Below are positions 1 to 64,000 of a stretch of DNA of 64,000 nucleotides, one piece after another. The DNA is from Candidatus Methanomethylicota archaeon. Its GTDB lineage: Archaea; Thermoproteota; Methanomethylicia; Methanomethylicales; Methanomethylicaceae. The stretch lies in assembly GCA_029887765.1 (NCBI GenBank), contig JARXPF010000001.1, forward strand, positions 128,488 to 192,487. The letters run 5' to 3'. The translations under genes were made by a program, and so were the position numbers. Numbering within the stretch: position 1 is the stretch's first letter; every line of letters begins with the position of its first letter. The notes under the pieces are model-generated. The model did not search any database, was not told where the DNA came from, and saw only the letters and a list, made by a program, of their open reading frames with translations.

Positions 1-691
1 ATATCATTCCAGCTATTACAACATCTGTTTGAAGAAGATTTGCATATTTTATTATTAATCTTCCTAATCCTACTGGATCACCGCCTATCATTTCAGCAGC
101 AACAATACACATCCAACCTACTCCAAGTCCAACTCTCAATCCAGTCATAGTTTCTGGTAATGAACTAGGAAGTATAACTTTTGTAATAATCTGATTTTTA
201 GTTGCACCAAAAGTCTTTGCCATTTGAATAAGTGTTACAGATGTTCTCTTTACACCAGCTATAGTATTCAATAAAATTGGAAAAAATGCTCCAATCCATA
301 TTAAGAAAGCATATCTTGACATTCCTACAAGTAAAATTATGGATAAAGGTATCCAAGCTATTGGAGGTATAAAACGAATAGGCTCTATAATTGGAAGAGA
401 AAGCGATCTAATAATAGGAAAAATTCCAATAAGCAATCCTAAAGGTACTCCTGTTATTATTGCAATAAAGAATCCAATCATAACTCTTTCTAGACTTGCA
501 TAGATATGAATTATTAAAGTATATCCATCTATATCTCCAAATATTGCAATTCTAATTAGTGCATTTAAAACAGATAAAGGGCCAGGAAAATATGGATTTG
601 ATAAAAATTTAGCAAAAATTTCCCATATAATTAAAAATACTAATATTGAAATTGAGCTATAGAGAAAGGGATAAAAAGTTCTTTTATTCAA
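1..691 (-). CDS. ABC transporter permease, SsuC/TauC/NrtB family (cut by window edge)
   Basis: Inner-membrane permease of a nitrate/sulfonate/taurine-type ABC importer. The reading frame starts at a TTG at 691, two bases after the binding-protein stop, and runs off the left edge, so the C-terminus is missing. The first residues form a membrane segment (FLIIWEIFAKF). Near the edge is the cytoplasmic EAA-loop region that contacts the ATPase (SLPETMTGLRVGLGVGWM, then an Ala-Ala-Glu). The substrate cannot be read from the permease. The ATPase is presumably beyond position 1. The two genes are clearly one operon with the binding protein first. Confidence 0.85.
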   Translation of the reverse strand, partial: MNKRTFYPFLYSSISILVFLIIWEIFAKFLSNPYFPGPLSVLNALIRIAIFGDIDGYTLIIHIYASLERVMIGFFIAIITGVPLGLLIGIFPIIRSLSLPIIEPIRFIPPIAWIPLSIILLVGMSRYAFLIWIGAFFPILLNTIAGVKRTSVTLIQMAKTFGATKNQIITKVILPSSLPETMTGLRVGLGVGWMCIVAAEMIGGDPVGLGRLIIKYANLLQTDVVIAGMI

Positions 692-692
692 T

Positions 693-1661
693 TTAACTCC
701 CTTGTCTTACAAAATCTTTTATGAATACATCTATTTGATTTTTATCAATATTCTTAATTATTCCCAAAGATATCATTTCACTAAGAAATGTTTTAATACT
801 TTCAACATCTACAGTTTTTGTGAATTTTATTCTTGATAGTGCCATTTCTACTACTTGCTCAGGAAGTTTTGTTTTATTAATAGCAATATTTTTAGCAGCT
901 ATTGGATTATTCAATATAAAATCTATTGCAGTATTATGCACAGAAACAACTTTTGCAACCAAGTCTGGACGAGTATTATATATTTTTTCTGTTGTTACTA
1001 AAACACAACATTGATGATTTGGCATAATATCATGAGATGTTAGCAGAATTGAAGCATTATATTGATATATAGCTAAAGATGGATATGGCTCCCATCCAAT
1101 AAATCCATCTATTTCACCTCTACCATATTGTAATACTAAATCAGCAATTCTTCCAGGATACTTTGTTAATTCTATATTATTTTTATTAGCGTAAATTGTT
1201 AATAAAATATCTTGAATTGTTCCAGTACCTGGAGTTGCAATTTTCTTATTATTTAAATCGCTAATACTCTTTATAATATTTGGGTTTACTACAAGTGCAG
1301 ATCCTTCTACATTACCAGAACTTATTACTACAGGAAGATAAGGATTATTGGTTCCAATACCACTAGCTCTTGCAGTTAATGCTGGTGGTGTACCTACATA
1401 TGCGAAATCAAGCTCTCCTGCAACAAAATGTTGCATAAGTGTTGGGCCATTAACATACTCATATAGTTCTACTTCTAAACCTTTTTCTGCAAAATAATTA
1501 TTGGCTATAGCTACAAATAAAGCTAAATGATGCAAATCACCAGTGAGATAGCCAATTCTTATTTTTTCTTTTTCATGAAAAATAGAAGGTATTACATATA
1601 CACTAACTGAAATTATTAGTACTAAAAGGATAATTAATAATACAATTGTACTTTTTTTCAT
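693..1661 (-). CDS. ABC transporter substrate-binding protein, SsuA/NMT1-like
   Basis: Extracytoplasmic solute receptor for the adjacent permease. I choose the ATG at 1661 (MKKSTIVLL), preceded by GGGTGG, over a GTG four codons upstream. A single N-terminal hydrophobic helix (about residues 4-24) looks like a signal peptide or membrane anchor. The mature part opens with the family pattern IRIGYLTGDLHHLALFVA, followed by FAEKGLEVELYEY and an FVAGELDFAYVGTPPAL stretch typical of NrtA/SsuA/TauA proteins. Length, about 322 residues, is normal. The ligand could be a sulfonate, nitrate, a pyrimidine precursor or another small anion; the sequence does not decide. Confidence 0.85.
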   Translation of the reverse strand: MKKSTIVLLIILLVLIISVSVYVIPSIFHEKEKIRIGYLTGDLHHLALFVAIANNYFAEKGLEVELYEYVNGPTLMQHFVAGELDFAYVGTPPALTARASGIGTNNPYLPVVISSGNVEGSALVVNPNIIKSISDLNNKKIATPGTGTIQDILLTIYANKNNIELTKYPGRIADLVLQYGRGEIDGFIGWEPYPSLAIYQYNASILLTSHDIMPNHQCCVLVTTEKIYNTRPDLVAKVVSVHNTAIDFILNNPIAAKNIAINKTKLPEQVVEMALSRIKFTKTVDVESIKTFLSEMISLGIIKNIDKNQIDVFIKDFVRQGS

Positions 1662-1676
1662 AAAAAATTCCACCCT

Positions 1677-1686
1677 TATTTATATA
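1677..1686 (-). promoter_or_regulatory. TATA box of the ABC importer operon
   Basis: On the minus strand this reads TATATAAATA, centred about 20 bases before the ATG at 1661. The spacing implies a very short or absent leader, as is common in archaea. The GGGTGG ribosome-binding site lies between the box and the ATG. Confidence 0.5.
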
Positions 1687-1728
1687 CAAAAATACTATTA
1701 TTTATATATTTCTATACAATGAAGAAAT

Positions 1729-2349
1729 TTATAGAAGTAAGGAAATTGCAGCTGCAAAAGTCCCTAATTCTGCTAATTTTATATTTTCAGCAAAACCTAC
1801 AAAAATTAAATCTCCATTTTTTAATTCAAAAGATTTACTTAATAGACTACTAATTTCAGGGTAATCTTTAGAAATATCATCATAAACTAATGGAAGTGAT
1901 ATTTTAAGATCTTTATAAGAGAAAATTAACATGCCATCAGCACCATTTTTTACAGCTATATCTCTTAATTTTGTAATATTAATTTCAGTTGTAGGTCTTA
2001 CATGTATTGCCCAAGCTGAAGAACTTATACCTAAAGGTTTTAAATCTATTTCTTTTTCAGCTATTATAATCTCTCTAATTTTTTTTACAAAATCTAGACC
2101 AAGTTCTGTTAAATAACATCCTCCTACAGGATCAATTGATATCAAACCTTTTTCAGAAAGACGTTTTATTATAGTTCTAACAGAGCCTTCTCCAAGATTT
2201 AAAGCTCTTGATAAAGATTGACGACCCATACTTTCTGATTCTAATATTAAAAGTGTTTTTATTAAGTGGACTAAAGAGAAAGCAGGAGAAGGGCCTTTAG
2301 GTATTATAGGCTGTATAAATTCTTTAAATAAAGATTTTAGTATTGACAA
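1729..2349 (-). CDS. Winged-helix regulator with C-terminal DUF4443-like domain
   Basis: Probable DNA-binding regulator of 206 residues. Residues about 25-85 form a winged helix: helices around LIKTLLILESESMGRQSLSR, then LGEGSVRTIIKRLSEKGLI and a GGCYLTELG wing. The C-terminal half (about 95-206) is a separate alpha/beta domain resembling archaeal DUF4443 and may bind a ligand. The start is TTG at 2349 with GAGGTG seven bases upstream. It is divergent from the gene at 2411 and only about 70 bp from the ABC binding protein, so it may control one of these. The ligand is unknown. Confidence 0.7.
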   Translation of the reverse strand: MSILKSLFKEFIQPIIPKGPSPAFSLVHLIKTLLILESESMGRQSLSRALNLGEGSVRTIIKRLSEKGLISIDPVGGCYLTELGLDFVKKIREIIIAEKEIDLKPLGISSSAWAIHVRPTTEINITKLRDIAVKNGADGMLIFSYKDLKISLPLVYDDISKDYPEISSLLSKSFELKNGDLIFVGFAENIKLAELGTFAAAISLLL

Positions 2350-2410
2350 TTGTACACCTCAAAATAGATCTAGAAAAATAGTTATAAAAGTATTAATTTT
2401 ATAATAAATT

Positions 2411-2905
2411 ATGGAAGAAATTCTTGTAGATAAAGGACTCTCTGGTTTAAGTAGATGTTTTAGAAAAGCAATAACTGAAAGTAATAAAACAGGAAAATTA
2501 TTATTTGTTGGGTCTCCTTTTACATGTTTACCATTTGCTGAATTTTTAACATATAGTATAAGAGATTTGCCAATAAAAACATATTTTTCACCAAATGGAG
2601 ATTTAGATAAAATTATTGAAATTATAGCAAAAGAAGGAATTGGATATACAATAGGAAAAATTGAAGGAATAAAGGATTTTGAAATTGTAGTATTATTAGG
2701 TGGACTTGCTATGCCAAAATCTCAAGTTGATCCTATTTTATTAAAAGAAAAATTAGAAAAAGTGAGTAAACTTGATTATGTCATAGGAGTATGTTTTCAA
2801 GGAGTTATGAATAGACCAGAATGGATTGACACATTTAAGTTTAAATACTTTATAGACTCTGATATTTCACGTGTTTCATTATTTAAAGTGAGAAAAAATG
2901 ATTAA
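2411..2905 (+). CDS. Conserved archaeal protein, DUF2124-like
   Basis: A 164-residue soluble protein that I associate, with limited confidence, with archaeal DUF2124. Visible features are an alpha/beta pattern with a glycine-containing strand-loop (LLFVGSPFTCLPFAEFL), a FEIVVLLGGLAMPKSQVDP strand-loop, and a late YVIGVCFQG strand. There are no membrane segments and no obvious catalytic motif. Its stop overlaps the ATG of the following hexapeptide-repeat gene by eight bases, so the two are probably translated together. Confidence 0.5.
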   Translation: MEEILVDKGLSGLSRCFRKAITESNKTGKLLFVGSPFTCLPFAEFLTYSIRDLPIKTYFSPNGDLDKIIEIIAKEGIGYTIGKIEGIKDFEIVVLLGGLAMPKSQVDPILLKEKLEKVSKLDYVIGVCFQGVMNRPEWIDTFKFKYFIDSDISRVSLFKVRKND

Positions 2906-3407
2906 GGAGTGGAGTGGAAAAAAACCATTAATTAATCCTTCAGTATTTATTCATGAAACAGCTTTAGTAATAGGAGAAGTAATAATTGAAGAAGGAACAA
3001 ACATTTGGCCTTTTGCAGTATTAAGAGGTGATATAGAAAGAATCGTAATTGGTAAAAATGTAAGTATACAAGATGGTGCTATAATTCATACAGATTATGG
3101 TTTTCCAACAATTATAGGAGATAATTGTATAATAGCACATAGATGTGTAATACATGGTTGTAAAATAGGAAACAATTCTTTAATTGGAATAGGAGCTATT
3201 ATATTAAATGGAGCAGAAATAGGAGATAATTGTATAATAGCAGCAGGTGCACTTGTTCCAGAAGGAAGGAAAATACCAAATAATAGTGTAGCCATGGGAG
3301 TGCCAGCAAAAATTGTAAGAGAACTTAGTAAAGAAGATGAGGATAGAATCATAAGAACATTAGAAGATTATAAAAAATTAGTAAAACATTATCAAAGCTC
3401 TTTATAA
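2898..3407 (+). CDS. Gamma-carbonic-anhydrase-like hexapeptide-repeat protein
   Basis: Left-handed beta-helix protein of the gamma carbonic anhydrase / PaaY / YrdA group. Hexapeptide repeats run from about residue 10 to 140 (for example VIGEVIIEEGTNIWPFAVLR, then IGDNCIIAHRCVIHGCKIG, then IGDNCIIAAGALVPEG). Candidate metal-ligand histidines occur in IHTDYG, IAHRC and VIHGC, matching the three-His zinc site of the family. A C-terminal helix (about 146-169) is also typical. Real carbonic anhydrase activity is not guaranteed, because many homologues are of unknown function. It overlaps the upstream gene and converges with a small membrane protein. Confidence 0.85.
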   Translation: MIKEWSGKKPLINPSVFIHETALVIGEVIIEEGTNIWPFAVLRGDIERIVIGKNVSIQDGAIIHTDYGFPTIIGDNCIIAHRCVIHGCKIGNNSLIGIGAIILNGAEIGDNCIIAAGALVPEGRKIPNNSVAMGVPAKIVRELSKEDEDRIIRTLEDYKKLVKHYQSSL

Positions 3408-3577
3408 ATACCAAATTTTTCTAAAAGTAAATAAAGGATAATACCAAATATAAAAGGAGTAATAGAAAATAAAGCTGCATTATTAGTTGAGTTTTTAAAA
3501 ATATAATAGAGAAAAGTGGGTGAAAATATTAAAAGCATAGAAATACAAGAAATGATTATTAATAATAATTTATTCAA
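3392..3577 (-). CDS. Small two-helix membrane protein, unknown function
   Basis: A 61-residue protein with two hydrophobic stretches (about residues 3-27 and 36-53, the second around FIFGIILYLLLEKFG). No family is recognised. It lies two bases downstream of the 137-residue orphan on the same strand, so the pair is likely one transcript. Its end overlaps the end of the gamma-CA-like gene by 16 bp. Confidence 0.5.
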   Translation of the reverse strand: MNKLLLIIISCISMLLIFSPTFLYYIFKNSTNNAALFSITPFIFGIILYLLLEKFGIYKEL

Positions 3578-3579
3578 TA

Positions 3580-3993
3580 TTATTTCACCTGTTTAAGTAT
3601 TTTTAATTCTTTAATTTTTAAAAGTTTATCTTTTATTAAACATAATGGAGATTCTTGAAGATTTTGGAAACCAATTATCATACATTTATCAGGATATAAG
3701 TGTATATATCTATCTAAATCAAATCTTAATATTACTTCTTTTGGAAATATTACAATTTTAAAAGGAATTTTATTTTCTATGAGAATTTTTGAACTTTCAA
3801 TGATTATTTCTTTATGATTTTCTAAAATTTTCTTCTTAGTTACTTTTTTAATTCCTTTTATTTCCTCTTTACTCAAGCTTATCTTAGAAATTCCTTTAAG
3901 TTCATTAAGAATAGGAGTGTCTTTTTCAAAAACTATTTCAAATCCTTTTCCATTGTCAACATATTCTTTTATTAATTCAATTATTCCCTCCAT
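3580..3993 (-). CDS. Hypothetical protein, 137 aa
   Basis: Not recognised. The protein is lysine- and glutamate-rich, with an amphipathic N-terminus, a charged helix (SKEEIKGIKKVTKKKILENH), and a C-terminal half of alternating strands (IPFKIVIFPKEVILRFDLD) that looks like a small alpha/beta fold. There is no signal peptide or cysteine cluster. A GGTGAG-like site (reverse complement of ctcacc) precedes the ATG. It is followed by the 61-residue membrane protein and stands divergent to the por operon. Confidence 0.5.
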   Translation of the reverse strand: MEGIIELIKEYVDNGKGFEIVFEKDTPILNELKGISKISLSKEEIKGIKKVTKKKILENHKEIIIESSKILIENKIPFKIVIFPKEVILRFDLDRYIHLYPDKCMIIGFQNLQESPLCLIKDKLLKIKELKILKQVK

Positions 3994-4040
3994 AATCTCA
4001 CCTTAAAAATTTCTCAATATTTTATCATAAACTTAAAAGG

Positions 4041-4053
4041 TATTTTTAAATAT
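4041..4053 (+). promoter_or_regulatory. TATA-like box upstream of porGDAB
   Basis: TATTTTTAAATAT preceded by an A-rich/G stretch (cttaaaagg) that could serve as a BRE. It lies about 50 bases before the porG ATG, so the leader would be about 25 bases and would carry the GGTG site at 4089-4092. Confidence 0.4.
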
Positions 4054-4098
4054 TGCATTTTCTATAGAAAGATATTCATTATTCTTATGGTGTGAAAT

Positions 4099-4656
4099 AT
4101 GTTGGAGATCAGATGGCATGGAAGAGGAGGACAAGGAGTAGTCACTGCTGCAGAAATTTTAGCTACTGCTGTAATAAATGAAGGAAAATATGCACAAGCA
4201 TTTGCAGCTTTTGGCCCTGAAAGAAGAGGAGCACCAGTACTTGCTTTTACAAGAATTAATGATAGTGAGATTCTTTTAAGAACACAAATTTATGAGCCAG
4301 ATATTGTAGTAGTATTAGATCAAAGCTTATTTAATGATAGTGAAATTGGAAAAGGATTGAAAAAAGGAGGAATAGCTGTAGTTAATTCTTCAAAGAATTC
4401 AGAAGAAATATTTACTTTATTTCCAAATGCAAGTAAAATAGCCATAGTTGATGCTACTAATATTGCAATAGAGATATTGGGAGTGGCTGTTACAAATACT
4501 TCAATATTAGGAGCTTTAGTAAGAGCTACGAATATAGTTAAAATAGAAAGTATTGAAAAAGTTTTGAAAGAAAGATTCAAAGGAAGTGTTGCAGAGAAAA
4601 ATATTAAAGCAGTAAGAGAGTCTTTCAATCAAACTTTAATTTATAATAGAGGATGA
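4099..4656 (+). CDS. porG: Pyruvate:ferredoxin oxidoreductase, gamma subunit
   Basis: Gamma subunit of the four-subunit archaeal 2-oxoacid:ferredoxin oxidoreductase, which oxidatively decarboxylates pyruvate to acetyl-CoA, CO2 and reduced ferredoxin. It begins with the family signature IRWHGRGGQGVVTAAEIL, followed by a FGPERRGAPV motif and DIVVVLDQSLF. Length (185) is normal. It is the first gene of the order gamma-delta-alpha-beta, all on the plus strand with gaps of 2-6 bases. Substrate class is inferred from the alpha subunit and gene order. Confidence 0.93.
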   Translation: MLEIRWHGRGGQGVVTAAEILATAVINEGKYAQAFAAFGPERRGAPVLAFTRINDSEILLRTQIYEPDIVVVLDQSLFNDSEIGKGLKKGGIAVVNSSKNSEEIFTLFPNASKIAIVDATNIAIEILGVAVTNTSILGALVRATNIVKIESIEKVLKERFKGSVAEKNIKAVRESFNQTLIYNRG

Positions 4657-4662
4657 TTTCTC

Positions 4663-4935
4663 ATGAAGAATTGGAAAGAATTACCAATAGGCGCTATGAT
4701 AATTGAGCCAGGTAATTCAATAGAATATAATGTTAGTCAATGGAGAGTTTTTAGACCATATTTAGATAAAGATAAATGTACTAAATGTGGATTATGTTGG
4801 ATATATTGCCCTGAAGGGGCTATTGTTAAAAAAGATGATGGAACTTATGAAATAAATCTATTATTTTGTAAAGGTTGTGGAATTTGTCAAAGAAGTTGTA
4901 ATGTAAAGGCTATAACAATGGTAAAGGAGGAATAA
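4663..4935 (+). CDS. porD: Pyruvate:ferredoxin oxidoreductase, delta (2x[4Fe-4S]) subunit
   Basis: Ferredoxin-like subunit that wires the beta-subunit cluster to external ferredoxin. It has two clusters of cysteines: CTKCGLCWIYCPEGAI and CKGCGICQRSCNVKAI, each CxxCxxCxxxC. The second has Asn-Val where CP is usual, but all eight cysteines are present. Its 90 residues match the family. It sits between porG and porA. Confidence 0.93.
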   Translation: MKNWKELPIGAMIIEPGNSIEYNVSQWRVFRPYLDKDKCTKCGLCWIYCPEGAIVKKDDGTYEINLLFCKGCGICQRSCNVKAITMVKEE

Positions 4936-4937
4936 TA

Positions 4938-6104
4938 ATGAAAAGATTAGCTTTAAGTGGAAATCATGCAGTTGCTTATGCTGTAAAAATGGCAGATGTA
5001 GATGTAATAGCAGCTTATCCTATAACACCACAAACACCAATTGTAGAAAAACTTTCAGAATTTGTAGCAGATGGTCTTTTAGATGCTGAATATATAAATG
5101 TAGAATCTGAACATTCTGCTATAAGTGCATGTATTGGAGCATCATTAACTGGTGCAAGAACATTTACTGCAACTTCATCACAAGGTCTTGCATATATGCA
5201 TGAAGTATTATTCATGGCTTCATCACTTAGAACTTCAATTGTAATGGCAAATGTAAACAGAGCTCTTTCTCATCCATTGAATATTTGGAATGATCATTCA
5301 GATGCTATGGCAGAAAGAGATGTAGGATGGATACAATTTTGGGTGAATTCTGTTCAAGAGGCATTTGATACTACTATTCAAGCATTTAAAATTGCTGAAG
5401 AAGTGTTATTACCAGTAATGATAAATTTAGATGGTTTTATATTAAGTCATGTATATGAAGCTTTAATTTTACCAAATGAAGAATTAGTAAAAGAGTTTAT
5501 TCCTCCAAAGATTTTATTCAATAGAGTTTCTCCTAAACTTTCATATACAATAGGGGTTGTTGGACCGCCAGAATATTATTATGAAATGAAGTATCAAACA
5601 TTAGATGCTGTTGAAAGAAGTAGGAATAACATAAATGAAGTAAATAGAGAATTTGAAGAAATATTTGGAAGAAAATATGGAAATATTCATAAATATATGA
5701 TGGATGATGCTGAATATGCATTAATTACCATGGGTGCTGTAACTGGTACTGCGATTATGGTTGCTAATTCTCTTAGAAAAGAAGGAGAGAAAGTTGGTGT
5801 AATTTCTATTAGATGTTTTCGTCCATTTCCAAAAGAAGAAATTGTAAAAGCATTAAGTGAAGTGAAGAGTATAGGAGTTTTAGATAGAGCTTTGACACCG
5901 GGAGGGATTGGTCATCCATTATTTACAGAAATAGCTGCAACGCTATATAGCTCATCAAAAAATATTCCACTACAAAGTTTTGTTGCAGGATTAGGAGGAA
6001 GAGATATTAGTATTGATGATTTTAAGCTTATGTTTAAAATAATAAAAGAAGCAAAATTGTTAGGAAAAACTAAACCATGTATATATATAGGATTAAGGGA
6101 GTGA
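4938..6104 (+). CDS. porA: Pyruvate:ferredoxin oxidoreductase, alpha subunit
   Basis: Carries the pyrimidine-binding domain for thiamine diphosphate and the transketolase C-terminal-type domain. Motifs: AYPITPQTPIVEKLSEF at the start, the ESEHSAISACIGASLTGART segment, and the TATSSQGLAYMHE signature of PorA. The C-terminal domain begins around YALITMGAVTGTA. At 388 residues it is full length. Start ATG at 4938 follows GGAGGA. Together with porB it forms the active site. Pyruvate is the best guess for substrate, because 2-oxoglutarate enzymes usually differ in gene order and fusion. Confidence 0.92.
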   Translation: MKRLALSGNHAVAYAVKMADVDVIAAYPITPQTPIVEKLSEFVADGLLDAEYINVESEHSAISACIGASLTGARTFTATSSQGLAYMHEVLFMASSLRTSIVMANVNRALSHPLNIWNDHSDAMAERDVGWIQFWVNSVQEAFDTTIQAFKIAEEVLLPVMINLDGFILSHVYEALILPNEELVKEFIPPKILFNRVSPKLSYTIGVVGPPEYYYEMKYQTLDAVERSRNNINEVNREFEEIFGRKYGNIHKYMMDDAEYALITMGAVTGTAIMVANSLRKEGEKVGVISIRCFRPFPKEEIVKALSEVKSIGVLDRALTPGGIGHPLFTEIAATLYSSSKNIPLQSFVAGLGGRDISIDDFKLMFKIIKEAKLLGKTKPCIYIGLRE

Positions 6105-6108
6105 ATTT

Positions 6109-7020
6109 ATGTTTAAAACAATAAAGGATTTACCAAAAGAAGAATACTTAGCACCTGGCCATAGATTATGTGCAGGTTGTACTGTAGGAACTGCTGTAAG
6201 ACAAATATTAAAAGCGGCTGGGAATAACATTGTAGTAGTTACTGCAACAAGCTGTTTAGAAGTTGCCACATCTTATTTTCCACAAACTGCATGGAGAGTG
6301 CCTTGGGTACATTTAGGATTTGAAAACTCTGCAGCAGTTGCTTCAGGAATAGAGAGTGCTTTTAAAGTATTAAGAAGAAAAAGAAAAACTAATGAAAATC
6401 CACATGTAATTGTAATTAGTGGAGATGGAGGTACTTTTGATATTGGTTTACAATCATTAAGTGGCGCTCTTGAAAGAGGTCATGATTTACTCTACATATG
6501 CTATGATAATGAAGCATATATGAATACAGGAATACAAAGAAGTTCGGCAACCCCATATGCAGCAGCTACAACCACATCACCACCTGGGAAAAAATCCATA
6601 GGTAAAAAAACTCATAAAAAAGATTTAATAGGAATTGCTATAGCTCATGGTATACCATATGCTGCAACTGCTTCTCCATCATTTCCATTAGATTTAATGA
6701 ATAAAGTTAGAAAAGGATTAGATGTTGAAGGACCTGCTTTAATTCATGTATTAACTCCTTGTACAACTGGTTGGAGATTCGATCCAAGTATGGGAATTGA
6801 AATTGGTAAATTAGCAGTATTGACAGGCTTATGGCCATTATATGAAGTTGATAATGGTGTGATTAGATTAACACTTCAAGTACCAAGAAGAGAACCTGTG
6901 AAAAAATATTTAGAATTACAAGGAAGATTTAGACATTTAACTGAAGATGAAATAATAAAAATTCAAGAGATTGCTGATAAAAATGCTGAAAAATTTGGAC
7001 TTGGACCTATTAAAGAATAA
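6109..7020 (+). CDS. porB: Pyruvate:ferredoxin oxidoreductase, beta subunit
   Basis: Thiamine-diphosphate-binding subunit. The TPP/Mg motif is VISGDGGTFDIGLQSLSGAL followed by the YDNEAYMNTGIQRS stretch. The N-terminal LCAGC pair plus later cysteines (SCLEVATS, TPCTTGW) bind the proximal [4Fe-4S] cluster. Length is 303. Its last codons overlap the start of the signal peptidase gene in another frame. Confidence 0.93.
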   Translation: MFKTIKDLPKEEYLAPGHRLCAGCTVGTAVRQILKAAGNNIVVVTATSCLEVATSYFPQTAWRVPWVHLGFENSAAVASGIESAFKVLRRKRKTNENPHVIVISGDGGTFDIGLQSLSGALERGHDLLYICYDNEAYMNTGIQRSSATPYAAATTTSPPGKKSIGKKTHKKDLIGIAIAHGIPYAATASPSFPLDLMNKVRKGLDVEGPALIHVLTPCTTGWRFDPSMGIEIGKLAVLTGLWPLYEVDNGVIRLTLQVPRREPVKKYLELQGRFRHLTEDEIIKIQEIADKNAEKFGLGPIKE

Positions 7021-7549
7021 TAAAAATTGGATAGTTATACTCCTAATATTTATTTTAACCATTGGTATTCTTAGAATTTTCTCTGGTACTAATATGCCAA
7101 TTACTGTTGTAGCATCTAGTAGTATGGAACCAACTATACCTACTGGTTCAATAGTTTTCATTCAAAAAATTGAAGGTTCTAAAATAATAGTTGGAGATAA
7201 GCCTATAGGAGATATAATAGTTTATAAACTTCCTAATACAAAAGTTTATGATTTCTTTATTTTTACAATATACGATCCTCCACCAATACTTCATAGAGCT
7301 ATTAATAAAGTAGAAATTGATGGTAAGTATTATATATTAACAAAAGGAGATGCTAATTTCCTTCCAGATTTTAATCAAAACAATCCAAGATCATGGATTT
7401 CTGAAGATTTTGTAATAGGAAAGCTTGTATGGTATGTACCATATATAGGCTATCCACTTCTATGGCTTAGAAATCCACTCATTATAATTGGAATAGTATT
7501 ATTTATTATTATAATAATACTTCTTCCAGATAAAGAGCGAAAAGTATAA
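6983..7549 (+). CDS. Archaeal signal peptidase I (Sec11-type, S26B)
   Basis: Membrane serine protease that removes signal peptides. A first transmembrane segment (WIVILLIFILTIGILRIF) is followed by the nucleophile region VVASSSMEPTIPTGSIVF (Ser of SMEP). The general base is histidine rather than lysine (ILHRAINKV), as in ER and archaeal enzymes. The ILTKGDAN motif supplies the conserved Asp, and a C-terminal hydrophobic helix anchors it. I prefer the ATG at 6983 over the TTG at 6971. Either way the gene begins inside porB (38 bp or more overlap), implying coupled expression. Confidence 0.88.
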   Translation: MLKNLDLDLLKNNKNWIVILLIFILTIGILRIFSGTNMPITVVASSSMEPTIPTGSIVFIQKIEGSKIIVGDKPIGDIIVYKLPNTKVYDFFIFTIYDPPPILHRAINKVEIDGKYYILTKGDANFLPDFNQNNPRSWISEDFVIGKLVWYVPYIGYPLLWLRNPLIIIGIVLFIIIIILLPDKERKV

Positions 7550-7599
7550 AGATTTAAAAATTTTAATTTTCTTTAAAAATAATTTTGGAGCGAGTAATT

Positions 7600-8148
7600 G
7601 TGAAGCCTTCATTTAAGATTGAGAATGTTGTAGCATCTATTACGATTAATCAAACAATAGATTTAAATGTAATATCTGCAAATGTACCTGGTGTTGAGTA
7701 TAATCCTGAACAATTTCCAGGATTAATATATAGATTATCAAAACCAAGAACTGCTACTTTAATATTTTCTTCTGGAAAAATGGTATGTACTGGAGCCAAA
7801 TCTGAAAAAGAAGTACATAATGCAATAAGCAAGATTATTAAGAATTTAAAAGAAAGAAATATAGTAATTATAGGAGAACCTGAAATACAAATACAGAATA
7901 TTGTAGCATCTGCAAATTTAAATGCTGAAGTAAATTTAGAAAAAACAGCATATTTACTTGATAATGTAATGTATGAACCTGAACAATTTCCAGGATTAAT
8001 ATATAGAATGAGTGATCCAAAAGTTGTTCTTTTAATATTTTCTTCTGGAAAAATGGTATGTACTGGAGCTAAACATGAAGATGAAGTAAAGACTGCTGTT
8101 AATAAAATTTATCAAAAACTAAAGGAATTAGGAGTACTTTATGAATAA
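7600..8148 (+). CDS. tbp: TATA-box-binding protein
   Basis: General transcription factor. It consists of two direct repeats of about 90 residues, each holding the hallmark stretch: [15 protein letters not shown] with [12 protein letters not shown], and [15 protein letters not shown] with the same [12 protein letters not shown]. The GTG at 7600 gives a start ([13 protein letters not shown]) of normal length and has GGAG upstream. A TTG at 7585 would add five residues without a ribosome-binding site. There is no acidic C-terminal tail. An AT-rich stretch at 7551-7583 (gatttaaaaattttaatttt) is a likely promoter. Confidence 0.95.
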
Positions 8149-8918
8149 CCTTGACAATTTTCACAAATAAATGTTTTTCTTTTAATAGGTTGTTGAATAT
8201 AAAATCTTATTCTACTTCCACAAATTTTGCATGGTTGATTAAATCTATTATAAACCATTAGAATTTCTTTAATACTATTATTTTTTAATTTTAATTCAAG
8301 AAATTTATGACTTAATTCATAGCAAATTTTTATAATATTTCTTAATTCATTATTAGAAATTTCAAAGATTTTTCTTTCTGGATTTATTTTTGCTCTAAAT
8401 AATATTTCATTTCTCAAAATATTTCCAATACCTGCTATAATTGATTGATTTAATAGAATAACTCCAATTTTTTCATTTGAAAACTTAAGTAGATTATTTA
8501 AAGCTATTTCTTCATTCCATTGTTCACTTAATGGATCTGGACCTAAGCTATTATTTAATGTATTAATTATTACATCTTTTTCATTAATTTCTATTATAGG
8601 AGCATTGTATACTACTAATTTTTTATTATTTCCAATAATCAATAATCTAATTCTCTCTATAGGTTTAGAAAATGTTGAATTTTTTTCATAAATTTTTATT
8701 GAACCAAACATCATTAAATGAATCCTTATGGCAATATCTTCAAAGAAAAGAATAATATTTTTTCCAATTGATGTTGATTTAGAAAAATGCTTGCCAATTA
8801 ATCTATTAGAATTTATGAAAATTTTCTTTGATCTTGTAAAAAAATCACAAATAGATTCATCTTTAAAATTATTATTAATATTAATGGTATAAGCTCTTGC
8901 TGTAGGGCCTTCTACCAT
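8139..8918 (-). CDS. Formamidopyrimidine-DNA glycosylase / endonuclease VIII-like repair enzyme
   Basis: Base-excision glycosylase/AP lyase of the Fpg/Nei family, 259 residues. After Met removal the N-terminus is V-E-G-P rather than the P-E of classical Fpg/Nei; Val-Glu-Gly-Pro is the arrangement of vertebrate NEIL3. A conserved lysine occurs in the [10 protein letters not shown] strand. The helix-two-turn-helix is seen in [20 protein letters not shown], and the C-terminal zinc finger is CKICG...CENCQ with KRKT in the loop. It ends tail-to-tail with TBP (10 bp overlap) and starts 6 bases after the AhpD-like gene, with which it probably forms an operon. Confidence 0.88.
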
Positions 8919-8924
8919 GAATTA

Positions 8925-9293
8925 TTAACAACCCTCTTCTTTGAGTTTTCCTTCTTTTAAAAGTTGTAAAGCATCTTTACAAGCAGATAATGCTGGAGCT
9001 CCACCAGCTACTGCAATGCATCTTATCGTTTCTAAAATTTCTTCTACACTAGCTCCTTTTTTAAAAGCTCCACGCATAGCAGATATTACACATTCTTTAC
9101 AATGACGCTGTGCACCCATTGCCATTATTATTAACATTTTTATTTTTGATGGTAAAGCACCATCCTCTTGAACTGTAGAATCGCAAAACTCATAAAAAGT
9201 TGATAATTTTGGATCTAATTCTGTAGCAATTTCCATTATTGTAGGAACAAAACCCATTTTTTTCTTAAATTTTTCACTTAATTCTTTTTTCAT
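8925..9293 (-). CDS. AhpD-like / carboxymuconolactone decarboxylase family protein
   Basis: All-helical protein of 122 residues with the AhpD redox motif: HCKECVISAMRGAFKKGAS (Cys-x-x-Cys with a preceding His). The helix KIKMLIIMAMGAQRHC and the EILETIRCIAVAGGAPALSA helix are typical of the family. Likely a thiol peroxidase/disulfide reductase helper, though many CMD proteins have other roles. It is upstream of the DNA glycosylase with a 6-base gap, which suggests an oxidative-damage unit. Confidence 0.8.
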   Translation of the reverse strand: MKKELSEKFKKKMGFVPTIMEIATELDPKLSTFYEFCDSTVQEDGALPSKIKMLIIMAMGAQRHCKECVISAMRGAFKKGASVEEILETIRCIAVAGGAPALSACKDALQLLKEGKLKEEGC

Positions 9294-9303
9294 AAAAACA
9301 CCA

Positions 9304-9316
9304 ATATAATTATATA
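9304..9316 (+). promoter_or_regulatory. TATA-like box between AhpD-like gene and leuA
   Basis: ATATAATTATATA is nearly symmetric, so it could serve either divergent gene. It lies about 33 bases before the leuA GTG and 11-23 bases before the AhpD-like ATG. Confidence 0.4.
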
Positions 9317-9348
9317 GGGTTTTATTTTATAAATCTTGGGGGAATGGT

Positions 9349-10890
9349 GTGGAAGGAATTTTTGTAAGTGATTTTATTAAACCTATAAGAGAGAAGTTGA
9401 ATCTACCAAAAAGAGTATACATCTTTGATACAACTTTAAGAGATGGTGAACAAACTCCTGGAGTTTGTTTTACATTAGAAGAAAAATTAGAAATTGCTAA
9501 AAAACTTGATGAAATTGGAGTTGATGTTATAGAAGGAGGCTTTCCAATAAATTCTGAAGATGAATTAATGGCTGTTAAAAAAATGAAGGAACTAGGATTA
9601 AAGGCAAAAATATGTGGATTAGCTAGATGTGTAATAGAAGATATAGATGCTTGTATTAAGGCTGATGTTGATAGAATTCATATATTCATAGCAACATCTG
9701 ATATACACTTAAGATATAAACTTGGAATGAATAAAGAAGAAGCACTTTCTCAAGCTATAAAATGTACTGAGTATGTGAAAATGCATGGATTTGAATGTGA
9801 ATTTTCTTGTGAAGATGCCACAAGAAGTCCATTGGATAGATTAATAAAGTTTTATAAAAGTGTAGAAGAATGTGGTGCAGATATTCATAATGTTCCAGAC
9901 ACTGTTGGAGTTATGGAACCTGAGGCTATGTTTAATTTAATTCTTGCATTGAAAAAAGAATTGAAAAAACCAATTTCAGTACATTGTCATAATGATTTTG
10001 GTTTAGCTGTAGCAAATACATTAGCAGGAATAAAAGCTGGAGCTGAACAAGCACATACAACTATAAATGGATTAGGAGAAAGAGCAGGAAATGCCAGCAT
10101 GGAGCAAACAGTTATAGCTTTATATGCCATGTATCATGTAAATACAGGAATAAAATTACATATGTTAAAAGAAATTTCTAAATTAGTTGAAAAATATAGT
10201 ATGATTAAATTAATGCCCAATTTCCCAATAGTAGGAGATAATGCTTTTGCACATGAAGCAGGAATTCATGTTCATGGAGTACTTGCAAAAGCTGAAAGTT
10301 ATGAACCATTAAGACCTGAAATGGTAGGACAAACTAGGAGAATAGTTATGGGAAAACATACAGGAAGACATGCTGTAGCATCATTTGTAAAAGAAAGATT
10401 TAATCTTTCTGATGATAAAATAAAAGAAGTTGTAGATAAAGTCAAGAAATTAGCAGCTCGTAAAAAGAAAATACTTGAAGAAGATGTTATTGCAATTGTA
10501 GAAGAAGTTATAGGAGCTATTCCAGAAGCTGAAAAAACTGTTAAATTAGATGAGGCTTTAATAATAACTGGAAATAAAATAACACCAACAGCTTCTGTAC
10601 AAATTATTATAGGAAATGAAAAGAAGATTACAGCAGGAGTTGGAATTGGACCAGTTGATGCAGCTGCTAAAGCTATACAAAGTGCTATTGGTGAAGAAGT
10701 AAAATTATTGAATTATAAATTAGAAGCTATTTCAGGAGGAACAGATTCACTTTGTTCAGTTGAAGTGGTATTAGAAGATAAAAATGGGAGAATTGCACGA
10801 GGATTGGCAGTAGGAGGAGATATTGTAATAGCTTCTGTTAATGCATTGCTTGAAGGAATAAATAAAATATATAGAATGTATAAGCATTAA
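9349..10890 (+). CDS. leuA: 2-isopropylmalate synthase (LeuA-type)
   Basis: Claisen-type condensation of acetyl-CoA with a 2-oxoacid. The catalytic TIM barrel starts with the signature [17 protein letters not shown], with metal ligands in the later [18 protein letters not shown] segment (HxH). The HEAGIHVHG stretch and GKHTGRHAV follow. The C-terminal part (about 385-513) is a LeuA-dimer regulatory domain, as in feedback-inhibited enzymes. Start is GTG at 9349 after a GGGGG stretch. Citramalate or homocitrate synthase are alternatives, because substrate choice depends on few residues. No other leu gene is nearby. Confidence 0.85.
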
Positions 10891-13034
10891 TGATAGAATT
10901 TTAAAGTTTCCTTAAGTGATTCATATCTCTTTATATCTTCAGGAGAGATACTTTTAGGAATAATTTTTAAAGCTGCTTCAAAGTGCCTCATTTCTACTTT
11001 CTTTGGTTTCATTTCTTCTCTTAAAGCCATGAGGGCTGCTTCTCTACATATAGCTTCAATATCAGCACCAGTATAACCTTCTGTTTTTTCTGCAAGAATA
11101 GAGAAGTTCACATCTTCTGCAAGTGGCATTTTTCTTGTATGAACTTTGAATATTTCTTCTCTTGCTTTTTTATCAGGTAAAGGAACATATACTAGTCTAT
11201 CAAATCTTCCTGGCCTTAGTAGAGCAGGATCTAGCATATCAGGTCTATTTGTAGCTGCCATTACAACAACACCTCTAAGAGGTATTAAACCATCCATTTC
11301 TGAAAGAAGTTGATTCACAATTCTTTCAGTAACTCCAGAATCAAATCTTCCTCCTCTTATAGGAGCTATTGAGTCTATTTCATCAAAGAAAATAACACAT
11401 GGTGCAGCTTGTCTCGCTTTCTTAAAGATTTCTCTAATAGCTTTTTCAGATTCTCCAACCCATTTACTTAAAATTTCTGGCCCTCTTACACTTATGAAGT
11501 TTGCACCTGATTCTGTAGCAACAGCTTTTGCCAATAATGTTTTACCTGTACCAGGTGGTCCATAAAGAAGTATTCCTTTTGGTGGAGTTATCCCCATTTG
11601 TTCAAAAAGTTCTGGATGTTTAATTGGCCATTCTGCAATTTCTTTTAATTGTCTTTTAATATCTTCTAAACCTCCTATATCATCCCAATGAACTTCTGGA
11701 ACTTCAACATAGACCTCTCTCAAGGCTGATGGAGTTATATCTTTCATTGCTTCAAGAAAATCACATCTACTAACCTTAAGACTTTTAAGAATATTAGTAG
11801 GAATAGTTTTCTTCTCTAAATCTATTTTTGGAAGAAATCTTCTTAAAGCTCTTATAGCAGCTTCTCTGGCTAATGCTGCAAGATCTGCACCACTATAACC
11901 ATGAGTTAATTCTGCAAGTTCTTCAATATTTACATCATTATCTAAAGGCATATTTCTTACATGAACTTGTAAAATTTCAGCTCTTGCTTTTTTATCTGGC
12001 ATTGATATTGCAATTTCTCTATCAAATCTTCCTGGTCTACGTAATGCAGGATCCACAGCATCTGGCCTATTTGTAGCAGCTATAACTACAACTTGTCCTC
12101 TTGATTTAAGTCCATCCATTAATGTTAGAAGTTGAGCTACTACACGACGCTCTACTTCTCCAGTAACTTCTTCTCTTTTAGGAGCTATTGAGTCTATTTC
12201 ATCAATGAATATTATACTAGGTGCAGATCTTTCAGCTTCATTAAATATTTCTCTTAATCTACTTTCAGATTCTCCATAAAACTTACTCATAATTTCAGGA
12301 CCATTTATGGAAAGGAAGTTTGCACCTGATTCTGTAGCAACAGCTTTTGCCAATAATGTCTTTCCACAACCAGGTGGTCCATAAAGAAGTATTCCTTTTG
12401 GTGGTTCTATTCCAAGATGTTTAAATAATTCTGGATGTTTCATTGGTAATTCAATCATTTCTCTAATTTTTATCTTCGCTTCTTCTAAATCACCAATATC
12501 TTCATAAGTAACTCTTGGTACAGCAGCTTCTAATTCTTTTACAGGTTCTTCTTTTATTACTATTTCAGTATCATTAGTTACATATGCTGATGGAGATGGT
12601 TGAACTGAAACTACAGTAAGCCTTAGGGCCTCACCCAATATTGGTACAGGAATAGTATCACCTTTTGTTACAGGAATATCCTTAACCATATGCTTTACAT
12701 ATTCATTAAAATCTGGGCCAAATAGTATTTTTTCAACAGGCGCTAAAACAAGTTTTGTAGCTGGTTTTAATTCAATAGGTGAAACTTTTACAGCATCTCC
12801 TGTAGAAGTCCCAGCATTATGACGAATTATTCCATCAATTCTTATTATTTCTGAGTCTTCATCTTCATGAAGAGGCCATACACGAGCTACTGTAGTTTTT
12901 TGTCCTGTAATTGATATAAAATCTCCAGGTCTTAAACCAAGTTTTGACATTGCTTGACGACTTATTCTTGCTAAACCTCTACCAACATCTTGTGATCTTG
13001 CTTCAGCTACTCTCAATATTAAACTTTCATCCAT
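10887..13034 (-). CDS. Cdc48/VAT AAA+ unfoldase
   Basis: Hexameric ATP-dependent unfoldase that feeds substrates to the proteasome. With the ATG at 13034 ([10 protein letters not shown]) it has 715 residues: a Cdc48 N domain (about 1-175), AAA D1 with Walker A GPPGCGKT (219-226) and FIDEIDS, and AAA D2 with GPPGTGKT (492-499) and FFDEIDS. Both domains carry the [16 protein letters not shown] arginine-finger region. An in-frame extension of about 64 codons upstream to 13226 runs through the promoter and antisense to gatC and is not credible. GGTGA lies five bases before the chosen ATG. The tail overlaps leuA by 4 bp. Confidence 0.96.
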
Positions 13035-13083
13035 GATATTCACCAAGATATAATATAAAAGACTGTGTCTAAAATAAATATCT

Positions 13084-13389
13084 ATGGGTAATATGGAATC
13101 ATTAAAAATTGTATCAAAAGAAAGACTTGAGAGATTAGCTTGGCTTGCAAAAATAGAATTAAGTGAAGAAGAAAAAAGAGAATTTTTAGAACAATTAAAT
13201 GAAATATTAAAAGCATTTAAAAGCATTGATGAACTTCAATTAGAAAATATTGAACCTACATTTCATGCAATAGAAATATTTAACGCATTTAGAGAAGATT
13301 TGATAAAACCTTCTTTAAATCAAAAAGAGGCACTTTCAACAGCTAAAAAGAGTAAGGATGGGTTTTTCATTGCTCCAAAGATAGTATGA
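13084..13389 (+). CDS. gatC: Asp/Glu-tRNA amidotransferase subunit C
   Basis: Small belt subunit (about 98-101 residues) holding GatA and GatB together. Helices [20 protein letters not shown] and [17 protein letters not shown] are followed by the [20 protein letters not shown] segment of the family. The start could be ATG 13084 or ATG 13093 (MESLKIV). The transcript may be leaderless, since a TATA-like aaaataaatat lies just upstream. It overlaps gatA by an ATGA. Confidence 0.92.
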
Positions 13390-14819
13390 AGGTGTTAAAT
13401 TTGAGAATTTTAGATCTTACATTATATGAATTAATTGAAGCTCTAAAAAATGGGGATGTTATTTTAGAAGATGTTATTGAAAAATATTTAGAGAGAATTA
13501 AAAAATATGATTCTGAATTAAATGCATATATTACATTAAATAATAATATTAGTAAAGTCGATAAAAATTCTATTTTAGCAGGAGCGCCATTAGCTATAAA
13601 GGACAATATATGTACAAAGGGTTTAAGAACAACATGTGCTTCAAAAATACTTGAAGATTATATACCTCCATACGATGCTACAGTAATAAAAAAATTAAAA
13701 GAAGCTGGTGCCATAATTTTAGGAAAGACAAATATGGATGAATTCTCCATGGGATCTTCTACAGAGAATAGTTGTTTTTTCCCTTCAAAAAATCCATGGG
13801 ATAAATCAAGAGTACCAGGAGGTTCTTCTGGTGGAAGTGCTGTAGCAGTTGTAGCAAAAGAAGCTGCAGCTGCTTTAGGTTCAGATACTGGTGGTTCTAT
13901 AAGATGTCCTGCTAGCTTTTGTGGCGCAGTAGGATTGAAGCCTACATATGGACTAGTAAGTAGATTTGGGTTAATTGCTTTTGCTAATAGTTTAGAACAA
14001 ATAGGACCAATAACTAGAGATGTTAGAGATTGTGCTCTTTTAATGAATATTATAGCTGGATATGATGAAATGGATGGAACTTCTATAAATAAAAAACAAG
14101 AAGATTACTTGATGTATCTTGAAAAAGATGTTAAAAATATGAAAATAGGGGTTTTAAAAGAGTTTTTTGATGAAGGTACTGAAGAAGGAGTAAAAAAAGA
14201 AGTTTGGAATGCAATACATTTACTAGAGAATCTTGGCGTAAAATATGAAGAAGTTAGTCTTCCAATTATTAAATATGCTCTTCCTGCTTATTATTTAATT
14301 GCAATGTCAGAAGCAAGTTCTAATCTTGCAAGATATGATGGAATAAGATATGGAGCTAGAATTGATGATGAAGGATTAGATTGGTCAACAGCATATTCTA
14401 AAACTAGAAGTTTATTTGGAAAAGAAGTTAAAAGAAGAATTTTATTAGGAACATTTGCACTTTCAGCAGGATATTATGAAGAGTATTATCTTAAAGCATT
14501 AAAAGTAAGAACTCTTATAAAAAGAGAATTTGAAAAATTATTTAAAGAATATGATGCTATTGTTGGACCTACAATGCCATGTATTGCTTTTAAAATTGGA
14601 GAGAGAAAAGAAGATCCACTTGCAATGTATATGACTGATGTAGATACTGTACCAGTAAATTTAGCTGGAATTCCAGCAATTTCCATTCCTTGTGGATTTT
14701 CAAATGGTCTTCCAGTAGGTTTTCAAATAATTGCTCCACCGCTCATGGAAGGAACTTTAATAACCATAGCTAAAAGACTTGAAGAGGAACTTGATTTAAA
14801 TCTAAATCCACCATTATGA
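13386..14819 (+). CDS. gatA: Asp/Glu-tRNA amidotransferase subunit A (amidase)
   Basis: Glutaminase of the transamidosome. The amidase-signature triad is visible: Lys72 in PLAIKDNICTKG, cis-Ser147 in VPGGSSGGSAVAV, and nucleophile Ser171 in SDTGGSIRCPASFCG. It supplies ammonia through a channel to GatB. The start ATG overlaps the gatC TGA. The stop is nine bases before gatB. In archaea GatCAB usually serves Asn-tRNA, with GatDE serving Gln-tRNA; no gatDE is in this window. Confidence 0.95.
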   Translation: MKVLNLRILDLTLYELIEALKNGDVILEDVIEKYLERIKKYDSELNAYITLNNNISKVDKNSILAGAPLAIKDNICTKGLRTTCASKILEDYIPPYDATVIKKLKEAGAIILGKTNMDEFSMGSSTENSCFFPSKNPWDKSRVPGGSSGGSAVAVVAKEAAAALGSDTGGSIRCPASFCGAVGLKPTYGLVSRFGLIAFANSLEQIGPITRDVRDCALLMNIIAGYDEMDGTSINKKQEDYLMYLEKDVKNMKIGVLKEFFDEGTEEGVKKEVWNAIHLLENLGVKYEEVSLPIIKYALPAYYLIAMSEASSNLARYDGIRYGARIDDEGLDWSTAYSKTRSLFGKEVKRRILLGTFALSAGYYEEYYLKALKVRTLIKREFEKLFKEYDAIVGPTMPCIAFKIGERKEDPLAMYMTDVDTVPVNLAGIPAISIPCGFSNGLPVGFQIIAPPLMEGTLITIAKRLEEELDLNLNPPL

Positions 14820-14828
14820 GGTGATTAT

Positions 14829-16283
14829 ATGATTCAAGATGTAAAAATAGGATTAGAAGTACATTGTCAATTAACAAGTTTAAAAACAAAACTATTCTGT
14901 AGTTGTTCTTCTGATTATAGAGGAAAGGAGCCAAATTCTAATGTATGCGTAATTTGTTTAGGACATCCAGGAACTTTACCAAAACCAAATAAAAAAGCTA
15001 TTGAATTTGCAATAATGGCAGGAATAGCACTTAAAAGCAATATTAATTCAAAAGTCCTATTCTATAGAAAAAATTACTTCTATGTTGATATGAATAAAAA
15101 CTTTCAAATCTCTATGTATGAAACAAAAGGATCTCCTCCACTTTGTACAGGAGGTTATTTAGACATAAGTACTGAAGGAAAGATTAAGAGAGTAAGAGTA
15201 AGAAGAATACAATTAGAAGAAGATCCTGCAAAACTTATACATATTGGACCTATTGATTTATCTCCATATACACTTGTAGATTATAATAGAGCAGGAATAG
15301 CACTTTTAGAAATTGTTACAGAACCTGATATTTCTTCAGCAAAAGAAGCTAGATTATTTCTTCAAAAATTAAGATCAGTATTAGAGCATATAGGGATTTT
15401 TGATGGAAGTTTAGAAGGAGCTATGAGATGTGATGTGAATGTTTCAATAAAGAATGGAGAAAGAGTAGAAATTAAAAATATATCATCATTCAAAGAAGTT
15501 GAGAGAGCAATAAATTATGAACTTTCCAGACAATTTTCATTAATAAGTAAAGGAGAGAAAATTGTAAGAGAAACAAGACATTGGGATGAAATCAGAAAAG
15601 TAACAATTTCATTAAGAGAAAAAGAAGAGGAACATGATTATAGATATTTTCCAGAACCTGATATTGTGCCAATTGTTATAACTCAAGAATTTATTGAAAG
15701 TATAAAAGCTTGTATGCCAGAATTGCCAGATGAACGTGCTGAAAGATTTATTAAAATTTATGGTATACCACAATATGATGCTTATATATTAACTTCTAAT
15801 AAAGCAATAGCAGATTTCTTTGAAGAATGTGTAAGACAATATGGTGAAGCTAAAGTAGTAAGTAATTGGATAATAAATGATTTAATGGGGATATTGAATA
15901 ATAGAGATTTAGAAATTTATGAAAGTAAAATAACACCTAAAGCACTTGTTGAAATGTTAAAAATGATAAAAGAAGGAATAATAAGTGGAAAAATAGGAAA
16001 AATAATACTTCCAGAAATTGTAGAAACTGGGAAAATGCCATCTCAAATAGTTAAAGAGAAGAATATGGAGAGAATTTATAATGAAGAATTGGTGAGACAA
16101 ATAGTAGAAGAAGTTTTCAAGGAAAATAAAAAAGCAGTAATGGATGCCTTAGAAAATGAAGAAGCTATTAACTTCTTAGTTGGTCAGGTGATGAAGAAAA
16201 CAAGAGGAAGAGGAGATCCAAAAATTGTTAATGAAATAATAAGAATGGAACTTAATAAAATTAAGAATAGTGGGAGATTTTAA
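14829..16283 (+). CDS. gatB: Asp/Glu-tRNA amidotransferase subunit B
   Basis: Kinase/amidotransferase subunit that activates misacylated tRNA. It opens with KIGLEVHCQLTSLKTKLFC, has the Zn-type cysteines in FCSCSSDYRG and NVCVICLGHPGTLP, the DYNRAGIALLEIVTEPD signature, and the C-terminal YqeY-like tail domain with GQVMKKTRGRGDP. Length (484) is normal. The ATG follows GAGGTGATTAT. Its last base is the first base of the next gene's ATG (TAATG). Confidence 0.96.
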   Translation: MIQDVKIGLEVHCQLTSLKTKLFCSCSSDYRGKEPNSNVCVICLGHPGTLPKPNKKAIEFAIMAGIALKSNINSKVLFYRKNYFYVDMNKNFQISMYETKGSPPLCTGGYLDISTEGKIKRVRVRRIQLEEDPAKLIHIGPIDLSPYTLVDYNRAGIALLEIVTEPDISSAKEARLFLQKLRSVLEHIGIFDGSLEGAMRCDVNVSIKNGERVEIKNISSFKEVERAINYELSRQFSLISKGEKIVRETRHWDEIRKVTISLREKEEEHDYRYFPEPDIVPIVITQEFIESIKACMPELPDERAERFIKIYGIPQYDAYILTSNKAIADFFEECVRQYGEAKVVSNWIINDLMGILNNRDLEIYESKITPKALVEMLKMIKEGIISGKIGKIILPEIVETGKMPSQIVKEKNMERIYNEELVRQIVEEVFKENKKAVMDALENEEAINFLVGQVMKKTRGRGDPKIVNEIIRMELNKIKNSGRF

Positions 16284-16963
16284 TGGAAAAAATTATTCTT
16301 AAGGGATTAGAGAGAGGATGGCTCTTAGAACCAGAAGCAAAGGAATTATGTAAAAAATATGGAATTAATGTTGGAAAATGGAAAGTAATAAATAAAATAG
16401 AAGAAATTGATGAAGCTTTAATGGATATATCATTTCCAATAGTAATGAAAATAGTATCACCTAATGTAATTCATAAATCAGATGTTGGTGGAGTGATTTT
16501 AAATATAAATAGTAAAAATGAGGCATATGAAGCTTTTAGAAAAATAGAGGCAATAGCTAAAAATTTTAATTATAAATTAGAAGGCATACTCATAGAAGAA
16601 ATGGCAAAACAAGGAATTGAAACAATAATAGGAGCTAAAATGGATCCTCAATTTGGCCCAGTTATAATGTTTGGATTAGGAGGAATTTTTACAGAAATTT
16701 TTAATGACATATCACTAAGAATTTTACCAATAAATAAAGAAGAAGCTTTAGAAATGATTTCAGAAATAAGATCATATAAAATATTAAAAGGATATAGAGG
16801 AAAAAAACCATGTGATATAGAAAGTTTAGCTGAAGCAATATTAAAAGTTTCAAATATTATTATGGATTTTAATGAAATTTCTGAAATTGATTTAAATCCT
16901 ACAATAGTTTACGATGAAGGATACATAGTTGTAGATGCAAGAATTATACTTTTTAAAAGGTGA
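16283..16963 (+). CDS. Acyl-CoA/acetyl-CoA synthetase (ADP-forming), beta subunit
   Basis: ATP-grasp subunit of the archaeal NDP-forming acyl-CoA synthetase, which makes ATP from acetyl-CoA (or another acyl-CoA), ADP and Pi. The signature NVIHKSDVGGVILNI is present, then ILIEEMAKQGIETIIGAKMD and FGLGGIFTEIFNDI, and the ISEIDLNPTIVYDEG end of the ATP-grasp fold. Its 226 residues match separate beta subunits; the CoA-binding alpha subunit is not in this window. It directly follows gatB with a one-base overlap, an unexpected partner. Confidence 0.88.
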   Translation: MEKIILKGLERGWLLEPEAKELCKKYGINVGKWKVINKIEEIDEALMDISFPIVMKIVSPNVIHKSDVGGVILNINSKNEAYEAFRKIEAIAKNFNYKLEGILIEEMAKQGIETIIGAKMDPQFGPVIMFGLGGIFTEIFNDISLRILPINKEEALEMISEIRSYKILKGYRGKKPCDIESLAEAILKVSNIIMDFNEISEIDLNPTIVYDEGYIVVDARIILFKR

Positions 16964-16967
16964 GAGA

Positions 16968-17837
16968 TTGTTTGATGTTATTTCAATAGGAAATATAAAT
17001 ATTGATTTATCTTTCTATGTTGACACCATACCAGATTTAGATAGTGAAGTTTTATCGAATTTAGAAATATTTCATGGAGGGGCTGCAGCAAATCTTGCAG
17101 TGGGAATTGCAAGACTTGGTTTAAAAGTAGGGATTATTGGTTGTGTAGGTGATGATGAATTTGGAAAAATGGCAATAAAAGATTTAAAAGAAAATAATGT
17201 TTCAACTGATTTCATAAAAGTAGTAAAAGGTAAAATTACAGGAGTTGTTTGTGTAATAGTAGAAAAAAATGGAAATAGACGAATGATTGCATATAGAGGA
17301 GCAAATGAATTTCTTGAAAATGCAATAGAAGAAATCCCACCTACTAAATATTTACAATTATGTAATGTAAATAAAAGAGTATTAAATAAAGTAAAGGATA
17401 AAGCAAAATCAAAGATATCTTTAGATCCTGGAGGAAGAATAGTAGAATTAAAGCTTGAAGATTTGGAAGGAATAGACATATTATTCATGAATGAAATAGA
17501 ATGTAAGAAATTAACAAACATGGATTACAAAAATGGTGCAAAACTAATTTCTAAATATGTAAAACTTGTAGTAATAAAATTAGGAGCAAAAGGTGCTTAT
17601 TTATTCAATGGAAATTTTGAAAAATATGTACCAGCAATGAATGTTGAAGTCGTAGATACAACTGGTGCAGGAGATGCTTTTGATGCTGGTTTTTTAGTAG
17701 CAATGATTAAAGGATTTAATGTAGAAGAATGTCTTAAATGGGGGATCGCTGCTGCTTCTATTAAAATTCAAAAAAAAGGAGCAAGAAATGGTTTACCAAC
17801 AATTGATGAACTTATTAAATTTCTATCGCATTATTAA
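16968..17837 (+). CDS. PfkB-family carbohydrate kinase
   Basis: Ribokinase-like sugar or nucleoside kinase, 289 residues from the TTG at 16968. GGTGA lies five bases before that TTG, so the longer in-frame start at 16935 inside the upstream gene is less likely. Signatures: the GGAAANLAVGIARLG N-terminal motif and the catalytic DTTGAGDAFDAGFLVA motif (Asp general base). The substrate (ribose, fructose, adenosine, fructose-6-P or 2-dehydro-3-deoxygluconate) is not evident. Its tail overlaps the alcohol dehydrogenase by 15 bp. Confidence 0.85.
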   Translation: MFDVISIGNINIDLSFYVDTIPDLDSEVLSNLEIFHGGAAANLAVGIARLGLKVGIIGCVGDDEFGKMAIKDLKENNVSTDFIKVVKGKITGVVCVIVEKNGNRRMIAYRGANEFLENAIEEIPPTKYLQLCNVNKRVLNKVKDKAKSKISLDPGGRIVELKLEDLEGIDILFMNEIECKKLTNMDYKNGAKLISKYVKLVVIKLGAKGAYLFNGNFEKYVPAMNVEVVDTTGAGDAFDAGFLVAMIKGFNVEECLKWGIAAASIKIQKKGARNGLPTIDELIKFLSHY

Positions 17838-18836
17838 GACGCCACTACCTGTATATTTTCCATGCTTTAGCATTATGAGAGCTTCATTTGCTTCTTCTAA
17901 GTAAAATTTAACAACTTTTGGTTTTATTGGTATTTTTGAAGCAATATCAAGAAATTCATGAATATCATTTCTTGTTATATTAGCAACAGTTTTAATTTCT
18001 TTTTCTCCCCATAAATGAATTGTATAATCTAAACCATTAATTGATGTTTCCTTTCTAATTAAGTTAATAATTAATCTTCCTCCTTTTTCCAAATTTCTTA
18101 AAGCTTCTATAACTGAAATTCCTACAGGTGTTGTATCTATTGCACATGATAATTTTGATGGAGGGGTATCACCTGTTTCTCCTACCCAATCTGCTCCCAT
18201 ACTAAGAGCAAGTTCACTTGCACCATCTCCTCTTTTCTTAGTAAATACATATATTCTTGAATTTGGGAAAAGATATCTTATTAATTTAAAAACAATATGA
18301 GCTGAAGAACCAAAACCATATAAACCTATAACATCACCATCTTTTATTTTACATAATTTCAAAGCTCTATAACCAATAGCACCAGCACATAGTAAGGGGG
18401 CTGCTTCATAATCTAAAAATGATTCTGGTATGGGATAAATAAAATCTTCATTTGCAATCATATATTCAGCATAACCTCCATCAACATTACAACCTGTGCC
18501 CAAAAATTTATCACAAAGATTTTCTAATTCAGTTTTGCAATAATGACATTCTCCACAAGCTTCATATATCCAAGCTACACCAACTCTTTCTCCAATTTTA
18601 TATTTTTTAGCAAGTGGACCTAATTGAAATATTCTTCCAATAACTTGATGACCAGGTATTACTGGTAATTTTGTTGGAAGTCTACCTTCTATTTCATCAA
18701 GTTCTGTCCTACAAATTCCACAAGCTGAAATTTCTATTAAAACTTCTTTGCCTTTTGGTATTGGAATTTTTAAATTTTCAAGAATTAGAGGCTTATCTTC
18801 AATTTTTTTATATTCTTTAAGAACCATAGCTCGCAT
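17823..18836 (-). CDS. Zinc-dependent medium-chain alcohol dehydrogenase
   Basis: MDR-family NAD(P)-dependent dehydrogenase. Catalytic zinc ligands: Cys in SACGICRTELDE and His in VIPGHQVIGR. The structural zinc site has four cysteines in CGECHYCKTELENLC. The Rossmann motif is IGLYGFGSSAHI. The ATG at 18836 (MRAMVLKEY) is preferred over an upstream start with ten extra hydrophobic residues. A TTTTTATATACTT box directly upstream suggests a leaderless transcript. The substrate is unknown; primary alcohols are typical of this CGICRTE subgroup. Confidence 0.87.
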   Translation of the reverse strand: MRAMVLKEYKKIEDKPLILENLKIPIPKGKEVLIEISACGICRTELDEIEGRLPTKLPVIPGHQVIGRIFQLGPLAKKYKIGERVGVAWIYEACGECHYCKTELENLCDKFLGTGCNVDGGYAEYMIANEDFIYPIPESFLDYEAAPLLCAGAIGYRALKLCKIKDGDVIGLYGFGSSAHIVFKLIRYLFPNSRIYVFTKKRGDGASELALSMGADWVGETGDTPPSKLSCAIDTTPVGISVIEALRNLEKGGRLIINLIRKETSINGLDYTIHLWGEKEIKTVANITRNDIHEFLDIASKIPIKPKVVKFYLEEANEALIMLKHGKYTGSGVLIMR

Positions 18837-18872
18837 TTTTATCAAGTATATAAAAAGATAATTCAAAAATTT

Positions 18873-19448
18873 TTATTTTATTTTTGAAAATTCAAGAATA
18901 GCAATTCCATGGACTATATCATTTTTAATATTATAGAAATTTAAAGCTCGCATTAATCCAACTAAATATTCAACAGTAAGTTCAATGAACAATTGATCAA
19001 CATTTGGTGCAATTATACTTATTATGAGTTTATCATTTGACTTCATATCAACTTTTATTTCAGAAATATGCCAAAAAGAAGCTGAAAGAAGAGATTGTAA
19101 AATTTCAAGAGGATTTTCAAATTTTGCAATAAGATATTTACCATACCATTCTCCAGCATAATTCCATTCCTTGAGTATCTCTGATTTATTATCTAACTTT
19201 TTTAAACTATTTAGTAATAAATTCATAGGAACTATAATAGATCCAGATTCTTTTTGTATCTTCATTAATCTATAAAATTCAACAATTTCTCTAATTGATG
19301 TTTTCATTTCACTTGCTTTTAAAGCATCTTGAAGAATTTCATTTGTAAGAGCAAATAACGTTTTATTTTCTTTTCTAGCAACTTCTGATAATTTTTCTAA
19401 TATATCAGATCTTACAACCAATAACTTTTTCTCAATTTTTTCAGGCAT
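18873..19448 (-). CDS. Ribbon-helix-helix-like protein, paralogue A
   Basis: A 191-residue protein. Residues about 5-47 look like a ribbon-helix-helix DNA-binding arm: a short strand (KKLLVVRSDILEKL), then helices SEVARKENKTLFALTNEILQ. The remaining about 140 residues form an unassigned alpha/beta domain containing a conserved WNYAGEWYGKYL patch. The protein downstream-to-upstream neighbour at 19448 is a diverged paralogue over its whole length. The ATG overlaps that gene's TAA by one base (TAATG), so they are co-translated. Function is unknown; a ligand-sensing regulator is my inference. Confidence 0.6.
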   Translation of the reverse strand: MPEKIEKKLLVVRSDILEKLSEVARKENKTLFALTNEILQDALKASEMKTSIREIVEFYRLMKIQKESGSIIVPMNLLLNSLKKLDNKSEILKEWNYAGEWYGKYLIAKFENPLEILQSLLSASFWHISEIKVDMKSNDKLIISIIAPNVDQLFIELTVEYLVGLMRALNFYNIKNDIVHGIAILEFSKIK

Positions 19449-20002
19449 TAATATTTCACTCCTTTCTTAATCCTTATAATAATTATGCCCTTCGAAACTT
19501 CTTTTGTAACAACTATGAATCCATAACTTTCTACCAATCCTTCTAAAAATTCTGCAATTTCTTCAGTTCTTCTTTCGCCCATTTTAGGACATATACAAAC
19601 AATTTTATTTTCAGAAAAAATTATTTCTGAATTTTCTCCAATAACATACTTAATTGCTCTTTCTATATGCTTTGGCTCTTTTATATTATTAGCTTCTAAA
19701 TGTTTACCAAAAACATAACCACTCTCCCTCCAAGATTTACAAATATTCCGATCAAGTGAAATGTAACTTATAAGATATTCATGAAAATTCTCTGGAACAA
19801 ATATCATGCCAGCATTTTTAGCAGTTTCAATTATTTTTAATTCTTCTATTATATTAAATAAAGTTGTATTTTTTTCATAAGCTATTAAAAAAGCTTCTAA
19901 AGCTTCATTAACTATACTAAATATTGTTCTACCTTCTTTTTTTGCAATTTCATTTATTTTTTCAACAAGATCTGCTTTAGCAGTAAGAAATTTCCTTGCC
20001 AA
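19448..20002 (-). CDS. Ribbon-helix-helix-like protein, paralogue B
   Basis: A 184-residue protein if it starts at the TTG at 20002, which has AAGGAGAT five bases upstream. A longer in-frame start would run into the phosphohexomutase gene. The N-terminal arm RKFLTAKADLVEKINEIAKK followed by TIFSIVNEALEAFL matches paralogue A position by position, and the C-terminal domain has WRESGYVFGKHLEA where A has WNYAGEWYGKYLIA. Cysteines occur in IVCICPKMG. It is the first gene of the pair. No family name is claimed. Confidence 0.6.
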   Translation of the reverse strand: MARKFLTAKADLVEKINEIAKKEGRTIFSIVNEALEAFLIAYEKNTTLFNIIEELKIIETAKNAGMIFVPENFHEYLISYISLDRNICKSWRESGYVFGKHLEANNIKEPKHIERAIKYVIGENSEIIFSENKIVCICPKMGERRTEEIAEFLEGLVESYGFIVVTKEVSKGIIIIRIKKGVKY

Positions 20003-20045
20003 TTCAATCTCCTTAATAAGATATTTAACATTTGTTAAATAAAGT

Positions 20046-21413
20046 TTATAGTATAAGATTACTTTTAGCAAAATTAATTAATAATTCAACATCATTTAAA
20101 GTTCTTGCTTCAGAATAAATTCTTATTACATTTTCAGTTCCAGATTTTCTTATTAATAACCATGAGCCATCATTTAAAACTATTTTTAAACCATCAATTT
20201 TAACAATATTAACAATTTTTTTATTAATTATTTCAAAAGATTCATCAATATCTAATTTAATATTAGGAGTTCTTTGAAAATGTAAATCAACTCTCTTAAA
20301 TTCAAATTTTCCATATTTATTATAAAGAGAATTCAACATAAATTGAAGATTCTCAAATTCTGAGGCTTCTAATAATAATAATGCTGTAGCTAAACCATCT
20401 TTCTCAGGTATATGGTTAATAAAACTTATTCCCCCACTTTCTTCTCCTCCTATCAATATTTTTTTATCAATTAAAAGGGGGGCAATATTTTTGAATCCAA
20501 CAGGAGTCTCAATAATATTAAATCCTCTTTCTTTTACAACAAAATCTAATAAATGAGATGTTGCAACAGTTCTAGCAGCATTTCCAATCATTCTTCTCTT
20601 ATCATGAAGATGAATATAGAGTAAAGGCAATATTTGATTTGCTAATAAAAATAATCCTTCATTAGTAATAGCTGCAATTCGATCACCATCTCCATCAAAA
20701 GCTAATCCAATATCAAACCCTTTGTTTATTACTTCTTTTCTTAAATATTCTAAATTTTTTGGAATAGGATCTGGAGAACATCCACCAAATTCAGGATCAA
20801 TATTCCCTCTAATAACATGAATTTTTGTACTTAATCTATTTAATATTGCCTCAATTATTCCTGATGTTGCACCATGCATAGGATCAACAACAATTTTTGT
20901 ATTTAACTTATTTATAGAGATAAGACGAATTACATGATCAATATAATCATCAATAGGATTTAAAGTAAAAATTAATTCATTTTTTATTTTTCCCTCTTTT
21001 ATATTACTAGTTTTTTCAATTAAATCTTCTATGGCTTTTGTAATATTAATTGTTGCAGGTCCACCATAATGTGGAATAAATTTTATACCATTGTATATAG
21101 GAGGATTATGAGAAGCAGTTATCATAATAGCACCATCAAGTGAATATTTTAAAACAGAAAAAGCAGCAATTGGTGTTGGTATTGGTCTAGGTGAAAGGAA
21201 TGAAGGAATTTCAAATGAAGAAAGGATTTCTGCACAAATTTTAGCAAAAAAATGAGAACGATATCTACCATCATACCCAATAAAAATTCCTCGCTTAAAT
21301 CCTGAATTGTAAATATATTGAGCAATAGCTTTTGCAACTAACTTTACATTTTCTTCATTAAAGTCTTCATCCATTCGAGAACGCCAACCATCAGTGCCAA
21401 AAAAAATTTTCAT
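20046..21413 (-). CDS. Phosphoglucomutase/phosphomannomutase family enzyme
   Basis: Alpha-D-phosphohexomutase of 455 residues that interconverts hexose 1- and 6-phosphates (or glucosamine phosphates). All four signature sites are present: the phosphoserine loop MITASHNPP (Ser101), the Mg loop AFDGDGDRIAA, the sugar-binding loop GGEESGG, and the phosphate-binding RKSGTENVIRIY. The start is FFGTDGWRS, typical of the family. It heads towards the glycolytic genes usp-gap-pgk-pgi on the same strand, 21 bases from the next. Confidence 0.93.
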   Translation of the reverse strand: MKIFFGTDGWRSRMDEDFNEENVKLVAKAIAQYIYNSGFKRGIFIGYDGRYRSHFFAKICAEILSSFEIPSFLSPRPIPTPIAAFSVLKYSLDGAIMITASHNPPIYNGIKFIPHYGGPATINITKAIEDLIEKTSNIKEGKIKNELIFTLNPIDDYIDHVIRLISINKLNTKIVVDPMHGATSGIIEAILNRLSTKIHVIRGNIDPEFGGCSPDPIPKNLEYLRKEVINKGFDIGLAFDGDGDRIAAITNEGLFLLANQILPLLYIHLHDKRRMIGNAARTVATSHLLDFVVKERGFNIIETPVGFKNIAPLLIDKKILIGGEESGGISFINHIPEKDGLATALLLLEASEFENLQFMLNSLYNKYGKFEFKRVDLHFQRTPNIKLDIDESFEIINKKIVNIVKIDGLKIVLNDGSWLLIRKSGTENVIRIYSEARTLNDVELLINFAKSNLIL

Positions 21414-21434
21414 AACTACTCACTCTTTAAAGAA

Positions 21435-21863
21435 TTAACGAACAATTATTATTGTACATGGTAGTGTTATTGCCAATGACATAGCAACACTTCCCATTAA
21501 TATTGCTTTTTCTCCAGTATAACCTCTAGAACCTAATATCACAAGGTCATATTTTCCTTTTATAACTTCATCATATATTTCCATTGCTACTGAAGATTGA
21601 TTAGCTTCTGCAATTCTAATTATTTTTCTTGTTATTATTCCATATTGTTTACAAATTGATTCTCCTTCACATAATATTTTTTCTCCAACACATTTCATAT
21701 CTTCTAATGTTTTAGTATTAATACCTGAAGGATTTATTATTACATATACTAAAGTTATTTTTGATCCATCTCTCATAGCAATTTCAATAGCTAAGTCCAA
21801 AGCTCTCAATGAAGCAGGAGAACCATCAAGTGGGACTAATATATTCTTAAAAATTAATATCAC
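21435..21863 (-). CDS. Universal stress protein, UspA family
   Basis: Nucleotide-binding USP of 142 residues. The N-terminal strand NILVPLDGSPASLRALDLA and the C-terminal ATP-binding loop LVILGSRGYTGEKAILMGSV are the two family marks. The GTG at 21863 overlaps the GAPDH stop (GTGA). An alternative initiation codon is an in-frame ATT three codons later, placed just after the GGGAGGTGAT site and giving the usual start IFKNILVP. Its tight coupling to gap suggests a regulatory or energy-sensing role in sugar metabolism. Confidence 0.88.
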   Translation of the reverse strand: MILIFKNILVPLDGSPASLRALDLAIEIAMRDGSKITLVYVIINPSGINTKTLEDMKCVGEKILCEGESICKQYGIITRKIIRIAEANQSSVAMEIYDEVIKGKYDLVILGSRGYTGEKAILMGSVAMSLAITLPCTIIIVR

Positions 21864-22879
21864 CTCCCTATCCCTAATGCTTCATCTGTCATTCTTATAG
21901 ATTCTTCAGGATTTTCAACAATCCTTGTCATTGCTCTAATAGCATCTACATTCTCAGGAACAACAATGGATTCTTGATGTACTGCTTGTGATAAATATAT
22001 TTCATTTCCAAAAGACTTAATAGATTCTTTCCATATTATCAATTCTGGTAAATCATATCTTTTTCTTCCCAAATCCCTAGCATATTCAATTATTGTTGAA
22101 GTAGAATCTATTCCATCTTTAGCTGATATAATCTTTATTCTAGAATATTTTGATAAAGTATTGATAACATCAGATTCTGATACAAAATTATTAAGTTCAA
22201 GATTTAATACATGTACATGCATTAGAGTTTCTGGTACTGCAAAAGCTATAGTAGTAATATTAATATGATTTAAAATTTTATTAACATCAGGACCATGATG
22301 AGAAGGAATAGTAACAGGATCTGGTACAATACTGTTTATAGGTCCTTTTGAATCTTCATGAGGATCAGCCCCTCTTCTAATTAAAACAACCCTTGCTTTT
22401 TTAATACCATAGGCTTTATCTATTGCATAAAGAGATCTACATAACCCTGTAGTATTACATGAAACTACTCTGACAAAATTTCTTCCAAGAGCTTCTTTAT
22501 AATTACAAATAGAATTAAATGAAAAACCTGCTACTTCGTGTTTTTCTCCTCCTTGAAATATTGCTTTTACTCCATATTTTTCATAAATTGGTTTATAAGT
22601 AGCTCCTATACCACCTGGTGTACAATCTATAATAACATCAATTTGTTTTAATAAATCTTCCAATGAACCTTTTACTTTTATTCCAAATTCTTCAAAAAGT
22701 TTAATTCTATCAGATGATGATGCATAAACATCTATGCCATTTTCTAAAGCTATTCTAGCTTCAAAATTTGGTTTTGTTTTTGTTACACCAATCAATTCCA
22801 TATCTTTTTGTTTTAAAATAGCATCTGCTATCCTTTTACCTATAGTTCCATAACCATTTATTCCAATTCTCACTTTCAA
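21860..22879 (-). CDS. gap: Glyceraldehyde-3-phosphate dehydrogenase, archaeal type II
   Basis: NAD(P)-dependent phosphorylating GAPDH, 339 residues. Nucleotide-binding start: RIGINGYGTIGKRIAD. The catalytic cysteine lies in RVVSCNTTGLCRSLYA. RRGADPHEDSKGPINSIVP and the HHGPDVNKIL segment are typical of archaeal enzymes. Start is TTG at 22879 behind GGTGAT. It lies between pgk and usp, all minus strand, so consecutive glycolytic/gluconeogenic steps are adjacent. Confidence 0.96.
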   Translation of the reverse strand: MKVRIGINGYGTIGKRIADAILKQKDMELIGVTKTKPNFEARIALENGIDVYASSSDRIKLFEEFGIKVKGSLEDLLKQIDVIIDCTPGGIGATYKPIYEKYGVKAIFQGGEKHEVAGFSFNSICNYKEALGRNFVRVVSCNTTGLCRSLYAIDKAYGIKKARVVLIRRGADPHEDSKGPINSIVPDPVTIPSHHGPDVNKILNHINITTIAFAVPETLMHVHVLNLELNNFVSESDVINTLSKYSRIKIISAKDGIDSTSTIIEYARDLGRKRYDLPELIIWKESIKSFGNEIYLSQAVHQESIVVPENVDAIRAMTRIVENPEESIRMTDEALGIGR

Positions 22880-22903
22880 GATAAATCACCATGAAAATAC
22901 TTA

Positions 22904-24148
22904 TTATTTTTCAGATTTAAATATATGGGCAGAAGTTATTAGAGCTTCAATTGCTGGAAGTTTTTCACCAGAAATATATGCAATAAAAGCTCCACCTCCA
23001 GTACTGAAATAATCAATTCTATTTGTAACATTAATTTTCTCTGCAATCTTTCTTAAATGTCCACCTCCAAGTATGATTTTTGCATTAGTTTTTATTATTC
23101 TTTTTAATAATTCTTCCGAACCTTTTGTAAATCTTTTATCTTCAATATAACCAGCAGGTCCTCGCATTATTATTATCTTAGCATGATTTAAAAGATTATG
23201 ATACAAATCAATAGTCTCACTACCAATATCATATATTGGTAGTGAGTCAGTAAGTTCTTTTACAGAAACTTCTATACGTTCTTCATTTTTTAAAGTAGCC
23301 ACATCTTTAGGTGTAACAATTTTATCTGAATATAACTTCAGTAAATTCTGAGCTCTAGGCAATAATGTATGAAAACCTTTTCCCTCAAGAATCTTCATAT
23401 TTGCTTTTCCAAGTCGCTCACCTTTAGCAAACATGAATAAATGAGCTACGAGACCTGTAAGAAGCACTTTATCTGCGATTCCTTTAGAAAGAATTGCTTC
23501 AATTAATTGAACAGAATCAGGAACTTTTCCACCTCCTAGTATGAAAATACATGGCCTTAATTGAGACTCCATAATCATGTTTAGGTATTTTACTTCTTTT
23601 TCTAATAACCTACCTCCACAGGATGGCAATACCATAGGAAAGCCTGTAAGTGAAGGATGGGACCTATGAGATGTTGCAAAAGCATCATTTACATAGATAG
23701 AAAATAAAGGAGCAAGATAACGAACCATAAAAGTCTTACTTTGTGCTTCAGGAACTTTTTCAATAACTTCTTCTGAATAAAATCTTACATTTTCAAGTAA
23801 TATAACATCACCTGGTTTAGATGATTTAATTGCTGATCTTGCAGTAGGACCAAAAATATCTTCAATATATTCTACTTCTTGATTTAGATACTTTGATAGA
23901 TATTTTGCATGATTTTCTAATGTTGAAAAATCATAATCACCAGGACGACCTTGATGTGCTAGTATAGTTAATGAAGAGCCTTTTTCCAAAAGTTCTAAAA
24001 TTGTAGGAATATGACTTCTTATTCTAAAGTCATCAGTTATTTCACCAGTTTTTGGATCTATTGGAGAATTTATGTCAATTCTTAGAAGAACTTTTTTCCC
24101 CTCAAAATTAAAGTCATCCATTGTATAAAATCCCAACTCACTCATCAT
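22904..24148 (-). CDS. pgk: Phosphoglycerate kinase
   Basis: Transfers phosphate between 1,3-bisphosphoglycerate and ADP. It opens with GKKVLLRIDINSPID, contains HQGRPGDYDF and DAFATSHRSHPSLTGFP (3-PG binding), and the nucleotide part LRPCIFILGGGKVPDS and STGGGAFIAYISGE. Length (414) is standard. The gene holds a perfect 13-bp inverted repeat (23216-23246) described separately. It precedes gap by 24 bases. Confidence 0.97.
   Translation of the reverse strand: MMSELGFYTMDDFNFEGKKVLLRIDINSPIDPKTGEITDDFRIRSHIPTILELLEKGSSLTILAHQGRPGDYDFSTLENHAKYLSKYLNQEVEYIEDIFGPTARSAIKSSKPGDVILLENVRFYSEEVIEKVPEAQSKTFMVRYLAPLFSIYVNDAFATSHRSHPSLTGFPMVLPSCGGRLLEKEVKYLNMIMESQLRPCIFILGGGKVPDSVQLIEAILSKGIADKVLLTGLVAHLFMFAKGERLGKANMKILEGKGFHTLLPRAQNLLKLYSDKIVTPKDVATLKNEERIEVSVKELTDSLPIYDIGSETIDLYHNLLNHAKIIIMRGPAGYIEDKRFTKGSEELLKRIIKTNAKIILGGGHLRKIAEKINVTNRIDYFSTGGGAFIAYISGEKLPAIEALITSAHIFKSEK
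23216..23246. repeat. Perfect 13-bp inverted repeat inside pgk
   Basis: Arms ctcactaccaata (23216-23228) and tattggtagtgag (23234-23246) are exact reverse complements around a 5-base loop. The mRNA would form a strong hairpin at codons for LPIYDIGSE. Seen directly in the sequence; function, if any, is unknown. Confidence 0.9.
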
Positions 24149-24190
24149 TCTTCATCGCCATGTACTTTTTTTCTGTCTTTAAGTTTTTAT

Positions 24191-24934
24191 TCATATATTA
24201 AAAAATTTTTCACTAAGCAGAGAAGGCTTGTTTAAGAAGTCAAAACAAGATGGACATGAAATGAAATCATTGTATAAATCTTTTGATATTAAAAATTTTC
24301 TTGATGAAAATCTGAAGTTAGGCACTTTTTTATAATTTTTATTTGGTATTAAGGATCCATCTTTGAGTAAATAATAAGCCGCCCCCCTTTTTTTAATATA
24401 ATCATCATATATAGATTCAAATTTATTTGAAACTAAATTTGCCATTACAAGAATAGTTTCACCAGTATTAACAGTAACATGACCATAACCAGGAGGAATT
24501 AATATAGCTTCTCCTTCTTTTACATTCATTATTATGAAGTCAATAACTTCATCATTAATTTTCTTCTGAAGTAAATAAGTTGCTTTACCATATAATACTT
24601 GATAAATTTCAGGATAAGATAAATTATTTTCTGCAATAGGATGATAATGACCTAGTGTTTTATTAAGCTCTCTACCTAAATATAGATTTGCCATTACTGT
24701 TAAGTCAAATCTAATTTCTTTATTTTTAAAAATATTTTTATGACTTTCAAGATAAAAACCTCTATACATAGCATAAAGTGGGGTTTCTTCTGAAATATTG
24801 TAAATTTCATCATAAAGAACTGGATAAAGATCTTTCAATCTTCTATAAGAACCAAAAAGTTTGACATCATTAATTGAAAGAGAAAGATCATTATTTACTT
24901 TTATATTACCAAAGCTCAATTTAATAGAAATCAT
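24191..24934 (-). CDS. pgi: Glucose-6-phosphate isomerase, archaeal cupin type
   Basis: Metal-dependent cupin isomerase interconverting glucose 6-phosphate and fructose 6-phosphate. The metal motif GHYHPIAENN followed by a downstream Glu (SYPEIYQVLYGKATYLLQ) and His in PGYGHVTVNTG is the cPGI signature. MYRGFYLESHK and DLTVMANLYLG also fit. At 247 residues it is longer than the shortest cPGIs, with a C-terminal tail containing a CPSC pair. It is the first gene of the minus-strand glycolytic run. Confidence 0.88.
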   Translation of the reverse strand: MISIKLSFGNIKVNNDLSLSINDVKLFGSYRRLKDLYPVLYDEIYNISEETPLYAMYRGFYLESHKNIFKNKEIRFDLTVMANLYLGRELNKTLGHYHPIAENNLSYPEIYQVLYGKATYLLQKKINDEVIDFIIMNVKEGEAILIPPGYGHVTVNTGETILVMANLVSNKFESIYDDYIKKRGAAYYLLKDGSLIPNKNYKKVPNFRFSSRKFLISKDLYNDFISCPSCFDFLNKPSLLSEKFFNI

Positions 24935-25024
24935 ATTAATTATATATCATAATTTAAAATATAAGTTTATATTTTGAAATAGAAAAAAGTAAAAATTAAA
25001 TTAATTAAATTATTTTAATTAAAT

Positions 25025-25270
25025 TTATGCAACTACTTCAGCAGTAGCAAATCTTCTGGCCACCTTAGTTACTTTAACTTTTACATGATCTCCAACCTTA
25101 GTATTAGGAACAAATATAACAAAACCTTCTATACGTGCAATACCTTCTCCACGTCTACTTATTTCTTTAATATCAACTTCGTATTCTTCGCCTTCCTTAA
25201 CTGGTTTAGAACTAAAGTCTCTACTATACTTGCGGTTGTATCTATGGCGGCCTTCACGATAGTATCCCAC
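25025..25270 (-). CDS. Small TRAM-domain RNA-binding protein
   Basis: An 81-residue protein: a basic, Arg/Tyr-rich N-terminal tail ([15 protein letters not shown]) followed by one TRAM/OB domain ([38 protein letters not shown]). Stand-alone TRAM proteins of archaea act as RNA chaperones, in some species as cold-shock proteins. The start is GTG at 25270, six bases after GGAGGG. A stable hairpin (25300-25330) lies in its leader. It is downstream of DNA ligase on the same strand. Confidence 0.85.
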
Positions 25271-25299
25271 ATTTTTCCCTCCTTTTTCGTTCTTTTAGA

Positions 25300-25330
25300 C
25301 ATAAGTAAAAGGAGAATCCTTCTACTTATG
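25300..25330 (-). promoter_or_regulatory. Leader hairpin upstream of the TRAM gene
   Basis: Arms cataagtaaaagga (25300-25313) and tccttctacttatg (25317-25330) with a 3-base loop. The one mismatch becomes a G-U pair in minus-strand RNA. It sits 30 bases before the TRAM GTG. No U-tract follows in the minus direction, so it does not look like a simple terminator of the ligase gene. Autoregulation by the TRAM protein is a speculative possibility. Confidence 0.55.
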
Positions 25331-25359
25331 CCTGCCTTCTTTTTGAAAAAACTCCTTAA

Positions 25360-27171
25360 TTAACTTACCTCTGAAATTTCTTTCATTTTCTTAAGTTGTT
25401 TTTTATACATTTCAATAATTTCTTTCACAGTAGTAGCATCCTCAGGACTTTTATCATCTCTCCATCTACCAGTAAATCTTGGAAAACGAATTGCAAGTCC
25501 TGCTCCTCTCTTTATAGTATTAAGTCCACAAGTATGTACTGGAGAAAGAGTTATTTCAGCACCTATGACTTCAATAACTTTAGCTGGTATTATCCAAACA
25601 TCAGGGACAATCTTTGAATCCACTCTTGCATGTCTATGAGGGATTATGTAAGGTCCGAATCTTTGATTCATAGTTTTTATTTCTTCATCAGTAAATCCTG
25701 TGGCACACTTACATACTGTTTTAAAAACATCTTCTTCATCATCATAAGCAGCTAATAGAAGAGATCCAATATTACCTGCACGCCTCCCAGTTCCCATAAA
25801 TCCACCTACAACAACTAAATCTACAGTATCAATCATTTCACTTTTATAATCACGTTTGTATTTTATCCAAAGCCAGCCTCTTGCTCCTGCTCTATACGTA
25901 GATTCTGGAGAAATAGATTTTGCAATTATACCTTCACAACCATCAGAAACAGCTTCATGAAAAAATGTTTCTAAATCTTCAACATTATTAACAATTTTTT
26001 GTTCTGCAAGTTTTACTCTCTCATTTTCCATAACTATTTTTGAAAGAAAATCTCTACGTTCAATATATGGTTTAATTGTAAAATCAATGCCATCTCCATA
26101 AAGTATATCAAAAAGTCTAACAGATGCAGGATATTTTTCCATAGCTTCTTCAATACCATATTTTCTTCTTCTATGCATTAATTCTTGAAATGGTAAAAGT
26201 TCACCTGTATCAGGATCAAAAGCAATAATTTCTCCTTCAATAATATATGAATTTAATGAAATAGCTTTTGATACAAACTCTATTACATCTGGATAATGAT
26301 GCGTTATATTTTCCAATCGTCTAGAGAATAAGAGAATAGAATTATCTTTAATTTTATGAATTTGCACACGTTCACCATCATATTTATACTCTATAGCACA
26401 TTCTCCATTCATTTTTTCTAATATTTCTCTTGGATCAGAAAGACGTTCAGCTAACATTGGTCTTATTGGTCTTCCTGGAGTAGGCTTAAATTCCTTTAAA
26501 GCATCTATGCCTTGAAGAGCTAAAACTTTAGCCACCATTCCAAGATCGCTACTTAAATTATAAGCTCTTTCAATAATTTCTCTTGCATCTTTTGTTCCAA
26601 TAAAAGAAATGCTTAAAGCATCTAAAATTGTCATATCAGCAACTCCAAGCCTTAATGTGCCTGAAACTGTCCGAACTATATACATTGCTTCCCTTGGAGA
26701 AGAGTCTCTTAAAAGATCTGATAAAATTCTTATTTTTTCCTCTTGAGAACCAGGACCTTGAGTTTTTGCAATTTTTTCTAAATCACCATATACTCTTTCA
26801 ATAGTTATTGGCTCCTTCTTTTGATATTGAGAAAATATATCAAGTGTTGCTTGTTTTTTTCCTTTGGAAAGAATAACATTAGCAACAGTTCCTAAATCTC
26901 CAAGAATTTTATATTGTTGTTCTACTTCAGATTCTTTTACAGTTGCAGCTAATGCTATACATTTTATAATCATTCTATCAGCTATACCTAATTCCAATGG
27001 AATAAATTCAGGAAAAATTCTTCCTTGAGTTAAATATACAACTTTATCAATTAATTCAGGAGGACATTTTGTAAATAATCCTACAAGTATTTCTGTTATT
27101 TCTAATCTTTTTGTAGTTTGACTTATCTTATCATAAACTTCCACGAGATCAGAATACTTCAAAATTTTCAC
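25360..27171 (-). CDS. lig: ATP-dependent DNA ligase
   Basis: Replicative/repair ligase of the archaeal/eukaryotic ligase I type. It has an N-terminal DNA-binding domain (about 1-230), the adenylation domain with the nucleophile Lys263 in EYKYDGERVQIH, later motifs (IIEGEIIAFDPDTGE, GCEGIIAKS, WLWIKYKRDY), and a C-terminal OB domain with RFPRFTGRWRDDKSPEDATT. Its 603 residues are exactly typical. The start ATG follows a GGTGAAAATTTTG stretch. Confidence 0.97.
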   Translation of the reverse strand: MKILKYSDLVEVYDKISQTTKRLEITEILVGLFTKCPPELIDKVVYLTQGRIFPEFIPLELGIADRMIIKCIALAATVKESEVEQQYKILGDLGTVANVILSKGKKQATLDIFSQYQKKEPITIERVYGDLEKIAKTQGPGSQEEKIRILSDLLRDSSPREAMYIVRTVSGTLRLGVADMTILDALSISFIGTKDAREIIERAYNLSSDLGMVAKVLALQGIDALKEFKPTPGRPIRPMLAERLSDPREILEKMNGECAIEYKYDGERVQIHKIKDNSILLFSRRLENITHHYPDVIEFVSKAISLNSYIIEGEIIAFDPDTGELLPFQELMHRRRKYGIEEAMEKYPASVRLFDILYGDGIDFTIKPYIERRDFLSKIVMENERVKLAEQKIVNNVEDLETFFHEAVSDGCEGIIAKSISPESTYRAGARGWLWIKYKRDYKSEMIDTVDLVVVGGFMGTGRRAGNIGSLLLAAYDDEEDVFKTVCKCATGFTDEEIKTMNQRFGPYIIPHRHARVDSKIVPDVWIIPAKVIEVIGAEITLSPVHTCGLNTIKRGAGLAIRFPRFTGRWRDDKSPEDATTVKEIIEMYKKQLKKMKEISEVS

Positions 27172-27275
27172 CAGTATTTATATTTAGATTTCTTTTTAAT
27201 AAATACTTCATACCTTTAAAAATGAACAAAACTTAAATCATACTTAATAAATAATGGTTTAGGGATTTGGTGGAA

Positions 27276-27830
27276 ATGTCAGAAGAGGATGCTAAGATAT
27301 TAGCTGATTTAAAGAAAGATTTAGAAGAAAAAATAGTTAAGATGGAAAAAGAATTGGCTTCATTAAAAACATTAATGAAGTTAGTTGATGAAGCTCTTTC
27401 AAAAATAAGTTTCATGCCAGCAAGTAAATTAATAGAAGAAGAAGTAATAAAACCACAAGAAGAAGTTCATGAATATGAACAATCTTTTCCAATAAAATCT
27501 AAAACAGGAGAGGACTTGGGTACAATATACGTAGGAAGAGGAGTTTTAAAAATTGTGCCAAGACAAGATCTTGGATTAAGTCTTAAAACCCCTCCATTTC
27601 AATCTTTCTTTATTGAAAGAGTACTTGAAGAAATGAAAAGAAAAGATGAAATAGCTGTTGAACAAAAGAAAAAAGATCCAAGTGAAATTTTAGAATATGA
27701 AGTAAAATGTGAAGGGGATATAATAAAAGAGATTTTAATAAAAAACATTATTGAAGAAAGTAGAATAAGAGAAATTAGAAGTTCAATACGATGGACATTA
27801 GAAAGAATGATGGAAAAAGTTTCTAAATAG
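27276..27830 (+). CDS. Conserved hypothetical archaeal protein with N-terminal coiled coil
   Basis: About 184 residues from the ATG at 27276 (AGGGAT lies nine bases upstream); a TTG at 27267 is an alternative. The N-terminal about 45 residues are a heptad-like coiled coil (LKKDLEEKIVKMEKELASLK). The middle forms a small beta domain (TGEDLGTIYVGRGVLKIVP). The C-terminal helix (IREIRSSIRWTLERMME) is basic and amphipathic. There are no cysteines of note and no membrane segment. I cannot assign a family; the domain order suggests a homo-oligomeric structural or nucleic-acid-associated protein. Confidence 0.6.
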   Translation: MSEEDAKILADLKKDLEEKIVKMEKELASLKTLMKLVDEALSKISFMPASKLIEEEVIKPQEEVHEYEQSFPIKSKTGEDLGTIYVGRGVLKIVPRQDLGLSLKTPPFQSFFIERVLEEMKRKDEIAVEQKKKDPSEILEYEVKCEGDIIKEILIKNIIEESRIREIRSSIRWTLERMMEKVSK

Positions 27831-27832
27831 TT

Positions 27833-28342
27833 TTATATTGAATGAAATATGGCATATTTATCTCCACCTAAATGAAGTAGAGGTGAAGTTTTCCAAACTT
27901 CATCAAAATCCTTAGCATTAACAGCTACAACTTTTCCTAAAATTATGGAATGATCACCCACTTCCATACCTCTAATAACCATACACTCTATTGATCCCAT
28001 GCATTCTTCAATAATAGGTGTTTTTAGTTTAGTACTTTTTATAAAATTAAAGAGACCAGATTTATCATAAAATTTTCCAGAAATTGTTCCTGCTTTAATA
28101 ACTTTATCTAATAATAGTGGAGATGGTATATTAATTGTAAATTCTCCTGATTCTAAAATTAATTTATGAGTATATCTATTAGGAGATATTGATACTGCAA
28201 GAATGGGTGGATTTATTGAAACTGGCATATGCCATGCAGCAATCATTGAATTTGGAGAACCATCTTTTTTTAATGCAACAATAATTGCTGCAATTCTTGG
28301 AGAAAGCAAGCGATAATAAAGATTTTCAGATACTTTCTTCAT
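27833..28342 (-). CDS. Flavin reductase-like FMN-binding protein
   Basis: A 169-residue split-barrel flavoprotein of the flavin reductase/DIM6 group. The start at 28342 (MKKVSENLYYRLLSPRIA) has GGAGA upstream; a longer in-frame start crosses the divergent promoter. Family marks: GSPNSMIAAWHMPVSINPPI and ISPNRYTHKLILESGEFTIN. It may reduce free FMN or act as a ferric reductase/flavoredoxin. It is divergent from a nitroreductase, another FMN enzyme, with about 58 bp between them. Confidence 0.85.
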   Translation of the reverse strand: MKKVSENLYYRLLSPRIAAIIVALKKDGSPNSMIAAWHMPVSINPPILAVSISPNRYTHKLILESGEFTINIPSPLLLDKVIKAGTISGKFYDKSGLFNFIKSTKLKTPIIEECMGSIECMVIRGMEVGDHSIILGKVVAVNAKDFDEVWKTSPLLHLGGDKYAIFHSI

Positions 28343-28400
28343 AATTTCTCCAAGTATAATATATAATTGAAGATTAAAATAATTATTTTGGGGATTTTTA

Positions 28401-28943
28401 ATGGATGTATTTGAATGTATAAAAAAAAGGAGAAGCATAAGAAGTTTTAAGAAAATTCCAATAAAATATGAAGACTTAATGAAAATATTAAATGCTGCAA
28501 TACTTGCTCCTTCTGCAGGAAATATTCAACCATGGGAATTCATAATTGTCACAAGACAAGATTTAAAAGAAGAATTAGCAGAAGCAGCTCTAGGACAATA
28601 TTGGATGTTAGATGCAAGTGTAATAATAGTTGTATGTGCAAGAGAAAAAGATTCTGCTAGTAGATATGGAAGTAGAGGAAAATCATTATATTGCATACAA
28701 GATACTGCAGCTGCTATAGAGAACATGCTATTGGCAATAACAGCATTAGGATATGGTGCATGTTGGGTAGGGGCATTTGATGAAGATGCTGTAAGAAAAA
28801 TATTAAAAATACCCTTAGGTGTAAGACCGATAGCATTAATTCCAATAGGTGTACCAAATGAAAGTCCTGAACCTAGATGGAGGAAGGAGCTTCATGAGGT
28901 ATTACACTTCGAATTTTATGGAGGATCAAAAGAGCAAGTATAA
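28401..28943 (+). CDS. Nitroreductase-family FMN protein
   Basis: A 180-residue NAD(P)H- or F420-independent nitroreductase fold. The N-terminal FMN-binding pattern IKKRRSIRSFKKIPI and APSAGNIQPWEFIIV, the middle helix AIENMLLAITALGYGACWVG, and the IALIPIGVP end are characteristic. The physiological substrate is not visible. The 3' end overlaps a convergent transglutaminase-like gene by 71 bp. Confidence 0.88.
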   Translation: MDVFECIKKRRSIRSFKKIPIKYEDLMKILNAAILAPSAGNIQPWEFIIVTRQDLKEELAEAALGQYWMLDASVIIVVCAREKDSASRYGSRGKSLYCIQDTAAAIENMLLAITALGYGACWVGAFDEDAVRKILKIPLGVRPIALIPIGVPNESPEPRWRKELHEVLHFEFYGGSKEQV

Positions 28944-30006
28944 TAAAAATTACTAATACAATTATACCATAATCCACTATATGATTCGTATCCATAAAAG
29001 TTACTTGATGATATTCAATCCATGAAATATTAGATTTTTGTATAATTTCTCTAATATTATTAAATTCTTTTATGTAATTTTGATAATTTATAGATAAAAA
29101 CTCAAAAGTTGGATAGGTATAGAAACAGGAATATGTAATATGGTCTATTAAATTTTGACTTTTTATATGACCATTTACAAAATATGCTCCTCTAAAAAAA
29201 GTGAAATCTACAGGATACCAAGATCCACCACTATCTTTAGGTAAATACACCATGGCCCAACCATGCCAAGCTACATTATTTAAATTAAAAATCATATTTC
29301 CATCTTGTTCTAAGCTATTTATACCTGGAATATAGACTGCACCTATAGCAGTATAAGCTGGAATATTAAGACATCTACAAAAGAGAACAAATAAGTTTGC
29401 CATATCATCACAATCACCACTTTTACTAGAATAAGTGTACCAAACATCTTGAGGAGCAAAAAGTCCAAAAGAATATTTCATTGTATTTTCAAACCAGTTT
29501 AATATTTTAAGAATGATAAAGAGAACATTTTCTTCATCACCTATTATTGAATTTAAAAAATTTAAAATTTCTTCTTTTTGAGATTCTGTTACTTGCCATA
29601 TACCAGTTAGTGAATATTTTTCTATAATGTCTTTTGGGATATCTGAAATTTTTCCAACATTAGAGATATCATAATGTTTTTCCTTAAGTTGAATTGAAAA
29701 AATGATAGAAAGAGACATTGATTCTCCTTTATTAAGAGGAACATCACTTATTATTTTTATAAATGGATTTCCATCTTCATCAAAAAAGATTTTAAAATTA
29801 GCCATTGTTCCATTTAAACTGACTTTTTCTATGAATACTTGTTGATATGATGAATTTGGAAAAATATTTTGAGTAAGAAAATAGTCATAAATAGGATCTC
29901 CTGGAAATAAAGTCTCTCCATTATTTATAATAACTATAGTAAGATTGTATTGATACATAGTTGGAAGTGTAAACATTAATAATGGAATTAAAAATAAACT
30001 GTACAT
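28873..30006 (-). CDS. Transglutaminase-like (cysteine protease fold) membrane-anchored protein
   Basis: A 377-residue protein with an N-terminal hydrophobic signal (SLFLIPLLMFTLP) and a C-terminal transmembrane helix (YGIIVLVIFIILALLIL) with a short basic tail. The central domain has the transglutaminase triad: Cys in SGDCDDMANLFVLFCR, His in VAWHGWAMVYLP, and Asp in WYPVDFTFF. So the catalytic domain faces outside the cell. It could be a peptidase or cell-surface cross-linking enzyme. The substrate is unknown. Confidence 0.8.
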   Translation of the reverse strand: MYSLFLIPLLMFTLPTMYQYNLTIVIINNGETLFPGDPIYDYFLTQNIFPNSSYQQVFIEKVSLNGTMANFKIFFDEDGNPFIKIISDVPLNKGESMSLSIIFSIQLKEKHYDISNVGKISDIPKDIIEKYSLTGIWQVTESQKEEILNFLNSIIGDEENVLFIILKILNWFENTMKYSFGLFAPQDVWYTYSSKSGDCDDMANLFVLFCRCLNIPAYTAIGAVYIPGINSLEQDGNMIFNLNNVAWHGWAMVYLPKDSGGSWYPVDFTFFRGAYFVNGHIKSQNLIDHITYSCFYTYPTFEFLSINYQNYIKEFNNIREIIQKSNISWIEYHQVTFMDTNHIVDYGIIVLVIFIILALLILHKIRSVIPHEAPSSI

Positions 30007-30082
30007 TGTTCATCTACATGAGAAATATTTTTTAGCAAGTTATAAAAATTGCTAAAAATAATTATAATTCTAGGTGAAAAAA

Positions 30083-30313
30083 ATGCCATTTTCAGCTTAT
30101 TTATTAGGAGTAAGTCAAATAGGTAAAGAAAAAGAAGTTCTTGAAAAATGTTTAAAAATAAAAGGAGTGAAAGAAGGAGCTATAGTATTTGGAGAATTCG
30201 ATATAATATTAAAAATAGAGGCAGAGGATCTTAAAGAACTTTCCAAAAAAATAGAAGAAATAAGAAATATAAATGGATTTATTAGAACCACAACTTTAAT
30301 ACCAATGGAATAA
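30083..30313 (+). CDS. Stand-alone Lrp/AsnC ligand-binding (RAM) domain protein
   Basis: A roughly 76-residue ferredoxin-like fold corresponding only to the C-terminal effector-binding domain of Lrp/AsnC regulators (SAYLLGVSQIGKEKEVLEKC, GVKEGAIVFGEFDIILKIEA, EIRNINGFIRTTTLIPM). No helix-turn-helix is present. GGTGA precedes the ATG at 30083, so I prefer it to the GTG at 30074, which overlaps that site. Stand-alone RAM proteins may bind amino acids and pair with full Lrp regulators elsewhere. Confidence 0.82.
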   Translation: MPFSAYLLGVSQIGKEKEVLEKCLKIKGVKEGAIVFGEFDIILKIEAEDLKELSKKIEEIRNINGFIRTTTLIPME

Positions 30314-30316
30314 TTT

Positions 30317-31501
30317 TTATATTTTATTTATTATATTGAAAATAGTTTCCATAGCATTAAAATTATGAGCAAAATTCTTTGCTTTTTCAACTCTAGAAAT
30401 AAATTCTGAAGAATTCAAAATTTCATTTATTGCTTCAAGTAAAGTATTTTTAGAAAGGTTATATTGTTGAATAGATTTTGCCAGTCCCATTTCTTCCATA
30501 GACTTAGCTATTCCTTGATGTTCAGAATGTGCTGGAGTAGGTATTATAATCATTGGCTTTCCATAGTATATTGCCTCAGAAACAGTATTATGACCGCCTC
30601 TTGTTATTAATAAATCACATGCTTTTAATATAGAATACCTATCCTCAACCCAATCAAATATAATTAAATTTTTATTACCATTTTTTAAGTTATTAAATGA
30701 ATTTCTATTTGGAAAACCTTTACTAACTATTATATTATAATCATCTGGAAAATCTTGAAAAATTTTGATAAGGATTTCTGTAATATACTTTTTTTCAGCA
30801 ATGGTGCCACTCATAGCTGCAAAAATTAATGGACGATCATCTACACCGAGTTTTTTTCTAATTTCTTCACTTGGAGGTAAATCCCAAGGATATTTAGAAA
30901 TTATTGGGCCTACAAGTTTTAATTTATTTATGTATCTATTAGATGGTACAACATTTGCTTTTGCAATTGTATAAGGAGGAGGAAAATCAGGAACAATAAT
31001 TACATTGCTTAAATTCCATAAACTTCCAAGTATTTCTAAACCTAATCTTTCTACAAAATTTTTTATTTTTTGTTTAATTTTCCGATTTATTGGTTTTAAG
31101 TGAGGGATCATTATCCTTAATTGATGTAATATTAGAACAGACTTAAAACCCATAATCTTTGCTGCTATTATTGAAGATAATCGACTATCTGAAACTACAA
31201 CATCTGGTTTAAAATGTTCAATTAAATTTATTTCAGCACCTATTTGTTGAAAAAATTTTATTATAATTTTTGGTCCTGCAGAGAGAGTTCTACGAATATC
31301 AAAAGTTCCATCTTCTTTTTCATAGAATGTAATTTTTGGAACTTCTTCTACATTAAAACCAGCTCTTCTCACAAATTCTACAGCTTCACCATATGTAGAA
31401 AAAAACACATCATCTCCTCTTTTTTTAAATAATTCAGCTATAGCAATACATCTTCCAGCATGCCCTAGAGCAATACCGCAAGGAGAAAAGTATATTCGCA
31501 T
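30317..31501 (-). CDS. MurG-like glycosyltransferase (GT-B fold)
   Basis: A 394-residue UDP-sugar-type transferase. The N-terminal glycine-rich loop is FSPCGIALGHAGRCIAIAEL, and the C-terminal donor-binding region is CDLLITRGGHNTVSEAIYYG followed by KPMIIIPTPAHSEHQGIAKS, as in MurG and macroside transferases. No membrane helix is clear. It may act on a lipid-linked or cell-surface acceptor. It follows AMMECR1 by seven bases on the same strand, so it is the last gene of the CBS/Mut7-C/AMMECR1 run. Confidence 0.83.
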   Translation of the reverse strand: MRIYFSPCGIALGHAGRCIAIAELFKKRGDDVFFSTYGEAVEFVRRAGFNVEEVPKITFYEKEDGTFDIRRTLSAGPKIIIKFFQQIGAEINLIEHFKPDVVVSDSRLSSIIAAKIMGFKSVLILHQLRIMIPHLKPINRKIKQKIKNFVERLGLEILGSLWNLSNVIIVPDFPPPYTIAKANVVPSNRYINKLKLVGPIISKYPWDLPPSEEIRKKLGVDDRPLIFAAMSGTIAEKKYITEILIKIFQDFPDDYNIIVSKGFPNRNSFNNLKNGNKNLIIFDWVEDRYSILKACDLLITRGGHNTVSEAIYYGKPMIIIPTPAHSEHQGIAKSMEEMGLAKSIQQYNLSKNTLLEAINEILNSSEFISRVEKAKNFAHNFNAMETIFNIINKI

Positions 31502-31508
31502 AGTGTTT

Positions 31509-32132
31509 TTATTCTCCTAACTCTCGCTTTATTACTTTGCCATATGGACGTTCTTCGCAAAATACTTCTGCTGTAAAACTGTAAATTTTAACATTCTTTG
31601 AAAGCCAACAATCTGGCGGCAAGCCAGCTTTCATACAACATTCTGAAAGAAAAGTTTCTTCATCCCAATTATATTCTACTGGAACTTGAGGTAATAATAA
31701 ACCAGAATAAGGTCCCATTTCTATAATTAAGCCATCTCTACCTATTTTAATTAATTTTGGATATTCTCTTGGATTTTTAACTTCAAGTAATTTTGGAGGT
31801 GTTAATACACTTACTTCAAATATAACTTGAGAGAGTTCTTCTTCTCTTAATGGAGGAAAGCGAGGATCTTTTGTAGCTGCACTTATTGCGGACTCTATAA
31901 TCGCTTCTATGAGAGGTAAATATGGAAGAGGATAACCAATACAACCTCTTAATATTTTTTCATTATCAATAAGCTTCTCAATTGTTACAAATACTCCACA
32001 TTTTTCATAAAATTTGACACTTAAGTCCTTAGGGGGTGAAATTTTTTTCTTTTTAGTAATATAGCTAGTAACAGCATCTCTAGCTAATTTAACAAGAAAT
32101 GTGCCTTCTTCAAGTGTTAACAAAGCCGTCAC
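31509..32132 (-). CDS. AMMECR1 domain protein
   Basis: A 207-residue AMMECR1-family protein, conserved from archaea to human but of unresolved biochemical function. The invariant LRGCIGYP motif is present (KILRGCIGYPLPYLPL), as are AATKDPRFPPLREEEL and GLLLPQVPVEYNWDEETFL. The GTG at 32132 overlaps the TGA of the Mut7-C gene (GTGA), so the two are co-translated. Confidence 0.93.
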   Translation of the reverse strand: MTALLTLEEGTFLVKLARDAVTSYITKKKKISPPKDLSVKFYEKCGVFVTIEKLIDNEKILRGCIGYPLPYLPLIEAIIESAISAATKDPRFPPLREEELSQVIFEVSVLTPPKLLEVKNPREYPKLIKIGRDGLIIEMGPYSGLLLPQVPVEYNWDEETFLSECCMKAGLPPDCWLSKNVKIYSFTAEVFCEERPYGKVIKRELGE

Positions 32133-32533
32133 CTTTTTATCAATTTGATTCGCTTATTTATATCCTTCCAATGACTTCCATACCAATAAACTTTTCCACA
32201 ATTAGGGCATTTCCAAGTATTAGAAGATGGACCAATGGTTAATAAAGCATTACAAATAGTACATCTTGAGCCTATTAATGATTCATCTATACATAAATTA
32301 AGTTCTGAAATTGATTTAATTAAGTCTGTAGAATGTATTAAAAATGATTTTACATTTTCTTTTATAGCTTTTTTAAAAAGTTCTTCATCTCTAGTAATTA
32401 ATATTCTATCTTCATTTTTTGCAATTTTAATTAAAGTTTCATCATCAAATACTTTATTGTATATTGTATCATAACCCAATAACCTTAACCATCTTGCAAG
32501 TCTACCAAGCATTGCATCTACTACAAAACGCAA
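32129..32533 (-). CDS. Mut7-C (PIN-like RNase) domain protein with zinc ribbon
   Basis: A 134-residue protein of the COG1656/Mut7-C family. The N-terminal PIN-like fold has FVVDAMLGRLARWLRLLGYD and RILITRDEELFKKA (acidic residues of the presumed nuclease site). The C-terminus is a zinc ribbon, CTICNALL and CPNCGKVYW. Start is TTG at 32533 after a GAGGGAG site located inside the upstream gene's end. It is coupled to AMMECR1. Confidence 0.88.
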   Translation of the reverse strand: MRFVVDAMLGRLARWLRLLGYDTIYNKVFDDETLIKIAKNEDRILITRDEELFKKAIKENVKSFLIHSTDLIKSISELNLCIDESLIGSRCTICNALLTIGPSSNTWKCPNCGKVYWYGSHWKDINKRIKLIKR

Positions 32534-32536
32534 AAT

Positions 32537-33322
32537 CTAAACTCCCTCTGGAAAGCTTTGTAAAATATACGCCAATATTTCATTATGAGTGAGAATGCCT
32601 ATGAATTTTTCATTTTCTACAACTATAACACCTGGAATTTGTTCTTTCTTTAAAATTTTAATTACATCACTTAATGGTGTTTCATTTTCTATAGTTGGGA
32701 CTTTTAATATCATAGCATTGGATATTGAAAATTCCCTAATTTTAGCTCTTTGATGTTTTTCACTTATACGTTTATGAAACTCTATTAAAGAATTCACCAT
32801 TTCTCTTTCTGATATCGCTCCTATTACTTTACCATCATCATTTAAAACAGGAATTATTAATAAATGATTGTCTAGCATTAATCTTCTTGCATGAATTGCT
32901 CTATTGTGAGGATATACCACTGGAATGTCTTTTCGTAATATTAAATTTATAGGAATTATAGAATCTTCAACAAAATACATCATATGACTTCTAAATATAA
33001 TTCCTAGAAAAGTTTCACCATAAAAGACTGGAAGAGAAGGAACTTTTAAATCTAACATTAATTCAGCACATTTTCTAATAGAAGCATCATTTGATAGTGT
33101 TGTAGGAAATTTCTTTAGAAAACCGGAGTTATGCAATGAACCAATAGACAAAATTCTAGATTTTTCTGTACCAATTTTACTTAAAATTTCTCTATAACCT
33201 ATATAACCAATTAATTTTCCATTATCACAAACACATACACTATCAATAGATTTTTTATTCAATATATCTAAAGTTTCTAGTATAGTGCTATCTTTATCAA
33301 TAGTTGGAGGATCTTTCGTCAA
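32537..33322 (-). CDS. Four-CBS-domain protein
   Basis: About 261 residues made of four CBS motifs arranged as two Bateman modules; such modules bind adenosine nucleotides or SAM. Repeats are recognisable by VCDNGKLIGYIGYREIL, VFYGETFLGIIFRSHM, LNDDGKVIGAISEREMV and VVENEKFIGILTHNEIL. The TTG at 33322 clips the first CBS strand. An in-frame ATT at 33340, four bases after GGGAGG, would restore it (see findings). It is third in a run of CBS genes. No enzymatic domain is attached. Confidence 0.87.
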   Translation of the reverse strand: MTKDPPTIDKDSTILETLDILNKKSIDSVCVCDNGKLIGYIGYREILSKIGTEKSRILSIGSLHNSGFLKKFPTTLSNDASIRKCAELMLDLKVPSLPVFYGETFLGIIFRSHMMYFVEDSIIPINLILRKDIPVVYPHNRAIHARRLMLDNHLLIIPVLNDDGKVIGAISEREMVNSLIEFHKRISEKHQRAKIREFSISNAMILKVPTIENETPLSDVIKILKKEQIPGVIVVENEKFIGILTHNEILAYILQSFPEGV

Positions 33323-33330
33323 TATTTTTA

Positions 33331-34176
33331 TTAATCTAATTTTTCCTCCCCCCGAGCTAATACCTTAACAAAATCAAATTTTGTAATAAGTCCACTTAAT
33401 TCTCCTTTACTATTAACAACAGGCATTCCACCTATATTATTATCTATGAGTAATTTAGCAGCCTTACTTGCATCAGTATCTTCTTCTACAACTATTGGAT
33501 TCTCTGTCATTATATCTTCAGCTAAAGGAATGAAATATATTCTATCATAAGATATTTCACCAAGTTCATTTTTTCTTTTCTTGAAAAAACTTTCAGTTTT
33601 TCTTGACGGAGCTATAAAAGATAAGTCAGTTTCAGTAATAATACCTATTGGTTTATTTCCTTCTAAAACTATAACTCTATCAGTATTAAGCTCATCAAGT
33701 AGATTAATTACTCTATAAATACTATGATATTTATGTATTACAGGAAGATTTTCTCTTTGACACATTGATTTAACTGTAAGTTTCTCAGTAAAATTTTCTG
33801 CAAAATATCTTGTAATATCTGTTTTAGTAATTATTCCTACAAGCTCTTCATTACTATCTACTACAGGTAAGCCACGAATATTTTCAGATACCATTTTTTT
33901 AGTAGCAAGAATAATTGAATCATCTTCATTTATTATAGAAACAGGACTCCTCATTACTTCATATACATATATTGAATTAAAATCTCTTAATTGAAATTTT
34001 TGATTTCTTATTTTTCTAATAATATCTTTTCTAGTAATTGTACCTATTGGATGTTTTCCTTCCACAACTACTAAACGACTTATTCCTTCTTTTAACATGA
34101 TATTTCTAACATAAGCTAATGTATCTGATGGTTTGACAACAATAACTGGTGAACTCATATAATCTTTTACTTTCAA
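33331..34176 (-). CDS. Four-CBS-domain protein
   Basis: A 281-residue protein with four CBS domains: MKVKDYMSSPVIVVKPSDT, YVYEVMRSPVSIINEDDS, a third around LTVKSMCQRENLPVIHKY, and IMTENPIVVEEDTDASKA. Each is followed by the usual strand pattern (for example PVVDSNEELVGIITKTDI). No catalytic domain is present. Probably a stand-alone nucleotide or SAM sensor that regulates a partner. It lies 10 bases after the two-CBS zinc-ribbon gene. Confidence 0.9.
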   Translation of the reverse strand: MKVKDYMSSPVIVVKPSDTLAYVRNIMLKEGISRLVVVEGKHPIGTITRKDIIRKIRNQKFQLRDFNSIYVYEVMRSPVSIINEDDSIILATKKMVSENIRGLPVVDSNEELVGIITKTDITRYFAENFTEKLTVKSMCQRENLPVIHKYHSIYRVINLLDELNTDRVIVLEGNKPIGIITETDLSFIAPSRKTESFFKKRKNELGEISYDRIYFIPLAEDIMTENPIVVEEDTDASKAAKLLIDNNIGGMPVVNSKGELSGLITKFDFVKVLARGEEKLD

Positions 34177-34186
34177 TATGAATCAC

Positions 34187-34744
34187 CTATTCACCAAATT
34201 CTGATCTACAATTTTCACATAAAAATTGGCCATTAACTTCTTTAAGAGAATCTGACCATTCTTCACAATTATCACAATAACCAGTCATAGTCTCTAATTC
34301 TTCTCTTTTCATCATAAGTCTTTCTCGAGTAGATTCAATAAGTATTTCAATCATTTCTGGTGCTGCAGAAAGAATATCACTTGCAGTTATTATTCCAACC
34401 ATTTTTCCTTTTTCAACTACTACAAGTCTTCTAATATTAAGAGAAGCCATTTTCTTTGCTGCTTCCATTATTCCAACTCTAGGATCAATAACAAATAATG
34501 GTGATGACATTATATCCTTTGCAAGAACTTTATCTGGATCAAGACCTTTCGCAAGAACTCTTTCAATTAAATCTTTTTCAGTAATTATCCCAACAGGATT
34601 TCCATTAGATACTACTATTACAGATCCAATTTTTTTATTACTCATAGCAATAGCTACATCTCTTGCAGAAGAAGTTTCTGATAAGGTTATAACATCTCTT
34701 GTCATAATATCTCCAACTTTTATTGCTGATTTTATACTTTTCAT
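34187..34744 (-). CDS. Two-CBS-domain protein with C-terminal zinc ribbon
   Basis: A 185-residue protein: CBS 1 (VGDIMTRDVITLSETSSARD), CBS 2 (AKDIMSSPLFVIDPRVGIME), then a helical linker and a rubredoxin-like zinc ribbon (CDNCEEWSD and CENCRSEFGE). CBS-plus-zinc-ribbon proteins are common in archaea; the ribbon may contact nucleic acid or protein. It is the first gene of the minus-strand operon. Its promoter carries an inverted repeat around the TATA box. Confidence 0.9.
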   Translation of the reverse strand: MKSIKSAIKVGDIMTRDVITLSETSSARDVAIAMSNKKIGSVIVVSNGNPVGIITEKDLIERVLAKGLDPDKVLAKDIMSSPLFVIDPRVGIMEAAKKMASLNIRRLVVVEKGKMVGIITASDILSAAPEMIEILIESTRERLMMKREELETMTGYCDNCEEWSDSLKEVNGQFLCENCRSEFGE

Positions 34745-34773
34745 AAAGAGAACCCAATTATATATTTCTCTTT
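34745..34773 (-). promoter_or_regulatory. TATA box flanked by perfect 8-bp inverted repeat (CBS operon promoter)
   Basis: Plus-strand arms AAAGAGAA (34745-34752) and TTCTCTTT (34766-34773) surround CCCAATTATATAT, which holds a minus-strand TATA-like box. The arm nearest the gene abuts the ATG at 34744. A protein bound here would block TBP or initiation, so this is a candidate operator. Confidence 0.5.
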
Positions 34774-34799
34774 CATGATATTTAAGCGGATCTCTTAAT

Positions 34800-36731
34800 T
34801 TATAAAGGGTTAGATCCTCCAGGAGGAATTACTGTTAAAAATTCATTCTCAGGTATGAGATTTATTATTTGATGATATTTTTCATTTGCTCTTTTCAATA
34901 GAAGTTCTTTTATTTTCTTTACCAATTCTTTTCCTTCATACTTTCCAGGTAGAAGTTTAACAAAAGCTATGGAATTATTTTTAACAAAAAATTCATTACC
35001 CACAATAATTTTATACGAATTTTCAAATATTTGAACCCCTAGGTATATTGAAAGAGGAATATTTTTTACATAATTTCTTTCTCCATATATCATAAATGCA
35101 CCTTTTCCAAGATATTCCCCAGGAGGGGGGGATTTTGTAACTTGATTTGCATTTACCCAATAACCATCTGCAGAACTAAGACCAGCTCTCCAAGCTTTTG
35201 AATATACTACAGCAAAAGCTACAGCTTCTCTTTTAGTTTCTTCGGTTATTTCTTTTCCACTTGATTTTACTATAACAACAGAGCCTCCAGGAACATCAGA
35301 GTGAGCAAAAATATCCTTTGGTTCTAAATATTTCTTAACAAGAATTTCATTTTGTTTAGCATCTTTTCCTCCAATTATTAAAAATCCTTGTGATGAAAAT
35401 GTCCATCTGAATTTTTCATACCATTCTTTTTTCATTGATTTTATTGGAATTGGCTCTTGAATTTCTTGTAATCCTTTTTTCAATTTATTAATTTTATCTT
35501 CAGTTTCTTTCATTGCTTTCATAAGTCCATTTAATTTTTTAACATACTCTTTTGAAATTGAAAAAAATTTATTTGCATTTTCTGAAGCTGAAAGTTTAAT
35601 ATCTAATGGAATTTCTTTTTCTTCTAATATAATTTTAATAATTTTACCATCAACATTGGCTATTCTTATTGGTGAATTCTTTATTATGGTATCCCAATCA
35701 ATATTACTTTTTCGCATTTTAATTATATAATTGATTAAATCTTGAATTTTAGTTAAATTATTGAGTATAATTTCACCAATTCTTCTATTTTCATTTATTT
35801 TATTCTCTAATTCTTTTGCATACTCTTTTTGTTTTATTATAATTTCTTCTAAATTTTTTATTTTTTCTTCTAAAGGTTGTTTTTCTTTTTCTATAATTTT
35901 CCTTAAAGTTAATCTTGAGAAATATTCATCAACTGCTATATTAAAAGATTCAAAATAAATACGCTCATAAGGAAGAGACATAAATTCAATGGGTTGAACA
36001 GAAATATTTTCTCCATCTTTTACCACTATATTTGGTTTAAGTGATTGATTATTAATTTCTTGAATTAATAATCTTGCAGAATTTAAAAATTTTCTAAAGT
36101 TTTCTTCAGAAATTTCAGATTTAGGATCAATTGAGCATCTAAAAAGTACTTCTTCAATAAATTCTGGAGGTAAATTTACTTTTCTTACTATGAACTTTAT
36201 AGTCTCAATTTTTTCTAATTTTATTTCATCAAAATTATCAAAAATATTTTTTCCTCTAATAGGAGGAGGTGAATATAATAATCCAGGAATTATAGATCTA
36301 TCTCGCATTTTCTTTTGATAAAGTGCATAAATTATTTTTCCAGAATCATCAGTTATAATAATGTTTCCTTCTCCAAACACTTCAAGATAAAGCTTAAGTA
36401 GTCTATCTGATTTCAATGTAAAACAAATTATTCTATCTAAGTTTATTTGATCAATTGATACTAATATAGAATTGAGAAGATGAGATCTCATTATCATAGT
36501 ATGTTGAGATGGCTTTTGAGGTATTGGATATTTATAGTTAGTAATATTAACTCTTTTACCTAATTCAAATATTAAGTTAATATTTCCACTTAATGTATGA
36601 AAACGAAATATGTATGCCCAGTCATCCAAATTGTATATATTTTCCATACGAGCATTTATAAGTAAAGATCTTAACTCTCTTATAATAGCTAGGAGGTCTA
36701 TGGATGTCAAGTAAAGCTTCAGAAATATCAC
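34800..36731 (-). CDS. NEMF/Rqc2-family (NFACT) ribosome quality-control protein
   Basis: A 643-residue archaeal Rqc2/RqcH homologue, which binds 60S/50S subunits with stalled nascent chains. NFACT-N is at the start (TSIDLLAIIRELRSLLINAR) with a helix-hairpin-helix-like region. A long coiled coil spans about 285-430 (KEKQPLEEKIKNLEEIIIKQ). NFACT-R has the DIFAHSDVPGGSVVIVKSSG stretch and SSADGYWVNANQVTKS. A DUF3441-type C-terminus is not obvious. The GTG at 36731 is the longest start. A TTG at 36710 is possible. The 5' end overlaps the divergent EMC6-like gene. Confidence 0.9.
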   Translation of the reverse strand: MIFLKLYLTSIDLLAIIRELRSLLINARMENIYNLDDWAYIFRFHTLSGNINLIFELGKRVNITNYKYPIPQKPSQHTMIMRSHLLNSILVSIDQINLDRIICFTLKSDRLLKLYLEVFGEGNIIITDDSGKIIYALYQKKMRDRSIIPGLLYSPPPIRGKNIFDNFDEIKLEKIETIKFIVRKVNLPPEFIEEVLFRCSIDPKSEISEENFRKFLNSARLLIQEINNQSLKPNIVVKDGENISVQPIEFMSLPYERIYFESFNIAVDEYFSRLTLRKIIEKEKQPLEEKIKNLEEIIIKQKEYAKELENKINENRRIGEIILNNLTKIQDLINYIIKMRKSNIDWDTIIKNSPIRIANVDGKIIKIILEEKEIPLDIKLSASENANKFFSISKEYVKKLNGLMKAMKETEDKINKLKKGLQEIQEPIPIKSMKKEWYEKFRWTFSSQGFLIIGGKDAKQNEILVKKYLEPKDIFAHSDVPGGSVVIVKSSGKEITEETKREAVAFAVVYSKAWRAGLSSADGYWVNANQVTKSPPPGEYLGKGAFMIYGERNYVKNIPLSIYLGVQIFENSYKIIVGNEFFVKNNSIAFVKLLPGKYEGKELVKKIKELLLKRANEKYHQIINLIPENEFLTVIPPGGSNPL

Positions 36732-37012
36732 CTATTCAACGAAATATTTACAGGAGGATGTATTATATAAGAGTAATATTTGCAATAATTGCAGGAGTTT
36801 TAAGTGGTATATTAAAATTGGAAGAAGGCTTAGGACTTATATTAGGATCTTCATTTTTCATATTAACATATTTACTCTTTAGATTTGGTATCAAGAGCAT
36901 ATATACAAATGTTAAGGATACGAAAAAATATTACACTACAGGAATTTTTTCATACTTCTTGATTTGGTATGTGATTTGGGTAATAGTATTTAATATTATT
37001 TGGATGAGGTGA
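36704..37012 (+). CDS. EMC6/Rab5-interacting-family-like membrane protein
   Basis: A 102-residue protein with three hydrophobic segments: about residues 24-42 (VIFAIIAGVLSGILKL), 46-66 (LGLILGSSFFILTYLLFRFG) and 82-100 (GIFSYFLIWYVIWVIVFNII). The layout and the spacing N-x-x-x-(Y)-x-R then AG-x-x-(S/A)GIL, with a late TG-hydrophobic helix, match eukaryotic EMC6, a core subunit of the ER membrane-protein insertase. AGGAGG lies seven bases before the ATG at 36704. Assignment is by eye only and should be tested by profile search. Confidence 0.55.
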   Translation: MSSKASEISPIQRNIYRRMYYIRVIFAIIAGVLSGILKLEEGLGLILGSSFFILTYLLFRFGIKSIYTNVKDTKKYYTTGIFSYFLIWYVIWVIVFNIIWMR

Positions 37013-37026
37013 TTTTACATTCATTT

Positions 37027-37443
37027 TTAGATTTCTTCTTTATGATTTATCTTTGCATCTTCTTTTAATGGATAATCTGGATATTCCTTCTTAAGCATTG
37101 AAAGAGTCTTTAAAATCATTTCCCAACATAATAAAAATCCTTTCTCATAATCATCCACTGTAGGTCTAAAAGCTTCATTTTTAAAATTTTCAGATAATTC
37201 TTCAATTTTTTTGAAGTCCTCATATTTATAGACTTTAGTAAAAAATGCATCCTTTTCTTTCATAGCAAGATATGCTCCCTTTATAGCATCAAAAAATCCT
37301 TTTCCTAAATCTCCAAATTCAAGTAACTTATCTTTTAAAGGAGGAAGTTCTTGTTCCACTCTTGCAAAATTTTTAAAATAAATATATCTAACAACTTGTG
37401 AAATTATAGGAAAGAACTTTTTTAATTGATCATAAGTTGTCAT
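37027..37443 (-). CDS. Hypothetical helical protein, 138 aa
   Basis: Not recognised. The protein is predicted all-alpha and soluble, with aromatic-rich helices (LKKFFPIISQVVRYIYFKNF, FFDAIKGAYLAMKEKDAFFT, FLLCWEMILKTLSMLKKEY) and a charged tail. It has a single cysteine and no known motif. It converges with the EMC6-like gene (14 bp between stops) and is next to a decayed mobile-element relic, so it might be lineage-specific. Confidence 0.5.
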   Translation of the reverse strand: MTTYDQLKKFFPIISQVVRYIYFKNFARVEQELPPLKDKLLEFGDLGKGFFDAIKGAYLAMKEKDAFFTKVYKYEDFKKIEELSENFKNEAFRPTVDDYEKGFLLCWEMILKTLSMLKKEYPDYPLKEDAKINHKEEI

Positions 37444-37498
37444 GAATAAATAGAAGAATATTCTTTATTTAATACTTTATTGTAGTTATCTATGTGTA

Positions 37499-37660
37499 TT
37501 AGTCAGGCTGTTCTAGGTATTGTGGTTTATATGAGCTTTTTTCAACACCCATTAATGGCTCATTAGGTTATTAAGAATTACATCAGCAAACATTAGATCG
37601 TCTTGCCACATTTATCATACTACTTCTCAGATTCATCATCAAGATATATCACAAATATTT
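37499..37660 (-). pseudogene. Decayed C-terminal fragment resembling TnpB (IS200/IS605 group)
   Basis: Read on the minus strand, pieces in different frames resemble the C-terminus of TnpB. First VIYLDDESEK, a stop, then YDKCGKTI, like the V-x-x-V-D-E...C-x-x-C-G zinc-finger region. Then, after a frame change, FADVILNNLMS, like the usual NADVNAALNI. Finally a 21-residue tail ending in QPD and a TAA at 37499. Stops and frameshifts make it non-functional. Evidence is short matches only; an unrelated non-coding stretch is possible. Confidence 0.35.
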
Positions 37661-37663
37661 TCA

Positions 37664-37685
37664 TTAGTAAAAACAGTTTTACTAA
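37664..37685. repeat. Perfect 9-bp hairpin beside the TnpB-like relic
   Basis: ttagtaaaa (37664-37672) and ttttactaa (37677-37685) with loop acag. It lies upstream of fumarase and next to the relic. It could be an old element-end hairpin, or a 5' leader structure of the fumarase transcript. Confidence 0.5.
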
Positions 37686-37737
37686 AAAGTCGAAGTAACA
37701 AAAAATTAAACAATTAGCAAATAGTCTAAATAGTATT

Positions 37738-38550
37738 ATGAACGTAGATGAAATTGTAGAAGCTATAAGAGATTTAGAATGTAATCTACCAAAAGATGTA
37801 GAAGAGAAATTGTTAAAAGCAAAGGAAGTAGAAGAAGGCTTAAGTAAAATGGTAATAGAGGCAATTTTAGAAAATGTAAGATATGCTAGAGAAAATAATA
37901 TTCCTATGTGCCAAGATACAGGAATACTTGAATTTTTTATAACTTCTCAAGAAAGATTCTTTGAAATAAAAAATTTAATAATTGAAGGTATTAAAAAAGC
38001 TACTAAGGAAGTACCTTTAAGAAAAAATACAGTAAATCCTTTTACAAGAGAGAATCAAGGAGAGAATTTAGGAAGATTCCATCCAATTATATATTTTGAA
38101 GATTGTGAGAAAGATATTAAAATAGACATACTAGCAAAAGGTGCAGGATCTGAGAATGTAAGTTATTTAAGTATGCTTGATCCAGCTAATGGAATTGAAG
38201 ATATCAAGAGAGTAGTCATTCAAGCTGTTAAAAATGCTGGAAGAAAACCTTGTCCTCCAATAATAGTTGGAGTAGGAGTAGGAGGTACAATGGAAAAAGC
38301 TGCTTATTTTGCTAAAAAAGCATTATTAAGACCACTTAATTTAGAAAATCCAGATCCAGATTTAAGATTATTAGAAAAAGAATTATTGGAAGAAATAAAT
38401 AAGCTTAGAATAGGGCCAATGGGCTTTGGAGGGAAAACAACTGCATTAGGAGTTTTGATAGAGTGGGGGCATTGTCATACTGCAAGTTTACCAGTAGCAG
38501 TAAATATACAATGTTGGGCTTTAAGAAGAAAAACTATTCTTTTTAGGTGA
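37738..38550 (+). CDS. Fumarate hydratase class I (or tartrate dehydratase), alpha subunit
   Basis: N-terminal [4Fe-4S] half of a two-subunit class I fumarase, 270 residues. Cysteine ligands appear in IPMCQDTGILEFF and in the GHCHTASLPVAVNIQCW segment; RKNTVNPFTRENQG and GAGSENVSYLSML and IIVGVGVGGTMEKA are family marks. It hydrates fumarate to malate in a partial TCA cycle. L-tartrate dehydratase has the same architecture and cannot be excluded. It is followed seven bases later by the beta subunit. Confidence 0.9.
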   Translation: MNVDEIVEAIRDLECNLPKDVEEKLLKAKEVEEGLSKMVIEAILENVRYARENNIPMCQDTGILEFFITSQERFFEIKNLIIEGIKKATKEVPLRKNTVNPFTRENQGENLGRFHPIIYFEDCEKDIKIDILAKGAGSENVSYLSMLDPANGIEDIKRVVIQAVKNAGRKPCPPIIVGVGVGGTMEKAAYFAKKALLRPLNLENPDPDLRLLEKELLEEINKLRIGPMGFGGKTTALGVLIEWGHCHTASLPVAVNIQCWALRRKTILFR

Positions 38551-38557
38551 TGTTTTT

Positions 38558-39091
38558 ATGAGAATATTACATATGAGCACAATATTAAATGAAGATGATG
38601 TTAAGAAACTTAGAATTGGAGATATTGTTTTTCTTACAGGAACTATATTAACTATGCGTGACATGGCACATGTTAGAGCTCTAAAAATTTTAAGAAATGG
38701 AGAAAAATTGCCATTTGATTTAAAGGATAGAGTAATATATCATTGTGGACCACTTATTAAAAATAATAAAGTAATATCAGCTGGACCTACAACAAGTATG
38801 AGAATGGAATCTTTAGAAGGAGAACTTATAGCAATAACAGGAATAAGAGCAATTATAGGTAAAGGGGGGATGGGAGAAAATACAAGAAGAGCATTAAAGG
38901 AATATGGTGCTGTTTATATGGAATTTCCTGGTGGAGCAGGAGCATTAGCAGCAAAAGCAATTTTAAATATAAAAGGAGTTTATTGGAAAGATCTTGGAGA
39001 GCCTGAAGCTGTATGGATATTAGAAGTTAAAAATTTTGGACCTTGTTTTGTAACTATGGATTCTCAAGGAAATGTACTTAGTTATTTTTGA
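38558..39091 (+). CDS. Fumarate hydratase class I (or tartrate dehydratase), beta subunit
   Basis: C-terminal half of class I fumarase, 177 residues. Motifs: LRIGDIVFLTGTILTMRDMA, the YHCGPLIKNN segment, SAGPTTSMRMESLEGELI, IIGKGGMGENTRRALKEYG and AVYMEFPGGAGALAAKAI. GGTGAT precedes the ATG. Its end overlaps the stop of the AOR-HPS fusion by 10 bp on the opposite strand. Confidence 0.91.
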   Translation: MRILHMSTILNEDDVKKLRIGDIVFLTGTILTMRDMAHVRALKILRNGEKLPFDLKDRVIYHCGPLIKNNKVISAGPTTSMRMESLEGELIAITGIRAIIGKGGMGENTRRALKEYGAVYMEFPGGAGALAAKAILNIKGVYWKDLGEPEAVWILEVKNFGPCFVTMDSQGNVLSYF

Positions 39092-41571
39092 TATTTACTC
39101 CATATAGATCTCGTAGTATTGACAAAAATTCTAGTAGCTTCTTCTGGATTTGCAGATTTAGTAATAGCCCCTCCAACTATCAATATTTTTGCTCCAGCTT
39201 TTATTAATAAAGGAACCACTTCAATTTTTATTCCACCAGCAACAGCTACTGGTATTTTAACTGAATTAACCAATCTCTCTATTAAGGAAAGTTTTTGATC
39301 AATTTCACGTTCTCTTGTTTGAGCACTAATTCCAACATGTAAACATACATAATCTACACCAAGTTTTTCAACTTCTATCGCCCTTGCTATTGGATCTTTT
39401 AAATTCATTAAATCAACCATTACTTTTAACCCATATTTTCTTGCAGCACCTACAGCATCTTTTATAGTATAATCATCTGTAGCACCCATAACAGTTACTA
39501 TATCAGCACCATTTTCTGCAGCTAATTCTGTTTCTAACCATCCAGTATCAAATGTTTTTAAATCAGCTACAATAATAGAATTTGGACATACTCTTCTGAA
39601 TTCTTTTACTACTCTAAGACCTTCTGATTTTATTAAAGGAGTGCCAGCTTCAATTATGTCTGCTCCACCACGATATGCAGCTTCTGCTATAGGAAGAGCG
39701 TCTTTTAAATATCTTTCATCTATTGCAACTTGAATTTTTGGACCATGATAAAGTGGCTCTAAACCCAATTCTAACACCTTCTTTTCTGTTGGAATACCAT
39801 TATAATCCCAACCTCTTACTGCATAATATTCATTTAATAGTATATCTAAATTAATTGTTTCTCCTTTTGCAGGACCATCTGCTAATGGTTCATAAAGTAA
39901 ACGTTTTGGAAGAGTATCATCTTTTCTAGTAAAACCTTCTCTAACATTAAATAGTCGTTCAATATTATAAATTCTCTCACCTATTTTATAGAATTCTTCA
40001 CGATCTACATAAAATCCAGTAGCTGTTGTTAATAAACGTGCATAGAAATCTGGTTCAAATTTTAATGTGGAAAATAAAGCTAAAGTTGTATATTTACATA
40101 ATATTAATGAATCCAATACTGCAAATACATCTTGCATTATTTTTGTAAGAACTGCTTTATTATCATACGAATTTGGATTTAAATATCTTGGAATACTTAA
40201 TATTTCAGGAGCTATCATAAATGCTCTTAAATGACAACCTCCTCTATTTGAAGTAGCATATGAAAGAGCCATTCCCTTGGCTCCTCTTGGATCATATGCT
40301 GGAAGTTCCAAACCCTTAACATGAAAAGCAAATTCCTCTCCTCCTAATATTTCAGAAGCTCGTTTAACACCTTCTGCTAAAATATTTCCAATTCCTTCTC
40401 TAAAAGCAGTCATTTTTATTAATCTATGCAATGCTTCAGTATTACCAAATTTTGCTTCAAAATCTAGATCTTTTATTTTACCACTTTCATAACATGCCAT
40501 AACAAAAGATATAATTTGTCCCATAGAAATTGTATCAATTCCATAAGCATTACACATATGATTAGCAATAGCTATAGCATTTAAATCACTTATTCCACAA
40601 TTTGGTCCAAATGCCCATATGGTTTCATACTCTGGACCTTCAGTTTCTATCTCATTTCCATTATATTTAACCCTAGTAATTCTACCACACATGATAGGAC
40701 AAGCAAAACAACCTTTTTTACTTTTAAGAATAGTTTTTGACATATATTCTCCACTAACTTTTTCAGCATCTTCAAAAACTCCAGATCTATAATTTCTTAC
40801 AGGAAGAATGCCAGCCTTATTTATTATGTGAATAAGTATTGCAGTACCATATCTTCCCATTCCATCACCTGTGATTGGATGACCTTTAATAACTTCAATA
40901 CATTTACGAACTTCTTTCATGAAGGCATAATGATTGGCTATTGGAATTTCTTTTGATCCCTTTACTACTATAGCTTTAAGCTTCTTTGATCCCATTACAG
41001 CACCAACACCACCTCTAGCTGCAGTTCTATGTTTTTCATTCATTATTCCAGCTATTTTAACAAGATTCTCACCAGCAGGACCAATACAAGCCACTCTTGC
41101 AAAAGGATTGCCGACTATTTGTTTTAAACGAGTTTCAGTTTCAAAAACATCATGACCCCATAGATTGCTAGCATCATGAAGCTCAGCTTTTCCATCTAAT
41201 ATTGAAAGATAAACAGGGGTTTCACTAGCACCTTCAAATATTATACCATCAAACCCAGCTCTTTTAAGTTCAACACCGAAATAACCACCTCCATTTGCAT
41301 CAAAAATTGTCCCAGTTAAAGGAGATTTTGTAGAAACTGAATATCTTCCCGAAGTTGGAGCAGGAGTTCCTGTTAAAGGACCAGTCATAAATATTAATTT
41401 ATTTTTTGGACTTAATGGATCTATACCTGCAGGAAGTTCATCAAATAATATTTTTGCACCATAACCTCTTCCACCAATAAAAGATATGGCAATATCCATA
41501 TCCAATTCTTCAATAGATAATTCTTTTGAAGAAAGATCTACTCTGAGAATTTTACCCATATATCCGCCCAT
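39082..41571 (-). CDS. Fusion: aldehyde ferredoxin oxidoreductase + 3-hexulose-6-phosphate synthase
   Basis: An 829-residue, uninterrupted frame joining two complete enzymes. Residues 1 to about 607 are an AOR-family tungstopterin enzyme: GGRGYGAKILFDELPAG, GPLTGTPAPTSGRYSVSTKS, FDANGGGYFG, the [4Fe-4S] cysteines C288-x2-C291-x3-C295 with C492, and the usual AOR ending LNEYYAVRGWDYNGIP. From residue 611 (PKIQVAIDERY) to 829 is an HPS of the OMP-decarboxylase superfamily with the DxKxxD active site (D670, K672, D675 in VADLKTFDTG), TVMGATDDYTIKDAV, LHVGISAQ and AVAGGIK. HPS condenses formaldehyde with ribulose 5-phosphate, or does the reverse. Start ATG follows AGGGG. No isomerase (PHI) is in view. 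Confidence 0.92.
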   Translation of the reverse strand: MGGYMGKILRVDLSSKELSIEELDMDIAISFIGGRGYGAKILFDELPAGIDPLSPKNKLIFMTGPLTGTPAPTSGRYSVSTKSPLTGTIFDANGGGYFGVELKRAGFDGIIFEGASETPVYLSILDGKAELHDASNLWGHDVFETETRLKQIVGNPFARVACIGPAGENLVKIAGIMNEKHRTAARGGVGAVMGSKKLKAIVVKGSKEIPIANHYAFMKEVRKCIEVIKGHPITGDGMGRYGTAILIHIINKAGILPVRNYRSGVFEDAEKVSGEYMSKTILKSKKGCFACPIMCGRITRVKYNGNEIETEGPEYETIWAFGPNCGISDLNAIAIANHMCNAYGIDTISMGQIISFVMACYESGKIKDLDFEAKFGNTEALHRLIKMTAFREGIGNILAEGVKRASEILGGEEFAFHVKGLELPAYDPRGAKGMALSYATSNRGGCHLRAFMIAPEILSIPRYLNPNSYDNKAVLTKIMQDVFAVLDSLILCKYTTLALFSTLKFEPDFYARLLTTATGFYVDREEFYKIGERIYNIERLFNVREGFTRKDDTLPKRLLYEPLADGPAKGETINLDILLNEYYAVRGWDYNGIPTEKKVLELGLEPLYHGPKIQVAIDERYLKDALPIAEAAYRGGADIIEAGTPLIKSEGLRVVKEFRRVCPNSIIVADLKTFDTGWLETELAAENGADIVTVMGATDDYTIKDAVGAARKYGLKVMVDLMNLKDPIARAIEVEKLGVDYVCLHVGISAQTREREIDQKLSLIERLVNSVKIPVAVAGGIKIEVVPLLIKAGAKILIVGGAITKSANPEEATRIFVNTTRSIWSKYQK

Positions 41572-41648
41572 AATTTTTCCCCTTTGTACTAAGATACCAT
41601 CAATTTTAAATTAGAGGTATTATTTAAATTTGTTTTAAAGGTGTAAAA

Positions 41649-41924
41649 ATGAAAGTTAAAATTGAAGTTTTTGCTACATTAAGAGAATTGATAGGCAAAG
41701 AATCATTAGAAATAGAAAATGTAAATAGTGTTAGAGAATTAATTGAATACTTAATAGAAATGTTTGGAATAAAAATCAGGGAGATTTTAATGGAAGGTGA
41801 TAAAAGTAAAGAATTTGTAAAAATTTTAGTAAATGGAAAGGATATAAGAGCTCTTAAAGGAATGGAAACTGAATTAAAAGATGGGGATATAATTTCTATA
41901 TTTCCACCAGTAGCTGGTGGTTAA
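41649..41924 (+). CDS. moaD: MoaD/ThiS-family sulfur carrier
   Basis: A 91-residue beta-grasp protein ending in the diagnostic Gly-Gly (SIFPPVAGG). The N-terminus KVKIEVFATLRELIGKESLE and the LVNGKDIRALKGMETELKDG segment match MoaD. It carries the thiocarboxylate for dithiolene formation in molybdopterin/tungstopterin. It is divergent from the AOR-HPS gene with 77 bp between them, fitting a role in the AOR cofactor. ThiS or a tRNA-thiolation carrier is possible but less favoured. Confidence 0.88.
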   Translation: MKVKIEVFATLRELIGKESLEIENVNSVRELIEYLIEMFGIKIREILMEGDKSKEFVKILVNGKDIRALKGMETELKDGDIISIFPPVAGG

Positions 41925-41944
41925 ATAAAAACAAAAAAAGTTAA

Positions 41945-42262
41945 CTATTTCTTCAATGGCTTTCCAACTAAAGTTATTTCAATTACAGAAACATTTCTTG
42001 GTGGATCTCCAAGAGTCTCTGTATCAATTTTTACAGACTTTATTGCATCATTGCCAATAAATCTATTAGCCAATATTTGAGCTACGTCTACTGCTCTTGA
42101 TATTGCTCTTCCTCTAGCTTTTATGGTAATAGTTCCACTATCAGTTAATTGCATTAATGCAGCCATTACATAACTCATTAATGGTTTTTTCCCAACTAAT
42201 ACAACATTTTTAGGTATAGAGGGTTTTTCTTGTGATTTTGTTTCTTTCGGAGCTTCTGCCAT
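41945..42262 (-). CDS. albA: Alba chromatin protein
   Basis: Archaeal DNA/RNA-binding chromatin protein, 105 residues. A flexible N-terminal tail precedes NVVLVGKKPLMSYVMAALMQ, followed by the ITIKARGRAISRAVDVAQIL helix (Arg-rich DNA-contacting loop) and RNVSVIEITLVGKP. The lysine in VGKKP corresponds to the acetylatable Lys16 region. GGTGATAAAT precedes the ATG. Confidence 0.95.
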   Translation of the reverse strand: MAEAPKETKSQEKPSIPKNVVLVGKKPLMSYVMAALMQLTDSGTITIKARGRAISRAVDVAQILANRFIGNDAIKSVKIDTETLGDPPRNVSVIEITLVGKPLKK

Positions 42263-42295
42263 TATTTATCACCTTCTTTAAAGAGAAATAAAAAT

Positions 42296-42308
42296 AAGAT
42301 ATAAATAA
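42296..42308. promoter_or_regulatory. TATA-like box between albA and the methyltransferase
   Basis: AAGATATAAATAA reads as a TATA box in the plus direction about 20 bases from the ATG at 42322, implying a leaderless transcript. In the minus direction the reverse complement (TTATTTATATCTT) may serve albA, about 40 bases from its ATG. Confidence 0.45.
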
Positions 42309-42321
42309 ATTTTTTTAGTCT

Positions 42322-42819
42322 ATGGAAGATAAAATGCAAATAATTAAAATGTATAATGCTACAGCACATTTGTATAATATGAGATATGAGGATGAACAAA
42401 AATTAAAAATCAGTTTTATACTAAATAAAATAAGGCCAAAAGAAGATGAAATAATATTAGATATAGGTTGTGGAACAGGAATTTTATTTAAAATGACAAA
42501 TTGTAAAAATATAATAGGAATAGATATTTCAATAAATATGTTAAAAGAAGCTAAAAAAGGAAAAAAGGCCGATTTAATATTAGCTGATGGAGAATTCTTA
42601 CCAATAAGGAGTGAAAGTGTGGATATTGTAATAAGTACTACTGTACTTAATCTTGTAAAAAATAAAGAAAACTTTTTAAATGAAGCAATGAGGTGTTTAA
42701 AAAAAGGTGGAAGATTTTGTATTAGTATTTTGAAAAAAGAAAAACCCTTAATATTAGAGAATACAGAAATTTATGAATCTGAAACTATGAAGGATATTTT
42801 CATATTTGGTAAAAAGTAA
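42322..42819 (+). CDS. SAM-dependent methyltransferase (class I, type 11)
   Basis: A 165-residue Rossmann methyltransferase. Motif I is ILDIGCGTGILF, the acidic end of beta 2 is IIGIDISINML, and motif III/IV is LADGEFLPIRSESVDIVIS, then EAMRCLKKGGRFCISIL. It is shorter than average and lacks a recognisable substrate-binding C-terminus. The substrate is unknown; ubiquinone/menaquinone-type and small-molecule enzymes share this pattern. Confidence 0.8.
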   Translation: MEDKMQIIKMYNATAHLYNMRYEDEQKLKISFILNKIRPKEDEIILDIGCGTGILFKMTNCKNIIGIDISINMLKEAKKGKKADLILADGEFLPIRSESVDIVISTTVLNLVKNKENFLNEAMRCLKKGGRFCISILKKEKPLILENTEIYESETMKDIFIFGKK

Positions 42820-42834
42820 ATTTTTATCACAATT

Positions 42835-42844
42835 TTTATATAAA
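42835..42844 (+). promoter_or_regulatory. TATA box of the LSm gene
   Basis: TTTATATAAA, about 60 bases before the LSm ATG. The leader would contain the GGTG ribosome-binding site at 42889-42892. Confidence 0.5.
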
Positions 42845-42901
42845 TAGAATACGACAAATTTTTTAATAAGAAATTATGAAAGGAGCATTGGTGTAATCTA
42901 A

Positions 42902-43159
42902 ATGCCAAGTGAAACATTCAAACTACTCAATAAAGCGATAAATACTCAAATTTTAGTTAAATTAAAAGATGGACATGAATACATAGGAAATTTAGTAAAA
43001 TTTGATCAAACAATGAACTTAGTTTTAACAGACGCGATGGAAACAATAGATGATGGAAGTCCTTTAGCAAAATATGGAAAAATTTTGGTTAGAGGGAGCA
43101 ATATCCTCTATATAGTAACATCCTTTTCTGAAGGAAAAACAAAATCATCAAAACAGTAA
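42902..43159 (+). CDS. Sm-like archaeal RNA-binding protein
   Basis: An 85-residue LSm protein. Sm1 motif: QILVKLKDGHEYIGNLVKFD with NLVLTDAME. Sm2 motif: GKILVRGSNILYIV. It forms heptameric rings that bind U-rich RNA. The C-terminal tail (EGKTKSSKQ) is basic. It is 15 bases from the SAM synthetase start, so probably co-transcribed. Confidence 0.95.
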   Translation: MPSETFKLLNKAINTQILVKLKDGHEYIGNLVKFDQTMNLVLTDAMETIDDGSPLAKYGKILVRGSNILYIVTSFSEGKTKSSKQ

Positions 43160-43174
43160 AGATTGGTGATCCTT

Positions 43175-44389
43175 TTGAAAAGAAATATCATTATTGAGAG
43201 TATAAATGTACAACCTATAGAAGAACAGCTTGTAGAATTTGTTGAAAGAAAAGGCGTAGGTCATCCAGATTATATGGCAGATGGAATTTCAGAAGAATTT
43301 AGTTTGAATCTTTGTAAATTTTATAAAGAAAGATTTGGTCAAATTCTTCATCATAATGTAGATAAAGTACTTATAGTTGGAGGACAAACAAATGTTAGAT
43401 TTGGTGGTGGAGAGGTACTATTACCAATATATATATTAGTATCTGGAAGAGCAACAACAGAAGTTTTAATAAATAATAAGCAAGAATGTGTTCCAATAGG
43501 AAGAATTGCAATTGAGTCTGCAAAAAATTGGATAAAGAAAAACTTTAGATTTCTTAATCCTGAAACTCATGTCATAGTAGATTATAGAATTGGAAAAGGT
43601 TCTGTAGATTTAGTAGCAAATTATGAATTTAGAGATAGGATAAAATGTGCAAATGATACATCCTTTGGTGTAGCATATGCTCCATTAGATAATTTAGAAA
43701 AAATTGTTTATGAAACTGAGAGATTTATAAATTCAGAATACTTGAAGAAAAAACTTCCAGAAACTGGAGAAGATGTTAAAGTAATGGGGTTGCGTACAGG
43801 AAGGGAAATAAAGTTAATAATAGCAGTAGCCATGATTTCTCAATTTATAAGTGACCTTGATTCCTATTTCTCAGTAAAAGAAGATCTTAAAGAAGAAATT
43901 GAAAATTATTTAGTTAAAAAGTATGATTTACCTATTGAAGTTATTATAAATAGTGCAGATAGAGCTGAAGTAGGAAGTATTTATCTTACAGTTACTGGAA
44001 CTTCTGCAGAGATGGGAGATGATGGAGAAACAGGTAGAGGTAATAGAAGTAATGGATTAATTACTCCATCAAGACCTATGTCACTTGAGGCTACAGCAGG
44101 GAAAAATCCAGCAAGTCATGTTGGTAAAATATATAATGTATTAGCAAATATTATTGCTAATAAGATTGCTGAATTAAAAGGTGTTAAGGAAGTTTATGTA
44201 AAAATTGTAAGCCAAATAGGCAGACCTATAGACGATCCATATATGGCTAATGTACAATTAGTATTAGAAAAAGGATTTTCATTAAATAATGAAATTAAAT
44301 ATGAAATAGAAACAATTGTAAATCAAGAATTCAATAAAATTGAAAATATAATAGAAGGAATATTAGAAAGAAAATTCATGCTTTTTTAA
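43175..44389 (+). CDS. mat: Archaeal S-adenosylmethionine synthetase
   Basis: MAT of the archaeal class, about 404 residues. Family marks: [70 protein letters not shown] and [20 protein letters not shown]. The TTG at 43175 is preferred because GGTGAT ends four bases before it. A TTG at 43163 lies ahead of that site. Its end overlaps the DUF460 gene by 14 bp on the opposite strand. Confidence 0.95.
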
Positions 44390-46286
44390 GTTCTTTAATT
44401 CTTTCTAATTTATACTCATTAAATAGACTTATTATTTTCTTAGTTTTTTCTTTTTGATAATCCTCTAATCTTTTCCTAGCAACTTCTAAAGCATTATAAA
44501 ATGAAGAAGAATTTATTAAAATAATATCATTATATTCCAAATATTTTAATTCACTTAATAATATAATAGGAATATTGAAATCAAATATATCCTTAATTGG
44601 AGATTCTTGAACAATAATAAATTTTGGAGGTGATTTCAGAAGTATTTTTCTTATTTCTTCATCAATAGCATCAATTTGTTTTACAACCATGTTTTGTGAT
44701 GTTATGGCTTCTTTTAAATTTGAAGTTTTCCTAAATGCAATATATTCTCCTGTTGCTAATAACATTAAATATGAATTAAGAAGTTGTTTTTCATTCTTTT
44801 CTTTTTCTAATTCAAATCTAAGTTTGCTAATCTCAGAAACATAAGAACTTATTCTTCGATCAATCTCACTTTTATCTATGGACTTGGTCTCTATTTTTTT
44901 AAATCTTAATTCTTCTTCAAGCTCTTCAATTTTAGACTCAAGTTCTTTTACTTTATTAAGTAAATTATCACGTTCAAATTTTATTAATTCTAGCTTATTT
45001 TTAAGAATTTCAATACGCTCTTTTTCAGATTTTTGTCTTTTTATTTTTATTGGTTTTTCTACTTTGGGAACCTTTGATGCCATTATAGCATCCCTTATAC
45101 TCATACCTCTTATTACTAATGCTTTAACTTCTTCAAGATCCACTTGAATGCCCAATTCTTTCACATGAGATACACACTGTTCTAATTTATTTTTATAAAA
45201 TAAAAAAGCTTTTAAAGCTGCTGCAAGAGCATCAAATTGATGTGAATTTTTTACTTTTATATTTTGCTCTGAAATTACTTTTTCTACTAATTCTGTTTTT
45301 TCTTCTACTTTAAGAGAATTTTCAGGATAAAATATTAAAGCATTATGAGATGCAGCTAATTTTGTTATCATAAATGGAGGAGGATTAACATCGGATGCAA
45401 AAATTAATGCTCTTCCTAAGGAAATTATAATTCTAGTTATTTGTCCTCTCGTCATATTTCTTCCACTTGATAAATGCAAAATTCTTCCATTTAGATCAAG
45501 AATTGCTATTCCACATACAGTTCCAGGATCTATACCAATAATCAAATATCTTTTCTTATGTAAATTAATTGATAAACCTAATGGAATAAAGTCAAAAGAT
45601 TTTGAAAAAATTGGAATTATTCTTACATTTAAACTTGATGTACGTAATGGACGAACAATGCCAGATAATTGATTTCTTGGAGCATAAATTATAAATGTAG
45701 AACCATCAATTCCAAAATTTCCTCTTCTAAATGAAAGATCATAATCAATACCTTTATATTTTAATTTAGCTTCAATAGTTTTAGTTAAATTTAGTATAGC
45801 ACCTTCAATACTTCTTTTGTATCTTTCAGAACTCATTCCACCAGGCCCAAATTTTCTCCTTCGTGAAATTATTATCTTAGTTTCAGGATCATAAAATTTT
45901 ACAACATAACCATGACCAATTATTGCAGCCATTGCACATACTTCTGCAGATTTTAATGGAGATAATTTATTGCCTTTAGATAACCCTAATTCTTTAGCAA
46001 TTAATGAAAGTGGTTTAAAGCCATGTATAGGTGATCCAGTTACTTGAATTAAATCAGCATTATGTAAATAACTCATGAATGCTTTTATTTCATTTTCTGA
46101 ACCAAGTTCATATATATTATCAATAGCAATAGCATCTACTTTAAATTGTTGAGCTATTTCAAGTAGTTCATTTTTAGTAATACATTCTTTCTTAAATATA
46201 ATATTTGAATCATTAACTATTACTGCTGCATAATTATTATAAGATGGTAATCTATCAATACCTAATACATTATGATAAGCTTGCAT
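44376..46286 (-). CDS. DUF460 (COG2433) RNase H-fold protein
   Basis: A 636-residue archaeal protein with predicted RNase H-like nuclease fold. The core is RYLIIGIDPGTVCGIAILDL (RNase H-type beta hairpin with Asp) followed by NSHQFDALAAALKAF (second acidic site). A long coiled coil (about 425-520; ERDNLLNKVKELESKIEELE) precedes a C-terminal domain of strands and a charged helix. Its role is unknown; the family is conserved across archaea and is suggested to act in nucleic-acid processing. Confidence 0.85.
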   Translation of the reverse strand: MQAYHNVLGIDRLPSYNNYAAVIVNDSNIIFKKECITKNELLEIAQQFKVDAIAIDNIYELGSENEIKAFMSYLHNADLIQVTGSPIHGFKPLSLIAKELGLSKGNKLSPLKSAEVCAMAAIIGHGYVVKFYDPETKIIISRRRKFGPGGMSSERYKRSIEGAILNLTKTIEAKLKYKGIDYDLSFRRGNFGIDGSTFIIYAPRNQLSGIVRPLRTSSLNVRIIPIFSKSFDFIPLGLSINLHKKRYLIIGIDPGTVCGIAILDLNGRILHLSSGRNMTRGQITRIIISLGRALIFASDVNPPPFMITKLAASHNALIFYPENSLKVEEKTELVEKVISEQNIKVKNSHQFDALAAALKAFLFYKNKLEQCVSHVKELGIQVDLEEVKALVIRGMSIRDAIMASKVPKVEKPIKIKRQKSEKERIEILKNKLELIKFERDNLLNKVKELESKIEELEEELRFKKIETKSIDKSEIDRRISSYVSEISKLRFELEKEKNEKQLLNSYLMLLATGEYIAFRKTSNLKEAITSQNMVVKQIDAIDEEIRKILLKSPPKFIIVQESPIKDIFDFNIPIILLSELKYLEYNDIILINSSSFYNALEVARKRLEDYQKEKTKKIISLFNEYKLERIKELKKA

Positions 46287-46467
46287 AACTAAGATAAAAT
46301 TTAAAAGGTAAAATTTATATCTTTATCCATATAGCAACTTTACTGTAAAAATATATTATTATAATAACATAATATAATTTCGTTATAATTTTTATAATAT
46401 TTTAAAAAAAACAAAAAGTTTAAAAATGTATTTGTATATTTTTATTAAAAAATAAGAGGGATGTAAA
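46287..46467. other. 181-bp very AT-rich intergenic region
   Basis: It lies between the divergent DUF460 and ArsR-type genes and is nearly all A/T. A short inverted repeat TATAA-tttcg-TTATA is at about 46371-46385, and a TATA-like stretch (gtatatttttatt) lies shortly before the regulator. GAGGGATG precedes its ATG. No tRNA or other RNA gene is seen. An operator for the ArsR-type regulator may lie here. Confidence 0.4.
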
Positions 46468-46779
46468 ATGACAGAAGAAATTAAAAATAGTAAAATAGAA
46501 GATAATACATTAATAGTAAAGGGAGAAGAAAATATTGTAAATGTTGCAATGGCATTATCTTCTCCCACAAGACTACAAATATTGAAATTTGTTAGAGAAA
46601 AAGAAGTGGATATGCAAGAAATTGCAGAATTAATAAAACAAAGCAAGGCAAATGCAAGTGCACAAATAAGGATACTTGAAAATGCAGGATTAATAAAAAC
46701 TATATACAAACCTGGAATAAGAGGAGTTAAAAAAATCTGTACTACAAATGTAAAAGAAATTAAATTTTTACTTCAATAA
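46468..46779 (+). CDS. ArsR-family winged-helix regulator
   Basis: A 103-residue wHTH protein. The helical core is [20 protein letters not shown] followed by the recognition region [20 protein letters not shown] and the wing [19 protein letters not shown]. No clear metal-binding cysteine cluster is present apart from a single Cys in KKICTT, so sensing of arsenic-type metals is doubtful. It overlaps the pyrG tail by 12 bp. Confidence 0.85.
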
Positions 46780-48378
46780 TTTTTTATATTTAATACAAGC
46801 ATCTAAAAATCCAAGAAATGGAGGAGAAGGCTTACCTGGTCTTGACTTAAATTCAGGATGAGATTGTGTTCCTAAGAAAAATGGATGATCCTTTAATTCT
46901 ATAAATTCTATACTTTTTCCATCATATGATATTCCACTTATTATCATTCCTGCTTCTTCAAAATCTTTCAAGTATTTTTGATTTACTTCATATCTATGAC
47001 GATGTCTTTCAGATATTACATTAGAACCATATAATTTACTTACCATTGTACCTTCTTTTAATATAATCTTATAAGCTCCTAATCGCATACTTCCACCTAA
47101 ATTTTTAAGATTTTTCTGTTCTGGTAATAAATCAACTACTGGATAAGGAGTATTTGGATCAACTTCAGTAGTATGGGCATTTTTATATCCTAAAACATTT
47201 CTTGCAAATTCAACCACTGCTAATTGAAAACCATAACATATTCCTAAAAATGGAATTTTATTTACTCTTGCATATTCTATTGCAAGTATTTTTCCTTCAG
47301 TCCCCCTTGCTCCAAAGCCAGGTAGGACAACTATACCATCATAATCTTTGAGATTAATTGAAGAAGGATCTTCTTCAAATTTTGTAGTCTCAATCCATTC
47401 TAATTCAGGACTTATTCCAAGTTTTGCTCCTGCATGTTTTAATGCTTCTATTATACTAATATAAGAGTCTTTAAGTTTTGTATATTTTCCACACATAGCT
47501 ATTCTAACAAATTCTTTCATATTATAAAAAGATGAAACTATGGTTTTCCATTCATCCCAATTAGGTAATTTATTATTTAACATTAATCTATTAATTATAT
47601 AATCACCCATACCTTGTTTATCAAGCTCTAATGGAAGACTATAGATATTATCAACATTATATGATGTAAAAATAGCATTGTAAGGAACACTACCAAAAAG
47701 TGAAATTTTTTTCTTAATAGATTCTTCAATTTGAACTCTACATCTTGCAACAAGTATATCAGGTTGTATGCCTATTCTTCTTAACTCTTGTACACTATGT
47801 TGAAAAGGTTTACTCTTTTGCTCATTAGTTACATCAAGAATCGGTACTAAGGCAATATGAATAAAAAGAGTGTTATTATAACCTTCTTCAAGCCTCATTT
47901 GTCTTACAGCTTCAAAAAAAGGTAAGCTCTCTATATCTCCAACTGTACCACCTATTTCAACAATTAAAACTTCTACATTTGTAAGTTTAACAATTAATCT
48001 CAACCTTTCCTTAATTTCATCAGTTATATGTGGAATTATTTGTACACATCTTCCAAGATATTCACCTTTTCTTTCTTTTTCAATAACTGAAGAGTATATT
48101 TGACCTGTAGTAATATTGTTTAATTTTGATAAATTTATATCAAGAAATCTTTCATAATGTCCTAAATCTAAATCTGTTTCTCCTCCATCTTCAGTTACAA
48201 ATACTTCACCATGCATATATGGATTCATTGTACCTGCATCTACATTTACATAAGGATCTATTTTAACAATAGATACTTTATATCCTCTAACTTGGAGCAT
48301 TTTTCCAATTGAAGCAGCAAGAATACCCTTTCCTACACTACTTAAAACCCCACCAGTAACAAATATGAATTTACTCAA
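46768..48378 (-). CDS. pyrG: CTP synthase
   Basis: Two-domain enzyme, 536 residues. The amidoligase domain begins [20 protein letters not shown] with [20 protein letters not shown] and [14 protein letters not shown]. The class I glutaminase domain has LPGFGARG, the nucleophile Cys in [14 protein letters not shown] (Tyr replaces the usual Leu after the Cys), and the His-Glu end in [10 protein letters not shown]. Start is TTG at 48378 behind AAGGGGG. Confidence 0.97.
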
Positions 48379-48415
48379 TAGTGTGCCCCCTTACTAGATT
48401 CATAAAAGGAATAAA

Positions 48416-49093
48416 TTATATTTTTGGTAAGAGAGAATATTTTTTAATAATCCAATATCCATAATTTCTTTTCCATATTGTCTCTGATTCTAAAATTTTT
48501 ATTTTCATTTTAAATAATGGAGAGTCACAAACAAAAGTTTCATACTCTCCCCCTTCACCTGATAAATTTATTCCATATTTTTCTTTTATTTTCATTAAAA
48601 GTTTTATACTTTCAAAGTCTAATTTTCTACCTAGCCATTCTTTTCCAAGTCCTTCAGCAGAAACAGAAGTGAAATAAACTTCAAAGTTTAATGATATAAT
48701 TTCATTTAAAAGAAAAAGTTCAGGCTTACCCCATAATGGAAATATATATCTAAGTCCCAAACTCTCGCATATTTCTATTATTTTTTCTTTTTGATATTTA
48801 CTTGTAATAACTCCTGTAGCAATACCATCAATATTTCTTATAGATGATAAAAAGTCCTTAAGTTCTTGTAATTCTACATCTTTTTCACCAGATACTTCTA
48901 AATATTTCCAATTAAGATTCATACATTGTGCTTGAATTTTTGCCAATTCTACATTAGGCTTATGAAACATCCAAGAATCAAATTTTTTTGGTATTATAGT
49001 CAATAAAGAGTCTATTTCATAACCATTAACTATAAGATAGTATAGAGCAAGATTACTATCTTTTCCACCAGAATATAAAACTGTTATACGCAT
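48416..49093 (-). CDS. Diphthine-ammonia ligase (Dph6-type ATP-PPase)
   Basis: N-type ATP pyrophosphatase of 225 residues, last step of diphthamide synthesis on elongation factor 2. PP-loop: TVLYSGGKDSNLALYYL. Also characteristic are DGIATGVITSKYQKEKIIEI, FPLWGKPELFL and GEGGEYETFVCDSPLFKMKI, the Dph6 signature. It is 38 bases from pyrG on the same strand. Confidence 0.9.
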   Translation of the reverse strand: MRITVLYSGGKDSNLALYYLIVNGYEIDSLLTIIPKKFDSWMFHKPNVELAKIQAQCMNLNWKYLEVSGEKDVELQELKDFLSSIRNIDGIATGVITSKYQKEKIIEICESLGLRYIFPLWGKPELFLLNEIISLNFEVYFTSVSAEGLGKEWLGRKLDFESIKLLMKIKEKYGINLSGEGGEYETFVCDSPLFKMKIKILESETIWKRNYGYWIIKKYSLLPKI

Positions 49094-49140
49094 AGAATCA
49101 TAATATATAAAAACAAGTAATATAAAATGCTTATGGGGAT

Positions 49141-49893
49141 TTGGATTTGTTACTTGAAGTGCAAAATCTTCATGTTTCTGTTGAAGGAAGGGAAGTATTA
49201 AAAGGGATTAATTTAAAATTGAATAAAGGAGAAGTTATAGCAATTATGGGACATAATGCTTCTGGAAAAACAACATTAGCGAATACATTAATTGGATTAC
49301 CACAATATATAATAAATAAAGGTAAGATTTTATTTGAAGGTATAGATATTACATATAAACCAATTCATGAAAGAGTAAAAGTAGGAATTGCTATGGCTTT
49401 TCAAACTCCTCCTTCAATACGTGGATTAAAACTTGGAGATATGATCGCTCTTGCTGGAGGCATTAATCCTTGGAAATCTAAGGATTATAGAGAATTTGTA
49501 ATAAATATATTAAAAAAAGTTGATTTAGATCCTAGTTACATAGATAGAGATTTAAACGTTGGTTTTTCTGGAGGAGAGAGAAAAAGAAGCGAACTTGCAC
49601 AAATATTTGCTATGAAGCCAAAGTTAATGATTCTTGATGAAATAGATAGTGGAGTGGATATAGATTCTTTAAAGATTTTAGGTAATAGTATAAAAGAGTA
49701 TATTGAAAATAATAATTGTAGTTCAATTATAATTACACATCATAGATATATTCTTCAATATATAAAGCCAGAGAGGATTTATATTATGTCAAATGGAAAA
49801 ATTGTCTTAAGTGGAAAATTTGAAGAACTTATTTCAAAAATAGAAACTTTAGGTTATGAAAAATTAATAAAAGAGGTTCTTGGAAATGGTTGA
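49141..49893 (+). CDS. sufC: SufC Fe-S cluster assembly ATPase
   Basis: ABC-type ATPase of the SUF system, 250 residues. Walker A IMGHNASGKTTLANTLIG, the SufC-type PPSIRGLKLGDM, signature NVGFSGGERKRSELAQIF, Walker B KLMILDEIDSGVDIDSLK and the H-loop IITHHRYIL. Start is TTG at 49141 directly after GGGGAT; upstream ATGs are out of frame. A TATATAAAA box lies about 35 bases before. It overlaps sufB by eight bases. Confidence 0.95.
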   Translation: MDLLLEVQNLHVSVEGREVLKGINLKLNKGEVIAIMGHNASGKTTLANTLIGLPQYIINKGKILFEGIDITYKPIHERVKVGIAMAFQTPPSIRGLKLGDMIALAGGINPWKSKDYREFVINILKKVDLDPSYIDRDLNVGFSGGERKRSELAQIFAMKPKLMILDEIDSGVDIDSLKILGNSIKEYIENNNCSSIIITHHRYILQYIKPERIYIMSNGKIVLSGKFEELISKIETLGYEKLIKEVLGNG

Positions 49894-51091
49894 AGAATGG
49901 AGAAGAAAATTTAAGGAAATAGCACTTAGTGCAATTGATAAAAAAGCAACTTTTGGAAGTGATATAGATTTAAGTAAATTTATTGATAAAATAGAAATTA
50001 ATAAATCAATTAATGAAGATATAGAAGAAAGAGCTTTAGAAGTTGGAATTGAATTATCAAAAGAAAAAAGTGGAACTTATTTTCAATTAGATCATTCTGT
50101 ACTTATTTCTAAAGTAGCTTCAAATATAAGAGGATTAGAAATATTACCAATAGATGATGCATTATTGAAATATGATTGGCTTAAATCCTATTATTGGAAA
50201 ACTCTCTCAGTTGATCAAGATAAATATACTGCAATTGCTGAATTAAAACAAAATAAAGGTTATTTCATAAGAACTGCTCCTGGTGTTAAAATTTCACAAC
50301 CAATACAAGCTTGTTTATTTATTGATACACAAGGATTGCTTCAAGCACCACATAATATAATAATAGCAGAAGAAGATTCAGAATTAAATATTATAACTGG
50401 ATGTACAATAAGTAGTAGAGTAAAATCTGCTCTTCATGTAGGCATAACTGAATTCTATATAAAGAAAAATGCTACAGTAATATTTACAATGATACACAAC
50501 TGGGGGGAAGATGTTTATGTTAGACCTAGAACAGGAGCAATTATAGAGGAAGGAGGAATTTTTATATCAAATTATATATCACTTAAACCAGTACGAGATA
50601 TTCAAACTTATCCAACAGCTTATTTAGTAGGGAATAATGCTAAAGCAAAATTCAATTCCATAATTTATGCAAGTAAAGATTCTATAATAGATTTAGGCAA
50701 TAGAATAATTTTAATGAGTGAAGGAAGCTCAGGAGAATCTATATTTAAAGTAGTAGCTACTGGAAGAAGTAAAGTTTACAATAGAGGACAAATAATTGGT
50801 CAAAATAAAGCTACAAAAGGACATCTTGAATGTAGAGGTTTAATACTTTGCCCAACTGCTTCTATAGTAGCCATACCTGAATTAATAGCTGAACATTCTG
50901 AAACTGAACTCTCTCATGAAGCAGCTATAGGAAAATTACAAGAAGAACAATTACACTACTTAATGTCAAGGGGGATTGCACCAGAAGAAGCAATTGGGAT
51001 TCTTGTAAAAGGATTTTTAGATCCTGGATTACCAGGATTACCTGAAATATTAAAATCAGAAATTAGAAGAAGAATATTTGAAATTAAATAA
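49886..51091 (+). CDS. sufB: SufB-type scaffold protein
   Basis: SufBD core beta-helix scaffold, about 401 residues from the ATG at 49886 that lies inside the sufC end. Diagnostic parts: a middle beta-helix (MIHNWGEDVYVRPRTGAII) and the C-terminal region HLECRGLILCPTASIVAIPE, then EAAIGKLQEEQLHYLMSRGI. Only one SufB/D protein is encoded, as in the minimal SufBC systems of many archaea. A separate SufD may exist elsewhere. Confidence 0.93.
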   Translation: MVEEWRRKFKEIALSAIDKKATFGSDIDLSKFIDKIEINKSINEDIEERALEVGIELSKEKSGTYFQLDHSVLISKVASNIRGLEILPIDDALLKYDWLKSYYWKTLSVDQDKYTAIAELKQNKGYFIRTAPGVKISQPIQACLFIDTQGLLQAPHNIIIAEEDSELNIITGCTISSRVKSALHVGITEFYIKKNATVIFTMIHNWGEDVYVRPRTGAIIEEGGIFISNYISLKPVRDIQTYPTAYLVGNNAKAKFNSIIYASKDSIIDLGNRIILMSEGSSGESIFKVVATGRSKVYNRGQIIGQNKATKGHLECRGLILCPTASIVAIPELIAEHSETELSHEAAIGKLQEEQLHYLMSRGIAPEEAIGILVKGFLDPGLPGLPEILKSEIRRRIFEIK

Positions 51092-52034
51092 ATATAACAT
51101 CCCCAGAATATATTTTTCTTATTTTTCCATTTTCATTTAATATAAGTGCTCCATCTTCATCAATGTCAATAGCAATACCTCTTATAGATTCATTAAATAA
51201 ACGAATTTCTACCATTTTGTCAAATAAAGATAATGATTTCCAAAGAGAAATTATATGAGAAAATCCATTTTCAATGGCATATAAATAAAGAGATTCTGAA
51301 TTTTTTAATATTTCACATAGTAATTCTGCTCTATCTATTTTTTTATTTAAAATTTCAAAAATTGATGTAGCATTTTTTCTAACATCTTCAGGTAAAGAAT
51401 CTACGAGGAAATTTGCATTTATCCCAATACCAACAGCAATATATTCTATTCTATCAGCTTCTGTACTTCCTTCTAAAAGAATGCCACAAATTTTTTTATT
51501 ATTAATAAGTACATCATTTGGCCATTTTAAATGAGGTTCTAAGCCATAGATTTTCAAAGATTTTGCAACAGCCACTCCAAATAATAATGTTAATTTATAC
51601 ATTTCTTTAGGTAAAAATGGTGGACGTAGTAAAATACTAAACCATAAACCACCTTTTGGTGAATGCCATTGTCTATTCATTCTACCTTTTCCTGATTTTT
51701 GTTCTAAAGCTATAACTAAAGTTCCCTCAGGAGCTCCTTCTTCTGCTAACTTTTTTATAAAATTTTGAGTTGAGTCAACAGTTTCTAATGTAATTATTTC
51801 TTTTCCAAATATTTTAGTATTAAGTCTTATCTTTAATTCAAGAGGAAGAAGCCCATCTGGTCTTGGAATTAATCTATAGCCTTTTCCACACACCCCCTCT
51901 ATAACATAGCCTTGACTTCTAAGTTTTTGAATATACTTATGAACAGCAACCCTACTTATGTTAAGTTTCTTTGCAATTTCCTCTCCTGAAATAAAAGAAG
52001 AGTTTTTAAAAAAATCATTGATTTTATATGACAT
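51084..52034 (-). CDS. birA: Biotin-protein ligase with N-terminal HTH (BirA-like)
   Basis: Bifunctional biotin ligase/repressor, 316 residues. The N-terminal winged helix (EEIAKKLNISRVAVHKYIQK, LRSQGYVIEGVCGKGYRL) is followed by the ligase domain: ETVDSTQNFIKKL, QKSGKGRMNRQWHSPKGGLW, LKWPNDVLINNKKICGILLE, and a C-terminal SH3-like domain. No biotin enzyme is in the window. Its ATG lies inside the end of the CoA-transferase gene (11-bp overlap). Confidence 0.93.
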   Translation of the reverse strand: MSYKINDFFKNSSFISGEEIAKKLNISRVAVHKYIQKLRSQGYVIEGVCGKGYRLIPRPDGLLPLELKIRLNTKIFGKEIITLETVDSTQNFIKKLAEEGAPEGTLVIALEQKSGKGRMNRQWHSPKGGLWFSILLRPPFLPKEMYKLTLLFGVAVAKSLKIYGLEPHLKWPNDVLINNKKICGILLEGSTEADRIEYIAVGIGINANFLVDSLPEDVRKNATSIFEILNKKIDRAELLCEILKNSESLYLYAIENGFSHIISLWKSLSLFDKMVEIRLFNESIRGIAIDIDEDGALILNENGKIRKIYSGDVIFI

Positions 52035-53226
52035 TTTCTTTTCTTAAAGCTTCTATTTGTTCTTTACTATAACCAAGTAATTGAGTAAGAACTTCTTCAG
52101 TATGTTGTCCAAGTAATGGTGCTGGTTTAAATACTCTTATGGGAGTTTCTGAAAATTTTATTGGACAACCAACAATTCTAACTTTTCCATATTGAGGTTG
52201 ATCTACTTCAACAATCATTTCTCTTGCTTTTGTTTGCGGATCTTCAACAGCTTCAGCTACATTATATACAGGAGCAGAAGGTACATCATTTGCTAATAGA
52301 AGATTTACAATTTCCCATCTTGTTTTATCCTTAGTCCATTCTTCAATTATTGGCTTGAGTTCAGATTCATGCTTACACCTAAGTGGATTTGTAGCAAATC
52401 TTGGATCATCAGCCAATTCTGGTTTACCCATTACATTACATAATCTTCTCCAAATAGCATCATTTCCTGCAGCAATAACCACATAACCATCCTTAGCCTT
52501 GAATATATCAAATGGAGTTATAGTTGGATGTTTTGCACCTATTCTTGTCGGAGGTTTTCCTTCTAAAGTATAGCGTATTACTGCATTTTCTAAAACTGCA
52601 AGCATTGAATCCATTTGAGCAACATCAACTTTCTGACCTTTACCAGTTATATCTCTATATCTTAATGCTGCTAATATGCCTATGCATAAAAACATACCAG
52701 CAATAATATCACCTATAGATGATCCAGCTCTACAAGGAGGTTTATCTGGCCATCCATTTAAATCCATGAAGCCACTCATGGCTTGTCCAATTATATCATA
52801 ACTAGGCCAATCACGATATGGACCAGAATGTCCAAAACCAGATCCACAAGCATATATTAAGCGTGGATTTACTTTTTTAAGTTCTTCATAACCAATTCCC
52901 CAACTATCAAGAGTTCCTGGTCTGAAATTTTCTATAAGCACATCACTAATTTTAACAAGTTCTTTTAGAATTTCTTGTCCTTTCTTTGTTTTAAGATTTA
53001 AAGTTATACTTTTATGGTTTCTATGTATACTAACATAATAGCCGCTTTTATCTGGACCCTCAACGCCTGGGAAAAATGGCCCCCATTCTCTATTCATATC
53101 TCCTGTTCCTGGTTTTTCAATTTTTATTACTTCAGCTCCAAGATCTGCTAAGAGCATTCCACAATATGGACCAAATAATGCTTGTGTTACACTTAGAACA
53201 CGAATACCCTCTAGAGGTCTTTGCAT
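52024..53226 (-). CDS. CaiB/BaiF family (type III) CoA transferase
   Basis: A 400-residue CoA transferase. The N-terminus MQRPLEGIRVLSVTQALFGP, then GAEVIKIEKPGTGDMNREWG, GTLDSWGIGYEELKKVNPRL and VDVAQMDSMLAVLENAV (the catalytic Asp) are typical. GGTGAT precedes the ATG at 53226, preferred over a GTG within that site. The acyl substrate (for example oxalate/formyl, succinyl or carnitine-type) cannot be told. It is translationally coupled to the biotin ligase. Confidence 0.9.
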   Translation of the reverse strand: MQRPLEGIRVLSVTQALFGPYCGMLLADLGAEVIKIEKPGTGDMNREWGPFFPGVEGPDKSGYYVSIHRNHKSITLNLKTKKGQEILKELVKISDVLIENFRPGTLDSWGIGYEELKKVNPRLIYACGSGFGHSGPYRDWPSYDIIGQAMSGFMDLNGWPDKPPCRAGSSIGDIIAGMFLCIGILAALRYRDITGKGQKVDVAQMDSMLAVLENAVIRYTLEGKPPTRIGAKHPTITPFDIFKAKDGYVVIAAGNDAIWRRLCNVMGKPELADDPRFATNPLRCKHESELKPIIEEWTKDKTRWEIVNLLLANDVPSAPVYNVAEAVEDPQTKAREMIVEVDQPQYGKVRIVGCPIKFSETPIRVFKPAPLLGQHTEEVLTQLLGYSKEQIEALRKENVI

Positions 53227-53322
53227 TAATATCACCAACTTCCTAAAAAAATAAGCACGATATAAAGTTTTTTAAATATATAAAATCCATAAATTTAAAT
53301 AAAAAGTCCATAGGGGAGAATA

Positions 53323-54081
53323 TTGATTAAAGAAGGAGATGATGTTTTACTTTATTTAAATGATAAAAATTCTTGGTTATTAAAAGTAGAAAAAGGAAAA
53401 ATCTTTCATACACATAAAGGTATTATTAATTTAGATGAGATTATAGGTAAAGAATATGGATTTGAATTAAGAACTAGTTTAGGTGAAGTTATAAAAGTTT
53501 TACCACCAGATTATTTAGACTATTTAGAAAGAATGATAAGAAAAACTCAAGTAATCTATCCAAAAGATATGGGGTACATATGTTTAATGGCAAATGTACA
53601 TCCAGGAGCAAGAGTTGTCGAATGTGGAACAGGTAGTGGAATTCTTACAACTTATATTGCAAATCTTGTTAGACCAGATGGTAAAGTATTCACTTATGAA
53701 GTAAGAAAAGAATTTCAAGAAATAGCAAGAAGAAATATTATAAAATTAGGATTGGAAAAATATGTAGAGTTTAAACTAAAAGACATAACTCAAGGAATTG
53801 ATGAAAAAGATGTAGATGCAGTTATATTGGATATGGCAACACCTTGGCTTGTTGTTGAAGAGGCTAAAAAAGCTTTAAAAATTGGAGGGAGATTTGTAAG
53901 TTTTAGTCCAACAATAAATCAAATAGAAAAAACTGTTGAAGTAATGCGAACAACAGGATTTATAAATATAAAAATTGTAGAAATTATATTAAGAAAGTAT
54001 AAAGTAAAAGCAAATGAAACAAGACCTGAAACTTTAATGATAGCTCATACAGGATATATTGTCTCAGCAAGGAGAGGATAA
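53323..54081 (+). CDS. trmI: tRNA (adenine-57/58-N1)-methyltransferase TrmI
   Basis: Archaeal TrmI, 252 residues. An N-terminal beta domain (VLLYLNDKNSWLLKVEKGKI) is followed by YPKDMGYICLMANVHPGARV, motif I VVECGTGSGILTTYIANLV, motif II/IV VDAVILDMATPWLVVEEAKK and FVSFSPTINQIEKTVEVM. Start is TTG at 53323 behind GGGGAG. It is four bases upstream of the ATP synthase H gene, so these may share a transcript. Confidence 0.93.
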   Translation: MIKEGDDVLLYLNDKNSWLLKVEKGKIFHTHKGIINLDEIIGKEYGFELRTSLGEVIKVLPPDYLDYLERMIRKTQVIYPKDMGYICLMANVHPGARVVECGTGSGILTTYIANLVRPDGKVFTYEVRKEFQEIARRNIIKLGLEKYVEFKLKDITQGIDEKDVDAVILDMATPWLVVEEAKKALKIGGRFVSFSPTINQIEKTVEVMRTTGFINIKIVEIILRKYKVKANETRPETLMIAHTGYIVSARRG

Positions 54082-54084
54082 GAA

Positions 54085-54420
54085 ATGGAAAAGATATTAG
54101 AGTCTATTAAGAAAGTAGAAGAGGAAATAGGTTCTATAGAAAGTAAAGGAAGGAGTATGGCTCGTGAAATCATAACAATGGCAGAAGAAGGGGCTAGAAG
54201 AATAGAAAGTTTAATTGAAAAAATGGTCAAGGAAAAAGGAGAAGAAATTCTTGCGAAAAAAAAGAAAGAAATAGAGAAAAGTATTGAAGAAATTAAAAAA
54301 AATTATGAAAAGGAGAAAATGGTTTTAGAAGAAAAAGCTAGAATTAATTTAAATGAAAGTATTGAAGAAGTTGTAAAAATAGTTTTGAAAGAATTTAAGG
54401 GAGAAAATAAGGAGGCTTAA
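54085..54420 (+). CDS. atpH: A-type ATP synthase subunit H (peripheral stalk)
   Basis: A 111-residue coiled-coil stator protein (AhaH/subunit G equivalent), which pairs with subunit E. Nearly the whole sequence is a charged helix (SMAREIITMAEEGARRIESL, ILAKKKKEIEKSIEEIKKNY). GAGG lies seven bases before the ATG. It is followed by atpC after three bases. Position next to atpC makes the assignment secure despite low sequence complexity. Confidence 0.85.
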   Translation: MEKILESIKKVEEEIGSIESKGRSMAREIITMAEEGARRIESLIEKMVKEKGEEILAKKKKEIEKSIEEIKKNYEKEKMVLEEKARINLNESIEEVVKIVLKEFKGENKEA

Positions 54421-54423
54421 CCT

Positions 54424-55302
54424 TTGAGTGAAGCATATGTAGCAGTAATGGCAGCTGCTAGAAAAAGTAGAATGCTTACAGAACAACAAATGATTGAGTT
54501 TTTATCATTAAAAAATATTGAAGAATTAATAAATAGAATAAAAGATTATTATCAAATAACCATTCAAACTCCATTGAATATTGAAAGAATTGAAGAAGAA
54601 TTTATTGAAAAATTTTATAAAGAAGTAGAAGAATTTATTGAAAAATTGCCAAGTAGAAGGAAACTCTTAAAACTAATTATAAGAGAATTTGAAGATGAAA
54701 GAATAGCAAGAAAAATTTTAGAATTAAGGAATAAAGAAAAGGAGTATTTAAATAAACTTCGTGAAATGGAATATGATGAAGAAATTAAAGAAAGTGAAAA
54801 TATTTTAAGTTATGGCATACCTGGATTAGTATATTCAATTTTTTCAAAATATAGAATTCTAAAAATAGCTAAAGAATTAAAAGGTCATAAAGCATTAACA
54901 CCATATGTTTCACTAAAAATAGATGAACATAATGTAATAACTATAATAAGAGGAATAAAAAATAATATAAAAGAAGAATTGATAGAAAAACTCCTTATAT
55001 TAGATGGAGGATCAATTGATAAAAAAATACTTTTGGAAATTATTAAGACAAAAAAACTTGACAATTTAGCTTTAGTATTAGGAATACCTTCTCAAAAAAG
55101 TCTTAGAGATATAGAGAGAGAATTTGAAAAGAGGATGAGAAAAATATTACTTGAAGGATATTATAAAGGATATGGAAGCTTAGAAGCAGCCATTGCTTAT
55201 ATTGAACTTAAAAAAATAGAAATTAAGAACTTAATAAGAATATTAAACTGTATAAATCTAAAGATAGATCCAAAAATTGCAATCCAAGAATATTTTATTT
55301 AA
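54424..55302 (+). CDS. atpC: A-type ATP synthase subunit C (central socket)
   Basis: A 292-residue V/A-type subunit C/AC39 that connects the central stalk to the c-ring. The N-terminus AYVAVMAAARKSRMLTEQQM, internal ISYGI-like NILSYGIPGLVYSIFSKYRI and helical repeats with EFEDERIARKILELRNKEKE and LAIQEYF-like end fit. Start is TTG at 54424 after GGAGG. Its end overlaps atpI tail-to-tail by 8 bp. The H-C pair is on the strand opposite the rest of the operon. Confidence 0.85.
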   Translation: MSEAYVAVMAAARKSRMLTEQQMIEFLSLKNIEELINRIKDYYQITIQTPLNIERIEEEFIEKFYKEVEEFIEKLPSRRKLLKLIIREFEDERIARKILELRNKEKEYLNKLREMEYDEEIKESENILSYGIPGLVYSIFSKYRILKIAKELKGHKALTPYVSLKIDEHNVITIIRGIKNNIKEELIEKLLILDGGSIDKKILLEIIKTKKLDNLALVLGIPSQKSLRDIEREFEKRMRKILLEGYYKGYGSLEAAIAYIELKKIEIKNLIRILNCINLKIDPKIAIQEYFI

Positions 55303-57208
55303 TAATAGGAATGCCTAATGCTAATTTAAATGGTGTGAATTTAATTCCTCCATCTTCATAGAATTTACTAAACCATTCATAGAAATGAAGCCTTAAATCT
55401 TGTGCTATTGCAATTACCCCTTCTAATAAAACAACAAAAATATTTCCAATTGCCATTATTAACCATGATATTATTTGGCCTAAAATTCCTTCACCTGTAA
55501 TTGATGCTAATAAGTAGAATACATTAACTAATAATGTATGTGCCATTACCATTGCAAAAATTCTTAAATAAGATGCAGTATTTGAAATAGAACGAATTAA
55601 AGTATCTAAAACTTCAAAACTTGTTTCTCCAAAAGCAGAAAGTCCTTCTCTTTTATCATGTGTTATCATTAAGAAAATTGGTTTTCCAATAAGCATTATT
55701 ATAGAAGGGATAAATAGTAAGAAAATAGGACCTTCAAGCCATTTCATTATATTTAAGCCATAACCGAATACAAGATATACAAAAGTAATATAGATAAATA
55801 ATCTGGGTAAATTAAATAATAAAGCATCTATTTTCTTCTTTTGTATAAAATTGTTTATAATTTGTATAATAATTCCTAAGGATATTTGAGCTGCTCCTAT
55901 ATATAAAGAGAATTTAAAAATTGACATAAAATCTTCACTTGGTGAAAATATAGTATGATAACCTATGTGTTTACCAAAAGCTTCACCATATAGTAATCCA
56001 CCTATAATTGCACTAAAAATTCCACATATAATTAATATTTTTCCAATTTTTTCCATAGATTTAGAGAATTTATACATAAATAATCCTAATAATGCAAGCA
56101 TTATCCCATGACCAAGATCACCAAACATTAAACCAAAGAAAAGTGGAAAAGTAATAGCAAGTATAGGTGTTGGATTTATTTCTGTATAAGATGGAACGCC
56201 ATAAAGATTTGTAACACTTTCAAATAATTTAAAGAATTTTGGATAATTAAAAATTACAGGTACTTGAGAAGAAGAATGTTCTTCTATTGAATTAAATATT
56301 ATTCTACCATTAAGTTTATTTTTTAAATCATTAAGTAGATTTTCTACATTTTTTGTAGGAACATATCCTTCTAACATTACCCAATGTTTCTCCAAAGTAT
56401 TACTTTCTTTAATTGAAAAAATAGTATATGTATCAAATAATAATGATTTAAAATATTCTAAATTAGATTTCATTAAATAAAGGTTAGATATGAGCTGAGA
56501 TTTTTTAGATGAGATTTCATTAAATTTCTTTTCAAAATATTCTAAAGCTTTACTAGCTTCAATTATGTCTTTTGGCATACCATCGAATTGTGGCATTTCT
56601 ACATATCCGGCTTCTTCAAAAGCTTTCTTTATATTATATACTTCTTGAGAAAAGCATATTACAAATATAGTATGAGGATCTTGAACAATATCAAATACAA
56701 TGGTTGGAAGAGGAATTATTGTTTTTAAATCTACAATACGTTTTTCTTTTTGATAAAATACTAAGAAAGAAAAATATTTGGAAGAAAATAATTTTGGAAT
56801 AAATTTTTCAATAGAAGTAATAAATGGCTTCCAAATTGAAATAACACTCTTTAAAGAAGATTCTATAGACTTTATTAATTCAATTTCTTTGATAATATTT
56901 TCATATTCATTAATTTTATTTTCTATTAGACTTATGAGAGATTCCCAATTATTAACTGTAATTAATTGAGTACTTGTTATATTATTTACTCCTATATTTT
57001 CTTCAAAACATATGGAATTAATTTTTTCTACTAAATTATTCACTCTATTTATTAATGTTTTTACATTACTTAATTCAAAATTACTTTTCTTAAATACTAA
57101 ATGAAAAGCACCATGTTTGTTTAATAAATCTAAAACATATTCTGTATCAGATTTTAAAAAAAGTAAAGTAGTTTTTGACATTGACTCAGGACGGAACACC
57201 TGAGACAC
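55295..57208 (-). CDS. atpI: A-type ATP synthase subunit I (a-subunit, ion channel)
   Basis: A 637-residue V0 a-type subunit. The N-terminal cytoplasmic half (about 1-350, coiled coils) starts RPESMSKTTLLFLKSDTEYV. The membrane half has about 7-8 helices, including LAITFPLFFGLMFGDLGHGI and SLYIGAAQISLGIIIQIINN, and the critical Arg region SNTASYLRIFAMVMAHTLLV. Start is GTG, either at 57208 (directly after the atpK stop) or three codons later after GGTG. It conducts protons or Na+ with the K ring. Confidence 0.93.
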   Translation of the reverse strand: MSQVFRPESMSKTTLLFLKSDTEYVLDLLNKHGAFHLVFKKSNFELSNVKTLINRVNNLVEKINSICFEENIGVNNITSTQLITVNNWESLISLIENKINEYENIIKEIELIKSIESSLKSVISIWKPFITSIEKFIPKLFSSKYFSFLVFYQKEKRIVDLKTIIPLPTIVFDIVQDPHTIFVICFSQEVYNIKKAFEEAGYVEMPQFDGMPKDIIEASKALEYFEKKFNEISSKKSQLISNLYLMKSNLEYFKSLLFDTYTIFSIKESNTLEKHWVMLEGYVPTKNVENLLNDLKNKLNGRIIFNSIEEHSSSQVPVIFNYPKFFKLFESVTNLYGVPSYTEINPTPILAITFPLFFGLMFGDLGHGIMLALLGLFMYKFSKSMEKIGKILIICGIFSAIIGGLLYGEAFGKHIGYHTIFSPSEDFMSIFKFSLYIGAAQISLGIIIQIINNFIQKKKIDALLFNLPRLFIYITFVYLVFGYGLNIMKWLEGPIFLLFIPSIIMLIGKPIFLMITHDKREGLSAFGETSFEVLDTLIRSISNTASYLRIFAMVMAHTLLVNVFYLLASITGEGILGQIISWLIMAIGNIFVVLLEGVIAIAQDLRLHFYEWFSKFYEDGGIKFTPFKLALGIPIIK

Positions 57209-57601
<393 letters not shown>

Positions 57602-57733
57602 TTATAAAACTTCCTTATATATTTCTTCCTTTTTTCTTTCAATTATTTCTATAATTTCATTCATAAATTTTCTTAATTGTTCTTTTATTATAGCCCTCCT
57701 CTCATCATAGAGCTTTTTTATTTCATTACTCAT
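57602..57733 (-). CDS. Small helical protein (43 aa) inside the ATP synthase operon
   Basis: An ATG at 57731-57733 overlaps the atpD TGA as ATGA, and the frame stays open for 43 codons to a TAA at 57602. The product is almost purely helix-forming and highly charged (MSNEIKKLYDERRAIIKEQL at the start, IIERKKEEIYKEVL at the end), with no hydrophobic segment. It fills the otherwise unexplained gap between atpD and atpK. Aggagggc-like sequence within atpD could serve as ribosome-binding site. No known A-ATPase subunit is this short; it might be a stalk-associated or assembly peptide. Could be spurious. Confidence 0.5.
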   Translation of the reverse strand: MSNEIKKLYDERRAIIKEQLRKFMNEIIEIIERKKEEIYKEVL

Positions 57734-58359
57734 AATCTCGACCTTCTTGCCCAAATGTTTTTCAATTTTTTAATTCTTACAAATTCTTCTCTTTCAGACT
57801 CTTCTAAAACAGAAGATATATATTTTATTAAATTTTCATAATTAGGTATTAAAACTTGTTCTAAAGCATTTATTCGTTGTTGAGTTTTCTTCACTTCTTC
57901 AAGTAGTCTTATAATTATTGTCTCAAGTTCTGCTAATTTTATTAAAAGAGGAATTGCTTTATCTAAATTTTCAATAAATTGGTCAATTAATACTGTTGGT
58001 TGAGAAATACCATAAGATAATAGTTTCTCCTCTTTTGAAAATGAAATAGAAGGAACAGAAACACCCATTATTTTATGCTTTTGAACTTCTATTTTATACT
58101 CAAATCTTGGAAATTGACTTATGAAGTTTATTTCTCTCAATCCTAATATAATAATTGCTTTAATAAGAATTTCATTAGTATTTTTAAGTAATTCATTAAC
58201 TTCAGATTTTAATTTTATACATTCACGTATTCTTCTATTGACTTCTAATAATAAAATTTCTCTTTTTTCTTCAAGTAATTCATGTGCTCTTTTTAAAAAT
58301 ACTAAAGTCCTTCTAAGACGAATTAAATTCGTCTTAGAAGGAACTACTTTCAATGACAA
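57730..58359 (-). CDS. atpD: A-type ATP synthase subunit D (central rotor shaft)
   Basis: A 209-residue antiparallel coiled-coil rotor axle. It starts VVPSKTNLIRLRRTLVFLKR AH, the family N-terminus, and ends with a second long helix (IIIRLLEEVKKTQQRINALE, VLIPNYENLIKYISSVLEE). Start is TTG at 58359 after AGAGGGCA. Codons 7-19 form a perfect 17-bp inverted repeat (58308-58342). Its stop overlaps a 43-codon ORF. Confidence 0.93.
   Translation of the reverse strand: MSLKVVPSKTNLIRLRRTLVFLKRAHELLEEKREILLLEVNRRIRECIKLKSEVNELLKNTNEILIKAIIILGLREINFISQFPRFEYKIEVQKHKIMGVSVPSISFSKEEKLLSYGISQPTVLIDQFIENLDKAIPLLIKLAELETIIIRLLEEVKKTQQRINALEQVLIPNYENLIKYISSVLEESEREEFVRIKKLKNIWARRSRL
58308..58342. repeat. 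Perfect 17-bp inverted repeat at the 5' end of atpD
   Basis: tccttctaagacgaatt (58308-58324), one central base, then aattcgtcttagaagga (58326-58342), an exact reverse complement. It starts about 17 bases inside atpD, just after the atpB/atpD junction. Seen directly; chance occurrence of a 35-base near-palindrome is very unlikely. Confidence 0.95.
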
Positions 58360-58361
58360 AA

Positions 58362-59732
58362 TTATGCCCTCTTGTAAAGCTTTATAATTCTATCAGGTAT
58401 TCTTGTAAGTTCAGAATCGGGAAATATTGAAAGGAGCTCCCATGCAATATTTAATGTAGTTTCTAAACTTCTATTCTCATTTACGCCTTGATTTACAAAT
58501 CGTTTTTCAAACATTTCACCAAATTTTAAATATAATTTATCTCTTTCACTAAGACCTTCTTCTCCTATTATAGTACTAAGCATTCTCAATTCTTGAGCTC
58601 TAGCATATGCTGAATAAAGTTGACTTGCTACTGGTCCATGATCTTCTCTAGTTTTACCTTTTCCTATTCCATCTTTCATTAATCTAGAAAGACTTGGTAA
58701 AACATTAATTGGTGGATAAATACCACGTCTATGTAAATCTCTATCTAGTACTATCTGACCTTCAGTAATATAACCTGTAAGATCAGGTATGGGATGAGTA
58801 ATATCATCATTTGGCATTGTTAAAACAGGCATTTGTGTTATGCTTCCTTTTCTTCCTTTAATTCTTCCAGCACGTTCATAAATAGATGCTAAATCACTAT
58901 ACATATAACCAGGATATCCTTTTCTACTTGGCACTTCTTCTCTTGCAGCACTAATTTCACGTAATGCTTCAGCATAATTTGTCATATCAGTTAATATTAC
59001 TAATATGTGCATATCTTGCTCAAATGCAAGATATTCTGCAAGTGTTAAAGCACATCTAGGTGTAACTAATCGTTCAACTGGAGGATCGTCGGCTAAATTC
59101 AAGAATAAAGCAGAATTCTTTAATACACCAGATTCTTCAAAACTTCTCTTAAAGAATGCAGCTTCATCATGTTTTATGCCCATTGCCACAAATATTACTG
59201 CAAATCCTTCTTCTTCACCAACAATAGTAGCTTGTCTTGCAATTTGTGTTGCAAGTAAGTTATGAGGAAGTCCTGATCCTGAAAATATAGGTAATTTTTG
59301 ACCTCTTACAAGCGTATTCATGCCATCTATTGCAGATACTCCAGTTTGAATAAACTTAGTAGGATAATCTCTTGAATAGGGATTAATAGGTAGGCCATTA
59401 ACATCTCTATATTCTTCTGCTATTGGGAGAGGACCACCATCTATAGGTTCTCCTATTCCATTGAATGCCCTCCCAAGCATTTCTGTTGATAAAGGAATAG
59501 TTAATGGTCTTCCAAGAAATTTAACAGTAGCTGAAGTTATAGAAAGCCCTGTTGTCCCCTCAAAGACCTCAACAACAGCAATGTTTCTATTAATTTCTAA
59601 AACTCTACCTTTTCTTAAATTTCCTTCACTATCTCTTATTTCTACAAGTTCATAATAACCTACACCAGAAACACCTTCTACAAATATTAATGGTCCACTT
59701 ATTTTTTGAATACTCCTATATTCAATTGACAA
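58362..59732 (-). CDS. atpB: A-type ATP synthase subunit B (regulatory nucleotide-binding)
   Basis: Non-catalytic subunit of the A3B3 head, about 456 residues from the TTG at 59732, which has GGAGG eight bases before it; a longer frame begins at 59750 inside atpA. It lacks a Walker A ([20 protein letters not shown] instead), as expected. Other marks: [58 protein letters not shown] and [20 protein letters not shown]. Confidence 0.95.
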
Positions 59733-59733
59733 T

Positions 59734-61494
59734 TCAAATACCTCCTTCAAGATTTCTCAATTCAGAATCTATTCTCTCTATAATAGTATCTATTTCATCA
59801 ATTTTTTCATTTGGAATGTTCATTCTTGCTTTTGCAAGATCTGAAATAGATGGAATAGAAATTATTTTTGATACAGTTAATCCTTTTGAAATAGATTTTA
59901 GTGCTAATTCATGGAATTTTAAAATAGCATCTAAAAGTTTGAATTGTTTTTCTGGAGAAGAATAAGTATCTATAGGATCATAAGCATTTTGTTGTAAAAA
60001 TCCTTCTCTAATGAGTCTAGCAGTTTCGAGGATAAGTTTCTCTTCTTCTGGTAGTGATTCTATTCCAACTAATCTTATTATTTCCTTTAATTCATCTTCT
60101 TTCTTTAATATTTCCAACGTCTTTAATCTCATTTCTTTCCAACGTCCATTAGTTTTTTCATTCCACCATTTTTCAACATAATCTACATATTCAGAATATG
60201 ATACTAACCAATTTATTGCAGGATAATGACGCATACTAGCTAATGTTGAATCAAGTGCCCAAAAAGCTCTTATGAATCTTTTTGTATGAACAGTAACTGG
60301 TTCTGAAAAATCTCCACCTGGAGGAGAAACAGCACCTATTAAAGTTACAGAACCATATAAGCCACTTAATGTTTTAACTCTTCCAGCACGTTCATAAAAT
60401 TCACCTAATCTTGAAGCAAGATAGGATGGATAACCTTCTTCAGCAGGCATTTCTTCTAATCTACCAGCAATTTCTCTCAAAGCTTCAGCCCATCTACTTG
60501 TAGAATCTGCCATTACTGCTACATTATAGCCCATATCTCTAAAATACTCTGCTATGGTTACTCCAGTATAAATACTGGCTTCTCTTGCTGCTACAGGCAT
60601 ATTGCTAGTATTTGCTATAAGAATTGTTCTTTCCATTAATGGACGACCAGTTCTTGGATCTTTAAGTTCAGGAAATGATATTAGTACTTCAGTCATTTCA
60701 TTTCCTCTTTCACCACAACCTATGTATATAATTATATGAGCATCTGACCATGCTGCAAGTTGGTGAGAAGTTATTGTCTTTCCTGTACCAAATCCACCAG
60801 GTATGGCAACAGCACCTCCTTTTGCCACTGGAAATAGCATATCAATAATTCTCTGACCTGTTATAAGGGGCTCAGATGGTTCATAACGCTCAATATATGG
60901 TCTAGGCTTTCTCACTGGCCATTTATGATACATTTTTAATTCATGCTTTTTATTATTTAATGAAAGTTTTGCAATAACTTCTTCTACAGTATAATCACCT
61001 TCTTCTATAATGAATTCTATTTTTCCTTCTATATTTGGAGGGACTAAAATTCTATGTTCTATTAAAGGAGTTTCTTGAACTTTGCCAATTATTTCTCCTG
61101 GTTTTACATATTCACCAACTTTCTTAAGAGGGACAAAGTGCCATTTTTTATCTCTAGGTAATGCAGAAACTTTTACACCTCTTTTTACAAAATCACCAGT
61201 AATATCCTCAATAATAGTTAATGGACGTTGAATGCCATCAAAGATGTTGTTTACTAATCCTGGACCTAATTCTACTGCTAATGGCATTCCAGAACCTTTA
61301 ACAGGCTCTCCCAATTTAATACCTGTTGTATCTTCATATACTTGTACAGTAACAATATCACCTTCAATTCTAACCACTTCACCTATTAATTCTTCATTTC
61401 CAACCATTGCAAGTTCATGCATTTCAAATCCAAGAGCGCCTTCTGCTTGAACTACAGGACCACTTATTTTTATTATTCTACCAATGGCTCTCAA
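59734..61494 (-). CDS. atpA: A-type ATP synthase subunit A (catalytic)
   Basis: Catalytic subunit, 586 residues. The Walker A is [17 protein letters not shown], where most archaeal A subunits have GPFGSGKT. The bulge/non-homologous region (about 115-200), the [20 protein letters not shown] segment, [15 protein letters not shown] and [20 protein letters not shown] are typical. Start is TTG at 61494 after GGTGATTAATA. It is coupled to atpB with one base between stop and start. Confidence 0.96.
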
Positions 61495-61500
61495 TATTAA

Positions 61501-62103
61501 TCACCTAAATAACAAAGAGGCTATTCTTGATCGTAAAAACATTTTCTCTTTATCAAAAATACCTTCAATAGTCTTATCTACAAAAATTTTTTCATCTTTT
61601 GAGATTGCTATAAATCCACCTATTTCAATTTTATGAGGTTTAATTTCACAATCTCCTAATATAGATTTAAGATTTTTCATACCAATACGCTCAATATCTT
61701 TATTATTCATTAAAACTACTCCCAAGTCTATTGTATTTGAAGTTTTCTTTAAATTTTTAATTAAATCATTAATATACTCGTCTGTTTCACAATATTTTGT
61801 AATCATTGATTTTGCTTCCATGATTACTTTTTCAAAAAGAGACTCTTTTAATCTTAATAAACACATTTTTGCCTCTGATTCTATTTTTGCTAATTCTTTT
61901 TTTGATTCTACTTCAGCTCTTTCCATATATTTGGTCAATGATTCATTTAATTTTTTAATTGAATATTTTTCTGAATCATCTAATATATGGAGAGCTCTTT
62001 CAGTAGCTTCATTTAATATTCTCAAAACATTTTCTTTAGTTTCATCAAATAATTTATCCACCATTTTTTTAAAAGCCTCAATTTGATGCTCTTCTAAACT
62101 CAA
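61501..62103 (-). CDS. atpE: A-type ATP synthase subunit E (peripheral stalk)
   Basis: A 200-residue stator subunit: a long N-terminal coiled coil (IEAFKKMVDKLFDETKENVL, LKESLFEKVIMEAKSMITKY) and a globular C-terminal domain with CEIKPHKIEIGGFIAISKDE and VDKTIEGIFDKEKMFLRSRI ASLLF, the family end. The TTG start overlaps the atpF stop (TTGA). Confidence 0.93.
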   Translation of the reverse strand: MSLEEHQIEAFKKMVDKLFDETKENVLRILNEATERALHILDDSEKYSIKKLNESLTKYMERAEVESKKELAKIESEAKMCLLRLKESLFEKVIMEAKSMITKYCETDEYINDLIKNLKKTSNTIDLGVVLMNNKDIERIGMKNLKSILGDCEIKPHKIEIGGFIAISKDEKIFVDKTIEGIFDKEKMFLRSRIASLLFR

Positions 62104-62399
62104 ATTTCTACCCCCATTGCCTTACCCAGCATAGATTTTATTTCTGTTTTTGGAATAGTTTTTAATCCAGGAACTTCAATTATGAATGGCAATGCTCTTT
62201 TGACTTTTAGCTTATAAATATAATCAGTAACTAAAGATGAAAAATCGCTATCCAACAGTAATAGACCAACATCATCAAATTTTAAAACTTCTTCAAGTTT
62301 GTTTAAAAACTCTTCTTTTGAAGAAACAGAAAAACATTGAATACCCATCATTCTATATCCATACGATAGTCTAGGATTGCCAATGAAATAAATTTTCAT
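62100..62399 (-). CDS. atpF: A-type ATP synthase subunit F
   Basis: A 99-residue Rossmann-like rotor subunit (V-type F). It starts KIYFIGNPRLSYGYRMMGIQ, has DDVGLLLLDSDFSSLVTDYI and ends ALPFIIEVPGLKTIPKTE. The ATG at 62399 is preferred; a GTG at 62408 is also in frame. It is the first ATP synthase gene after the hydrogenase-type genes, 18-27 bases from the 84-residue orphan. Confidence 0.9.
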   Translation of the reverse strand: MKIYFIGNPRLSYGYRMMGIQCFSVSSKEEFLNKLEEVLKFDDVGLLLLDSDFSSLVTDYIYKLKVKRALPFIIEVPGLKTIPKTEIKSMLGKAMGVEI

Positions 62400-62426
62400 T
62401 TTTATCACTGCGTTATATTACTGAGT

Positions 62427-62681
62427 TTATAAAACTATAAGTTTTTTTACCTTATTAATCTTTTCTACTACTGTTTCATATGGTAGAATTGGTTCTACTA
62501 TTAGTCCAAGTTTCTTTATTTCTTCAATACCTTCTATTGAATAAATTGGTGCTTCTATTTTTACTGGTTCATCAAATGGATTACCAACTACATAATCTCT
62601 ATAGGGTAAATTAGCTCTATTTTCTACTACCCATCCTCCAAGATTTATTACATGCTTTCCTCTTATTACTATCTTAGGCAT
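62427..62681 (-). CDS. Orphan 84-aa protein in the hydrogenase-ATP synthase operon
   Basis: Not recognised. No cysteines, no membrane helix; a compact beta-rich N-terminus (KIVIRGKHVINLGGWVVENR, YRDYVVGNPFDEPVKIEAP) and a C-terminal helix (YETVVEKINKVKKLIVL). GGGGGGATG precedes the ATG, and it starts one base after the stop of the NuoH-like subunit. The position normally held by a ferredoxin-like NuoI/EchF subunit suggests an accessory hydrogenase protein, but it has no Fe-S motif. Confidence 0.6.
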   Translation of the reverse strand: MPKIVIRGKHVINLGGWVVENRANLPYRDYVVGNPFDEPVKIEAPIYSIEGIEEIKKLGLIVEPILPYETVVEKINKVKKLIVL

Positions 62682-62682
62682 T

Positions 62683-63699
62683 TCATCCCCCCAAGATAGA
62701 GATTATTAAAGCTAAAGCAGCTAGAATAGATAGGCCAATAGTTGTTGGATATATTTGTCTAAAAGTCAATATTGGAGAAAATGCAACAAGTATTGAAAGT
62801 GCTATAGGCATTAATAAGCTTAAAATTATATTCAATAATAAGTAAAATGGTTTTAATGGATCAAATGGAATACCTAAGAAAAGAGTAACAAAAATACTTG
62901 AAAGTACAAATAGAAGTAAATTTCTCATAATGTAATAGCCTGCTCTAAGCTTTGCAGCATATTCAAGAACACCACCTTCTATAACATCTATTTTTGCTTT
63001 TAATATACTAAATGGTTTTTCATTAAGCAAAATCACATAACCAATGAAGTAAACAATAGTGGCAATTAAACCTGGTACTGAGAAAAGAATAGGACGCATT
63101 GGAAGTGAAAACATTGATATAAAGTATTCAGGATTTTGAAATCTTACAACTTCAGATATCATTACACTTTTTGCCATAGCAAAGGGTACTAAGAGTGCAA
63201 TATATAATGGAAGAGAGCCCACAGCCATCATTTTAATTGCTCTTTCAGCAGAATGTTGTTCTAAAAATTCTCTATGAATATCAATCCCTTTTGCTCCTTT
63301 TGCTAAATCATGAACTGGCATTGTTGTAGAAAGGAAGGATTGAGATTGAGATCCCATGAAGACATAAAGAGATTCTTCTAATTTTAAAAGTCCTACTAGA
63401 CCAAGAATACTTGCCCAACCAAGTATACCCCACCAAGCTGGTATTGAAAATAATAATAAAAATATAATTGTAAAAATACCAATCCATATTAAAGATTTAT
63501 AGAATTTTGAAAGATATGCAATTGGTTCAACATCTTTTTTATAATAGAATTTTAATACTGCCCAAAATCCTGGTGTTAAAATTGGAGGGCCTATTCTTTG
63601 TTGTATTCTTGCTTGTATTTTTCTTTCAATTCCTGGAATTATTAATGAATATGGTATTGCAATAATTATTGCAATAATGGAAGCAATTAATAATTCCAT
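62683..63699 (-). CDS. Energy-converting hydrogenase membrane subunit, NuoH/HycD/EchB family
   Basis: About 338 residues with roughly eight transmembrane helices. Family marks: the N-terminal IPGIERKIQARIQQRIGPPI (amphipathic quinone/interface helix), KFYYKKDVEPI, the charged segment DLAKGAKGIDIHREFLEQHS, and INVIEGG-like VIEGGVLEYAAKLRAGYYIM. ATG 63699 lies behind AAGGTGAT. It would transfer ion-pumping from the hydrogenase large subunit to the membrane. It follows the large subunit by five bases. Confidence 0.9.
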   Translation of the reverse strand: MELLIASIIAIIIAIPYSLIIPGIERKIQARIQQRIGPPILTPGFWAVLKFYYKKDVEPIAYLSKFYKSLIWIGIFTIIFLLLFSIPAWWGILGWASILGLVGLLKLEESLYVFMGSQSQSFLSTTMPVHDLAKGAKGIDIHREFLEQHSAERAIKMMAVGSLPLYIALLVPFAMAKSVMISEVVRFQNPEYFISMFSLPMRPILFSVPGLIATIVYFIGYVILLNEKPFSILKAKIDVIEGGVLEYAAKLRAGYYIMRNLLLFVLSSIFVTLFLGIPFDPLKPFYLLLNIILSLLMPIALSILVAFSPILTFRQIYPTTIGLSILAALALIISILGG

Positions 63700-63704
63700 A
63701 TTAA

Positions 63705-64000
63705 TCACCTTCTATATTTTTTCATTATTTCCATAACACTCATAACTTTTCTTTTATCAGATTCTATTATTTCTACACGTGTACAACATGTTAAACATGG
63801 ATCACAACTTGCAATTGTTAAAATAGCATCAGTTACATGATCTCCAACACATGCTTTTTCCATTGCAGCTAAATTAGTAAGTGTTGGAGTTCTAATTTTA
63901 TATCCACGTATTAAACCTTGAGAGTCTAGTCCATAAGAATGCATTAACTCACCTCTAAAAGCTTCAAAATAAGCTGTAGTATAGTTCATCTTTGTAGGAA
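63705..64000 (-). CDS. [NiFe] hydrogenase large subunit (EchE/MbhL-like), C-terminal part only
   Basis: The frame is open to the right edge, so this is only the C-terminal about 97 residues; the ATG at 63989 is internal. It has the large-subunit pattern FEAFRGELMHSYGLDSQGLI, RYKIRTPTLTNL-type IRTPTLTNLAAMEKACVG and the nickel-binding L2 motif ASCDPCLTCCTR. The DPCxxC pair marks a true hydrogenase rather than a Ni-free NuoD. About 22 residues follow the CTR; such tails are normally cut off during maturation. The N-terminal RxCxxC motif is outside the window. Confidence 0.9.
   Translation of the reverse strand, partial: PTKMNYTTAYFEAFRGELMHSYGLDSQGLIRGYKIRTPTLTNLAAMEKACVGDHVTDAILTIASCDPCLTCCTRVEIIESDKRKVMSVMEIMKKYRR

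Follow-up and report, generated by a model that had tools for sequence, protein, structure and literature searches.

The question raised by this locus is whether one archaeal polypeptide truly joins an aldehyde oxidoreductase to a hexulose-6-phosphate synthase (HPS) and, if so, what such a protein might do. The window (the whole stretch of DNA that was analysed, 64,000 nucleotides) comes from a metagenome-assembled genome (MAG) of 1.17 Mb and 96.9% completeness. On its reverse strand a single open reading frame of 829 codons starts with ATG, stays open throughout and encodes a complete AOR-type aldehyde:ferredoxin oxidoreductase (AOR) followed by a complete HPS. The features of the locus are as follows.

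38558..39091, plus strand: fumarate hydratase beta subunit, convergent with the fusion gene and overlapping it by 10 bp
39082..41571, minus strand: AOR-HPS fusion gene, 829 aa (open reading frame, Pfam, NCBIfam, orthologues)
39760..41571, minus strand: AOR module, residues 1-604, AFOR_N plus AFOR_C (Pfam, PDB alignment, Foldseek)
39742..39759, minus strand: short linker between the Pfam domain matches, residues 605-610
39082..39741, minus strand: HPS module, residues 611-829, with D670-x-K672-x-x-D675 (RuMP_HxlA, structures 9lj9 and 3ajx)
41649..41924, plus strand: MoaD-family gene, divergent from the fusion (moaD_arch, 85 bits against a cut-off of 49.5)

The fusion gene is monocistronic. The divergent MoaD-family gene adjoins it in every one of the 21 class loci that have sufficient flanking sequence; MoaD is a sulfur carrier for pterin cofactors, and the adjacency fits a pterin-dependent enzyme. 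The fumarate hydratase beta subunit is a flanking synteny marker outside the function of the fusion, and the other nearby genes have housekeeping roles and vary from family to family. Elsewhere in the window, three consecutive genes (32537-34744) resemble CBS-domain proteins and form one family by similarity; their position near the fusion is conserved in relatives.

Pfam places AFOR_N at residues 6-205 (4e-85), AFOR_C at 221-604 (7e-150) and OMPdecase/HUMPS at 611-814 (3e-34), with a linker of fewer than ten residues between the two enzymes. Compared with the stand-alone AORs of the same genome, the fused AOR keeps its natural C-terminus, and HPS starts at about residue 611. The only possible internal starts for a separate HPS near the junction are GTG599 and TTG602. 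An AlphaFold2 model (pTM 0.83, mean pLDDT 81) predicts an ordered junction, with pLDDT of about 87-89. Values fall below 50 at residues 445-462 and 492-505, which lie close to the cofactor in the AOR module; low model confidence near a cofactor site can arise when the cofactor is absent.

The sequence-only reading of this DNA had proposed one frame joining AOR to HPS and had named, among the things that would undo it, a sequencing error or assembly join that fuses two genes. We reject an assembly or frameshift artefact and give it a negligible probability: the identical architecture recurs in 15 named, independent assemblies and in 29 scanned genomes, and purifying selection spans the junction, with dN/dS against the nearest relative of 0.07 in the AOR, 0.07 in the linker and 0.05 in HPS. 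Together with the open reading frame and the Pfam and NCBIfam matches, this recurrence confirms that the fusion is genuine, neither an assembly join nor chance. The fusion is old and under selection.

The taxonomic survey of the architecture that had been proposed with that reading gave a clear distribution. A peptide-pattern scan of genome contigs found the 15 loci in separately assembled MAGs of Methanomethylicota (Verstraetearchaeota), Methanomethyliaceae and Methanosuratincola, 14 of them full-length at 76-91% identity and one interrupted by a contig end. Among 300 Thermoproteota genomes scanned, 29 carry the fusion (that of the window and 28 further; this set partly overlaps the 15 assemblies and includes one genome, G175, interrupted by a contig end and counted through HPS similarity). 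It is present in 17 of the 22 members of the window's own family, in two other families of the class, where the HPS half is 65-67% identical, and in four families elsewhere in Thermoproteota (53-59%). In domain trees built separately, both with long outgroup branches, the fused AORs group in a single clade (94/98), as do the fused HPSs (98/94), which fits a single fusion event. No AOR adjoining HPS as a pre-fusion operon was found in the fetched loci lacking the fusion. The sequence-only reading knew of no described AOR-HPS fusion, and our text searches, with most subscription papers outside their coverage, likewise returned none.

Both halves look catalytically complete. AFOR_N and AFOR_C score 285 and 500 bits against Pfam cut-offs of 29.8 and 27. 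The best solved relative of the fused AOR is the AOR of P. furiosus (1aor; about 623-631 bits, Foldseek TMt of the model 0.93). Against FOR (1b25) the values are 396 bits and TMt 0.89, so closeness to the FOR subgroup was not found, and a FOR-type substrate assignment by sequence is unsupported, AOR being nearer than FOR. The homology to both P. furiosus enzymes is full-length, with the same four cysteine and catalytic Glu/His positions; those enzymes are stand-alone, whereas here HPS follows immediately on the native C-terminal end. The AOR of P. furiosus is a poor oxidant of formaldehyde, which counts against formaldehyde disposal by the fused AOR. The [4Fe-4S] cysteines are Cys288, Cys291, Cys295 and Cys492, and E316 and H447 correspond to E313 and H448 in P. 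furiosus AOR. Three further stand-alone AORs in the genome (L102, L103, L104) share 31-45% identity with the fused one, and each carries this Cys, Glu and His set.

In the HPS half, the match to the NCBIfam model RuMP_HxlA reaches 204.1 bits, above the equivalog-domain cut-off of 200, and divergent fusions score 208.4, 203 and 213.1 bits. The best solved relatives of this part are a bifunctional HPS/PHI (9lj9) and the HPS 3ajx, to which the AlphaFold2 model aligns in Foldseek with TMt 0.91. The DxKxxD metal/substrate motif (D670, K672, D675), the four cysteines and the Glu/His pair were compared across 25 fusions of full or nearly full length. All nine of these catalytic or ligand positions are invariant in 25 of 25, and the positions first read for the cysteines and the DxKxxD site were correct. 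A role of the fusion as orotidine decarboxylase was rejected, a divergent PyrF sitting beside PyrE and PyrD elsewhere in the genome. That PyrF, with only 21 bits to PF00215, adjoins PyrE and a protein of 536 aa resembling a PyrD-PyrK fusion (C3, L106:5729-8689).

The direction in which HPS would work can be approached from the other pathway genes of the genome. The sequence-only reading had singled out a PHI gene, a separate HPS and the loss of oxidative pentose phosphate enzymes as telling. PHI is present, away from the fusion (177 bits against a cut-off of 160). A PF00215 search found no second HPS, the divergent PyrF beside pyrE being the sole other match. In single family searches of this MAG, each of which matched control genomes, neither 6-phosphogluconate dehydrogenase (6PGDH) nor transketolase was detected. 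Ribulose 5-phosphate therefore seemingly comes only from cleavage of hexulose 6-phosphate, nucleotide salvage aside. With cleavage as the evident pentose route, an HPS direction toward ribulose 5-phosphate and formaldehyde is strongly implied. Net formaldehyde assimilation by the fusion is implausible, since a genome with no detectable transketolase could not restore ribulose 5-phosphate as a net RuMP cycle requires; here the earlier suggestion of an alternative role in assimilation did not hold. Its other part, capture of formaldehyde and oxidation to formate, is still the best reading.

Cleavage releases one formaldehyde per turn, and the usual archaeal partner for it is not seen here: family searches detected neither Fae (PF08714) nor Mch in the window's genome or among the 22 family members. 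As the Fae/tetrahydromethanopterin sink is missing from the family, the AOR half would be the natural sink and a plausible substitute for Fae. We consider it probable that the protein is bifunctional, making pentose and disposing of formaldehyde on the spot. PHI would convert fructose 6-phosphate to hexulose 6-phosphate, the HPS half would cleave this to ribulose 5-phosphate and formaldehyde, and the tungsten-type AOR half would oxidise formaldehyde to formate with reduction of ferredoxin. The oxidation would remove a toxic product and pull an otherwise unfavourable cleavage forward. That formaldehyde is the substrate of the AOR half is put forward with moderate confidence; channelling between the two sites and a supply of formate to purines are suggested more weakly.

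The formate would plausibly be consumed by the formate-dependent purine enzyme PurP. The genome has two tandem PurP-family genes (C2, L105:2504-9499), which match the family models but score below the strict cut-offs. The pair clusters with PRPP synthetase, AMP phosphorylase and ribose-1,5-bisphosphate isomerase, a cluster for nucleotide synthesis and pentose-bisphosphate salvage. Family searches for formate sources covered formate dehydrogenase alpha type (the Fdh/Fwd-type subunit) and pyruvate formate-lyase (PFL), and neither was detected in the genome. With PurP present and the tested formate-making enzymes undetected, formate may itself be a needed product. A bolder and rather speculative possibility places the fusion at the centre of an oxidative pentose pathway, linked to ferredoxin, that would give ribose and formate for nucleotides in matched amounts, no other formate source having been detected. 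The overall conversion, equally tentative, would be of fructose 6-phosphate to ribulose 5-phosphate, formate and two reduced ferredoxins. Each nucleotide takes one pentose; formate-derived carbons number two per purine and none per pyrimidine ring, hence about one per average nucleotide.

Natural variation within the family bears on formate supply. Of the genomes in genus g7, which belongs to the window's family, G163 carries the fusion. G090 has neither it nor moaD, with the FumA-FumB and Alba-methyltransferase neighbours intact. About 5 kb from that locus, upstream of pyrG, G090 has, in order, an HPS-like gene, PFL (1151 bits against a cut-off of 994) and PFL activase (258 against 231.75). 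G169, like G090 without the AOR-HPS fusion, carries the same cassette.

L093:7875-11552 (G090) and L094:2150-5821 (G169): HPS-like/PFL/PFL-activase cassette, upstream of pyrG

The HPS-like gene of the cassette scores about 165, short of the HPS cut-off of 200, and G090 also has a stand-alone HPS above that cut-off. PFL was found in none of the 17 fusion-bearing family members (Fisher p = 0.043 for fusion against PFL, with two PFL genomes, both of one genus). A swap of one HPS-linked formate-forming enzyme for another, in this one lineage, fits a role in formate supply. A third genome, G187, was dropped as PFL-positive: its PFL-family protein is without the Cys-Cys pair of the G090 PFL, adjoins an AOR fragment and looks like a different glycyl-radical enzyme. 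In G187 the AOR fragment lies directly upstream of the glycyl-radical enzyme and its activase (L126:3-4140), and this contig may be a contaminant.

Among the 29 fusion genomes, Fae occurs in five, always as a separate short gene, and Mch in seven; none of the 29 combines AOR-HPS with Fae-HPS. Genomes of family f5 have Fae and Mch alongside the fusion, and the case that was scanned adds an HPS-RraA protein. The idea that the fusion occurs only where Fae is absent is weakened by class members that have Fae and Mch, and Fae absence cannot be the general reason for the fusion. Some class members with the fusion also have a second HPS of about 430 aa (L107:7147-8442, L108:7660-8973), of which the former, the one scanned, is bifunctional and of the HPS-RraA (MenG-like) type (662 bits against 593).

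The most serious challenge to formaldehyde disposal concerns the substrate. The AOR half might serve another aldehyde, such as acetaldehyde or glycolaldehyde, and the fusion might provide co-expression or co-localisation, uncoupled from formaldehyde. The fused AOR is closest to the broad-specificity AOR and not to FOR, and the three other AORs of the genome, which point to aldehyde oxidation as a general need, could themselves oxidise formaldehyde. We nevertheless judge this explanation unlikely, because a single ancient fusion has been kept over several classes with both active sites invariant, and its partner HPS has formaldehyde as its sole C1 product, in parallel with the logic of Fae-HPS. 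Alternatively, the protein might be a formaldehyde trap in which forward HPS fixes outside formaldehyde, for example from methanol, and AOR oxidises the rest for detoxification. Forward HPS would use up ribulose 5-phosphate, which here is seemingly made only by reverse HPS, and methyl-reducing methanogenesis is not known to make free formaldehyde. The trap thus seems quite improbable, even though a cultured member of the group lives on methanol (PMC12244365) and similar roles in detoxification have been proposed for the HPS and AOR that Brockarchaeota encode as separate genes (PMC8065059).

We attach still less weight to assimilation of formate, or of CO2-derived formate, by an AOR that reduces it to formaldehyde with low-potential ferredoxin for fixation by HPS. 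AORs are able to reduce acids, and a formate-formaldehyde-RuMP route, by other enzymes, has been proposed for Desulfurococcus (PMC7143981). Against it, no transketolase was detected for ribulose 5-phosphate regeneration, the formate/formaldehyde pair lies at very low potential (PMC7143981), and formate is not an energy source for Methanosuratincola petrocarbonis (PMC12244365).

Pentose synthesis with formaldehyde disposal, the preferred reading, can be set beside several known systems, of which Fae-HPS is the precedent. The Fae-HPS of methanogens and other archaea (for example M. hungatei Mhun1628; M. barkeri) is likewise a single chain in which HPS follows an enzyme that consumes formaldehyde, and it has been proposed to capture formaldehyde from reverse HPS (PMC5241800). 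There the sink is condensation with tetrahydromethanopterin, whereas the proposed sink here is AOR-type, yielding formate and reduced ferredoxin. The N-terminal part here is AOR with no Fae domain, in a family without Fae and Mch, and the fused HPS half clades apart from the four Fae-HPS domains tested. HPS-PHI and HPS-RraA (MenG-like) fusions share the HPS family and DxKxxD site, but have HPS at the N-terminus and an isomerase or RraA-like partner instead of an oxidoreductase. For Culexarchaeia and Brockarchaeota, the available portions of two papers propose separate HPS/PHI and AOR that take RuMP formaldehyde to formate (PMC9723716, PMC8065059); this is the same chemistry as proposed here, but with separate genes and, in those portions, no fusion described and formate assigned to tetrahydrofolate pathways. 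What appears to be new is the fusion of HPS to an AOR-type formaldehyde sink, HPS-to-sink fusion itself being known from Fae-HPS.

Methanosuratincola petrocarbonis, of the same group, is in culture and was grown with selenite-tungstate (PMC12244365), which makes the proposal testable. If true, it would explain how archaea that have neither a pentose phosphate pathway nor C1 chemistry based on tetrahydromethanopterin can make pentoses and escape formaldehyde poisoning, and it would give the origin of purine formate in cells without detected formate dehydrogenase or PFL. It would also offer C1 biotechnology a natural formaldehyde channel of two enzymes and would assign a specific biosynthetic role to an enzyme of the tungsten family.
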